From a virus: 36,272 nt of DNA. The notes under the pieces were generated by a model, which searched no databases, was not told where the DNA came from, and worked only from the letters and a program-made list of their open reading frames with translations. The stretch lies in the IMG/VR virus record IMGVR_UViG_3300028536_000028, positions 1 to 36,272 of that record. One strand, written 5' to 3'. Below are positions 1 to 36,272 of the stretch, piece after piece (within the stretch, counting starts at the first letter, position 1; every line of letters starts with the position of its first letter). The translations under genes and the position numbers were made by a program.

Positions 1-3000
1 ACCTGCGTGCTGGCGGTGACCGGCTTCGTGCCGTCCTCGACGCACTTGTGCAGTGCGCCCATGGCCTCCCTGCCGGAGCCCTCCAGGTGGACCTTGGCGC
101 CGTCCATCTCCTTGCGCATGCCCTCCGGCACCGCGCGCATCGACCCGTACACCATCGGCGCGCCGGCCTGCACGCCCTCGCTGGCGCCGATCATGGTGTC
201 CTTGCCGGCCTGGTGCATCACCGTCGACGGCGAGGAGATCCCGAGCACCGACTTGAACTGATCGACGATGCCCTTGCCGATGCCCGTGATCAGGTCCCAG
301 AGCCCGCCAGCGATGGCCTTGATCCCGTTGATCAAGCCTTCGAGCACGGCCTTGCCGATGTCGAACATCAGCTGGCCGATGCCCTCCAGCAGCTTGAGGA
401 TGTTGCCGGGCAGCTCCTTGAACCACGGCCAGACGGTGCCGGTCCAGCCCTCCTCGCAGGCCTTGAGGAAGCCGGGCCACCAGGCCTTGACCGCCTCGAC
501 GATCTTGCCGGCCACCTTGACCAGGGCCTGCGGGATCTCGATCGGCAGCAGCAGGAACCAGGCGATCGCGTGCCCGATGAACTCGCCGATCTGCTTGAGG
601 ATGTCGCCAGTGTTTTGCGAGAAGAACGCCTTGATCTTGTCCCAGGCGTCGCCGACGGTCTTGGTGACCCAGTTCCAGCCCTCGGTGAACAGGCCCTTGA
701 TCTTGTCCCAGAGGCCGGAGAAGAAGTCGCTGACCTGCTGCCAGTGGGTGATCACCAGCACCGCGATGGCGATCAGCGCCGCGATGGCGATGATGATCAG
801 ACCGATCGGGTTGGCGTCCATGGCGACGTCCAGCGCGAGCTGAGCGACCGTCCACTCCTTGACCGCCGTGACGACGGCGCGGATCTTGCTGGCCACCTCG
901 GCGAAGGTCAGCCCTTCCAGGGCGACCTTGAGCTTGGTTATCGAGCCGAACGACAAGAAGTCGATCACCGATATGAGGGCCTCGACGCCCTTGATCGCCG
1001 ACGCGATGCCCTTGCCCACGAAGCCGGCGCAGGCGGCCACCAGCACGACGCCCAGCAGGATGCCCAGGGCGTCCGCGACCGGCTTGCACTGGCCCATCCA
1101 ACCGATCAACTGGGCCAGCCCACCCACCACCAGCGAGACGCCGGGCAGCAGCACCGAGCCCATCTGGATGCCCAGCGCCTGCACCGCGACCTTGGCCGAG
1201 TCGATGTGGACGTTGGCCTGCTTCTGGGTCTCCGCCCAGCCCTTGGTCGAGCCGTCCGCGTCCTTCTGGGTGGCGGCCAGTTTCTTCTGGATGTCGTTGA
1301 GGTCGGCGGCCGAGCCCTTGGTGGTCATCATGGCCACCGACATGCCGGTCTGGTCACCGGTGGCGCGGCGCAGCGCGTCGGTGTAGGTCTGCACGATCTG
1401 CTGGCCGGTCTGCTGCTCCTTGCCCAGCCCGTGGGTGGACTTCATCAGGGTGGCGAAGTTCGACGCCTGCCCCTGCAGCACCGGCGGCAGGTCCTTGGCC
1501 GCCTTGGTGTATTCCTTCTGGCTCATGGAGCCGTTCATCAGCTGTTGAGCCAGCGCCTGGACCTGCGGGTCGTAGCCCTTGACCGCGTTGCCGGCGTCCA
1601 AGATGACGCGCTTGCCCTCATCGGTCATGTGCGAGTTGTCTTCGATCTTGCCGGTGAGCATCTGCAGGGTGCCCGACAGACCTCCGGAGTCCATCGCCTT
1701 CGCCAGATCGGCGGTGGTCATGCCGAGCGCGGCCAGCTCCCGGGCCTGCACGTCGGTCGGGGCCTCCATGTGCTTGATCGTGTCGGTGAGGTTCTGCGCG
1801 GCCTGCGAGCTCGAGACGCCGTGCTTGGTCATCTCGTCCAGGGACGCGACCACGGAGTCCACCGAGATGCCCATGGCGCCGGCCTGTGGCAGCACCTTGG
1901 CCATCGCCACGTCCAGGTCGCGCATCGTGGTGTTGCCATTACCGGTCGCGGTGACCAGGTAGGAGGTGGCATCGGCGGCGGACTTGAACCGGTCCGGGTA
2001 GTCCTTCATCAGGGTGGTCACGGCGTTGATCGACTCACCCAGCGGCACGTTCTCCTGCTTGGCCATCTCGGCCGCGCGCCGCGCCACATCCAGCCCGTCG
2101 GCGCCGTGGTGCCCGGACGACTCGACCAGGTACATGCCCTGGGCGAGATCCTTGGTCGAGGTGCCGGTGTCGATGCCGATCTTCAGCAGGCCGGAGGACA
2201 CCATGTCCAGGTTCTCCGGCAGCTCGCCCGCGGTCTGCACCAGCTTGTGCATCGCGGCGTCCCAGTCGGAACTGCCCTTGACCACCTTGTCGGTCAGGTA
2301 GCCGAACGCGCCGGCCGCCATGCCCCAGTCGGTGGTGGAGCCCTTGATCTGCTTGCCGCTCTTCTCGGCGTCCGTGCCCGCCTTGCCCATGCTGGCGCCC
2401 ACTCCGGCGGCAGCCGCTTCGGTCTCCGCCGCGCCGGCTGTGGCGGCCCCTGCCGAGCTCTTGGCGCTCTCGGAGGCCTTGGCCCCGGCCCCGACCGCGG
2501 CGGCGGCAGCGGCGTCCTGAGCCGCTCCCGTGCCGGCCAGCGCGGTCTTGATTTCGGCCGCGTCAGCAACGATCTTGTCCTTGGCGCCGGACCACGCGGC
2601 GGCGGTCTTGTCCGCCGCGCCCGCGGCAGCCGCGGCAGCCGCGTCGTAGGTGCCGGCCAGCCCCTCCAGGCCGGTCTTCACCTCGGCGGCGGCGACCTTC
2701 GCCGACTCGCCCAGCTTGGCGGTCGAGGCGGCTGCCGTGTCCACCGCGCCGGCCACCGGGGCCAGCGCGGCCTCCATTTCGCCGCCGACCGCCTTCGCCG
2801 CCGCCGACACGCTGGCGAACGACTCGGCCGCCGCCTTGTTCGCCGCGACGATCCGGGCCGAGCCGGACTCGGCCGCCTCGGCGGCGGTGTTGAAGGCGCC
2901 CTCGATGGCCGGCCCGAGCGAGGCCACCTGCTCCTTGAACGCGGTCAGCTGGGCTACCGCGTCGCCGCCAATGACTTTGATCAGGATCGACAGTTCATTG

Positions 3001-3008
3001 ACGGCCAC
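1..3008 (-). CDS. Tape measure protein, N-terminal 1002 residues (runs off window)
   Basis: The minus-strand frame from GTG at 3008 stays open to base 2, so the C-terminus is missing. The GTG follows a purine-rich ribosome site (GAGGAGG) at the end of the preceding gene. The N-terminal third is Ala-rich helix and coiled coil. Next comes a segment typical of phage tape measure cores (GLDVARRAAEMAKQENVPLG), then hydrophobic stretches around residues 615-660 and 740-770 that could cross a membrane. Tape measure proteins set tail length and help DNA pass into the cell. Position directly after the two chaperone frames is the standard siphovirus order, which makes the call firm. Confidence 0.93.
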   Translation of the reverse strand, partial: MAVNELSILIKVIGGDAVAQLTAFKEQVASLGPAIEGAFNTAAEAAESGSARIVAANKAAAESFASVSAAAKAVGGEMEAALAPVAGAVDTAAASTAKLGESAKVAAAEVKTGLEGLAGTYDAAAAAAAGAADKTAAAWSGAKDKIVADAAEIKTALAGTGAAQDAAAAAAVGAGAKASESAKSSAGAATAGAAETEAAAAGVGASMGKAGTDAEKSGKQIKGSTTDWGMAAGAFGYLTDKVVKGSSDWDAAMHKLVQTAGELPENLDMVSSGLLKIGIDTGTSTKDLAQGMYLVESSGHHGADGLDVARRAAEMAKQENVPLGESINAVTTLMKDYPDRFKSAADATSYLVTATGNGNTTMRDLDVAMAKVLPQAGAMGISVDSVVASLDEMTKHGVSSSQAAQNLTDTIKHMEAPTDVQARELAALGMTTADLAKAMDSGGLSGTLQMLTGKIEDNSHMTDEGKRVILDAGNAVKGYDPQVQALAQQLMNGSMSQKEYTKAAKDLPPVLQGQASNFATLMKSTHGLGKEQQTGQQIVQTYTDALRRATGDQTGMSVAMMTTKGSAADLNDIQKKLAATQKDADGSTKGWAETQKQANVHIDSAKVAVQALGIQMGSVLLPGVSLVVGGLAQLIGWMGQCKPVADALGILLGVVLVAACAGFVGKGIASAIKGVEALISVIDFLSFGSITKLKVALEGLTFAEVASKIRAVVTAVKEWTVAQLALDVAMDANPIGLIIIAIAALIAIAVLVITHWQQVSDFFSGLWDKIKGLFTEGWNWVTKTVGDAWDKIKAFFSQNTGDILKQIGEFIGHAIAWFLLLPIEIPQALVKVAGKIVEAVKAWWPGFLKACEEGWTGTVWPWFKELPGNILKLLEGIGQLMFDIGKAVLEGLINGIKAIAGGLWDLITGIGKGIVDQFKSVLGISSPSTVMHQAGKDTMIGASEGVQAGAPMVYGSMRAVPEGMRKEMDGAKVHLEGSGREAMGALHKCVEDGTKPVTASTQ

Positions 3009-3011
3009 AGC

Positions 3012-3254
3012 TCACCCCTCCTCCTCGGTCTCTTCGTCGGATTCCGGCGCGTCGGGGCGCCAGCGCGGCACGTAGTTGTCCAGCTCCACCGGCGGCGCGT
3101 CCTCGCCGCGGTGCGGCAGGATGCTGAACATCGCTATCCAGCCGGCCAAGATGTCGTCGCGGGTCTGCCCGATCGGGCCGAACTCCCGCTCGTAGGCCTG
3201 CCAGTAGGTGACCTCACTGGCGGTGATCTTCTTGCGCAGCTCGCGGAGGGTCAT
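3012..3254 (-). CDS. Tail assembly chaperone, distal frame (gpT-like)
   Basis: An 80-residue acidic-tailed product beginning MTLRELRKK if started at ATG 3254, which overlaps the TGA of the upstream chaperone in an ATGA junction. The open frame extends upstream to 3284. It lies in the -1 frame relative to the upstream gene, with a 34-base overlap, the usual arrangement for gpG/gpGT tail chaperones made by programmed slippage. A possible slip site is GGGAAGG (3282-3276), though it is not phased as a textbook heptamer. The GGAGG before ATG 3254 is too close for normal initiation, favouring frameshift or coupled re-initiation. These chaperones hold the tape measure protein during tail assembly. 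Confidence 0.75.
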   Translation of the reverse strand: MTLRELRKKITASEVTYWQAYEREFGPIGQTRDDILAGWIAMFSILPHRGEDAPPVELDNYVPRWRPDAPESDEETEEEG

Positions 3255-3709
3255 TCCTCCGATGGCGAGGCAGAGCCTTCCCATGAGTGCGAGGACGGGG
3301 TCGGCTCGGATTTTCCCGCCTCTACCTCCACCTCGTCCTCACCCATGCCGGACAGCTGGCGAGCCACCTTGGCGATGATCTCCAGGCCGCTGGACGGCAT
3401 CTTGCCGAGGATCTTGATCCCGGCTTCGGTGTTCGGGTAGATCCGGTTGCCATTGGCGTCGCGGATGGCCATCGCCAGCAGCCGCAGGCTGGACTCCTTG
3501 AGGTTCAACTTGATGTTGTTCTTGGAGTCGATCACCGACATGGGCTCGCGGTACTCGTCCAGCTCCTCGCCGGTGAGCTCCTGCACCCACACCTTGCGGC
3601 GCCACGGCACCACCCGGACCAGCTCGGCGCGGACCTCGATCTTCTCCAGCTGCGCGCCGGTGGTCAGGACCGGGAAGTCGTCGTCGTACAGCACATCGGA
3701 TTCAGACAC
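3251..3709 (-). CDS. Tail assembly chaperone, proximal frame (gpG-like)
   Basis: A 152-residue product starting at GTG 3709 behind an AAGGAGA ribosome site. The middle (TGEELDEYREPM, then a helical stretch LKESSLRLLAMAI) resembles phage tail chaperones that bind the tape measure protein. The C-terminus is acidic and Ser/Pro/Glu-rich. It sits between the major tail protein region and the tape measure gene and overlaps the next frame by 34 bases, which fits the G/GT pair. A hairpin terminator precedes it, so its expression may be set apart from the head genes. I did not recognise a specific named family, so the call rests mostly on position, size and frame relation. Confidence 0.75.
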   Translation of the reverse strand: MSESDVLYDDDFPVLTTGAQLEKIEVRAELVRVVPWRRKVWVQELTGEELDEYREPMSVIDSKNNIKLNLKESSLRLLAMAIRDANGNRIYPNTEAGIKILGKMPSSGLEIIAKVARQLSGMGEDEVEVEAGKSEPTPSSHSWEGSASPSEE

Positions 3710-3745
3710 GTGCTCTCCTTGTTCGCCTGTTCTCGCCTGTGGGAA

Positions 3746-3778
3746 ACCGCCGCCCGGACGGGAGGGCCGGGCGGCGGT
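3746..3778 (-). terminator. Hairpin terminator between major tail and chaperone genes
   Basis: A 12-bp perfect inverted repeat (ACCGCCGCCCGG / CCGGGCGGCGGT) with a 9-base loop. On the minus strand it follows the stop of the upstream gene at 3781 by 2 bases and is followed by TTTCCC. It probably works as an intrinsic terminator or attenuator lowering expression of the distal tail genes. Confidence 0.7.
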
Positions 3779-3780
3779 GC

Positions 3781-4278
3781 TTACGCGTGGGGGAGCGTCT
3801 TGCTGATCGCCTGGCGGATCACCGCGTCGGCCGGGCCCATGCCGGCCTGGAAGCCGCGGCCCAGGTAGTCCTTGCCCTTGTGGGTCACCGAGTGCGCGGA
3901 CATGTCCACGTTGCCCCAGCGGAACAGCAGCATCGGGGCGTTGGTGGCCACGATCTGCCCGCCCAGCTGTTCCATCCGGGCGTAGTCCTTGACGTTGCCC
4001 ACGGCCATGTCCGGGCCCACCAGCCAGGTCGTCGGGCTGAGCGCCTCGGCGTGGATGGACTCCCGCAGCTGCCCCGCCTCGTGCTTCGCGGAGTTGCTGC
4101 GGTCCTCCTCCTTGGCCACGTTGGTGTGCTCCTTGACCGCCTCCACCATGATCTCGGCGCCCCGGTGGATGGCCTCGGCCAACGCCGGTGGGGAGACCGC
4201 CACGACGGCCTGACCGATGAATTCCTCGACACCGGCCAGACCTTCGAGCGAGCCGGAGAACACGAATGCGCCAGCCAT
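3781..4278 (-). CDS. HK97 gp10-like minor tail / neck protein
   Basis: A 165-residue product from ATG 4278, overlapping the TGA of the major tail gene (TGATG). Helical N-terminus, then LRESIHAE, a VGPDMAVG turn, YARMEQLGG and a C-terminal GFQAGMGPADAVI. This pattern (LR.SI, VGP, YA...E.GG) is seen in HK97 gp10-type proteins found at the head-tail junction. Such genes usually lie before the major tail gene; here it lies after it. The product may act in tail termination or connection. Function is inferred from motif pattern and neighbourhood, with no catalytic site expected. Confidence 0.6.
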   Translation of the reverse strand: MAGAFVFSGSLEGLAGVEEFIGQAVVAVSPPALAEAIHRGAEIMVEAVKEHTNVAKEEDRSNSAKHEAGQLRESIHAEALSPTTWLVGPDMAVGNVKDYARMEQLGGQIVATNAPMLLFRWGNVDMSAHSVTHKGKDYLGRGFQAGMGPADAVIRQAISKTLPHA

Positions 4279-5069
4279 CAGGCGATGATCGGGATGCCCC
4301 GGCAGAAGCCCAGCAGCGCCACGTAGGTGGCGCCCGCGCCGGAGATCGTCCAGGAGGCCCGGATCTGGGCACCCACCGGCTGCTGCTTGGGCAACGTCAT
4401 CCGCTGGGCGGTGGTGGTGGTGGTCACCGCGTTGAACACGAACAGGTCCGTCCAGGTGGTGCCCAGGTCGGTGGACTGCTGGATCTTCGCGTTGAGCGTC
4501 GGGCTGGTCGCGGTCTGGTCGATGCCGAACACGTGCAGCTGCGCCGAGCCACCGGCCGCCGTCGCGCCACCGTTGGGCGTGTTGTCCAGCACCGCCGAGG
4601 TGCCGGAGGTGGTGGTGTAGACGTTCGGCGTGATCATGATCTTGCCGTCGTCGATGGCGCCGCGGGCCATCATGGTGACGTCGATCTCGACGCCGCCCTT
4701 GACCTTGCCGTCCAAGTCGTACTTGGTCAGCACCGACGGCTGCATGACCACCGGGAGACCCAGCGCCCACCCCTCGGGGGCGTAGGCACCCAGTACGTCG
4801 GCGCCCTGGCCCAGCCGGGCGACCATGATGCCGTCCATCTGGGAGTCCGGGGCATAGAAGCCCTTGGCCTCCAGGGACGCCTTCTGCACGGCGGCCAGCG
4901 CGTACTCCACCGTGGAGCCGAAGCCGGTCGCGTCGACAACGCCAGCCTCCCTCTTGTGCTTCACCTCGTGGAACTGCACCGAGATGTCGTACTGGTCGAC
5001 ACACAGCTGAATGTTGCGACCGACGAAAGCCTTCGTCGTCTGGCTCGCGGTGGAGAAGGTGACGCTCAT
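4278..5069 (-). CDS. Major tail tube protein
   Basis: A 263-residue product from ATG 5069, overlapping the previous gene by ATGA. It is rich in beta-forming and Gly/Thr/Val segments, with a long Thr-rich run near residue 220 and no enzyme motif. The stretch VEYALAAVQKASLEAKGFYAPDSQ and the later STDLGTTWTDL resemble actinophage tail tube subunits. Size and place, after the connector genes and two genes before the chaperones, suit the tube subunit that stacks to form the tail. I see no separate Ig-like domain at the C-terminus. Confidence 0.8.
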   Translation of the reverse strand: MSVTFSTASQTTKAFVGRNIQLCVDQYDISVQFHEVKHKREAGVVDATGFGSTVEYALAAVQKASLEAKGFYAPDSQMDGIMVARLGQGADVLGAYAPEGWALGLPVVMQPSVLTKYDLDGKVKGGVEIDVTMMARGAIDDGKIMITPNVYTTTSGTSAVLDNTPNGGATAAGGSAQLHVFGIDQTATSPTLNAKIQQSTDLGTTWTDLFVFNAVTTTTTAQRMTLPKQQPVGAQIRASWTISGAGATYVALLGFCRGIPIIA

Positions 5070-5302
5070 TTCTTGGCGCTCCCATCGGAGGAATCGTCAG
5101 TGGAAGCCGTCGCCTCGGCCGCGGCGGGTGCCGCCTGTGAATCGACTAGCGCAATGAGCGCCCCGTCGTGCCATTCGAGATAGTTCTCCGGGTCGGGCCC
5201 GTCATACGGGTCACCGATGTCGTAATGCTTGTCCTTGCCGGTCTTCGGGTCCGTTCGGTCAAAAACCCGAATGACCACGTACTTAGTTTTGGCTGCAGGC
5301 AT
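5066..5302 (-). CDS. Small structural-region protein of unknown function
   Basis: A 78-residue product from ATG 5302. The N-terminal half looks like a small beta domain (KYVVIRVFDRTD, then HYDIGDPYDG). The C-terminal third is a low-complexity Ala/Thr/Ser/Asp tail ending in KK. It lies between the putative tail terminator gene and the major tail gene and overlaps the latter by 4 bases. Similar short proteins accompany tail tube genes in actinophages, but I do not recognise a function. Its partner 6486-6800 has the same layout of a small N-terminal domain and a charged, disordered tail. Confidence 0.6.
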   Translation of the reverse strand: MPAAKTKYVVIRVFDRTDPKTGKDKHYDIGDPYDGPDPENYLEWHDGALIALVDSQAAPAAAEATASTDDSSDGSAKK

Positions 5303-5311
5303 GCGCTGCTC

Positions 5312-5737
5312 CTACGCTCTCACCGTGATATGGATCTGGGCCCCGTAATAGACGGTCTGATGTTGCTTGTCCCAGCAATATCCGTAGCCGTCCGCGAAAT
5401 GCACCTCGACAAATCCGTTGGACATTTGATCCAGCGTGTCGCCCACATGCTGGGCTCGGAGTGCCGTGATGAAAGGCCCGTACGGATCGAGATAGGGCTC
5501 AAGGTCTTTCTGAGCCTGCTCCTCGTCGATCTTGTCGACTAACATCGTGATGAGCAGGTGGTGATCAGCCAGCCCCGACATGAACGCCTGCTCGTAGTCG
5601 ATGAATTGCCTGTCCGGCTCGATGTAGTAAGCCGGGACTTCCACCAGATCCGGGAGGTGCGCGTAGCCGGTGAGATCGGGGAGCGGCTCACCGATGCGTT
5701 CGAAGATTGCCTTCTGAAGTTGCTGCAGGGTGGCCAA
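5312..5737 (-). CDS. Tail terminator / neck protein candidate
   Basis: A 141-residue product from ATG 5737. It starts with a helix (LQQLQKAIFERIGE) and contains mixed alpha/beta segments such as HHLLITMLVDKIDEEQAQKDLEPYL and a C-terminal strand YYGAQIHITVRA. Size, fold pattern and position after two connector genes suit a tail terminator or tail-to-head joining protein. No diagnostic motif is visible, so the name is positional. Local base composition is slightly lower in GC than neighbouring genes. The gene is 9 bases upstream of the next start and 12 bases after the previous stop, so it is not part of a 4-base overlap pair. Confidence 0.6.
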   Translation of the reverse strand: MATLQQLQKAIFERIGEPLPDLTGYAHLPDLVEVPAYYIEPDRQFIDYEQAFMSGLADHHLLITMLVDKIDEEQAQKDLEPYLDPYGPFITALRAQHVGDTLDQMSNGFVEVHFADGYGYCWDKQHQTVYYGAQIHITVRA

Positions 5738-5749
5738 ACAACACCCCCC

Positions 5750-6028
5750 TTACGGAACCGGAAACGGGGCCGGCGGCGCGGCCAGGTCAACTTCTCTGTG
5801 CACGGTGATCGGCTCGCCGTCACGCACGCCGTCCTCGAGCCAGACGATCTGGTTCTGACCGGCGTGCGCGCGGCGTTCCACCCAGTGCGTCAGCAGCACC
5901 TCGGACGGGTCGATGCCGTGCTGGGTGAACCACGCCTCCCACAGGGCCACGTGCTCCGGGGAGTCGTGCTGGATGTCCTCGCGGAACCAGTCCCGGACGT
6001 TCCACTCCCCGCCCGTGCCGATGCTCAC
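5750..6028 (-). CDS. Head-closure-region protein with WF..HG motif
   Basis: A 92-residue product starting at GTG 6028, which overlaps the preceding stop as GTGA. It contains LWEAWFTQHGIDPSEVLL and WLEDGVRDGEPITVHREV, and ends in a Pro-rich FPVP tail. It occupies the head-closure (stopper) slot after the gp36-like adaptor. A related pattern, WFARHGVTDLSRI and a Pro-rich FPS end, appears in the distant gene 28045-28440, which suggests a paralogue pair. No named family is recognised, and the stopper role is inference from position. Confidence 0.6.
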   Translation of the reverse strand: MSIGTGGEWNVRDWFREDIQHDSPEHVALWEAWFTQHGIDPSEVLLTHWVERRAHAGQNQIVWLEDGVRDGEPITVHREVDLAAPPAPFPVP

Positions 6029-6486
6029 CGGTTGACCGCCCACGGCGGGATGCCGAAGTCCCGACTCTGGAACAGCTTGGTGACCGGCTGAATCGGCCGG
6101 CCGATCCCGTTGATCCGCGGCGCGATGCCGGTGCCGGCCGCGTCGGGCAGGGCCAGATGGCCCTCCGCGATGCAGCAGAGCAGATCGTGCGCCCGGTTGT
6201 AGCGGCGCACGATCGGGTCAACCTCGGGGATCTCCTTCTCCTGGCGGTAGTTCATCGTCGCCAGCCAGCCGGCGATGTCGATCACGATGGACTTCACCAG
6301 GTCGGGAACCGGGTTGAACGGCACCGAGTAGAGACGCCGCAGCTTCCCGTCCACCTGGGCCTGGGCGTTGTCGATGGCGGTAGCAAACTGCGAGTCCTCC
6401 ATCGACGCGGCCGAACCGGCCAGGCGGTTGAGGTCGCGCGTCACCGCCGACCGGACCTCATCGACGGTGACGTACGGCGCCACCAC
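6025..6486 (-). CDS. Head-tail adaptor, Mu gp36-like (DUF1320 type)
   Basis: A 153-residue product from ATG 6486. It begins VAPYVTVDEVRSAVTRDLNR and has MEDSQFATAIDNAQAQVDGKLR followed by a helix with DLVKSIVIDIAGWLA. This is the pattern of Mu gp36-like / DUF1320 proteins, helical adaptors that join the portal ring to the tail connector. It comes two genes after the major capsid gene, the usual place. Start and stop overlap neighbours (stop of 6800 gene, GTG of 6028 gene), so translation is coupled. Confidence is good for the family and moderate for the exact role. Confidence 0.78.
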   Translation of the reverse strand: MVAPYVTVDEVRSAVTRDLNRLAGSAASMEDSQFATAIDNAQAQVDGKLRRLYSVPFNPVPDLVKSIVIDIAGWLATMNYRQEKEIPEVDPIVRRYNRAHDLLCCIAEGHLALPDAAGTGIAPRINGIGRPIQPVTKLFQSRDFGIPPWAVNR

Positions 6487-6800
6487 TACTTCCCGCGCCG
6501 GGTCGTCTTAGGCCCGTCCTGACTCGACACGTTCGAGGTCAGGATCTGCTGCTCCTCAACCCGGCGCGCGGCCTCGGCGTTGTCTCGCTCCACCTGCTCG
6601 GCGTCGGCCTTGGCCTGGGCCTCGACCGCCTTGGCTTCGGCCTTGGCCAGCTTGTCGTGGGTGCCGACGCCCACCAGGAAGCCACTCTCGAGGTGGTTCT
6701 TGATGAACTGCTCGCCGGCATCCACATCGACCACATCGCCACGGTGGTACTCGTTGTCCTTGTACCACCACAGGTCGCCGTTGATCTCATACTTGGCCAT
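6486..6800 (-). CDS. Small coiled-coil protein downstream of the capsid gene
   Basis: A 104-residue product from ATG 6800. The first 50 residues look like a compact beta domain (YEINGDLWWYKDNEYHRGDVVDVD, in parts), and the rest is a charged Ala/Glu/Lys helix (residues about 50-85) with a basic tail TTRRGK. Proteins of this layout often follow major capsid genes in actinophages, and may be head or connector accessories. No enzyme motif is seen. It ends on the base that starts the adaptor gene, so the two are translated together. Confidence 0.6.
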   Translation of the reverse strand: MAKYEINGDLWWYKDNEYHRGDVVDVDAGEQFIKNHLESGFLVGVGTHDKLAKAEAKAVEAQAKADAEQVERDNAEAARRVEEQQILTSNVSSQDGPKTTRRGK

Positions 6801-6811
6801 GCCGGGCCTCC

Positions 6812-7732
6812 TTACGGCGAGGTCTCGGTACCGGTCAGCACGAAGACCGACTTCGGCTGGTCGATGCCCACGGCGGACGCGCGCTGCACGTCGGACCGAG
6901 AGACCTTGCGCGGCTCGTCGCGGTAGAGCGGCGTCGCCTGCAGCGGCAGCTCGTCGGCGATGAACCCGGATGCGCCGCGCTGCAGGAAGATGGCGGTGCC
7001 GAGCGGAACACGCGGCGAAACCAGCACGTTCAGCCCCATGATCTTCTGGGGCAGCTTGCCGGTGTAGCGCAAGTTCTCATCGGCAATGTCGCCGCCGTAG
7101 TATTCCTGGTTGAACTGCGAAGACTTCAGAATGTCGAACTTCGCGGTCTGCCCGATGATCATCGTGTCGCAGACGTAACCAAGAATGGAACCCTGGGTAT
7201 CCTTCGCCGTCTCAATGGCCTTCATGGCCATCAGGATGTCGTTGCGGATATCAGTGGTTCCCACCGACCACAGGCCACCACCAACACCGGCGGTGAGCAC
7301 ATTCGCGTTGGTCAGCACGGCCTGGACGAACACGTCGTCCCAAGCGCGGATGATGCTGTTCTTGACCTGCGTCATGCGAATCTGCAATTTGTCGATATCG
7401 CTACGGCGGACGTCCTCATCGGAGATGACAACGGCCAGCGACTTCTCGACGCTGTAGGCCACATTCGGCTGACCGAGGCTGGTGCGGGCCACCGGCACCT
7501 CGGCGAACTCAGCGCGGTTCAGCACCGCCGAGTCAGCGAACAGCGGGTTCGTCTCGTAGTAGCGGACAACACCGGCGGGAGCGGAGCCTGCGGTGCGCAG
7601 AACCGCATCCGCGAGAAAGCCCTGCTTCATCATGTCGACGAGATAGATCGGGACCCGAAGCGGGTCCTTCAACCACTCGTTGACTGTTACGAGTGGGCCG
7701 TCCTGGACTGAGATATTGGGAAGCGCAACCAT
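6812..7732 (-). CDS. Major capsid protein, HK97-type fold
   Basis: A 306-residue product from ATG 7732, with a GAGG ribosome site 9 bases upstream. It contains segments typical of HK97-like capsid proteins of actinophages: an N-arm (VNEWLKDPL), an E-loop region (ARTSLGQPNVAYSVEKSLAV), a spine-helix region (ITDKLQIRMTQVKNSIIRAWDDVF type), and a C-terminal A-domain with LPQKIMGLNVLVSPRVP. There is no long N-terminal scaffolding delta domain; scaffolding is probably supplied by the C-terminal half of the protease gene at 8170-9423. Position after the decoration gene supports the call. Confidence 0.88.
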   Translation of the reverse strand: MVALPNISVQDGPLVTVNEWLKDPLRVPIYLVDMMKQGFLADAVLRTAGSAPAGVVRYYETNPLFADSAVLNRAEFAEVPVARTSLGQPNVAYSVEKSLAVVISDEDVRRSDIDKLQIRMTQVKNSIIRAWDDVFVQAVLTNANVLTAGVGGGLWSVGTTDIRNDILMAMKAIETAKDTQGSILGYVCDTMIIGQTAKFDILKSSQFNQEYYGGDIADENLRYTGKLPQKIMGLNVLVSPRVPLGTAIFLQRGASGFIADELPLQATPLYRDEPRKVSRSDVQRASAVGIDQPKSVFVLTGTETSP

Positions 7733-7750
7733 TTTTGTTTACCTCAGCTC

Positions 7751-8158
7751 TCAGTACAGCCGGACGCGGCCGGTGGCACCGCTGAGAATTCCAGCGGGCT
7801 CCGTGCAAACGCCGACGATCTGGTCGAAGGTGGGGGTCGTGCCCGGGATGGCCACGCCGGCCGCCCCCGAGACGACCTTCTGGCCGAACGCGATGTTCGC
7901 TCCGGCGGTCAGAACGACCTCAGCGGGCCCGTAGGCAACGCTGACTTCCTTGCGGGCCGTGGCGTAGTTCAGCTGGCTACCGGAGCCGGCCGGAACCGCG
8001 TCGTTCAGCGCGACACCGAGCACGACCGCGACCTGACCGGTGGTCGGCTTGACCTTGCCGGTGGTGCCGTCGACCATGACCAGCTGGCCACCGGTGACGG
8101 CCGCACTGACCTCGTAAGTCGCAGGCCCAAGCTGCAGGGTGGGGTAAGAACCAGGCAT
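7751..8158 (-). CDS. Head decoration protein
   Basis: A 135-residue Gly/Ala/Val/Thr-rich beta protein from ATG 8158 behind an AAGGAG ribosome site. The pattern with GGQLVMVDGTTGKV, GVALNDA and VYGPAEVVLTAGANIAFGQ (in parts) matches small phage head decoration or capsid stabilising proteins (DUF2190-like). It lies just before the major capsid gene, the usual place for such trimers that stud the capsid surface. No signal peptide or enzymatic residues. The function rests on composition, size and synteny. Confidence 0.75.
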   Translation of the reverse strand: MPGSYPTLQLGPATYEVSAAVTGGQLVMVDGTTGKVKPTTGQVAVVLGVALNDAVPAGSGSQLNYATARKEVSVAYGPAEVVLTAGANIAFGQKVVSGAAGVAIPGTTPTFDQIVGVCTEPAGILSGATGRVRLY

Positions 8159-8169
8159 TCCTTTGCTCC

Positions 8170-9423
8170 TTAGTTGGCGAAGCCCTCGGCGCGGCGCGCG
8201 GCCAGGAACGCATCGCGCTCCTCGACCTCCACATCGCCCTGGCTCAGGTCGTGCGCGGTGCCGCGCGGGCCGCTCAGATCGACCTTGCGGCCGTAGGTCT
8301 TGGCCACCGTGTGCAGCACGTTGCGCAGCACCTCGGAGGCGTCCACGGAGCCCTCAGACAGCTCCACGACGCGCCGGCCCTTGAGCAGCGGCTCGGCCAT
8401 CGAGACGATGGCCGGGGGAATGCCGTAGTCCCGGACCAGCTCGGCGGCCTCGACCGCCCAGCGCTCCGCCTCGCGCTCGGCCTTGATGGTGGCCAGCTCC
8501 ACCGCCGCCGCATCCAGCTTGGTGCGCATCTCGATCTGGGCGAGCTCCAGTGCCTGCGCGCCCACCCCAGCGCCGCCGGTGCCGTCTTCGGAGGCGTTGA
8601 CCAGCTCCGGGGTTGCCTCCTCGGCGGGCGCGTCCTCGGCCGGCTCGTCGACCTTGGGTGGCTCCTCGAACTTGACCGGCGCGGGAGGGGCGTCGACCTT
8701 GGTCGGTGACCCCTCGTCGTCCTCGACGAACTTCTTGAAGATCGGGAAAACGGCCCGCAGCGCTGCCGTCTCCTCCTCAGTGAGAGAAGCCACGGGGGCC
8801 CCTTCCTCTCCTGCCCCGCCCGGTTGGGCGGGTGTCTGGGTCGCCTGTGGACTCACCGGGTCGGTGAGCTGGGTGATGGACTCGGTGAACGTCAGCGCCG
8901 AGAGGTCGATGACCTTGTCGGGGTCGGTCTCATCGGCGCAGGCGACGGCGTGCCACGGACCCATGCCGGAGAGCCGGGGGGCCCAAGTGGCCAGCACGTG
9001 TTGTAGCGCCGCCGGGTAGGACCGGGTGCTCTTGCCGTCCGCGCGGGTGTAGCCCTCGACCACCCGCACGCTGACCGGCAGGTTCTCGTGCTCGTCGATG
9101 AGCGCGGCGCCCTTGTCCGAGGCTGAGACGGTGGCCCACAGCCCGTCGTCGGTGGACTCCAGGCCGACGATCTCGCCGGCCGCCCGGTCCACGGCATTGG
9201 TGTGGGAGTTGTCGTCGGGGGCCAGCTGAAACGGCACCGTGTCGAAGGCGCCGTCGCGGAACGCCTCGGCCAGGTTGTCGTTGTAGGCCCGGTTGAAGTT
9301 GAGCTGGCGGCCCTTGTAGTCCAGCCGCCCGATCGGCAAGATCCGCTTGCGGTAGAGCTTGCGGCCCAGCTCGATCGCGCCACCGTCTACCGTGGGACCC
9401 AGGATCGTGAGCCGGCCGGTCAT
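8170..9423 (-). CDS. Capsid maturation protease fused to scaffold domain
   Basis: A 417-residue product from ATG 9423, overlapping the previous gene as ATGA. Residues 1-170 look like a phage prohead protease: FNRAYNDNLAEAF, the His of DDNSHTNAV and the Ser of LPVSVRVVEGY are candidate catalytic residues. The middle is a Pro/Glu/Ala-rich linker (about 200-290). The C-terminal part has a helical coiled segment (LDAAAVELATIKAEREAERW) typical of scaffolding proteins. A protease-scaffold fusion explains why no separate scaffold gene is present before the capsid gene. Catalytic assignment is by pattern and not proven. Confidence 0.75.
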   Translation of the reverse strand: MTGRLTILGPTVDGGAIELGRKLYRKRILPIGRLDYKGRQLNFNRAYNDNLAEAFRDGAFDTVPFQLAPDDNSHTNAVDRAAGEIVGLESTDDGLWATVSASDKGAALIDEHENLPVSVRVVEGYTRADGKSTRSYPAALQHVLATWAPRLSGMGPWHAVACADETDPDKVIDLSALTFTESITQLTDPVSPQATQTPAQPGGAGEEGAPVASLTEEETAALRAVFPIFKKFVEDDEGSPTKVDAPPAPVKFEEPPKVDEPAEDAPAEEATPELVNASEDGTGGAGVGAQALELAQIEMRTKLDAAAVELATIKAEREAERWAVEAAELVRDYGIPPAIVSMAEPLLKGRRVVELSEGSVDASEVLRNVLHTVAKTYGRKVDLSGPRGTAHDLSQGDVEVEERDAFLAARRAEGFAN

Positions 9424-10001
9424 GACTTGAACTTCTTCGTGTTGCTCGGCTCGCCGTCGCTCGACGGGTTGTCGTCGGCGTCGCCGGGAGACTCGCCCTC
9501 GTCGGAGTCCAGGCCGTGCTGCTTGAGGAACGAGTCCACCCACGGCAGGTCTTCGGCGTTCAGCGCGGTGGCCCGGTCCCGGATGTGCCCGGCCAGCTTC
9601 TTGCGGTCGTTCGGGCGGGTCTTGGAGAACTGGGTGATCGCCTTGCGCAGGTGATTCACGGTCTGGATGGGCTGCATCCCGGACATCGACCCGCCGGGGC
9701 CGGTCTCCACCGCTGTGCCCGCCATCTCGAGTGACATGTCGGTTTTCCCTCCTGAATGGCTGGCCAGGAAGTTCTTCACCCAGTCCAGGCCGGACGCGCC
9801 GAGCCGCTTGGCCGACGAACGGATGTGGCTGACCAGCGCCGCGCGCTTGCCCGGTGGGCAACGGCCGAACGACTGGACGGCCCGGTGCAGGTAGTCCACG
9901 TTGGGGATCGGGAAGCTGCCGTCGGGCAGCGTCACACCCTGCGACTTGTACTTGTCCCGCTGATCTTGGGAGATGTGGGCCGGAGCCAGCTCAAACGACA
10001 T
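9420..10001 (-). CDS. Protein with two copies of a DUF6582-like helical domain
   Basis: A 193-residue product from ATG 10001. It carries two related helical units, at about residues 37-84 (VDYLHRAVQSFGRCPPGKRA, then LVSHIRSSAKRLGASGLDWV) and 117-165 (VNHLRKAITQFSKTRPNDRK, then LAGHIRDRATALNAEDLPWV). Each has AI/AV..F...RP...R..L..HI..RA..L.A..L.W, the pattern of a small domain found in phage head gene regions (DUF6582-like). The C-terminus is acidic and then basic (KKFKS). The gene overlaps the MuF-like gene by 11 bases and the protease gene by 4. Role unknown; a virion or assembly accessory is likely. Confidence 0.65.
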   Translation of the reverse strand: MSFELAPAHISQDQRDKYKSQGVTLPDGSFPIPNVDYLHRAVQSFGRCPPGKRAALVSHIRSSAKRLGASGLDWVKNFLASHSGGKTDMSLEMAGTAVETGPGGSMSGMQPIQTVNHLRKAITQFSKTRPNDRKKLAGHIRDRATALNAEDLPWVDSFLKQHGLDSDEGESPGDADDNPSSDGEPSNTKKFKS

Positions 10002-10638
10002 GCATGCCTCCGAGCGGGGAGATGTTGCGCACCGCGCCGGACATGCCGATCGCGTAGCAGCGGCAGTACGGATGCACCGCGCCGGGGATCTGCCCGTCGG
10101 GCAGGTGATCGATCGTGAACATCCGGCCGTCCAGGCGGCGGCACTCCGGGTCCACGGTGGAGTCGTGCTGGGTCTGCCAGATCAGCCACGGACCTTCGGC
10201 GGTGGCGACGGAGTCCAGGTCGCCGGCCGCGCGCAGCCGGTTCACCCCGGCCCTGCGGTGCTGCTTGAGGAAGTTCCGCTCCAGCCGCGCCGCCTGGGGG
10301 TAGACGTTCAGCGCCAGCGCGGAAGTCAGCCGCTTGGACGCGGCGAGGATGTACTGGGCCCGCATCGTCGGCTCGTCGATCTTGACTTGGCGGACCGTGG
10401 AGGACAGCGGGGTGACCGGCGAGCCGTACGGGCCTCTGCCGGTCAGCGGCACCGACAGGGCCAGCTTGCCGGCCTCGCGGACCGCCTTGTCCGCCAGCGC
10501 CAGCGGGTCAAGACGGGCCGCGAGGGTCTTGGGGAGGTAGGTGGCGTTGGTGGCCATCGGGGAGCCCAGGAACGCCGCCAGGGCGGCAATGACGGCGTCC
10601 TCGGCCGGGTTGTACAGGCTCCCGACCGGCGCGGCCAT
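9991..10638 (-). CDS. MuF-like head morphogenesis protein
   Basis: A 215-residue product starting at ATG 10638, which overlaps the preceding TGA. The C-terminal region has DSTVDPECRRLDGRMF and AVHPYCRCY, the classic signature of MuF-like minor head proteins (D.v..C...dG......lp..hp.CRC). The N-terminal part is helical. It lies between the portal and the protease, the standard place. It is shorter than full Mu gpF proteins, so it probably represents mainly the MuF domain. These proteins sit near the portal and help head assembly or DNA ejection. Confidence 0.82.
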   Translation of the reverse strand: MAAPVGSLYNPAEDAVIAALAAFLGSPMATNATYLPKTLAARLDPLALADKAVREAGKLALSVPLTGRGPYGSPVTPLSSTVRQVKIDEPTMRAQYILAASKRLTSALALNVYPQAARLERNFLKQHRRAGVNRLRAAGDLDSVATAEGPWLIWQTQHDSTVDPECRRLDGRMFTIDHLPDGQIPGAVHPYCRCYAIGMSGAVRNISPLGGMHVV

Positions 10639-10886
10639 CAGACGCGCTCTGGCCAGTGCCAACTACCGCCGACGTGCTCCACTTCGTCGTGCTCGATGCC
10701 CCGATTCAGGAAGATCCCGGTGGGGTTGAGCACGGCCAGGCCCACGGTCTCGCCGAGGGTCTCATCACCGGGGTTGAGTACCTCGGTGATGACCGCGGCG
10801 CGGCACTCGCTGGTGAATTCACCCCCGGGGGTGCCGTAGCTGACGTAGTGCACGATGCGGCCCACGCTGGGCATCTGGTCAGTCAT
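10638..10886 (-). CDS. Conserved actinophage small protein, function unknown
   Basis: An 82-residue product from ATG 10886. It contains SVGRIVHYVSYGTPGGEF, CRAAVITEV, VLNPTGIFLNR and GGSWHWPE. I recall this pattern from many actinobacterial phages and prophages, where it lies among head genes without an assigned function. Composition suggests a small beta-barrel. It is coupled by a TGATG overlap to the upstream peptidase-like gene and to the downstream MuF gene, so it is probably made together with head proteins. Confidence 0.65.
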   Translation of the reverse strand: MTDQMPSVGRIVHYVSYGTPGGEFTSECRAAVITEVLNPGDETLGETVGLAVLNPTGIFLNRGIEHDEVEHVGGSWHWPERV

Positions 10887-11785
10887 CACAGCCCCTTCGC
10901 GGCGAGCCAGGCGTGTGCGGCGGCGGCGAACGTCGCGTCGGCGGTGGCCGGTGTGGGGATGGGTGTGGGGACGGGTGTCGGGGTGGGCGTGGGCGTGACG
11001 ACGGGGAAGGGGCTCGCCGTCGACCCGGTGAGGGCTTGGAAGTCGGCATTGGCGGTAGCCGTGTCCAATCCGCTGGGCGTCTTGCCGGATTTCGCCATCC
11101 AGTCGCCGTCGACCGGCACCCACCACTCGTCGAAGAACCGGTTGTGGAAGTCGGCGGACATCTTCTGGGTCTTCGCCCAGGTCACGCAGGTGTAGCCGGT
11201 GGCGTCGTAGGCGGTCAGCGGGACGCAGTGCCCACCTTCGATGCGGGAGCGGGCCACGTAGGTCCACGGCTGGCCGGCGTTGAACTGGCTCATCGCCGAG
11301 GCCGGCACGTTCAGCCCGGCGTAGACCACCCCGAATAGCGCGATGCAGTTCTGCAGCAGCGCCAGGTTCGTGCCGTCGATCTGGGCGAAAGCGTCCAGCT
11401 TGTAGCCCTGCAGGCCGGTTTGCTGCCAGTACTGCAGGCCGGACTGCAGCGTGGCGCCCACGTCGGAGTTGGGGTTCGACGGGGTGTAGCCGGAGATCGC
11501 CGAGTACATGGTCAGCGCGTTGGCCGTGGTGAATCCGGTCGCCACATTCTGCGCGTCGTATTCGAATAGCTGCTGGGCGTGGTAGGCGCCGGCCGCGACA
11601 CAATCGCCCACCTGGTCATTGCCGAGCATTCCCCAATTGGCGGCGGGGATATTCTTGGACCAGTCGGCGCTGGCCGGGGGTGTAATTGCACCCAATGGCT
11701 GCAGAACGACGCGCGGCTTGTGTGGGTCGTTGGGGTAGCGACCCATCTTCAATTCGGGGTCCTTCTTCTTGCCGATCTTGACCAT
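10886..11785 (-). CDS. Papain-like cysteine peptidase homologue in the head operon
   Basis: A 299-residue product from ATG 11785. GNDQVGDCVAAGAYHA (Cys62) and RIEGGHCVPLTAYD (His186) resemble the Cys and His active-site segments of papain-fold peptidases, and a Trp-rich segment (about 202-225) follows. Residues 263-280 are a Thr-Pro repeat hinge, then a short Ala-rich helix to the end. The hinge plus C-terminal helix looks like a tether to another component. No signal peptide is seen. Placement between portal and MuF genes suggests a virion-associated or maturation role rather than cell lysis, but that is inference. TAATG and TGATG junctions couple it to its neighbours. Confidence 0.65.
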   Translation of the reverse strand: MVKIGKKKDPELKMGRYPNDPHKPRVVLQPLGAITPPASADWSKNIPAANWGMLGNDQVGDCVAAGAYHAQQLFEYDAQNVATGFTTANALTMYSAISGYTPSNPNSDVGATLQSGLQYWQQTGLQGYKLDAFAQIDGTNLALLQNCIALFGVVYAGLNVPASAMSQFNAGQPWTYVARSRIEGGHCVPLTAYDATGYTCVTWAKTQKMSADFHNRFFDEWWVPVDGDWMAKSGKTPSGLDTATANADFQALTGSTASPFPVVTPTPTPTPVPTPIPTPATADATFAAAAHAWLAAKGL

Positions 11786-12012
11786 TACTTCTCCATCCGG
11801 GGAGCTAGCATTTGCAGATAGGCGCGACGCGCCAGGAGGGCGTCCTGGTCGGCCCGATAGGCCAGGACCAATTCGGAACACTTGTTCGGGCAGGCGCAGA
11901 TCCGGGCGGAGAGGTCCCGGATGTGGTCCTCGACGTCGGTCACGTCGTGGGCGCTGTAGGGCTGCCTGCCGGGCAGAACGGAATAGACGCGGTCGAGCAG
12001 CTCCAGGGCCAC
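11785..12012 (-). CDS. Small helical protein with paired cysteines
   Basis: A 75-residue product. GTG 12012 is chosen because GGGGAGG stands 5 bases upstream; the portal stop at 12024 is 11 bases before it. The sequence is mostly helical, with VEDHIRDLSARICACPNKCSELVLAYRA in the middle, where C-A-C-x3-C could bind metal. It lies directly after the portal gene and overlaps the peptidase-like gene by one base (TAATG). No family recognised. Length and position suggest a portal-associated accessory, but nothing in the sequence proves it. Confidence 0.6.
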   Translation of the reverse strand: MALELLDRVYSVLPGRQPYSAHDVTDVEDHIRDLSARICACPNKCSELVLAYRADQDALLARRAYLQMLAPRMEK

Positions 12013-12023
12013 GATTGCCTCCC

Positions 12024-13754
12024 CTAGGGACGGCGCAGCGCTCGCAATGCGTCGTGCGGGTCGGCGCCGTCCTTGACCGCGGCCACCAGTTCGGCGGCCA
12101 TCTCCACGGCCAACGACATGGAGGTGTCCTGGGCACGGCGCAGCTTCGATTTCGCCACCCGCTGCGGCTGCTGGGACTTGCCGGCGGCGGTACCCGTCTT
12201 GTTCGGCGACACCCGCCGGGCCGCGGCGTTGGACGTCTTGGACACCGCGCTGGCCCCGGTGGACGGCTTGCCGGGCACCTTGGTCGGGGTCTCGATGGGC
12301 AGGTGCTGGTTCGCCAGGGCGTCCGCGCCGGGCAGCGGCTGCTGTTGCGACGGCGGGGTCATCGGCACCGGGATTTCCGCGGCTGCTGCCGCGGCGGCCT
12401 CGGCGGCCTCCATCATCTTCTGCCGCTCCTTGCCCCACTCCTCCACCACGTCGGCCACGTCGGTGGTGTCCAGGCCCAACTGCGCGCTGACCTGGTTGAT
12501 CAGGTAGCCGACGAAGGTTTCCGGCACGGTGGGCTTCTCCGCGGTGACCACCGTCATCAGCAGGTTCAGCGCCCGGTCGGTCTGCCGGTTGCCGATCGGG
12601 GCGAAGTGCAGGTCGGGGATCTCCACGTCGGGGCCGAAGTTGTAGGTCACCAACGGCCGGATGATGCCCTCGGTGATCTGCTCGGAGATCTCATCGGCCA
12701 CCGCCTGGCGGCTGGCCAGGTAGAACTCGCTCTGGTCGGCGGACAGCGCGTTGGACCCGGCCTTGGCGTGGCTGGCGTTCTGCGCCAGGTCCATGAACGA
12801 CGCCAGGACGGACTGCGTCTGCTGGCCCTCGAAGTAGGTGATCGCCTCGTGGAACTGGGCGGCGCCCTTGCCGGAGGACTCGAGGATCTCGAACGTCTTC
12901 TGGGTGGGATCGATGCGCCGCTCGATCGGGATCGACGCGCTAGCGGCGGCGTCGGCGATCATCTGGGCGTTCTCCACGGCCTGCTGCGGGTCGTCGCCGT
13001 AGACCACGACCTTCGGCAGACTCTGCTGCTCCAGGAATTGACACCACAGGAAACGCAATTTCTTGATGTTCTCCCAACAATAGAGAGACACATCCAGGTC
13101 GCTCACCCCGAGCAGCGGCTCACGGTGGGTGCCGTAAATGTAGACAAAGGCGTTGTCGTCGGGGATCCGGATCCAGCCGTACTCGCCCATGTGGTCGATG
13201 GCGTTGATCGGCGCGACCCGCTGGCGAAAGCCGGTGACCTTGCCGGTCTTCGAGTTGTGCGCCGGCTGGCACGAGGTGGCCGGGCGCATCTGAATGGAGT
13301 CGTAGACGACGTTGGCGCCGTCCATCTTCCACACGAGCTCGAAGAACGCCTTGCGGTAGGCGATCGCGGAGCAGCACTGCGCGATCAGCTTGTCCATCTT
13401 CTCGCCCAGGTTCTCCCGCACGAAGTCCGGGATTTTGCCCTTGCCGCGGATCTCCCACTCGGCGGAGCGGATCGGCAGGGTCAGAACCTGCTCCAGCTTC
13501 CTGGGGTTGCCGTCCATGGCCAGCATGTCGCGCATCGCGTAGAGATCAATTTCACCGTACTCGAAGACGGTGTTGGCCTCGTCGAAGCTGCGATACAGGC
13601 GGGCATCGACCGGGAAGGCGTTGGCCAGCTGCGGGGAAGCTAAGCGCTTGCGCTGCGCCGGGGTCAGCTTCACACCCTGGGTCTTAAGAGTGGCACCGGT
13701 GGTGCCGTAGGCCGCGGTGGTCCCGGCGGTCACCTTCTGATCAGACGCAACCAC
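12024..13754 (-). CDS. Portal protein, Mu gp29-like (DUF935 type)
   Basis: A 576-residue product from GTG 13754, with AGGAGG 5 bases upstream. Residues around 75-100 (LEQVLTLPIRSAEWEIRG), AYRKAFFELVWKMDG, GWIRIPDDNAFVYIYG and the later AGSNALSADQSEFYLASRQAVADEISEQ-type helix match the Mu gp29-like portal family. The C-terminal 100 residues are Pro/Gln/Ala/Lys-rich and probably disordered, ending in a helix. The portal is the dodecameric ring through which DNA is packed and ejected. Position two genes after the terminase fits. Confidence 0.88.
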   Translation of the reverse strand: MVASDQKVTAGTTAAYGTTGATLKTQGVKLTPAQRKRLASPQLANAFPVDARLYRSFDEANTVFEYGEIDLYAMRDMLAMDGNPRKLEQVLTLPIRSAEWEIRGKGKIPDFVRENLGEKMDKLIAQCCSAIAYRKAFFELVWKMDGANVVYDSIQMRPATSCQPAHNSKTGKVTGFRQRVAPINAIDHMGEYGWIRIPDDNAFVYIYGTHREPLLGVSDLDVSLYCWENIKKLRFLWCQFLEQQSLPKVVVYGDDPQQAVENAQMIADAAASASIPIERRIDPTQKTFEILESSGKGAAQFHEAITYFEGQQTQSVLASFMDLAQNASHAKAGSNALSADQSEFYLASRQAVADEISEQITEGIIRPLVTYNFGPDVEIPDLHFAPIGNRQTDRALNLLMTVVTAEKPTVPETFVGYLINQVSAQLGLDTTDVADVVEEWGKERQKMMEAAEAAAAAAAEIPVPMTPPSQQQPLPGADALANQHLPIETPTKVPGKPSTGASAVSKTSNAAARRVSPNKTGTAAGKSQQPQRVAKSKLRRAQDTSMSLAVEMAAELVAAVKDGADPHDALRALRRP

Positions 13755-13876
13755 TTGGACCTCCTCTGCTCGGCTCGGGCGCGGCGTAGCGCGATGAACA
13801 CCTCGCGGCGGAACTTGCGACGCGGGTCGTCGTTGCGATGTAGCCAGCCGGCGATGCGGGCGGCGAGGGCGAACAT
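13730..13876 (-). CDS. 48-residue basic protein overlapping the portal start
   Basis: ATG 13876 opens a 48-codon frame (MFALAARIAGWLHRNDDPRR, later IALRRARAEQRRSKWLRL). GGAG lies 6 bases upstream. It overlaps the portal gene by 25 bases in another frame and contains the portal ribosome site, so its translation could couple to the portal. The product is strongly basic and helical, with an amphipathic N-terminus. No family is recognised. It could be a real small protein or a translational leader for the portal. Confidence 0.5.
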   Translation of the reverse strand: MFALAARIAGWLHRNDDPRRKFRREVFIALRRARAEQRRSKWLRLIRR

Positions 13877-13882
13877 AGGGAG

Positions 13883-13922
13883 CTCCACTGACTAGACAAG
13901 GTCATCTCTCGCGGCGGATACT
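13883..13922 (+). promoter_or_regulatory. Weak promoter with one operator-like dyad
   Basis: CTCCAC-TGA-CTAGAC (13883-13897) matches the 6-3-6 dyad of the middle-region promoters. On the plus strand it overlaps TAGACA (13893-13898), followed after 18 bases by GATACT (13917-13922). It could drive the plus-strand gene at 13970. The second dyad of the cassette is missing. Confidence 0.4.
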
Positions 13923-13969
13923 GCGCGGCGCCCGTGCCTATCCCCCCGTATCGACACAGGGAGCCCTTG

Positions 13970-14176
13970 ATGACCCCGTTCGCCCCGCCCCGCCTGTACA
14001 CCGCGCCCGAGTTCTTCGAGGTCGGGATCTCGGTCGGGCCGCTGAAGTCGTGCTCTCTGTGCGGCGGCATCGTGATCGATGAGACCGAGGGGCAGCACCG
14101 GGAGTACCACAAGGAGCTGGCGGTGGACGTGAAGTTGGCGGCGGGAAACAAATACCGGTCGCTGACAACGGATTGA
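13970..14176 (+). CDS. Small zinc-binding moron-like protein
   Basis: A 68-residue product from ATG 13970, with AGGGAG 6 bases upstream. It has CSLCGG (Cys residues near 29 and 32) and then H..YH near 45-49, a likely zinc site, and ends KYRSLTTD. It is the only plus-strand gene within the late operon and is flanked by its own weak promoter and by hairpins, as expected of a moron (a gene acquired by a prophage and expressed independently). Similar short CxxC...H..H proteins occur in actinophages without known function. Confidence 0.6.
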   Translation: MTPFAPPRLYTAPEFFEVGISVGPLKSCSLCGGIVIDETEGQHREYHKELAVDVKLAAGNKYRSLTTD

Positions 14177-14188
14177 GGCCCACGCTGA

Positions 14189-14291
14189 CCTGAGAGCGCC
14201 CTCAGGAGCTATCCTGCGGGCGCGAGCCGGGGGCGCCCCCATTACTTCGCTGGGGAGCGGGAAGAGTGGGCGAGGAAGCCCCCGGCTCGCG
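14189..14291. terminator. Two hairpins between convergent genes (bidirectional terminator or RNA)
   Basis: Hairpin one is CCTGAG-6-CTCAGG (14189-14206). Element two is a 14-bp perfect inverted repeat, CGCGAGCCGGGGGC (14221-14234) with GCCCCCGGCTCGCG (14278-14291), enclosing 43 bases that hold a small CGCT-GGGG-AGCG hairpin. The region lies between the plus-strand gene ending at 14176 and the terminase stop at 14339. Terminator for both strands is the simplest reading, though the loop is long. The remaining bases to 14338 hold nothing else I recognise. Confidence 0.55.
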
Positions 14292-14338
14292 TAGCTCGCG
14301 GCACCGGGGTCTGGGGCGCTATGGGCTAGATGCGGATG

Positions 14339-15865
14339 CTAGCGCACCCATGTGCCGCCACTATGGGTGTAAGGAATGGGGCGTTTGAGGCTGATTCGGC
14401 CGTCCGGGTACTCCCGTTCGTAGGCCTCGACGAAGTAGGCCATGGCCAGCGCGTCACCCTGGTCTGTGCTTCGGCCAAGCCGCTTCCGAATGTCATCCTT
14501 AGATTCGATCTTGATCCGGCCACCGTGCACCATTTCGTAGCGAGGAGTGGACAGGTCAGCGGCCAGGTCGTCGTCCGGTGGGATGCACAGTCGGGCGTCC
14601 ATGGCCGGGTCCAGCAGCTCGCGCAGGTTCCACCAGGCGGACGCCCGGAGGTTGGCGAAGCCCTGGGTTCCTGTTGCGTCCCGTCGGCGTGTCGTGGCCG
14701 AGGAGATGAACGGGTAGACCTTGTGCCGGGAGTTGCGCAGCTGATCGACCACGCCGGCCCCGACGCCGATCGAGTCGACGACGGCGATGGAGAAGCCGTC
14801 CAGACGGTCGCGGACGAACTGGGCGACTTGAACGGTGTCCTTCTTGGCCCAGTGCTCGATTGAGGTCACCACGTGGCCGTGGCGGGTCAGGATGACGGTC
14901 TTGTCCTCGCCGAGGTGCCCGACGTCGACCCCCAGCACGATGCGACCGCGCGGGCCTTGCATCTGCTTCTCGGTCTCGGACAGCTCCTGGTAGTCCAGCC
15001 AGCGCTGATTGGCCAGCCGGATCCAGCCCAGCGGGATGACGCCGAACTCGTCGTTGTCGGCGAACTCGCCCAGCACCTTGATCTTGTAGAGGGCTGAGCT
15101 GCGGCCCCACCGGACCGCTTTGTCCTCGACCCATTCCTTCTGCACCAGGCCGCGGAACATGTCCTCCGGGACCACCTCGCCGGTGAAGGCGGGGGTGTCG
15201 AAGGAGTTGATTTTGATCCGGTTCCAGCCCGGTTCGGTGGTGCAGGCCCGGAAGAATCTCGAGCTGACCGCGTCCGGGTTGCCGACGGCGATGATTCGGG
15301 ACTCCGGGGTGGTGGTCAGCGAGTCGATGGCGTTCCAGATCTGATCCGGCACACCGGAGGCTTCATCAATGATGGCGATGACGCCCCGCCGCGCGTGCAG
15401 GCCTTGCAGGCCCTGCTGGTTCTGATCGGCCGGCTTGCGGCCGAACGCCACCAGCTCGTTGCCGATCTTCCACTCGGCGTTCTGGGTGACGTAGCCGGGT
15501 AGTTCGTGTTCGGCGGCCATCTGCCCGATGTAGCGCCAGATGATCGCCCGGACCTGCGCCCAAGTCGGGGCGGTGGTGACGATGAAGAAGTCCCCGGCGG
15601 CGTAGTTGTCGATGTAGTAGCCGACGATGCGGCTGACCAGGTGCGACTTGCCGACACCGTGGGAGGACTGGACGGCGGTCAGCTTGTTCTTGCTGACCGA
15701 GTCGAGGATCTCGGTCTGCTTGGACCACACGTGCTCGCCGAGACGTTCGGTCACCCAGGCGGCCGGGTCGCGGCGCCACCGGTCGCGCTGGCCGTCCTCT
15801 TTCATGATCCGGATGGCGGCCTGCATGGAGGCCAGGTCGAAGCCGCTGGCCGGCTCCTTGCTCAC
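14339..15865 (-). CDS. terL: Terminase large subunit
   Basis: A 508-residue product. GTG 15865 is chosen because it overlaps the upstream stop as GTGA; earlier in-frame sequence lies inside that gene. Residues 67-75 (SSHGVGKSH) are the Walker A-like motif and 162-169 (VIAIIDEA) the Walker B motif of the packaging ATPase. The nuclease domain follows: VLGVDVG (Asp314), AVVDSIG (Asp364) and STDQGDALAMAY (Asp468, Asp471). The enzyme pumps DNA through the portal and cuts the concatemer. The length is normal and all key residues are present. Confidence 0.95.
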   Translation of the reverse strand: MSKEPASGFDLASMQAAIRIMKEDGQRDRWRRDPAAWVTERLGEHVWSKQTEILDSVSKNKLTAVQSSHGVGKSHLVSRIVGYYIDNYAAGDFFIVTTAPTWAQVRAIIWRYIGQMAAEHELPGYVTQNAEWKIGNELVAFGRKPADQNQQGLQGLHARRGVIAIIDEASGVPDQIWNAIDSLTTTPESRIIAVGNPDAVSSRFFRACTTEPGWNRIKINSFDTPAFTGEVVPEDMFRGLVQKEWVEDKAVRWGRSSALYKIKVLGEFADNDEFGVIPLGWIRLANQRWLDYQELSETEKQMQGPRGRIVLGVDVGHLGEDKTVILTRHGHVVTSIEHWAKKDTVQVAQFVRDRLDGFSIAVVDSIGVGAGVVDQLRNSRHKVYPFISSATTRRRDATGTQGFANLRASAWWNLRELLDPAMDARLCIPPDDDLAADLSTPRYEMVHGGRIKIESKDDIRKRLGRSTDQGDALAMAYFVEAYEREYPDGRISLKRPIPYTHSGGTWVR

Positions 15866-16035
15866 CGGAATCCGAAGGTGGCGTGGACCCTGAGGTGCGC
15901 CAGTGCGGCGGCTTGGGCGTCGACACGGCGGCCGGCGTAGTCGTGCCGCTCGCAGCCGGGCACGTGGCACGTCCAGCGCCACGTCGGGGTGCCGGCGGAG
16001 TCCCGATAGACGCTGACCGGCGGGCGGGGCTTCAC
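15862..16035 (-). CDS. Small C2H2-like zinc protein upstream of terminase
   Basis: A 57-residue product from GTG 16035 (GTGA overlap with the upstream stop). It contains CHVPGCERH and ALAHLRVHA, giving C-x4-C then H-x3-H spaced by 18 residues, a plausible zinc finger. It ends on the start codon of the large terminase. DNA binding and a small-terminase-like or HNH-accessory role are possible by position. No family name can be given, and there is no normal small terminase sequence in it. Confidence 0.55.
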   Translation of the reverse strand: MKPRPPVSVYRDSAGTPTWRWTCHVPGCERHDYAGRRVDAQAAALAHLRVHATFGFR

Positions 16036-16232
16036 GGCACCAGCCGGGCCCAGCGGGCCTGTCGGATGGCCTGATCGACCGCCCGGGTGTAGCCCATGTT
16101 GTAGGCCCACGCGTTGGCGTAGTCGTCGGCGGTCTGCTCGGTCCACCCGGTCGAGACCTCCGGGGGCTGCTCGTAATCCAGCGCCGGGGAGCCCATCGCG
16201 GCGTAGGCGTGCACCATCGCGGGGGTGGCCAT
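16032..16232 (-). CDS. Small helical protein of unknown function
   Basis: A 66-residue product from ATG 16232, overlapping the stop of the upstream gene (TGATG). The sequence begins MATPAMVHAYAAMGS and has TADDYANAWAYNMGY, then a basic helix to LVP. It is the second gene of the late operon. No motif or family is recognised. Coupled overlaps on both sides and codon use like the neighbours support it as a real gene. Confidence 0.5.
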   Translation of the reverse strand: MATPAMVHAYAAMGSPALDYEQPPEVSTGWTEQTADDYANAWAYNMGYTRAVDQAIRQARWARLVP

Positions 16233-16501
16233 CAGTCCTCCGGTGGGGTCCAGCCGTGCTTGACGAGCAGCTCGCGGGTGTCCTTGGTGCCGAAGATCAG
16301 CCGCGTCCGGCCGTCGTCGGGGTCGGAGTCGAACCGGCGCTTCGGGACCTCGGCGACGACCGGATCCATCTCGATCCGCACGACTGACTTGATGTCCGCG
16401 GTGATGGACAGCGCCCGGAAGATGTGAGAGACGTCCTCGCCGTCGATCTCGATGTGGCAGTTGTGTCCGGCGTTGCCGTCGTTCCAGATCTTGAATGCCA
16501 T
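16232..16501 (-). CDS. First gene of the late operon, unknown function
   Basis: An 89-residue product. ATG 16501 is chosen over the in-frame GTG/ATG upstream because it lies after a GAGGCG site and outside the divergent promoter. It reads as alternating beta strands (CHIEIDGEDVSHIFRALSIT, VVRIEMDPVV, RLIFGTKDTRELLVKHGW). This kind of small beta protein (a domain with a substrate-independent baseplate-like look) is common in actinophages, often with the pattern H..I.idG.dvs. Function unknown. The plus-strand cassette promoter at 16515-16559 starts only 14 bases away, so a regulator bound there could also affect this gene. Confidence 0.6.
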   Translation of the reverse strand: MAFKIWNDGNAGHNCHIEIDGEDVSHIFRALSITADIKSVVRIEMDPVVAEVPKRRFDSDPDDGRTRLIFGTKDTRELLVKHGWTPPED

Positions 16502-16514
16502 CAGACGTCGCCTC

Positions 16515-16559
16515 GTCCACTCGATTGACAAAGGTCTACATAGGGTCTAGGTTGTGGGC
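16515..16559 (+). promoter_or_regulatory. Cassette promoter 1 with double operator
   Basis: Dyad GTCCAC-TCG-ATTGAC overlaps the -35 TTGACA (16525-16530). Dyad GTCTAG-GTT-GTGGGC (16545-16559) overlaps the -10 TAGGTT (16548-16553), with a 17-base spacer. The dyads are 30 bp apart. An extra palindrome GTTGTG-GG-CACAAC (16551-16564) covers the likely start point. Unlike the other copies, transcription has a leader with AGGAG before ATG 16579. Confidence 0.7.
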
Positions 16560-16578
16560 ACAACGACAGGAGCAGCAC

Positions 16579-17100
16579 ATGGCCGGATGGATCAGCACCG
16601 GAGTCGGGCCCTTCCGGGTCGGCACCCGCATCGGCGGAGGGCCCCAGCGTGAGCTGCGCAGCCCCTTCGCCCGGGGCGCCATCGGCATCTGGGGCCTGCT
16701 CGTGATCATCACGTTCTTCACCGTGCCGGTGGTGACCGCGGTCCTGATCGTCGGGCTGATCCCGCTGTTCATCGCCTGCATGATCGCGGAGGTGACCCAC
16801 AAGACCCCGGAACAGAAGGCCGAGAGGACGAAGAACAAGGCCGCCACTCGAGACCCGGCGCTGGCGCTGTCGCAAGTAGGTCAGCCGGCCTGGTATGAAG
16901 CTCAGGCCGCGAACCTGCGGGCCCAGCACCTGGCCGGGAGAAAGATCACCCACCGGGCCAGGACAGTGATCAAGAACCGCCCCGACCTCGAGTACGTCAT
17001 CTACCCGGAGCGCAAGCCGGTCGACCCGTTCCAGTTCTTCTCCGAGTCAGACCGGGCCTGGTACGCGCGAATGGCTGGCGACACCCCGGAGGCCCAGTGA
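16579..17100 (+). CDS. Two-helix membrane protein
   Basis: A 173-residue product from ATG 16579, with AGGAG 6 bases upstream. Two adjacent hydrophobic segments (about residues 37-57 and 59-75: GIWGLLVIITFFTVPVV, then VLIVGLIPLFIACMI) form a membrane hairpin. A basic helical region and a C-terminal domain with KNRPDLEYVIYPERKPVDPF follow. Both ends probably face the cytoplasm. It is the first gene after cassette promoter 1. Function unknown; small membrane proteins expressed from repressor-controlled phage promoters may act in exclusion, but nothing here proves that. Confidence 0.65.
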   Translation: MAGWISTGVGPFRVGTRIGGGPQRELRSPFARGAIGIWGLLVIITFFTVPVVTAVLIVGLIPLFIACMIAEVTHKTPEQKAERTKNKAATRDPALALSQVGQPAWYEAQAANLRAQHLAGRKITHRARTVIKNRPDLEYVIYPERKPVDPFQFFSESDRAWYARMAGDTPEAQ

Positions 17101-17318
17101 TCACCTACCAGGTGAAGGGCAGGATGACGGTGCCGCGGCTGCGCGAGCGGCAATTCCAGTCGTATCTGAGCCAGTTCCGGATCAAGGGCTACGACGTGTA
17201 CGCGAAGTGCGTCTATAAGGGCTGGTGGGTCCGCGACTACGAGATCTTCTTCGAGGGCGAGCCGCGCCGGGCCCGGGTCGTCCGGGAGATGCTGGACTGG
17301 ATCGCCGAGCAAGGATGA
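17097..17318 (+). CDS. Small basic protein, unknown function
   Basis: A 73-residue product from GTG 17097 (GTGA overlap with the membrane protein stop). It is basic and aromatic (RLRERQFQSYLSQFRIKGYD, then YKGWWVRDYEIFFEGE) with an alpha-beta pattern, ending in a helix RVVREMLDWIAEQG. It ends 4 bases before the tRNA gene. Co-transcription with the membrane protein upstream and the tRNA downstream is likely. No family recognised. Confidence 0.6.
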   Translation: MITYQVKGRMTVPRLRERQFQSYLSQFRIKGYDVYAKCVYKGWWVRDYEIFFEGEPRRARVVREMLDWIAEQG

Positions 17319-17322
17319 TCAT

Positions 17323-17407
17323 GGAGGATTGGCCGAGCGGTAAGGCAGCCGTCCCGAAAACGGTAGTCGGGATCACTCCCGCGCAGGTTCGATCCCTGCA
17401 TCCTCCG
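17323..17407 (+). tRNA. tRNA-Ser (anticodon CGA), with C33
   Basis: The acceptor arms GGAGGAT (17323-17329) and ATCCTCC (17400-17406) pair fully, with discriminator G17407 as in serine tRNAs. D-stem is GCC/GGC. The anticodon stem GCCGT/ACGGT closes the 7-base loop CCCGAAA, giving anticodon CGA (17355-17357). A class II long variable arm (CGGG-6-CCCG) and a T-arm with TTCGATC loop follow. Position 33 is C instead of the almost universal U. CCA is not encoded. It reads codon UCG. Confidence 0.88.
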
Positions 17408-17410
17408 CGT

Positions 17411-17511
17411 TGAGATCGGGGAGTCAAACCTTCGATGGGCATGACAGTTCCAAGGCAAGCGTGGCCATGACGCCGGCTCACCGGACGAGCCACAGCTGCT
17501 CCCCGATCTCA
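17411..17511 (+). ncRNA. Candidate structured RNA downstream of tRNA-Ser
   Basis: A 13-bp perfect closing stem (TGAGATCGGGGAG at 17411-17423 with CTCCCCGATCTCA at 17499-17511) encloses 75 bases. Inside are GGCTC-7-GAGCC (17475-17491), GCGT-7-ACGC (17459-17473) and a possible CCTT/AAGG pair (17429-17455). It starts 3 bases after the tRNA and ends 5 bases before the ribosome site of the next gene. It might be a cloverleaf-like RNA, a tRNA processing signal or a terminator. No known family recognised. Confidence 0.5.
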
Positions 17512-17527
17512 CACCCAGGAGTTGATC

Positions 17528-17818
17528 ATGACCATTGGCAAGCGGACCAAGTGCGAGAACTGCGCCAGCACCCTGCGCTGGTTCGACGCCATCGAAGAGG
17601 CGCACCAGGGCTGGTGGGACCTGATCGCCGAGCGCCAGGGTCACGAGACCTACATGCCGCACACGCCCGAGCGCTGCCGCAGCATCAAGGCCGGCGCGGA
17701 CCAGCTGATCGTCGGCCAACTGGTGATCACGGAGACCGAGCACTTCGGCCACGTCGCTCTGGCGTCGCTGCCCGGGAACGCCTTCGAGAACTACGTCATG
17801 AGGCAGGAGCCCCGATGA
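17528..17818 (+). CDS. Small zinc-binding protein
   Basis: A 96-residue product from ATG 17528, with CAGGAG 6 bases upstream; an in-frame TTG at 17522 is less likely. CENCAS near the N-terminus and HTPERC around residues 44-49 suggest a metal site, and YVMRQEPR ends the protein. It resembles a large class of short phage proteins with CxxC and H...C pairs of unknown role. The first of three genes joined by ATGA overlaps downstream of the structured RNA. Confidence 0.6.
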   Translation: MTIGKRTKCENCASTLRWFDAIEEAHQGWWDLIAERQGHETYMPHTPERCRSIKAGADQLIVGQLVITETEHFGHVALASLPGNAFENYVMRQEPR

Positions 17819-18048
17819 CCGCTGACCTGACCCCCGACGTCCGGGCCGAAGCCGTCAAGGCCGCGATCACGGAAGGTCTGCGTGGGTACAAGGCCGAACG
17901 TCGCCACCGCTGTGAAGTCACCGCGGACCGGCTCGGGGATGACCTCACCCGCTACCCCGACGCGTTCGACGGCCAAGCCCGCGATGCCATCGCGCTCATC
18001 CGGCACATCCTGCAAGACATCGCCGAGCAAGAGCGGAGCACCCGATGA
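17815..18048 (+). CDS. Small helical protein, unknown function
   Basis: A 77-residue product from ATG 17815, overlapping the previous stop by 4 bases. It is almost wholly helical and charged (PDVRAEAVKAAITEGLRGYK, then DAIALIRHILQDIAEQER). A single Cys is present. No recognised domain. It is translationally coupled to both neighbours and belongs to the same operon as the membrane protein and tRNA. Confidence 0.55.
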   Translation: MTADLTPDVRAEAVKAAITEGLRGYKAERRHRCEVTADRLGDDLTRYPDAFDGQARDAIALIRHILQDIAEQERSTR

Positions 18049-18536
18049 CCACTGAACTGCCGCCCGAGGTCGAGCGCCGCGCCGCCGAAGCTGCCCGCGA
18101 GGTTCATGCGCTAGTTCGGAACGGCAAGGTCATGCCGTACGCCGACGCCGAGGAACAGCGGTACTACGAGCTGGTCGCTACCCGCTGGCTAGACGCCGTG
18201 GTCTCCGTGGTCGCCCCGGAGATCGCCCGCCCGCTCCGGGAGAGGGCTGAACACGCTGAAGCTCTCATCGTCGAAGAGGTCGCCCACGTCCGGCAGCTAG
18301 AGGCCGCAATCGGGCCGCTCCAGGCCCAGCTGGATCAGTCCCGGAAGGTCTACGCCGAGTTCGTCACCGGTCAGCACGAGGAGGCCCAGGCCCGGGTCGA
18401 GGTGCTCACCGCCGCGCTGACCGAGCTGATCAGCGAAGTCGCCCGTCGTGGCTGGGCGAACGACCACGAGGTTCTCGACCCCGCCCGTGCGGCGCTTGCT
18501 GCCGGCACGACCGAGAGCGAGCCGGTCCCGGACTAG
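18045..18536 (+). CDS. Coiled-coil protein, unknown function
   Basis: A 163-residue product from ATG 18045 (ATGA overlap). Two long helical stretches, about residues 8-60 and 65-140 (RERAEHAEALIVEEVAHVRQ, then LEAAIGPLQAQLDQSRKVY), suggest an antiparallel or dimeric coiled coil. The acidic C-terminus ends in EPVPD. No enzyme motif. It is the last gene of its operon; a hairpin follows at 18572. Confidence 0.55.
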   Translation: MTTELPPEVERRAAEAAREVHALVRNGKVMPYADAEEQRYYELVATRWLDAVVSVVAPEIARPLRERAEHAEALIVEEVAHVRQLEAAIGPLQAQLDQSRKVYAEFVTGQHEEAQARVEVLTAALTELISEVARRGWANDHEVLDPARAALAAGTTESEPVPD

Positions 18537-18571
18537 ACTGTGAGGCGGTCTCCTAGGGAACGGACGACCAC

Positions 18572-18608
18572 CTCAGCCCCTGTTGGTTACTGGCCAGCGG
18601 GGGCTGAG
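18572..18608 (+). terminator. Hairpin, likely terminator
   Basis: CTCAGCCCC (18572-18580) pairs with GGGGCTGAG (18600-18608), 9 bp with a 19-base loop. It lies 36 bases after the coiled-coil gene. There is no clear T-run (CTCTGTCT follows), so strength is uncertain; it could instead regulate the next small gene. Confidence 0.4.
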
Positions 18609-18626
18609 CTCTGTCTGGAGGGCGTG

Positions 18627-18827
18627 ATGTGTGAGAGCTGGTACCACCCGCCGGTCACGGCGCACTGCGAGCGGTGCCACCGGCCGATCTACCGGACGTA
18701 CCGGGCCTGGTTCTCCTGTCCGGGGCACATGGCGACGTGCTTTCGGGGTGAGTTGCCGGTCGCGGCGGATCTCGGGGTACAGCATGTGCCACTGCTAGTT
18801 GATCTTGGGGATGAGGGGGAGAAGTAG
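18627..18827 (+). CDS. Small zinc-ribbon protein
   Basis: A 66-residue product from ATG 18627, with GGAGG 5 bases upstream. HCERC, SCPGH and ATC motifs (residues about 14-37) give a plausible zinc ribbon. The C-terminal half is acidic and hydrophobic. The open frame extends further upstream, but the ribosome site and the hairpin at 18572-18608 favour this start. It lies just before the 450-base repeat-rich gap. Function unknown. Confidence 0.55.
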   Translation: MCESWYHPPVTAHCERCHRPIYRTYRAWFSCPGHMATCFRGELPVAADLGVQHVPLLVDLGDEGEK

Positions 18828-19236
18828 GGTGAAGATGATCATGGGAAAATGGGAGAGAGGACGCGGAGTAACAGTCAATGCCGCGTCGACCCTCTACTGA
18901 TCGCGCGCGCAAGAAAGCGGGGGCCTGGGTGGGTGGCGGGCGGGGTCTCCCCGGCCGCTGTGCGCCGCGCTGAGCGCGCCGGAGGGTGACATGGTGCCCA
19001 TCCCGTGGAGGGTGACCGGTCGGGCTCTCCCGGGAGGGTGACCGGTGACCATCCGGGATGGTCCATGGTGACCGGTCATCAGTGACCGGTGACCGGTCCT
19101 GATCGGGATGGTGGATGGTGACCGGTCGCATGGTCACCCGGTGGGCTCGTGTGTGTGCGTGTGTGTGGGGGAGGTGGGTGGGGCGTTGGTGGTACGCCAT
19201 CCACACCACGGCGTCTGTCCTGTGCACACCATGGGG
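18828..19236. repeat. Non-coding region with GGTGACCGGT repeat array
   Basis: No convincing gene lies in this stretch. GGTGACCGGT occurs exactly at 19011, 19037, 19067, 19088 and 19117, with AGTGACCGGT at 19081 and a looser GGTCACCCGGTG at 19132. A larger 50-bp periodic unit (SATCSGGGATGGTSSATGG before the core, at about 19050 and 19100) is also repeated. A GT-rich run follows (19148-19190). Such iterons suggest binding sites for a replication, partition or regulatory protein. Confidence 0.65.
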
Positions 19237-19282
19237 GTCTGGCGAGTGGACAGCACATGCCTCGTGTGTCTACTCTGTTGGC
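19237..19282 (+). promoter_or_regulatory. Cassette promoter 2, leaderless
   Basis: GTCTGG-CGA-GTGGAC (19237-19251) overlaps the -35 TGGACA (19247-19252). GTCTAC-TCT-GTTGGC (19268-19282) overlaps the -10 TACTCT (19271-19276), 18-base spacer. Dyads start 31 bp apart. ATG follows at 19283, so the mRNA should be leaderless. Confidence 0.65.
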
Positions 19283-19648
19283 ATGCTGATTGAGCTTGCG
19301 TTAGCGGCAGTGCTGCACACATCGCCCACGCCGCCGAGTGGTGATGGTGGTCCACAGGTGACCGTCACACACACCTGCACCGATGGTGCGAAGGGTCGTG
19401 TGTGCCACACATCGACCCGCACTGTGACCCGCAGTGGTGGTCCTGTGAAGGCCGCTAAGGGTGCGGCAGCCAAGCCCCCGGTGGACACGGTGGGCAACAC
19501 ACGCAAGGCCTCTGTGGTGTCAGTAGTGCCCGTCACCATGCTGACCGGGACCATGCTGGTGCACCTGCACGCCATGGGCTACGACGCAGTGGGGGCCTCG
19601 ATCAGCGTGCCCACCGTGCTGCTGACAGAGGTACTGCGCATGCCGTAG
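19283..19648 (+). CDS. Unknown protein with hydrophobic ends, leaderless
   Basis: A 121-residue product. ATG 19283 is chosen because it lies exactly 6 bases after the -10 of cassette promoter 2. The N-terminus (MLIELALAAVLHTSP) is a short hydrophobic helix. The middle is Thr/Gly-rich with two Cys (CTDGAKGRVC). A second hydrophobic region lies near the C-terminus (ASVVSVVPVTMLTGTMLVHL). Membrane insertion or secretion is possible. No family recognised. Codon use is less G/C-biased at third positions than the late genes. It ends 2 bases before the convergent gene at 19651. Confidence 0.5.
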   Translation: MLIELALAAVLHTSPTPPSGDGGPQVTVTHTCTDGAKGRVCHTSTRTVTRSGGPVKAAKGAAAKPPVDTVGNTRKASVVSVVPVTMLTGTMLVHLHAMGYDAVGASISVPTVLLTEVLRMP

Positions 19649-19650
19649 GG

Positions 19651-19848
19651 CTAGATCTCGATCGGCGGCTCAGCGATGCCGAGCTCCACCTCAGCCTCGT
19701 ACCGCAGACCACGGGCAGCGTGTACCAGTGCCGCCGTGGGCTCGTACTCGGTCAGGAAGGCCTGCAGCGCCTCCCTGCGGTTGCCGGCCTCCCGTATCAG
19801 CCGGATCGCTGCCAGGTGCTTACCGGCCCGTGAGAGAGTGTCACCCAT
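19651..19848 (-). CDS. Small helical protein, one side of a divergent pair
   Basis: A 65-residue product from ATG 19848 on the minus strand. TAGAAT (19860-19855) ends 6 bases before the ATG, so this too may be leaderless; no ribosome site is seen. The protein is helical (LSRAGKHLAAIRLIREAGNR, then REALQAFLTEYEP) with an acidic end. No recognised HTH. Its back-to-back placement with the gene at 19905, sharing a 56-base control region, suggests a regulatory pair. Confidence 0.55.
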   Translation of the reverse strand: MGDTLSRAGKHLAAIRLIREAGNRREALQAFLTEYEPTAALVHAARGLRYEAEVELGIAEPPIEI

Positions 19849-19904
19849 GGGTCGATTCTAGCAGGTCAACACGGGTGAGTGGACGCGCCTGGTATGCTGG
19901 ATTG
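19849..19904. promoter_or_regulatory. Divergent promoter region with two ATG-proximal -10 boxes
   Basis: On the minus strand TAGAAT lies 6 bases before ATG 19848. On the plus strand TATGCT (19893-19898) lies 6 bases before ATG 19905. The spacer holds GTTGAC and GTCCAC half-sites (minus strand) like those of the cassette promoters, but in a different spacing (8 bases apart). No clear -35 boxes are seen. Confidence 0.45.
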
Positions 19905-20246
19905 ATGATCCACAAGGGCGTTTCAGGGGTGAGTGGGCGCACCCGCACCACCCCTACGGCTGCTGGAAATCAGAGGCCGCTGCACGCGGTACCACGGCCT
20001 CAAGACCCCGATCCCCTGACCGTCCTGCCTGCCACGCTGCTGGACACCGAGCCTGGTCCTGCCCGTATCCGCGCCCTGAACGCCTACATCACCGCTGGTG
20101 ACGAGAAGGTCCGCGCCGCTCGCCTGCTGCGTAACGCTGACCTGCGGGCCCTGGCGCACTCCATGGGGCCTACCAGGGCCGCTAGAGCCGCTGAGATGAC
20201 CCTGGCCACCGTGAAGGGCCTGCTCCGGGGCTCATTGCCCCGCTGA
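19905..20246 (+). CDS. Putative HTH DNA-binding protein, candidate regulator
   Basis: A 113-residue product from ATG 19905, 6 bases after a TATGCT box and without ribosome site. The first 50 residues are Thr/Pro/Arg-rich and probably flexible. The C-terminal part is helical, with RAARAAEMTLATVKGLLRG (about 91-109) resembling a helix-turn-helix in which AAEMTLATVKGLL forms turn and recognition helix. That, together with divergent placement, makes it a candidate regulator of the cassette promoters. This is inference; the HTH match is moderate. Confidence 0.5.
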   Translation: MIHKGVSGVSGRTRTTPTAAGNQRPLHAVPRPQDPDPLTVLPATLLDTEPGPARIRALNAYITAGDEKVRAARLLRNADLRALAHSMGPTRAARAAEMTLATVKGLLRGSLPR

Positions 20247-20250
20247 GCGC

Positions 20251-20856
20251 CTATCCGCCCAGCTCGGTCCAGGCATGCTCGATAACCGCTGGTAGGGCGT
20301 CACGCTGCCTCTGATCCAGGCCTAGGACGGGATTGCGCATCACTGAGCGGAGTACCTGGGCGATCAGCTCCCCCTGGCGTTCGGCCAGCTTCACTTGGCG
20401 TTCTTGCAGGCCAGCGGTTATCGCTGTCTTGCAGAACGCTGCGCATCGGTCTCTCTCGCTGTTTTCAAGCTGGACTAGACCGCGCAGGTACTCGCCTTGC
20501 TTCTGGGCCTCTCCGGTCTCGTCGGTGGTCCAGACGTCGCCGACCAGGGCTTTCCTCACCGGGATGCCTTTCGCCTCAGCCTCTGCGATGAAGTCGGCGA
20601 CCTCCTGGGCGTACTTCTTGACCCGGGCCGCTGATTAGCTGACCAGCGCCAGGAGGGTCTCGCCAGGGTCCACGTTCGGGGCGTCGAGGCCCCAACGCAT
20701 GAAATCGGCCCTCACCGCGGCCCTGGCCCTGACCTGCGGCGTTCCACCGCCATGGGACCGGCAGACCGTTCCGCCCTCAATGGCGTACTTGCCGCAGCGT
20801 TTGCCGGTTGACCTGGACTTCGCCGTGCATTTCGTCGCCGGGATGGTCGCGGTCAT
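20251..20856 (-). pseudogene. Zinc-finger (HGGGTPQ) protein gene broken by an in-frame TAA
   Basis: From ATG 20856 (GGAGGG upstream) the product has CTAKSRSTGKRCGKYAIEGG, CRSHGGGTPQVRARAA and LLALVS, then TAA at codon 74 (20637-20635). The same frame continues with SAARVKKYAQEVADF and, further on, LVQLENSERDRCAAFCKTAI, AGLQERQVKLAERQGELIAQ to 20251. I know these two halves as one protein in actinophages and prophages, sometimes near terminase genes. Family members I recall read VSQ at the break, so one C-to-T change (CAA to TAA) would explain it. The two parts may still be expressed separately (ATT/GTG re-start) or by readthrough. Confidence 0.7.
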
Positions 20857-20884
20857 GGATCCGACACCCTCCAAGCGCTGATTT

Positions 20885-20930
20885 GTCCACATCGTTGACA
20901 GGGATTCTCACCACGGTCTAGTCTGTGGAC
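20885..20930 (+). promoter_or_regulatory. Cassette promoter 3, leaderless
   Basis: GTCCAC-ATC-GTTGAC (20885-20899) overlaps the -35 TTGACA (20895-20900). GTCTAG-TCT-GTGGAC (20916-20930) overlaps the -10 TAGTCT (20919-20924), 18-base spacer. ATG is at 20931, directly after the second dyad. Confidence 0.8.
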
Positions 20931-21125
20931 ATGGCCGACACCCGTATCTGCGCAGACTGCCTCTCCAACGCGAAGGACTCCGCCTACCAGAACCTCCGCG
21001 ACGAGGCGGCGGACGCTGGCATCGACTTCTGGGCGCTGGCCGAGGCGCGCGGCGGAGTTGACCAGGTGGCCGCGTCCTACGTCTCCGGTGGCGACAGCCG
21101 TTGCTCCGCTCACGAGGGGTGCTGA
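20931..21125 (+). CDS. Small cysteine-rich protein, leaderless
   Basis: A 64-residue product from ATG 20931, placed 6 bases after the -10 of cassette promoter 3; no ribosome site precedes it. CADC near the N-terminus and CSAHEGC at the end could form a zinc site that brings both termini together. The middle is helical and acidic (DEAADAGIDFWALAEARGG). First gene of a run of five small genes ending at the hairpin at 21969. Function unknown. Confidence 0.6.
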   Translation: MADTRICADCLSNAKDSAYQNLRDEAADAGIDFWALAEARGGVDQVAASYVSGGDSRCSAHEGC

Positions 21126-21126
21126 C

Positions 21127-21363
21127 ATGAGTTCATCGCTGCCCAGCTGGATCACCGAGCGCATCGCCCAGACCCAGGTGCCCTACGTGCCAGCCTGGAC
21201 GGTTCGGCTGACCCGGATCGACAACTCCGGTGATGAGCGCGTGTTCGTCGAGACGTCTTGGCTGGTCTCGACCCTCTTTGACACCCGGCACGAGGCGAAC
21301 GCCTACGCGCTGGCCGCCATCAAGTTCCCGCACATCATCGCCGTATCCGTCCAGGAGGCCTGA
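21127..21363 (+). CDS. Small protein, unknown function
   Basis: A 78-residue product from ATG 21127, one base after the previous stop. Mixed alpha/beta: WTVRLTRIDNSGDERVFVET, then TRHEANAYALAAIKFPHII. The shape suggests a small domain of strands plus one helix. It shares an operon with the leaderless gene before it. No family recognised. Confidence 0.55.
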   Translation: MSSSLPSWITERIAQTQVPYVPAWTVRLTRIDNSGDERVFVETSWLVSTLFDTRHEANAYALAAIKFPHIIAVSVQEA

Positions 21364-21368
21364 TCACC

Positions 21369-21584
21369 ATGAGCATGCATGTCGAGTGGGATAGCGCGGA
21401 CCTGTACGTCTCGGTCATGACCGGCGAGGAGGCAACCGAGGAATTCGGCCCGGACGAGGGGGTCACGGCGCCGTTCGTGCTGTCGCTCGGTGGCGCTTCC
21501 GGCGGCCTTCTGGCGATCGAGGGAACACGGGACGCACTGCTGAACCTGGCCGACCGGATCCGCGACGCCGTGTGGGCGGCCTGA
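21369..21584 (+). CDS. Small acidic beta-rich protein
   Basis: A 71-residue product from ATG 21369. It is acidic with strands (SADLYVSVMTGEEATEEFGP, then PFVLSLGGASGGLLAIEGTR) and a C-terminal helix (ALLNLADRIRDAVWAA). An upstream GGAGG (in the end of the previous gene) is 8-10 bases before the ATG. No family recognised; acidic small proteins in such regions may mimic DNA or bind host enzymes, but that is speculation. Confidence 0.55.
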   Translation: MSMHVEWDSADLYVSVMTGEEATEEFGPDEGVTAPFVLSLGGASGGLLAIEGTRDALLNLADRIRDAVWAA

Positions 21585-21589
21585 TCGCC

Positions 21590-21664
21590 ATGTCGTATCT
21601 GTATGCGTCGATGCTGGTCACCGTTGTGGCCCTGCTCGCGCTGATGCTCAAGGAGCAACGATGA
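21590..21664 (+). CDS. 24-residue transmembrane microprotein
   Basis: ATG 21590 opens a 24-codon frame, MSYLYASMLVTVVALLALML and KEQR, a single membrane helix with a basic end. The stop overlaps the next ATG (ATGA at 21661), and it carries AAGGAG, the ribosome site of that gene, in its last codons. It sits 5 bases after the previous stop. Too short for statistical proof, but the hydrophobic design and the overlap support expression. Confidence 0.45.
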   Translation: MSYLYASMLVTVVALLALMLKEQR

Positions 21665-21951
21665 TCCACACCACGACGTATGTGCACGTCCACGAAGACG
21701 ACCCGTTCACCGTGGCACCAGCGAACACTTCCGAGCGGCTGCAGATCGTCTTCGGGGACAGCCCCAACATCGACGTGACGGTTTGGATGCCGATCGAGAA
21801 GGCCCAAGAGCTCGCACAGGCCATCCTGGCGCGCTACCCGCTGGTCGACGACGCGGCACCTCGGCCGCTGACCAGCCCCGAGCGTGAGCGGCTGCGCGCG
21901 GCCGGCTGGCCCGCTGTGCTGCCCGCCCCGACCGTGCTGTACCCGGAGTAG
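21661..21951 (+). CDS. Small protein, unknown function
   Basis: A 96-residue product from ATG 21661, with AAGGAG 5 bases upstream inside the microprotein frame. Strand-rich N-half (TTYVHVHEDDPFTVAPANTS, LQIVFGDSPNIDVTVWMP), then helix KAQELAQAILARYPL and a Pro-rich end. Last gene before the terminator at 21969. No family recognised. Confidence 0.55.
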   Translation: MIHTTTYVHVHEDDPFTVAPANTSERLQIVFGDSPNIDVTVWMPIEKAQELAQAILARYPLVDDAAPRPLTSPERERLRAAGWPAVLPAPTVLYPE

Positions 21952-21968
21952 GCCGTCCGTAAGTCTTT

Positions 21969-21997
21969 CTAGCCCGTGGCCATTGGTTACGGGCTAG
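21969..21997 (+). terminator. Hairpin terminator before cassette promoter 4
   Basis: CTAGCCCGT (21969-21977) pairs with ACGGGCTAG (21989-21997), 9 bp with an 11-base loop, followed by ATTGCTGTCT. It lies 17 bases after the previous stop and ends the small-gene operon. Confidence 0.65.
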
Positions 21998-22003
21998 ATT
22001 GCT

Positions 22004-22049
22004 GTCTAGCGTGTTGACAGTAGCTCGATTGGCCGTCTACTCTCTAGAC
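22004..22049 (+). promoter_or_regulatory. Cassette promoter 4, leaderless
   Basis: GTCTAG-CGT-GTTGAC (22004-22018) overlaps the -35 TTGACA (22014-22019). GTCTAC-TCT-CTAGAC (22035-22049) overlaps the -10 TACTCT (22038-22043), 18-base spacer. ATG at 22050 follows directly. Confidence 0.85.
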
Positions 22050-22181
22050 ATGACCGAGCAGCCCCGCGAAACCACGGTGATCATCACCGTCGATGACGAG
22101 TCGCCCGAAGACAGCTTCCGCCTCCTGTCCGCGGATCTGCGTTGGGAAGCCGCGCACGCCGAGTTCTACGCCGCGATCTGA
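22050..22181 (+). CDS. 43-residue acidic protein, leaderless
   Basis: ATG 22050 is 6 bases after the -10 of cassette promoter 4. The product (MTEQPRETTVIITVDDESPE, then DSFRLLSADLRWEAAHAEFY) is acidic: one strand, then a helix. Its small size explains why it can be missed. The next gene starts 11 bases after its stop behind AAGGAG. Function unknown. Confidence 0.55.
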   Translation: MTEQPRETTVIITVDDESPEDSFRLLSADLRWEAAHAEFYAAI

Positions 22182-22192
22182 AGGAGATCATC

Positions 22193-22489
22193 ATGCGCAT
22201 CCACACGAACATCGCCGACGGACCCACCATCCGCCACGCCGCATACCTGGCCGACGCCCGCGTTTTCCGCCTGGAGGCGAAGGGCTCCCGCAGCCACTCC
22301 ATGGCCTTCGAGGTCAACCTGTCCGGCAACTCGCCGCGGCGCACCCAGAACGACCGCGACGAGTACGCGGCGACCTACGACCAGTGGGGCGTCTTCCTGG
22401 CCGCCCTGTACGTGATCGAACCGACGATGAAAGCGGGCCCGTACCGGAACGTGGCCGACTTCCGGGCCAAGACCCACGGGGCCTACTGA
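22193..22489 (+). CDS. Conserved-looking phage protein, unknown function
   Basis: A 98-residue product from ATG 22193, with AAGGAG about 7 bases upstream. It contains SRSHSMAFEVNLSGNSPRRT and EYAATYDQWGVFLAALYVIE, then DFRAKTHGAY. Similar short proteins occur in actinophages and conjugative elements near anti-restriction genes, I believe, but no function is assigned. The last codon is followed by one base and then the ATG of the next gene. Confidence 0.55.
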   Translation: MRIHTNIADGPTIRHAAYLADARVFRLEAKGSRSHSMAFEVNLSGNSPRRTQNDRDEYAATYDQWGVFLAALYVIEPTMKAGPYRNVADFRAKTHGAY

Positions 22490-22490
22490 C

Positions 22491-23111
22491 ATGGCTGAGC
22501 TGATTCCCACCACGGCGGACAACGCCACCCACGCGCGCTACGTGGACAACATCAAGTCCGCGTTCGGGGTCGCATCCGCCGAGCATCTGGCCGCCGGGCG
22601 GCGCTGGTATCCGACCGCGCGCCAGCTGGCCTACGTGATGGCTTCTGGCATGGATGACGGCACCCCGGAAGGGTTCGACCGGGCGGTCCGGGCCGGCTCC
22701 GGGGTGATCGCCGCCCTGTCGCCACAGAAGGCCTGGACGACCAACGTGGCCATGGCCAGCAAGGCGTTCCAGACCGGCGAGGCTCGCGGGCACGTCACCG
22801 ATGCCTGCGACAAGGCCGAGCGGATCATGAACGGGGAGGACCCGCTCGCCGTGCTGCCCGACGAGTCCAAGACCTGGAATTTCTTCCGCTGCATCGTCGA
22901 TCCGACCGACGCCGATGCCGTGGTCATCGACCGGCACGCGCACGACGTGGCCGTGGGCACCGTGTACGGCGGGACCGATCGCGGGCTGTCCAACAAGCGC
23001 CGGTACGCCACCGTGGCGCACGCCTACCGCGAGGCCGCCCGTCAGCTCGGCGAGTTGCCGCAGACCGTCCAGGCAGTCGTCTGGGTCGCACACATCGAGC
23101 GCGACCGCTAA
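22491..23111 (+). CDS. DUF7178-like protein, possible HhH-type DNA protein
   Basis: A 206-residue product from ATG 22491. It has ARYVDNIKSAFG, RRWYPTARQLAYVMASGM, GVIAALSPQKAWTTNVAMAS, KAERIMNGEDPLAVL and VVIDRHAHDVAVG. This helical pattern, with ALSP..W..N...A and IDRHA, occurs in a family of phage and plasmid proteins that I tentatively recall as DUF7178; helices resemble helix-hairpin-helix DNA glycosylases, though a catalytic Lys/Asp pair is not proven. It would fit a DNA-modifying or DNA-protecting role next to ArdC. Confidence 0.5.
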   Translation: MAELIPTTADNATHARYVDNIKSAFGVASAEHLAAGRRWYPTARQLAYVMASGMDDGTPEGFDRAVRAGSGVIAALSPQKAWTTNVAMASKAFQTGEARGHVTDACDKAERIMNGEDPLAVLPDESKTWNFFRCIVDPTDADAVVIDRHAHDVAVGTVYGGTDRGLSNKRRYATVAHAYREAARQLGELPQTVQAVVWVAHIERDR

Positions 23112-23152
23112 CCCGTCCATCCCCCGCGAACATCCACTCAGAGGAGATCATC

Positions 23153-23641
23153 ATGGCCGACCGGACCCAGCTTCAGCTTTTCATCCACGACTGCCCCGAC
23201 GACCAGGCTCCCGCGCTCTTTGACGTGCTGGCCGACTGGGGCCTACGCGTCGATTGGGATGGCCGGCTCGCCGCCCCCGGTGAGCTGCACATCGGCACCC
23301 CGTACACGGAGCGCCTCGCCGCCCTGGACGCGGCCGACGAACTGGCCGCCGAACTGATCGACGCGGCGCCCGGAGTCAAGTTCACCCTGTGGACGGATCC
23401 CGCGTACGAGTGGTTGGGCACCCTGGTCCGCTACACACCCGAGCTCGGCCGCCACGACGCCGAGTGTGACGCGGAGGGCCAGGGGGTCTACTTCGAGGCT
23501 CAGATCCTGGCCGCGCTACGCACCGGCGGCCCGGCCGTGGGCGCTCAGGCCGTGCTGGCACTGGTCGGGGTCGCCTGGACGGAGACGCTGCGCGGTGGCA
23601 CCACGGAGCGCGTCATCACCTACACCGTGACGGACGACTGA
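23153..23641 (+). CDS. Unknown protein, 162 residues
   Basis: From ATG 23153, with GAGGAG 7-8 bases upstream. Alternating strands and helices (QLFIHDCPDDQAPALFDVLA, LHIGTPYTERLAALDAADEL, VKFTLWTDPAYEWLGTLVRY) suggest a two-layer alpha/beta domain. Two Cys are present but no metal pattern. The end is GTTERVITYTVTDD. No family recognised. Lies 41 bases after the DUF7178-like gene and one base before the next small gene. Confidence 0.55.
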   Translation: MADRTQLQLFIHDCPDDQAPALFDVLADWGLRVDWDGRLAAPGELHIGTPYTERLAALDAADELAAELIDAAPGVKFTLWTDPAYEWLGTLVRYTPELGRHDAECDAEGQGVYFEAQILAALRTGGPAVGAQAVLALVGVAWTETLRGGTTERVITYTVTDD

Positions 23642-23642
23642 C

Positions 23643-23819
23643 ATGCGCGCGCACCGCCCCGGTTGCGATCACTGCGCCATGGTCGCCGCCTACCGGGACA
23701 CCGTGGCCGCCGAGCGGGAGAACGCGGGCGGCTGGCGCAACGAGACGTTCCGCCCGTCGATCACGTTCGGTCAGTGGCTCATCCTCTGGCACCGCGAACG
23801 TCGCCTAGTGGAGGCCTAA
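23643..23819 (+). CDS. 58-residue zinc-binding small protein
   Basis: ATG 23643 opens a 58-codon frame: MRAHRPGCDHCAMVAAYRDT, later TFRPSITFGQWLILWHRERR. H-x3-C-x2-HC near the N-terminus is a likely metal site. Starts one base after the previous stop and ends one base before the next ATG, so it fills the gap exactly. A similar layout (short zinc head plus helix) is frequent in phages. Function unknown. Confidence 0.55.
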   Translation: MRAHRPGCDHCAMVAAYRDTVAAERENAGGWRNETFRPSITFGQWLILWHRERRLVEA

Positions 23820-23820
23820 C

Positions 23821-24150
23821 ATGTGGATCATCTTCCTGGCGCTGTTCGCCTGGCTGTTCATCTGGGCGGCCCGGCGGATCGTGCGCCGCATGCGCCATGT
23901 CGACGCGCTGCGTGCCCAGGTCGTCGAGCTGTCCACGAAGCTGAACGAGCTCGGCAACGCCTGGCAGATCGAACGTGATTGGCGAGTGCGGCTTCAGACC
24001 TACATTGCGAGCTCTGAGCGCGTCGTGAGGACACCGGAGCCGGTTGCGCCGGTGGTTGTGCCCGCCGAGCTCGAAGCGGACGACACAGACCCGCTGGACG
24101 CGCCACGGGTGGTCACCCGGCGCAAGAAGCCGCGCCGCAAGTCTGTCTAG
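23821..24150 (+). CDS. Membrane-anchored coiled-coil protein
   Basis: A 109-residue product from ATG 23821. Residues 1-16 (MWIIFLALFAWLFIWA) are one membrane helix followed by a basic stop-transfer (RRIVRRMRH). A coiled coil (about 26-60) and a Pro/Val-rich linker lead to a very basic tail (RRKKPRRKSV). The N-in or N-out topology is uncertain, but the basic tail suggests the bulk is cytoplasmic. The last codons lie inside the first dyad of cassette promoter 5. Confidence 0.6.
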   Translation: MWIIFLALFAWLFIWAARRIVRRMRHVDALRAQVVELSTKLNELGNAWQIERDWRVRLQTYIASSERVVRTPEPVAPVVVPAELEADDTDPLDAPRVVTRRKKPRRKSV

Positions 24151-24190
24151 CGTGTTGACACCCTAGGGAGTCACTGTCTAGTCTCTAGAC
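24145..24190 (+). promoter_or_regulatory. Cassette promoter 5 for ardC
   Basis: GTCTAG-CGT-GTTGAC (24145-24159) overlaps the -35 TTGACA (24155-24160). GTCTAG-TCT-CTAGAC (24176-24190) overlaps the -10 TAGTCT (24179-24184), 18-base spacer. The second dyad is a perfect palindrome. An ATG lies at 24193, 2 bases further than in the other copies. Confidence 0.85.
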
Positions 24191-24216
24191 AGATGCCCGC
24201 GATCCTGGAGGACACC

Positions 24217-25155
24217 ATGGCCACCGCCACCCGCAAGCGCCCCGCCCGCAAGGCCTCGGCCGTCAAGGTCGACGCCTACCAGGTGATCACCGATCAGATC
24301 ATCGAGCTCCTGGACTCCGGTGTGGCGCCGTGGCATAAGCCGTGGAACGCCGAGACGGGCATGCCGCTGTCGATGTCGACCGGCCGCTACTACCGGGGCG
24401 TGAACGTGTTCCTGCTGGCCATGCAGTCGGCCGTCAAGGGCTACGCGTCGCCGTGGTGGGGCACGTACAAGCAGATCGCCGAGCGGGGCGGCCAGGTCCG
24501 TAAGGGCGAGAAGGCCACCATGATCGTCTTCTGGAAGCAGATCCTGAAGCTGGACGAGTCGACCGGCAAGAACATCGCGTTTTGGATGGTCCGCACGTTC
24601 AACGTGTTCAACGCCGAGCAGACCGAAGACGCCTCGGTGCTGGGCCTGCCGGCGCCGGCCGAGCCGAAGGGCCTGCCGGAACAGATCGCCGAGTGCGACG
24701 CCGTGGTGGCGCGCTACCTGGCAGGCGGCCCGTCCTTCGAGGTGGGCGGCGACGCGGCCTACTACATGCCCGGTGTCGATCACGTGCAGATGCCCGAGCT
24801 CGCTACGTTCATCGGCTCGGAGGAGTACTACGGCACGCTGTTCCATGAGCTCACCCACTCGACCGGGCACAGCTCGCGGCTGGACCGCGACGGCGTGGCG
24901 AACCTGCCGACCGGGCACCGCTTCGGCGACGCGCTGTACTCGAAGGAGGAGCTAGTGGCCGAAATGGGCGCGGCGTTCCTGGCCGGCATGACCGGCATCG
25001 CGGCGAAGACGCTGCCGAACTCGGCGGCCTACCTGCAGAGCTGGATTCGAGTCCTGCGCGGGGACAAAAAGCTCCTGGTTGGCGCCGCCGCGCAGGCCCA
25101 GAAGGCCGCGGACCTGATTCTCGGCGTCACGTTCGAGGCCACGACCGAGGACTGA
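24217..25155 (+). CDS. ardC: ArdC-like anti-restriction protein
   Basis: A 312-residue product from ATG 24217, with GGAGG 5 bases upstream; the in-frame ATG 24193 next to the promoter would add 8 residues (leaderless start). The N-terminal domain (about 18-135) has DQIIELLDSGVAPWHKPWN and YYRGVNVFLLAMQS, GEKATMIVFWK, typical of the ArdC ssDNA-binding domain. The C-terminal domain is a zincin-like metallopeptidase with FHELTHSTGH (His210, Glu211, His214) and a later Glu in KEELVAEMGAAFL. ArdC proteins protect incoming DNA from restriction. All key residues are present, so the gene looks functional. Confidence 0.9.
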   Translation: MATATRKRPARKASAVKVDAYQVITDQIIELLDSGVAPWHKPWNAETGMPLSMSTGRYYRGVNVFLLAMQSAVKGYASPWWGTYKQIAERGGQVRKGEKATMIVFWKQILKLDESTGKNIAFWMVRTFNVFNAEQTEDASVLGLPAPAEPKGLPEQIAECDAVVARYLAGGPSFEVGGDAAYYMPGVDHVQMPELATFIGSEEYYGTLFHELTHSTGHSSRLDRDGVANLPTGHRFGDALYSKEELVAEMGAAFLAGMTGIAAKTLPNSAAYLQSWIRVLRGDKKLLVGAAAQAQKAADLILGVTFEATTED

Positions 25156-25170
25156 GCCCCGTCCGACCAT

Positions 25171-25201
25171 CCCCCGGTGTCTAGTTCGTTGACACCGGGG
25201 G
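25171..25201 (+). terminator. Hairpin after ardC, overlapping the next promoter
   Basis: CCCCCGGTGTC (25171-25181) pairs with GACACCGGGGG (25191-25201), 11 bp with a 9-base loop. It follows the ardC stop by 15 bases, and its right arm contains part of the -35 and first dyad of cassette promoter 6. No T-run follows. Confidence 0.55.
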
Positions 25202-25224
25202 ATGCTGGCGTCTATTCTCTAGAC
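25179..25224 (+). promoter_or_regulatory. Cassette promoter 6, leaderless
   Basis: GTCTAG-TTC-GTTGAC (25179-25193) overlaps the -35 TTGACA (25189-25194). GTCTAT-TCT-CTAGAC (25210-25224) overlaps the -10 TATTCT (25213-25218), 18-base spacer. ATG 25225 follows directly. Confidence 0.85.
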
Positions 25225-26511
25225 ATGACCAACGCAGCGCTTGTGACCACCGGCCCGATGACGCTGGACGGCACCCCCGACGACCACGCGTGGATCTACC
25301 GCGACACCATCCGCACCGGCACCATGGCCACGCTCACGCAGGCCGTGACCGAGGCCGCCCAGAAGCTGGCGAAGCGCCTGCCGGGCGTTCGGGTGCACGT
25401 CTGGTCGCGCGACGCGGGCATGCTCGAATGGTGCACCACGCACCGGGTGTTCCTCTGCCAGGGCGAGGAGGGCGACGTCTGCTCCTACGTTCACCAGCAC
25501 GCCACCACGGTTGAGGTGACCGCGACCGGGCTGCCCGTGTTCGACGGCACCTGGTCGGTGGCCGGTGTGCTGCGGGTGGACAGCGAGAACGTGGTCACCG
25601 CGCACACCGTAGGCCGCGCCAGCGAGAGTTTCGCCTCCGCGTTCACCGGCCTGGCCGGCACCTGCGAGCACTGCGGGACGCAGCGCCGCCGCAACGTCAC
25701 CGTGCTGCTGACCGACGTGGACGGCAACGTGCGGCCGGTCGGGCGGTCCTGCCTGGCCGAGTACACCGGCGGCAGCATCCGGGCGGAGATCCTGGGCGAT
25801 CTGCTGGCCGTGGGCGAGCGGTTCCGCGAGGCGTTCGGCGTGGCCCTGTCGGCCGACCCCGACTCCGCCCCGGTGGAGGACGTCGTGGCCTGTGCGTTGA
25901 TCCTGGTCGCCATGCACGGTTTCGTCCGGGTCGACGACGGCGGATTCGGCCGGGCCGTCCCGACCGTGCAGCGGCTGCACGACTGCATCTGCCCCGGCAA
26001 GACCCCGGGCGACGTCATCCCGGCCGAGCTGACCGACGCGCAGCGGCAGGCGGCACGCGACGCCATCGCCCTGGTCGCCAGCGCCGATGACGGCTCCGAG
26101 TACCTGGCCAACCTGCGCGCCGTCGTGACCAACGAGTGGACCCAGGTGACCGGGCGCGGCCAGAAGCTCGGCCTACTGGCCAGCCTGCCGGCCGCTGTCG
26201 AGCGGATGGCCCGCCAGGGCGCCGAGAAGGCCGCTCAGGGCGACGCTGGCGCCTGGATCGGAGCCCTGGACGAGAAGGTGACCCTCTCCGGCACCGTGAC
26301 CGGGGTGAGCTTCTTTGAGGGCTCCTACGGCACGTCGTGGCTCGTCAAGGTGGCCACCGAGGCCGGCGCGGTGAAGATGTTCACCACGGCGCGCGGACTG
26401 CGCGAGCTCGAAGCCGGCGCGGCCGTCACCATCACCGGCACGGTGCGCAGCCACGACGAGTTCCGCGGCGTGCGAGAGACCCTGCTCGGGCGGCCGAAGC
26501 TGATCGGCTGA
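25225..26511 (+). CDS. Zinc-finger plus OB-like C-terminal domain protein, leaderless
   Basis: A 428-residue product from ATG 25225. Cys147 and Cys150 (CEHCGTQRRR) and Cys176 (GRSCLAEYTGG) form a zinc site known from plasmid and phage proteins often found beside ArdC. The last 85 residues (VTLSGTVTGVSFFEGSYGTS, TARGLRELEAGAAVTITGTV) look like an OB fold, which would bind single-stranded nucleic acid. The N-terminal 140 residues have several more Cys/His (CTTH, CSYVHQH). A role in DNA entry or protection is inferred from the neighbour. No catalytic centre is visible. Confidence 0.65.
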   Translation: MTNAALVTTGPMTLDGTPDDHAWIYRDTIRTGTMATLTQAVTEAAQKLAKRLPGVRVHVWSRDAGMLEWCTTHRVFLCQGEEGDVCSYVHQHATTVEVTATGLPVFDGTWSVAGVLRVDSENVVTAHTVGRASESFASAFTGLAGTCEHCGTQRRRNVTVLLTDVDGNVRPVGRSCLAEYTGGSIRAEILGDLLAVGERFREAFGVALSADPDSAPVEDVVACALILVAMHGFVRVDDGGFGRAVPTVQRLHDCICPGKTPGDVIPAELTDAQRQAARDAIALVASADDGSEYLANLRAVVTNEWTQVTGRGQKLGLLASLPAAVERMARQGAEKAAQGDAGAWIGALDEKVTLSGTVTGVSFFEGSYGTSWLVKVATEAGAVKMFTTARGLRELEAGAAVTITGTVRSHDEFRGVRETLLGRPKLIG

Positions 26512-26524
26512 TAAGCCCCGTTAT

Positions 26525-26552
26525 CGGGCCCCAGGTTGGACACTGGGGCCCG
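26525..26552 (+). terminator. Hairpin terminator
   Basis: CGGGCCCCAG (26525-26534) pairs with CTGGGGCCCG (26543-26552), 10 bp with an 8-base loop, 13 bases after the previous stop. T-run absent, as is usual in high-GC actinobacteria. Confidence 0.65.
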
Positions 26553-26595
26553 GTACGGCGTTAGTGGCAAGTACACCCGCGAGAGAGGAACGATC

Positions 26596-26823
26596 ATGCC
26601 AGGTGAGCTCACGGACGCACAGCGCGAACTACTCGACATCGTCACCGGACCACCGCCCGCGCCGTACTGGTATGCCGATCACCAGCGGCTCGCCATGGTG
26701 GCCAGCTACATGATCGACGGCTCGGAGGAGTACGACGTGCGGGACGTGATCTACATGCTGGAGAAGCCATGGAAGTACGACACGGAGTACCGCGCCGCGT
26801 ACGCGTGGATCCGAGCCCGGTAG
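26596..26823 (+). CDS. Small helical protein, unknown function
   Basis: A 75-residue product from ATG 26596, with GAGAGGAA about 6 bases upstream. It contains LTDAQRELLDIVTGPPPAPY, YADHQRLAMVASYMIDGSEE and DVRDVIYMLEKPWKYD. The first piece also occurs loosely as LTDAQRQAARDAI in the gene before it. No cassette promoter precedes it, so it depends on readthrough past the hairpin at 26525 or an unseen promoter. No family recognised. Confidence 0.55.
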   Translation: MPGELTDAQRELLDIVTGPPPAPYWYADHQRLAMVASYMIDGSEEYDVRDVIYMLEKPWKYDTEYRAAYAWIRAR

Positions 26824-26847
26824 AATCAGCACCGCTGACGGCTTGAC

Positions 26848-26886
26848 ATCGGCCCGACTAGGAACACCCTGGTCGGGCCGATTTGT
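26848..26886 (+). terminator. Rho-independent terminator with T-tail
   Basis: ATCGGCCCGAC (26848-26858) pairs with GTCGGGCCGAT (26872-26882), 11 bp with a 13-base loop, followed by TTGTTTGTC. One of the clearest intrinsic terminators in the window; it also shields cassette promoter 7. Confidence 0.8.
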
Positions 26887-26888
26887 TT

Positions 26889-26934
26889 GTCCGGGTGATT
26901 GACGCCGTGCGGTATGGTTGTCTGGTCACTAGAC
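26889..26934 (+). promoter_or_regulatory. Cassette promoter 7, with leader
   Basis: GTCCGG-GTG-ATTGAC (26889-26903) overlaps the -35 TTGACG (26899-26904). GTCTGG-TCA-CTAGAC (26920-26934) overlaps a poor -10 TGGTCA (26923-26928). Dyads are 31 bp apart. An 18-base leader with GGAGG leads to GTG 26953. Confidence 0.7.
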
Positions 26935-26952
26935 GAGACGAATGGAGGCGAC

Positions 26953-27294
26953 GTGACCGCCAAGACTCAGCCGGTGAGCTCACTCGCCGTCGACATCGAC
27001 AAGATCCACGCCATGGCCGGTCTGCTGGCCGAGGTCCGCGACGCGTACACCGCGCAGGTGGCCGAGGACCGGGGCCGCTACCTCGCCGACCTGGAGTACG
27101 TCCGGACGCTGCGCGAGGCCGTCAAGGACTTCGAGAACGCCATGCTGCGCGACTACTGGCGCGCCCCCCGCCCGCTGCGGGCCCCGGTGGCCGACGTGCT
27201 GCGGGCCGGTGACATCTCGCGCGCCTGGCTGTATCAGATCCGGGGCCGCGTCGAGCGATCAGGCGAGCTCGGCCCGGATACCCTGGCCGAGTAG
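26953..27294 (+). CDS. Putative DNA-binding helical protein, candidate regulator
   Basis: A 113-residue product from GTG 26953, with GGAGG 4 bases upstream. It is helical throughout: an N-terminal coil (DIDKIHAMAGLLAEVRDAYT), then a region VADVLRAGDISRAWLYQIRG that could form a helix-turn-helix with ISRAWLYQIRG as recognition helix. It is the only one of the cassette genes with the weak -10 and a ribosome site, which could suit an autoregulated regulator. Candidate for the dyad-binding protein; the assignment is inference. Confidence 0.5.
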   Translation: MTAKTQPVSSLAVDIDKIHAMAGLLAEVRDAYTAQVAEDRGRYLADLEYVRTLREAVKDFENAMLRDYWRAPRPLRAPVADVLRAGDISRAWLYQIRGRVERSGELGPDTLAE

Positions 27295-27316
27295 TCAGCG
27301 CGATCACGTCGGGTGC

Positions 27317-27361
27317 AGGTGAGCCCCGTAGTGCCCCCCAACGGCGCTACGGGGCTCACTT
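27317..27361. terminator. Strong terminator at the end of the plus-strand region
   Basis: GTGAGCCCCGTAG (27319-27331) pairs with CTACGGGGCTCAC (27347-27359), 13 bp plus two further pairs, with a 15-base loop. It lies 22 bases after the last plus-strand gene, in a convergent gap, and may stop transcription from both sides. Confidence 0.8.
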
Positions 27362-27444
27362 GCGTTCGGGGGGGCAGTGGCTGTGCCGGAGTCGCGCGCC
27401 AGGGCGGCAGCGGGCCGTACAGGGCCGGTCCGCCGGCGGTCAGG

Positions 27445-27463
27445 TTAGGTGAGCCTCACCTTG
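27445..27463. promoter_or_regulatory. DtxR/IdeR-type iron box
   Basis: TTAGGTGAGCCTCACCTTG matches 15 of 19 positions of the DtxR/IdeR consensus (TTAGGTTAGSCTAACCTAA), with a 7-1-7 perfect palindrome AGGTGAG-C-CTCACCT. It lies in the convergent gap 27295-27512, with no gene start nearby. Small hairpins (GGGTGC-3-GCACCC at 27475-27490 and CGTCCA-4-TGGACG at 27492-27507) follow it. Confidence 0.55.
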
Positions 27464-27512
27464 GCCAGCTGGGCGGGGTGCCTTGCACCCGGCGTCCACC
27501 GCTGGACGGTGA

Positions 27513-27758
27513 TCAACAAGGCCCCCGGGGGGGACCCCCCTCCCCCTCTATGCGCTCAAGAATTTTTTTAAATTCGCGGCCCGAAATCGGCGTGTCGCGC
27601 GAAATCCAGGGCGGGTCATACCACTCGTCGGCCTTCTCGCAGAGATATTGGCCGTACCAGTTCACGTAGTGCTCACCCGGATAGGACCGGGTGACCGTCA
27701 CCCCGTCGGTGCTCCAGCGACCCCGCTTGCGGCAGCCAGCGCACTTCCAGGTGGTCAG
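27513..27758 (-). CDS. Small zinc-type protein, probable CTG start
   Basis: The in-frame coding signal extends upstream of GTG 27701: TWKCAGCRKRGRW gives a CxxC pair, followed by TVTRSYPGEHYVNWYGQYLC and ISGREFKKILERIE. No ATG, GTG or TTG precedes it in frame; only CTG 27758, overlapping the upstream stop as CTGA, like the ATGA/GTGA junctions around it. With that start the product has 81 residues; from GTG 27701 it has 62. The N-terminal CxxC plus later Cys suggest a zinc ribbon. Function unknown. It is the last gene of the minus-strand operon. Confidence 0.55.
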   Translation of the reverse strand: MTTWKCAGCRKRGRWSTDGVTVTRSYPGEHYVNWYGQYLCEKADEWYDPPWISRDTPISGREFKKILERIEGEGGPPRGPC

Positions 27759-28048
27759 GACGGACCGTCCGGTTGCTCACCCGCCGGGCGCTCGATCGGG
27801 TCGGCCGGCTCGGCCACAGTGGCGTTGCGGTCCACCAGCAGCTCGAACTGGTACAGCACCCGACCGGTCGGGCGGTTGTTCTCCCAGGCGACGCCGTTCT
27901 TGATGATCGGCTCGCCCTCTTCGACCTCGGCCGTGGCGCGCATGTGGCCCTGGATCAGGCCGAGGCGGCGGATGTCCGCGGCCAGGCGTTCCAGGGCGTG
28001 AGCGTGCAGCTCAGCGCTGTCGACGGGGGATTCTCCGAGCTCGGTCAC
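27755..28048 (-). CDS. Small protein, unknown function
   Basis: A 97-residue product from GTG 28048 (GTGA overlap with the upstream stop). N-terminal helix (ELHAHALERLAADIRRLGLI), then strands (ATAEVEEGEPIIKNGVAWEN, RVLYQFELLVDR) and an acidic Pro/Glu tail. Related to no family I know. Coupled by overlaps to both neighbours. Confidence 0.55.
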   Translation of the reverse strand: MTELGESPVDSAELHAHALERLAADIRRLGLIQGHMRATAEVEEGEPIIKNGVAWENNRPTGRVLYQFELLVDRNATVAEPADPIERPAGEQPDGPS

Positions 28049-28440
28049 GACGGGAACGGTAGCGGGGGGGATTCCAGCTGAACCACCCTGGCCACCACCT
28101 TGGGAAACACCACCTCGCGGCCGGCCACGGTGCCCTCGCAGACCTCGATCGTGTCCGGGCCGGTGGGCACCAGCTCGAGAAACACCAGCTGGCACGCCTC
28201 GGTGTTGCGGACCACCCAGCCGGACATCCAGATCCGGCTCAGGTCGGTCACACCGTGGCGGGCGAACCAGTTAGCCCAGAGCGGGTTGTCGTCGCCCAGC
28301 TCCATCTTGTGGAAGGTGGGCACCGGTCGGGTGGGCACGATCCTCGGCATGAAGTCCGAATTGAGCGGATCCTTCAGCCACTCGTGCGACGCCACCGGGT
28401 TGCCTCCGGGAAAACGGTTGATCAAGAAATCCTTGGCCAA
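28045..28440 (-). CDS. WF..HG protein, paralogue of the gene at 5750-6028
   Basis: TTG 28440 is preferred because AAGGAG lies 10 bases upstream; TTG 28479 is an alternative giving 13 more residues. LWANWFARHGVTDLSRI and the closing SPPLPFPS echo the head-region gene at 5750-6028 (LWEAWFTQHGIDPSEVLL, APPAPFPVP). It also contains SHEWLKDPLNSDF, whose EWLKDPL is identical to residues in the capsid N-arm. Size 131 residues. Function unknown; a structural or capsid-associated duplicate is possible. Confidence 0.5.
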   Translation of the reverse strand: MAKDFLINRFPGGNPVASHEWLKDPLNSDFMPRIVPTRPVPTFHKMELGDDNPLWANWFARHGVTDLSRIWMSGWVVRNTEACQLVFLELVPTGPDTIEVCEGTVAGREVVFPKVVARVVQLESPPLPFPS

Positions 28441-28479
28441 GAAAATCCAACTCCTTGGGCAAGAAAATGCCCGGATCAA

Positions 28480-28558
28480 GGAGCCACCTTCATCCGGGCG
28501 CCTCGGTCAGCATTCGCCGAGTCAACACACCATAGCGTCCGCGCTGACCAGCTTCGGC
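28480..28558. other. Intergenic segment with inverted repeat
   Basis: GGTCAGC (28505-28511) and GCTGACC (28543-28549) are a 7-bp inverted repeat around 31 bases. A TTGACT on the minus strand lies inside, but no matching -10 box. Possibly a weak promoter or terminator for the genes on either side; nothing firmer is visible. Confidence 0.3.
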
Positions 28559-29359
28559 CTAACACGCCGGCCGGCCGCGAATTTCCTCGTGCGCCACCTC
28601 GGCAATCAGCCGCCGCACATCGCCCACCCGATACAGCGGTTCGCGCGGTTTCGACGGGTGCGGCGGGTGCTGGGTCAGCCGACCCCGCGACGCGTAGTTG
28701 CGGATCATCGACGCGGTCAGGTCGCGGTTCAGCAGCCCGGCCAGCGCCTTGGACAGCTCGGTCGCGGTGGCCAGCTGGTACTCCACCTTGTCCAGCAGCC
28801 AGTCCCGGCGCGCGGCGATGTCGTAGACCGCGCCGCAGTCCGGGTTGCGGCACTCCACCTCGCCCCGGGATGGGTGGGCGTAGAGGTCCCATTCGCAGTC
28901 GTCACACGGCCCCGCGTAGATCATTTCGGGGGGTTGGTCGATGGCCCGCTGAATGCGCATCACCGCGTTGCCGATCTCGTCAGCCAGCTGCCCGGCGGCG
29001 AAGTCGGTCAGGATGATCCGCATGTGGCCGATCAAGAACGCGGCCAGCCGGATCTCGGTCCAGACGATGCCCGGCGGCAGACCGGTGAGCTTGCCGGCGA
29101 TGTGCTGCGCCCAGGCGGCCAGCGTGGCGTGCAGGTCACGACGGGCCTCGATCGGGTCGATGCGCATCGGTAGCGGTGACTCGCCACCACTACGACCGGA
29201 TGGCTCAGAGATCCGGTCCTGTTTCGAGATGGTGACCTTCAGGTCGCGCAACAGCCAGGGCAGCGCGGCCAGATCCCGCATCAGGGTCTTGGCGCAGCGG
29301 CGGCACAGGTAGCCGTTGAGCGGAGGGTTGGCGCATCGGGGAGCGGAGCAAACCTGCAC
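28559..29359 (-). CDS. Zinc-binding protein with C-terminal HTH
   Basis: GTG 29359 is preferred: GGAAGG lies 8 bases upstream, and the alternative GTG 29422 is buried in a hairpin. CSAPRCANPPLNGYLCRRC forms an N-terminal zinc knuckle, and CDDC with CRNPDCG (about residues 170-190) a second one. The C-terminal part (TASMIRNYASRGRLTQHPPH, LYRVGDVRRLIAE) resembles a MerR-like winged helix. About 266 residues. Actinophages often carry such proteins near replication genes. DNA binding is likely; the target is unknown. Confidence 0.65.
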   Translation of the reverse strand: MQVCSAPRCANPPLNGYLCRRCAKTLMRDLAALPWLLRDLKVTISKQDRISEPSGRSGGESPLPMRIDPIEARRDLHATLAAWAQHIAGKLTGLPPGIVWTEIRLAAFLIGHMRIILTDFAAGQLADEIGNAVMRIQRAIDQPPEMIYAGPCDDCEWDLYAHPSRGEVECRNPDCGAVYDIAARRDWLLDKVEYQLATATELSKALAGLLNRDLTASMIRNYASRGRLTQHPPHPSKPREPLYRVGDVRRLIAEVAHEEIRGRPAC

Positions 29360-29419
29360 TGGAGACGCCTTCCGGACTGGGTTACCGTCGGACTGTCTCC
29401 TTTTCGCGGGGAAGACGGT

Positions 29420-29455
29420 CACCCCCGGCGTCGGGTTCGGCCAGCGCCGGGGGTG
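29420..29455 (-). terminator. Hairpin after the exonuclease gene
   Basis: CACCCCCGGCG (29420-29430) pairs with CGCCGGGGGTG (29445-29455), 11 bp with a 14-base loop. On the minus strand it starts 5 bases after the stop of the exonuclease gene. Likely terminator of the replication operon. Confidence 0.65.
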
Positions 29456-29460
29456 ATTTC

Positions 29461-30051
29461 CTAGCCCATGATCTTGTCGTAGACCCGCATCGCCCAGCGG
29501 GCGTCACCGAGCGCGGTGTGCCGCACCAGGTCGGTGGGCACCTCCACCCCGATGGCCGCCATGAGCTCGTCGGAGTTCCACGGCAACTCCGGCACCGGCT
29601 TGCCCAGCCCGCGCAGGTAGCCCACGGCCAGCGTTTCCACGTCCTGCAGGTGGTAGTGCCAGCCCGGCAGAATGCCGTGCTCGCGCAGCAGCGTGGCAAG
29701 CACCTCGGAATCGAAGTTGGGCACCGCGCCGATCAGGTGCGCGCCGTGGGTCATCCTGGCCACCGCGTGCGCGGCGTGGATCTGGTTCTTGAAGCCCTCA
29801 TCGGCCCAGGACGCCACCGGGTCATGATCGTCGCGCCCGGAGAGCACGCGGCCCCAGGGGTGCCGCTCGTAGAAGCGGCCGACCTTCAGCCCGAACGGGT
29901 CGGCGGTGGACAGGCTGATGTCGACGAAGAACGACGACTCCGCCTGGAACTCGCCGTGCCGGCGGATCATGGCGATCTCCCACGGCCTGCGCGTGGGGTG
30001 GATTCCGTCCGTCTCGGTGTCGACGAAACAGATCGGGGTCGGGGTGCTCAC
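29461..30051 (-). CDS. DnaQ-like 3'-5' exonuclease
   Basis: A 196-residue product from GTG 30051 (GTGA overlap). ICFVDTETDGIHP carries the Asp-x-Glu of Exo I, LIGAVPNFDSEVL the Exo II Asp, and RHTALGDARWAMRV the Exo III His...Asp (DEDDh type). These residues bind two metals in the DnaQ/RNase T fold. No polymerase domain is attached. It probably trims DNA or RNA during phage replication or recombination, working with the helicase and resolvase upstream. All catalytic residues are present. Confidence 0.85.
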   Translation of the reverse strand: MSTPTPICFVDTETDGIHPTRRPWEIAMIRRHGEFQAESSFFVDISLSTADPFGLKVGRFYERHPWGRVLSGRDDHDPVASWADEGFKNQIHAAHAVARMTHGAHLIGAVPNFDSEVLATLLREHGILPGWHYHLQDVETLAVGYLRGLGKPVPELPWNSDELMAAIGVEVPTDLVRHTALGDARWAMRVYDKIMG

Positions 30052-30260
30052 GCTGGGTCCTCCAGTACGTCGGCCGCCGACTTGGGGATCGGTTCGGCAC
30101 TCTCAGTGCGGCACGGGAAGGCGCGGCCGACGTGGCGCACCAGGAAGCCGTGCACGCCCTCCTCGACCACGTGTCCGGGCCAGCCACAGGCCCCGCAGGT
30201 CACCGGCTCGTGGCCCATCGCGCGCAGCTGCTGGGTCTGCATCTGCGCGACGCTGCTCAT
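30048..30260 (-). CDS. Small zinc-ribbon protein
   Basis: A 70-residue product from ATG 30260, ATGA overlap upstream. HEPVTCGACGWPGHV gives C-x2-C and a later His; FPCRTESAEPIP adds one Cys. Disordered Ala/Asp-rich end. Like the neighbouring small zinc proteins it may bind nucleic acid or stabilise a partner; the role is unknown. Confidence 0.55.
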   Translation of the reverse strand: MSSVAQMQTQQLRAMGHEPVTCGACGWPGHVVEEGVHGFLVRHVGRAFPCRTESAEPIPKSAADVLEDPA

Positions 30261-30622
30261 GGCCGGCCGTTCTGTCGGTCCAGTGCCGCGGCCCGCTGCG
30301 CGGCCAGGCTGCTGCCCAGCTGGCCCGGGGCGAGGAGCTCGCTGCGGCGGGTGCGCAGCACCTCGAGCCCCTCCTTGATCGACCCGACGATCCCCGGCGA
30401 ACTCAGGTCGTTGACGTCGATGAAGACCATGTGGTTGAGGTTCTGCCCGAGCACCGGGGACGACATCTGCAGCAACACCATGATCGCCGGCTGCGGGCCC
30501 TGCGGGGTGGGCATCAGCTGCAACGCGATGTCCCAGCCGACCCGGTCGTTGCCGACGTCGCCTAGCAGCGTGTCGGTCACCAGGTTGGCGACCTTCTCGG
30601 ACAGGTTGTAGAGCTCACTCAC
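30257..30622 (-). CDS. Protein of unknown function in the replication operon
   Basis: A 121-residue product from GTG 30622 (GTGA overlap). N-terminal helix (LYNLSEKVANLVTDTLLGDV), beta region (DRVGWDIALQLMPTPQGPQP, AIMVLLQMSSPVLGQ) and a long C-terminal helix (SIKEGLEVLRTRRSELLAPG). Looks like an alpha/beta domain that may dimerise. Similar actinophage proteins carry no function. Coupled with its neighbours. Confidence 0.55.
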   Translation of the reverse strand: MSELYNLSEKVANLVTDTLLGDVGNDRVGWDIALQLMPTPQGPQPAIMVLLQMSSPVLGQNLNHMVFIDVNDLSSPGIVGSIKEGLEVLRTRRSELLAPGQLGSSLAAQRAAALDRQNGRP

Positions 30623-30843
30623 TGGGGCTCCTTGATCGGTTCGAAGTTCGCGCACTCGTAGTGGTGCGGCCATGCCGGGTCGGGCGCGACCCACTCGACC
30701 GGGGTGCCACCGGTCATGGCGTCCAGAATCAGCGGACAGCCCTGCTCGGATTCATTGCGACGCCACGGAGCGTCGACCTGGCACACGTCGCAATGCGAGG
30801 CCTCCCAGATGTCCCACTCGGTGCCGTTGCTGAACGCGCTCAT
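30619..30843 (-). CDS. Conserved small zinc-type protein (MSAFSNGTE family)
   Basis: A 74-residue product from ATG 30843 (ATGA overlap). It begins MSAFSNGTEWDIWEASHCDV and continues with CQVDAPWRRN, CPLILDAMTGGTPVEW and HHYECANFEP. I recall this pattern (S..SNGTE...W...C..C, CP....., C..F) in many actinobacterial phages. The Cys residues probably bind zinc. No experimental role known to me. Confidence 0.65.
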   Translation of the reverse strand: MSAFSNGTEWDIWEASHCDVCQVDAPWRRNESEQGCPLILDAMTGGTPVEWVAPDPAWPHHYECANFEPIKEPQ

Positions 30844-31157
30844 TTCTTTCTCCTCAACGAGTCCATCTCGGCGTGGTGATGCGACGCTTTCTCGACCCGC
30901 TCGGTGCGGGTGGTCAGGGCCGCGGTCGCGGTCACCGCGCGCTCCAGCGCCTCGGTGTTGCGGCCGGCCCGCGCGGTCAGCTCCGACACGCTGGCGACCA
31001 GGACTTTCATCTCCCGGTCGGTCTGCTCGACGTAGTCGGCGAGCTCCTTGCGGGTGTCCTTCAGCCGGTCGCGCAGCGGCCGGATCGCGGTCAGTGCCGC
31101 GATGAAGCTGGTCAGCGAGAACAGTCCGGCGCCGAGCATGTAGTAGGACGCGCCCAT
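30840..31157 (-). CDS. Membrane-anchored coiled-coil protein
   Basis: A 105-residue product from ATG 31157 (TGATG overlap). Residues 4-24 (SYYMLGAGLFSLTSFIAALT) form a membrane helix; the rest is a long coiled coil (KDTRKELADYVEQTDREMKV and on to LTTRTERVEKASHHH). This resembles a bundle-forming membrane protein similar in layout to the one at 23821-24150. Pore or exclusion roles are conceivable but unproven. Confidence 0.6.
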   Translation of the reverse strand: MGASYYMLGAGLFSLTSFIAALTAIRPLRDRLKDTRKELADYVEQTDREMKVLVASVSELTARAGRNTEALERAVTATAALTTRTERVEKASHHHAEMDSLRRKK

Positions 31158-31654
31158 CAGCGATCACCCTTGCCGGTCGGCACCGGGGTCGGCGCGGGCG
31201 TCAGGTCGTCGTGACCGCGCCGGCACCACGGGCACCACAACGCCAACCGCCGGTGGGTGGAGTTGTGCCGCTGATCCAGCAGCAACCAGCCGCCGACGAC
31301 CAGCCACAGCCAGGGCGCCCACAGTGATCCGATCCAGGCCAGGAAGGCGACGAACGCGGCCCGGCGCTGGTAGCGGTGGTGATAGCGCAGCGAGCCCAGT
31401 TTGTCGGTGGCCTGCTGATCCCCGTCCGCCGGGAACTCCGCCGCGCACCGCACGCACAACATCGCCTCGTGCCGCTGGTTGGCGAACAACAGCACCCAGG
31501 TCAGCGGGAACGTGAGCGTGAAGACGACGGTCACCACGTCGATGCCGGGGAACACCGCGTCGATGAACGACGGGCCCAGCGCGAGGCACATCAGCGGGGT
31601 GAAGTGGTGCGCCAGCCACTCGGTGCGTGGATGGGGCCGCTCGCTGGTGGTCAC
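31157..31654 (-). CDS. Multi-pass membrane protein with two CxxC pairs
   Basis: A 165-residue product from GTG 31654. Hydrophobic segments at about 20-42, 45-57 and 100-125 (FIDAVFPGIDVVTVVFTLTF, AFVAFLAWIGSLWAPWLWLV). CVRC (about 67-70) and CPWC (about 140-143) flank the last membrane span and could join in one zinc site on the cytoplasmic side. C-terminal tail is Pro/Thr-rich. Phage membrane zinc proteins of this kind have no known function here; superinfection control is a guess. Confidence 0.6.
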   Translation of the reverse strand: MTTSERPHPRTEWLAHHFTPLMCLALGPSFIDAVFPGIDVVTVVFTLTFPLTWVLLFANQRHEAMLCVRCAAEFPADGDQQATDKLGSLRYHHRYQRRAAFVAFLAWIGSLWAPWLWLVVGGWLLLDQRHNSTHRRLALWCPWCRRGHDDLTPAPTPVPTGKGDR

Positions 31655-31902
31655 GATGCTTCCTCTTCGGTCTCGGTCAGATCAGGGCTGCCGTGGCCCA
31701 GGTGGAATGCGCCGGAGTTGCCCCGACGGCAGCGGTAGATCTGCAGCTCGGACAGCTTCTCGCCGTACTCGGCGACCTGCAGCCGGCGAACTCGGCGGGC
31801 GTCGCGGCGGTTCTGATAGGAGCGCTTGCCGCAGTCGCGGCAGGTCTCCCAGCGGCCTCGGGACGACAGCCACTCGGGTGGGGGGCGGTAGTCGTGGGTC
31901 AC
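31651..31902 (-). CDS. Small zinc-finger protein (CGKR..Y.C type)
   Basis: An 83-residue product from GTG 31902 (GTGA overlap). CRDCGKRSYQNRRDARRVRR and the later IYRCRRGNSGAFHLGH form a paired zinc motif (C-x2-C ... C-x7-H-x2-H), a family seen in actinobacterial phages, often with YRC.....HLGH. Probably binds nucleic acid or a protein partner. The acidic end DLTETEEEAS may be flexible. Confidence 0.6.
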   Translation of the reverse strand: MTHDYRPPPEWLSSRGRWETCRDCGKRSYQNRRDARRVRRLQVAEYGEKLSELQIYRCRRGNSGAFHLGHGSPDLTETEEEAS

Positions 31903-32096
31903 CGATCCTCCTTGCGTCGGTTCCTCTCGTGGATGCGGATGGTCAACCAGACCGTCGCTACGACGACGACCAGCCCAGAGAGCAGGTAGCCGGTGAAGCT
32001 CGGTTGCACGTCGAGCAGGCCGTTGACGCCCATGGCGAAGGCGAAGGCGCTGATCACCAGCAGCAGCGCGGCGAGGAAACTCTTCAGCCAGCTCAT
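31899..32096 (-). CDS. Two-helix membrane protein, 65 residues
   Basis: ATG 32096 overlaps the upstream stop (ATGA). Two hydrophobic helices (about residues 6-26, FLAALLLVISAFAFAMGVNG, and 35-55, GYLLSGLVVVVATVWLTIRI) then a basic tail RIHERNRRKEDR. Small phage membrane protein. It lies in the same operon as the lipoprotein gene. No known family. Confidence 0.55.
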   Translation of the reverse strand: MSWLKSFLAALLLVISAFAFAMGVNGLLDVQPSFTGYLLSGLVVVVATVWLTIRIHERNRRKEDR

Positions 32097-32380
32097 GTCG
32101 AGCTCGACCAGGACTCGTTGGCCAGAACGGCTTGGCGCATCGCCTGCCGAATCTTGACGCGCACGTCGGTCTCGTCGTGGTCGGCCGGCAGCCGGAACAG
32201 CTCCACCTTCGGGCCGAGCTGGCGCCCATCGGCGACCCGGTACATGCCGATCAGCCACTCACCGTCGCCGCTGAAGTCGGTGTAGTGCCGCCACGGCGCG
32301 GCCCGCGGGGTGGTCTCCTCCTCGTGGCGCCGCAGCGTCGATGAGAACAACCGCCGGAGGCCGGCCAGCAGCCTGTTCAC
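32093..32380 (-). CDS. Small basic protein, unknown function
   Basis: A 95-residue product from GTG 32380 (GTGA overlap). Basic N-terminus (VNRLLAGLRRLFSSTLRRHE), strands (GEWLIGMYRVADGRQLGPKV) and helix (DVRVKIRQAMRQAVLANESW). May be a small membrane-associated or nucleic acid-binding protein. No family recognised. Confidence 0.5.
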   Translation of the reverse strand: MNRLLAGLRRLFSSTLRRHEEETTPRAAPWRHYTDFSGDGEWLIGMYRVADGRQLGPKVELFRLPADHDETDVRVKIRQAMRQAVLANESWSSST

Positions 32381-32775
32381 TTCGACCCCGGTGCGGGGCG
32401 CTGGAAGTCCGGGATCAGCGACTCCGGCTTGAAGACCACCTGGTACTGCAGGGTGGACACATCCACGCCAGTGAGCTGCTGAGAGAACCAGGTGACATTG
32501 TTCGACAGGCCTTCCGAGTGCTTAATGAACGTGCCATCCGGCAGCTTGCAGATCACGTCGACCTGGCCGGTCGCGGGCGTGATCGAACAATTGCCCGTGA
32601 TCGCCAAGATGTACTTGTCGGTGATGCCATTGAGGAACACCACCCGCCGCGCCACCTTGAATTGGTCGGCGTCCTGGCTCAGGTTGCGGCTGGCCACGTC
32701 GGCATCGGTCGAGCAGCCGACGAGCACCAGCGCGGCCACCGCCCCCACCAGCAGAAACAGCAGAGTCTTGCGCAT
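32377..32775 (-). CDS. Beta-sandwich lipoprotein
   Basis: A 132-residue product from ATG 32775 (TAATG overlap). A signal peptide with lipobox (MRKTLLFLLVGAVAALVLVG then Cys21) predicts a lipid-anchored exported protein. The rest, with ADQFKVARRVVFLNGITDKY, AITGNCSI, VICKLPDGTFIKHSEGLSNN and LQYQVVFKP, follows the pattern of the beta-sandwich lipoproteins of mycobacteriophages. Surface lipoproteins of phages often block superinfecting phages, but function here is inference. Its N-terminal tail after Cys is Asp/Ser-rich, as usual for such proteins. Confidence 0.8.
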   Translation of the reverse strand: MRKTLLFLLVGAVAALVLVGCSTDADVASRNLSQDADQFKVARRVVFLNGITDKYILAITGNCSITPATGQVDVICKLPDGTFIKHSEGLSNNVTWFSQQLTGVDVSTLQYQVVFKPESLIPDFQRPAPGSK

Positions 32776-33071
32776 TATCGTGCTCCTATTCGTCTGTCGC
32801 GGGGAGAGGTTCGTACCCGCCGGTAGTAACGCCGTCGGGGTCGCCCGACAACGCGTGTATCGACGTCTTCCCAGCGGGCCGTGAGAACGCCCAGGCCGGT
32901 AAGTCTGGTGAGGATGGGATAAAGCGTCCCCGACGGGATACCGGAGGCGGCGGAAAGCTGCGCGCCGTACCATTCCCGGTCGTTGCCCATCAGGTCCATG
33001 ACGGTCTGCATCTGCTGTGACCAGCGCGGCAGCTCCGGGTCGGTGGACCGCCGAGGACGCTTCGGGGTCAC
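32775..33071 (-). CDS. PadR-like winged-helix regulator
   Basis: A 98-residue product from GTG 33071 (GTGA overlap). WYGAQLSAASGIPSGTLYPI and LTRLTGLGVLTARWED, then GRPRRRYYRR, is the PadR-type winged helix: DNA-recognition helix at SGIPSGTLYPIL, wing with the GRPRR turn. It lacks the long C-terminal dimer helix of full PadR proteins. It could regulate the operon or the lipoprotein gene directly downstream. The target is unknown. Confidence 0.78.
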   Translation of the reverse strand: MTPKRPRRSTDPELPRWSQQMQTVMDLMGNDREWYGAQLSAASGIPSGTLYPILTRLTGLGVLTARWEDVDTRVVGRPRRRYYRRVRTSPRDRRIGAR

Positions 33072-33430
33072 GACGCTTCCTCGGCCTGCCAAGCGATCGA
33101 GTTGCAGGTCTTGCAGTAGCGGCGCCCGTTCGGCGCGCGGCCGGTGTTCTCCTCGGTCATCTCGTGCTCGGTGGTGCGGCACATCTCCGGTTGGCCCTCT
33201 TTGCCCCCTGAGCGGGAGCCCACCAGCTGTAGGAGCACCGATGGATGCCGGGTGCCCGCCGTCCAGGTTGCGGGCCGCAGCGTCGATCTGAGCGGGCTTT
33301 CGTAGTAGCCGATCGCGCCCAGGACTTCCTGCAGCTCCTCCGGGGTCGCGCCGAGCCGGCGCGCCTGGTCGGCCACGTGCAGCGCCGCGGCACGCATCTG
33401 CTCCTCGGTCACGGCAACGATCGCGGTCAT
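33068..33430 (-). CDS. Protein with HNH-associated zinc module at C-terminus
   Basis: A 120-residue product from ATG 33430. Residues 1-80 are helical and then unstructured (VTEEQMRAAALHVADQARRL, GATPEELQEVLGAIGYYESP). The end has CRTTEHEMTEENTGRAPNGR and RYCKTCNS, a C...H..T..N.......C..C module that often accompanies HNH endonucleases; the HNH part itself is missing. The zinc module may bind DNA. No catalytic residues. Overlaps both neighbours. Confidence 0.6.
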   Translation of the reverse strand: MTAIVAVTEEQMRAAALHVADQARRLGATPEELQEVLGAIGYYESPLRSTLRPATWTAGTRHPSVLLQLVGSRSGGKEGQPEMCRTTEHEMTEENTGRAPNGRRYCKTCNSIAWQAEEAS

Positions 33431-33876
33431 CGGCCGGCCTCCAGGATCGTGATCTCCAGCCACATCCGGCCGGCCTCGCCGGGGATCGGGTCGTGGATCG
33501 TCGGCCAGCCGCGTTCGACGTGCTGATCCGTGTCGTCGGGCACCAGGCCGGCGTCGGTGCAGCCGTCCACCAGCGGCTTGTACGTGGCGGCCAGGTTGTC
33601 GCTGTCGCGGCCCCGGCGGACCTTCGGCTGGTAGTGCAGCTCGATGCGAACCCGCTGGTGAGAGCCCAACTTCGCGTTCCTGGTCAGCCAGCACCCGGTC
33701 TCGCGGACCGAGCGGATGCGGGACGACCTCGGGGCCCAGTGACCACGGTCGTTCATGCTCAACGGCGGCATGGACCAGGGCAGCTCGATGTGCGTCGGCA
33801 CGCGGTTCTCCTGCAGTTCGATCAGGTGGTTCAGCACGTCCGGCAACAGCTCGGACAGTCGCTTCGGCTCAGTCAT
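33427..33876 (-). CDS. rusA: RusA-like Holliday junction resolvase
   Basis: A 149-residue product from ATG 33876 (ATGA overlap with the helicase gene). PPLSMNDRGHW and the acidic motif GRDSDNLAATYKPLVDGC with GLVPDDTD fit the RusA family: three Asp residues bind the metal, Lys lies in the middle, and the N-terminal part has the PPLSxNxRxH loop. RusA dimers cut four-way junctions formed during phage recombination and resolve DNA before packaging. All key residues are present and the length is typical. Confidence 0.9.
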   Translation of the reverse strand: MTEPKRLSELLPDVLNHLIELQENRVPTHIELPWSMPPLSMNDRGHWAPRSSRIRSVRETGCWLTRNAKLGSHQRVRIELHYQPKVRRGRDSDNLAATYKPLVDGCTDAGLVPDDTDQHVERGWPTIHDPIPGEAGRMWLEITILEAGR

Positions 33877-35132
33877 CCCGCGTTCTCCCAGTAGTCCTGA
33901 TCGGCCGGCTCCCAAGGCAGGAACGAGCCGTGTTTGAGCTGCTTGGGCCACTGGCGCTCCTCGCGGGAACCCCGCCAGGCCACCACGTCGACCAGGTGCG
34001 GGCGCTCATCGTCGGCACCCTTCGCGCCGACGATCCCGTAGCCGAATTCCGGCCAGCGCAGGAACAGGCTCGACCCGGTCGGGCGCAGCCGGCGGATGCC
34101 GCTGGCGTCGCGTTCGTGCCCGGCGTGCGCCTCGGTGATCACCGCGCAGCCGTAGCGGGTGCGCAACCCGTCCAGCACCGCGACCAGGCTCCGAGCGGCC
34201 AGCTCGTCGTTCATGTTCGCGTAGTGCAGCCGGTACAGCGGACCGCAAACCAGCAGGTCAGGACGGTTCGCGGCGACCCGCTGCTCCAGCCAGGACACAT
34301 CCCGGCCGAGCAGGTCCAGCCCGGCCGGGCGGATCTCCAGGCGCATGTTGTCGCGCCAGTTGTGCTCGTTGCCCAGCCGCTTGGTGATCGAGCGGAAACG
34401 GCGCCTGGACTGCGAGACACCGTTCTCGCAGTCGATCACCAGGACGCGCAGCTTTGGCGCCTCCGAGCCCAGCTTCTGGCCGGTGAACGGGTGCAGACCG
34501 GCGGCCAGGCAGACCGCGAACTGGCTCACCAGGTAGGACTTGCCCAGGCCCTCCCCGCCGGTGATGATGATCCGCTCGCCGCGCTCCAGCAGGCCCGGGA
34601 CCAGCCAGTTGTGCTCGTCCGAGCCGGTCAGCAACTCGGACAGCGACGGAGACTCGACCCCCACGTCGACCCCGGCATCGGCGGCATCCGCGGCATCGCA
34701 GGCCTCCCGGAGTTCGGCGGTGAACCTCGAGATCGGCTCACCGTCCCCGGCCGACCAGGACGCGTCCAGCAGCTGCTGCGTCCGGTCCGCCGCCGCGGCC
34801 AGGTTCCGCCGCCCGGCGCAGTGCTGGATCCGGGCCGCGTAGTCGTCGGCGTGATCCGGATTCCAGGCCCGCTCGATCAGCGTGATCAGGTACGGGCCGG
34901 TCTCCGCGCCGAACCCGGAACGGGCCAGCAGATCCGTCAAGATCAGCTGAATGTCGATCGGCTTGGACCGGCGGATCCGGTCGGCCAGCACCCCGGCGAT
35001 CGTGGCGTGCATCGGACGCCACCAGGCGTCCACCGGCACCGCCAGCAGGGCCGGCGCGACCATGTCCGGCGCCAGCAGCGCGGAGCCCAGCAGCGCCTGC
35101 TCGGCGCCGATGTCGTGCGCGTCGTAGCTCAT
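33873..35132 (-). CDS. Replicative helicase with DnaB-type N-domain and RepA-like ATPase
   Basis: A 419-residue product from ATG 35132. Residues 7-105 (IGAEQALLGSALLAPDMVAP and on) are the DnaB N-terminal domain. Residues 192-199 (GGEGLGKS) are the Walker A of a RecA-fold ATPase, followed by VLVIDCENG, PDLLVCGPLY (Walker B-like) and VITEAHAGHERD. The RecA domain resembles RepA-type hexameric helicases more than DnaB. A helicase loader is not visible. It unwinds the phage origin together with the DnaD-like protein upstream. Confidence 0.88.
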   Translation of the reverse strand: MSYDAHDIGAEQALLGSALLAPDMVAPALLAVPVDAWWRPMHATIAGVLADRIRRSKPIDIQLILTDLLARSGFGAETGPYLITLIERAWNPDHADDYAARIQHCAGRRNLAAAADRTQQLLDASWSAGDGEPISRFTAELREACDAADAADAGVDVGVESPSLSELLTGSDEHNWLVPGLLERGERIIITGGEGLGKSYLVSQFAVCLAAGLHPFTGQKLGSEAPKLRVLVIDCENGVSQSRRRFRSITKRLGNEHNWRDNMRLEIRPAGLDLLGRDVSWLEQRVAANRPDLLVCGPLYRLHYANMNDELAARSLVAVLDGLRTRYGCAVITEAHAGHERDASGIRRLRPTGSSLFLRWPEFGYGIVGAKGADDERPHLVDVVAWRGSREERQWPKQLKHGSFLPWEPADQDYWENAG

Positions 35133-35947
35133 GACAGCTGGGTCCTCCGTTTTCCGGTGACCGCCGGGTCTTGGTCGTCAACGATCGAAAGACGGCCTAG
35201 ACGCGGCTCAGCCGGGTTTTCGTGGGCACCGGCGTTGAGCCACGAGCTGGCGTGTTTCACGAACCGCGCCTCGGTGCCGCGCTTTTCCTCGGCGTAGCGC
35301 CGCGCGCCGGCCAGGAGCTCGTCCGGTTTCACGCCGCGCTTGAGCGCCGCCCGGTAGGCCCGCTCGGCGATCCGCTTGTCGACCTTGCGCGGGTAGGCCG
35401 CCCAGAACGCGGGGAAGCCGTCGGGGGTCTCAGCGAGCGGAGCGAGTGAGCGTTCTTTTAACTCCTTTCCTTTCCTTTCCGGGGTGGATCCCCCAGTGAT
35501 CTGTGGTTGAGCGCGCGTAGATCCGTCATGGTTGGAGCCATGAGCTTTCACTGAATGTTCAGTGATCTGTGGTGCGGAGTTGCCAGGTGGTGGTGTGAAC
35601 GGTGGCGGAGGAGGCAGTGAACTGTCCTGCGCGCGGTTAATCCGCTGGTGGCGGGTGAAGTGGGTGATCACGGCGAAGGTCTGCGTGATCGACTCGCCGG
35701 TGACGGTATACACGTAAACCCGACCAGACTTCTCAAGTTCGGTCATCAGACCGGACACTTCGTTGGTGCCCAGGTCTTCGTCGTACGGGAAGACCTTCGA
35801 CTTGAGGTAGGCCGCAGACCAGCGAAGCCGCGCCTCGTCGTCGGCGAAGTTCCACGTGCCGATGAACAGCAACCGGGCGTCCCGGGACAACGAACCCATG
35901 AGCTCGTCGTCCCAGAACTCCGGCTTCACGGTGCGAATACGGGCCAT
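35129..35947 (-). CDS. DnaD/gpO-like replication initiation protein
   Basis: A 272-residue product from ATG 35947 (overlaps a leader ORF stop as TGATG). The N-terminus (MARIRTVKPEFWDDELMGSL, SRDARLLFIGTWNFADDEAR) is the winged-helix domain of phage replication proteins. A long Pro-rich linker (about 105-165) follows, then PAFWAAYPRKVDKRIAERAY, KALKRG-like helix and FVKHASSWLNAG, the helical C-domain of DnaT/gpO-like proteins that contacts the helicase. It probably binds the origin and loads the helicase encoded downstream. Confidence 0.85.
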   Translation of the reverse strand: MARIRTVKPEFWDDELMGSLSRDARLLFIGTWNFADDEARLRWSAAYLKSKVFPYDEDLGTNEVSGLMTELEKSGRVYVYTVTGESITQTFAVITHFTRHQRINRAQDSSLPPPPPFTPPPGNSAPQITEHSVKAHGSNHDGSTRAQPQITGGSTPERKGKELKERSLAPLAETPDGFPAFWAAYPRKVDKRIAERAYRAALKRGVKPDELLAGARRYAEEKRGTEARFVKHASSWLNAGAHENPAEPRLGRLSIVDDQDPAVTGKRRTQLS

Positions 35948-35994
35948 CAGACGGTCACCCGTCCTGGCCGCTGTGCATAGCGGGGAGCGGTCAT
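35947..35994 (-). CDS. 15-residue leader peptide
   Basis: ATG 35994, with GGAGG 6-7 bases upstream, opens MTAPRYAQRPGRVTV and stops at 35949-35947, where TGATG overlaps the start of the DnaD/gpO-like gene. Strong ribosome site and exact stop-start overlap suggest a translational leader rather than a functional peptide. Short and Arg/Pro-rich, it could respond to stalling. Confidence 0.4.
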   Translation of the reverse strand: MTAPRYAQRPGRVTV

Positions 35995-36029
35995 CAGCTG
36001 GCCTCCTCTCGTGTGTGGGGGCGGTTGGG

Positions 36030-36272
36030 TCAGATGGGTTCTGGAACCTGGATCCGGCCGTACGCGCCGACGATCACCGACAACTTGACCCGCTTCTGCC
36101 CGCGGCGCCACGCGTTCCACGCCTCGAAGATCAGCGCCAGGCATTCCTGGCGGTACGCCCAGGAGCCCCGCCCCACGGTGTGCTCGGCGCGGTAGAGCCG
36201 CCGGTGCAGCGCCAGGATCGGGCTGTTCTGGTCCTGGCCGGCCAGTGAGGACAGCGCGTCGAAGAACGCCAC
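36030..36272 (-). CDS. Partial gene at the window edge, unknown function
   Basis: The frame is open to the window edge, so the N-terminus is probably missing. The visible 80 residues contain LHRRLYRAEHTVGRGSWAYR, CLALIFEAWNAWRRG and KRVKLSVIVGAYGRIQVPEP. The helical pattern and the closing beta strand could belong to a recombination or replication protein, but I do not recognise the family. It stops 36 bases before the leader ATG, behind a GAGGAGG ribosome site. Confidence 0.45.
   Translation of the reverse strand: MAFFDALSSLAGQDQNSPILALHRRLYRAEHTVGRGSWAYRQECLALIFEAWNAWRRGQKRVKLSVIVGAYGRIQVPEPI

Follow-up and report, generated by a model that had tools for sequence, protein, structure and literature searches.

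In the phage sequence analysed here (the window: an entire IMG/VR virus record of 36,272 bases, G+C 0.67), four repeated cassettes place the ATG of an open reading frame exactly 6 bases past the -10 hexamer of a promoter that is overlaid with two dyads. It is very probable, judging from the DNA, that these cassettes give leaderless mRNAs from an operator-overlaid SigA-type promoter, ESAS-type in kind.

Genome setting

Structural genes (tape measure, major head protein, portal and terminase) occupy the minus strand to ~16.5 kb, a plus-strand accessory block runs from there to 27.3 kb, and the rest of the window holds replication genes on the minus strand. The closest phages by protein include Streptomyces phages, with ~38-53% identity at best, and composition and relatives point to an actinobacterial host. 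Scanning of the proteins turned up neither a repressor nor an integrase, so the phage may be virulent.

Architecture of the cassettes

Dual dyads were found in seven window cassettes of 46 bp (one of 45 bp), all in the plus-strand accessory block. Each cassette has two 15-17-bp dyads, described here as the 17-mers O1 and O2, which start 31 bp apart, or 30 bp apart in one window cassette (16515) and in one cassette of the sister phage L123. The dyad consensus is TGTCTAG-N3-CTAGACA, with invariant arms GTC...GAC. The right arm of O1 serves as the -35, and O2 starts a few bases 5' of the -10 and spans it, its left arm contributing the TA of the hexamer. The initial annotation had the second dyad ending at the start codon, and the final base of the 17-mer is indeed the A of the ATG in all four leaderless cassettes. 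The -35 and -10 are close to the SigA consensus and stand 17-18 bp apart in six window and four sister cassettes (18 bp in the leaderless ones), with 26889 as the misfit.

The left-arm GTC and the right-arm T, G and C were invariant across twelve cassettes (seven in the window, five in the sister), and the GTC/GAC arms outside the hexamers were nearly invariant in 24 dyads. Sigma recognition does not explain conservation of arms outside the hexamers, which argues that the dyads are operators. Dyad palindromy was 4.4-4.8 of 8 pairs versus a background of 2.2, a difference that is partly circular because the sites were chosen by motif. Strong matches to the dyad model were almost confined to cassettes, with few others in the window and none at 19848/19905.

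Cassette 1 (19236-19285, plus strand) comprises O1 at 19236-19252, the -35 TGGACA at 19247-19252, an 18-bp spacer, the -10 TACTCT at 19271-19276, O2 at 19267-19283 and the ATG at 19283-19285; the orthologous sister cassette is L123:7675. Behind it lies a putative leaderless ORF of 121 aa with no assigned function (19283-19648, plus strand; MLIELALAAVLH... in the window and MILELALAAVLH... in the sister). Cassette 2 (20884-20933, plus strand; O1 20884-20900, -35 TTGACA 20895-20900, -10 TAGTCT 20919-20924, O2 20915-20931, ATG 20931) is syntenic with L123:8958, and the putative leaderless ORF behind it (20931-21125, plus strand, 64 aa) opens an operon in which Shine-Dalgarno (SD) or coupled starts serve the later genes.

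Cassette 3 (22003-22052, plus strand; O1 22003-22019, -35 22014-22019, -10 TACTCT 22038-22043, O2 22034-22050, ATG 22050) aligns with L123:10794. It precedes a putative leaderless small ORF of 43 aa (22050-22181, plus strand), which is 5' of an SD-led ORF at 22193; a DUF7178 gene (22491-23111) lies 3' of both. Cassette 4 (25178-25227, plus strand; O1 25178-25194, -35 25189-25194, -10 TATTCT 25213-25218, O2 25209-25225, ATG 25225) leads a putative leaderless ORF of 428 aa (25225-26511, plus strand; phrog_2319, no assigned function) with a third-position G+C of 0.94. Two of the four ORFs (43 and 64 aa) are short and unmatched, an observation that counts against the leaderless reading.

Three of the seven window cassettes (16515, 24145 and 26889) carry the same dual dyads and are leadered, with a Shine-Dalgarno sequence and no ATG at +6. 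The regulon is therefore mixed and, contrary to what had been proposed, does not use leaderless starts consistently. Cassette 24145 (24144-24191, plus strand; O1 24144-24160, -10 TAGTCT 24179-24184, O2 24175-24191) offers two starts, ATG 24193 at 8 bases past the -10 and ATG 24217 with GGAGG 5 bases upstream; the latter opens an ArdC-like anti-restriction gene (24217-25155, plus strand). Cassette 16515 (16514-16560, plus strand; O1 16514-16530, -35 16525-16530, -10 TAGGTT 16548-16553, O2 16544-16560) is followed by AGGAG at 16568-16572 and ATG 16579, and is kept in the sister at L123:5147. The weak dyad pair at 26889 (26888-26935, plus strand), kept at L123:13304/13334, lies just 3' of a terminator (26848-26882) and precedes a leadered gene with GGAGG at 26944-26948 and GTG 26953.

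Spacing between the -10 hexamer and the start codon

Six ATGs had been reported exactly 6 bases past a -10 hexamer. All were present, and together they account for every TANNNT-N6-ATG match in the 36-kb window, both strands included: TACTCT-GTTGGC-ATG 19283, TATGCT-GGATTG-ATG 19905, TAGTCT-GTGGAC-ATG 20931, TACTCT-CTAGAC-ATG 22050 and TATTCT-CTAGAC-ATG 25225 on the plus strand, and TAGAAT-CGACCC-ATG 19848 on the minus strand. No match in the window had a gap of 5 or 7 bases. The mean number of TANNNT-N6-ATG matches in the shuffled window was 1.6 (maximum 5, 60 shuffles). The fuller pattern TTGACA-N18-TANNNT-N6-ATG, with 1 mismatch allowed, matched exactly the four cassettes (0.01 expected). 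A promoter scanner using a 16-18 spacer and the E. coli consensus was too strict here and picked up only the 25189 promoter.

When the window and L123 were scanned blind for T[TG]GAC-N17..19-TANNNT, ten matches were obtained, every one a cassette. The ATG stood at exactly +6 in eight of them; the exceptions were 16525 (ATG +25, AGGAG) and 24155 (ATG +8 or SD-led +32). In all eight leaderless cassettes of the two phages, -1 was C, +1 was A and +2 was T. For M. tuberculosis, the centre of TANNNT has been placed 7-12 bp 5' of the transcription start site, with a purine as the usual +1 and a preference for C at -1 and T at +2 (PMC3898074). More generally, a TANNNT or TA-like signal ~12 bp before the start marks a leaderless gene, a class that includes >20% of actinobacterial genes (PMC3160421), and for leaderless translation in mycobacteria a 5' ATG or GTG is both required and sufficient (PMC4633059). 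Since a +1 at the A of the ATG matches the known distance from TANNNT to the start, transcription from the ATG and leaderless messages would be the best reading of the geometry and its conservation.

The cassettes might instead be leadered from another upstream promoter, with the +6 ATG a by-product of a palindrome that ends ...GACA and is followed by TG. The three same-dyad cassettes without a +6 ATG fit this idea, as they make the dyad independent of the ATG. The recurrence of the exact +6 position in 8/10 promoters of two phages, before mostly unrelated genes, speaks against it, as does the absence of SD sequences upstream and of any other start within 40 bases for several of the genes. A leadered origin was thus judged very unlikely, and leaderless initiation is retained as the preferred reading.

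The divergent starts at 19848 and 19905 form a separate promoter class. The minus-strand member (19651-19860, ORF of 65 aa) has an extended -10, TGC-TAGAAT (hexamer 19855-19860), followed by 6 bases and ATG 19848; the plus-strand member (19890-20246, ORF of 113 aa) has TGG-TATGCT (hexamer 19893-19898), 6 bases and ATG 19905. The extended -10 (TGN) takes the place of a good -35. Neither member has dyads, which puts the pair outside the regulon, and no counterpart was seen in L123.

Conservation in a sister phage

The degenerate dual-dyad pattern matched one contig of a genome collection, L123 (15,090 bp), binned, perhaps wrongly, in a Streptosporangiaceae MAG. It is a sister phage of the window (portal 90% and terminase 85% amino-acid identity, gene order kept) and the one close relative on which these comparisons are based. 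Four of its cassettes have an ATG at exactly +6 (7721, 9004, 10384 and 10840) and two are leadered (5147 and 13304). The genes behind the sister cassettes are mostly unrelated to those of the window, with the 6-base gap retained. The earlier suggestion that leaderless starts are fused with promoter and operator was thus supported by recurrence in a second phage.

The L123 gene at 7721 is orthologous to 19283, with N-terminal conservation beginning at the ATG. ATG 10840 is the start of a DUF7178 gene, and the window DUF7178 gene lies two genes 3' of the orthologous cassette. The N-termini of 19283/7721 and of the sister DUF7178 protein support these ATGs as the true starts.

The cassettes are clearly related (O1 is identical in 22004 and 24145), and the copies may have arisen by duplication. 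If the duplications were recent, the 6-base gap could have been inherited without selection on spacing and need not be functional. The arms, -35, -10, 18-bp spacing and 6-base gap have been kept in both phages, while the spacer sequence and the codons 3' of the ATG have diverged. This divergence around a constant frame makes mere inheritance of the gap highly improbable and leaves leaderless initiation from a maintained spacing as the favoured explanation.

Other searches were negative. Neither exact cassette patterns nor the degenerate dual-dyad pattern gave a genuine match in viral contigs; the sole hit, L004, is AT-rich and was rejected as chance. Viral contigs held no relatives by the 25225-26511 or 26953 proteins, no dyad pair was present at the ArdC loci fetched from among numerous matches, and none of 298 other genomes from the same family as the sister's MAG carried the cassette. 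Comparison of cassette DNA with phage records found no meaningful similarity. Four TANNNT-N6-ATG matches, two of them forming a divergent pair at 608/666, occur without the dyads in G002, a more distant relative.

Proposed mechanism and candidate regulator

In the mechanism we propose, each of the four cassettes would be a promoter of the housekeeping type (SigA/HrdB-like) on which two operator dyads are superimposed, their centres 31 bp, or about three helical turns, apart. RNA polymerase would start at the A of the ATG, and the resulting leaderless mRNA would be translated through direct recognition of the 5' AUG, with genes further down each unit using SD or coupled starts. A phage-encoded dimeric repressor, probably binding O1 and O2 cooperatively, would shut out polymerase. 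Because a protein bound at O1 and O2 would cover the -35, the -10 and the start site, a repressor is the likely ligand.

The dyads could also be sites for an activator or a phage sigma factor that recruits polymerase to middle-gene promoters, with transcription still beginning at the ATG. They precede many genes, and the possibly virulent character of the phage would suit such a role. The placement of O1 over the -35 and of O2 from the -10 to +1 is, on the other hand, where a bound protein excludes polymerase, and hexamers already near the SigA consensus would need no activator. We consider recruitment unlikely and favour repression.

The best candidate for the regulator, albeit a weak one, is the 113-aa product of 26953-27294 (plus strand). 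The protein is conserved in the sister, and a dyad pair precedes its gene. A coiled coil and C-terminal short helices (a possible HTH) were predicted, and the AlphaFold model has a long helix plus short helices; the HTH-like prediction is weak. Foldseek and family searches gave no match, and no homologue was found beyond the sister.

Comparison with known systems

The cluster K ESAS are 46-47 bp elements with SigA-like hexamers 17-18 bp apart and 15-17-bp inverted repeats; their role has been termed unclear, and repression has been suggested (Pope 2011, PMC3203893; Adephagia, PMC11373665). The window cassettes share this layout, so the architecture is not unprecedented: both are multicopy intergenic elements of 46-47 bp (one of 45 bp in the window) among nonstructural genes, both have SigA-like hexamers 17-18 bp apart (26889 excepted), and in both an imperfect pair of 15-17-bp repeats, proposed as repressor sites, covers the hexamers. 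In TM4 each ESAS repeat is itself nearly a palindrome, like the window dyads. In 3/7 ESAS of Yasnaya_Polyana (K4), the final base of the right repeat doubles as the first of the start codon (PMC12699233), a precedent that makes the fusion less notable for a phage than had been claimed.

The two systems differ in sequence and spacing. The dyads read GTCTA/TAGAC in the window and TGTTGA/TCAACA or GTGTAG/CTACAC in cluster K, and the K1, K2 and K4 repeats all depart from the window dyads. The 13-bp SAS GGGATAGGAGCCC had 2 matches with 2 mismatches in the window, which is the chance level, and none at cassettes. The -10-to-ATG gap is 6 in the window cassettes and 7 in Fionnbharth (K4), of whose six ESAS three read -10-N7-ATG and the other three have a leader and an SD. 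The leaderless form accounts for 4/7 window and 4/6 sister cassettes. As read from its sequence, the window system would be ESAS-type with its own dyad sequence, without SAS, and with leaderless fusion as the commonest form. The layout shared with the cluster K ESAS may stem from either homology or convergence.

Unrelated genes joined to the same cassette ATG in two phages, with DUF7178 attached directly in the sister and two genes 3' in the window, suggest a plug-in module of promoter, two operators and start codon. That the cassette is such a module, and that the design arose independently in K4 mycobacteriophages, is put forward tentatively, as somewhat doubtful. If true, any coding sequence joined at the ATG would gain expression and regulation without evolving a leader or SD, and the arrangement would show how phages add regulated genes without a ribosome-binding site. 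A second lineage with the same layout and an unrelated dyad sequence suggests a role for ESAS as dual-operator promoters, with leaderless mRNAs made from those that touch the start codon.

Leaderless mRNAs are known for other phage regulators, including lambda cI and PY54 cI and cro, the latter phage's shown by RACE (PMC4488713), and for the E. coli prophage regulators dicA, racR and ymfK (PMC4681348). As the window mRNAs are inferred to do, these start at an AUG beside operators; they belong to single switch genes, whereas the window has several accessory genes behind one repeated promoter-operator-start module. Actinobacterial TA-led (TANNNT) leaderless genes have the same -10 ~12 bp before the start and no UTR and, unlike the window cassettes, are chromosomal and lack a shared dual operator (PMC3160421, PMC3898074, PMC4633059). 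Microbacterium phages of clusters EF and EG also repeat start-associated motifs or inverted repeats 5' of nonstructural genes, but the EF motif is an SD-like SAS and the EG inverted repeats are 14-22 bp upstream of the start, both unlike the window (PMC7302621).

The occurrence of leaderless mRNAs in other phages, and their frequency in actinobacteria, further lowers the novelty first attached to the starts. The genome of phiC31 was discarded as a model, with 0 annotated starts at gap 6. In Streptomyces phage UNTPL, four annotated starts carry TANNNT-N6 and no annotated start has TANNNT at any other gap between 2 and 12; leaderless initiation in itself is thus not rare among actinophages.

Starts in other phages

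The arrangement of a -10 hexamer, a 6-base gap and a start codon (TANNNT-N6-ATG), which we read as a leaderless start, was also found in other phages. G002, a more distant relative of the window phage, carries it as a divergent pair (608 minus, 666 plus); one of the two genes codes for a small HTH-like protein, the other for a product resembling an HNH endonuclease. This pair lacks the dyads of the window cassettes. Four annotated starts of Streptomyces phage UNTPL (27833, 30810, 45403 and 4823 minus), one of them a TTG codon, follow TANNNT at 6 bases, and none of its annotated starts had TANNNT at any other gap from 2 to 12. Three ESAS promoters of the subcluster K4 mycobacteriophage Fionnbharth (26448, 29385 and 31035) have the ATG 7 bases past the -10, and the final base of the repeat coincides with the ATG. 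All three look leaderless, a reading that was not found in those papers on ESAS that were consulted.

Other features of the window

A perfect 14-bp inverted repeat (CATCCCCCGGTGTC...GACACCGGGGGATG, 25168-25204) encloses O1, the -35 dyad of the 25178 cassette; such a hairpin could act on the ArdC transcript, which lies upstream of it. Immediately 5' of the 19236 cassette lies a cluster of six TGACCGGT repeats (19013-19126). The array is shared with the sister phage (eight copies, L123 7423-7567), and is possibly a set of iterons, an origin or a binding array for another protein.

An in-frame TAA (20635-20637) breaks the gene upstream of the terminase (20251-20892, minus), which possibly codes for the small terminase subunit. 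The sister phage's frame is open there; protein similarity between the two is present on either side and runs on past the TAA. A tRNA-Ser (CGA) gene lies within the accessory block (17323-17408).
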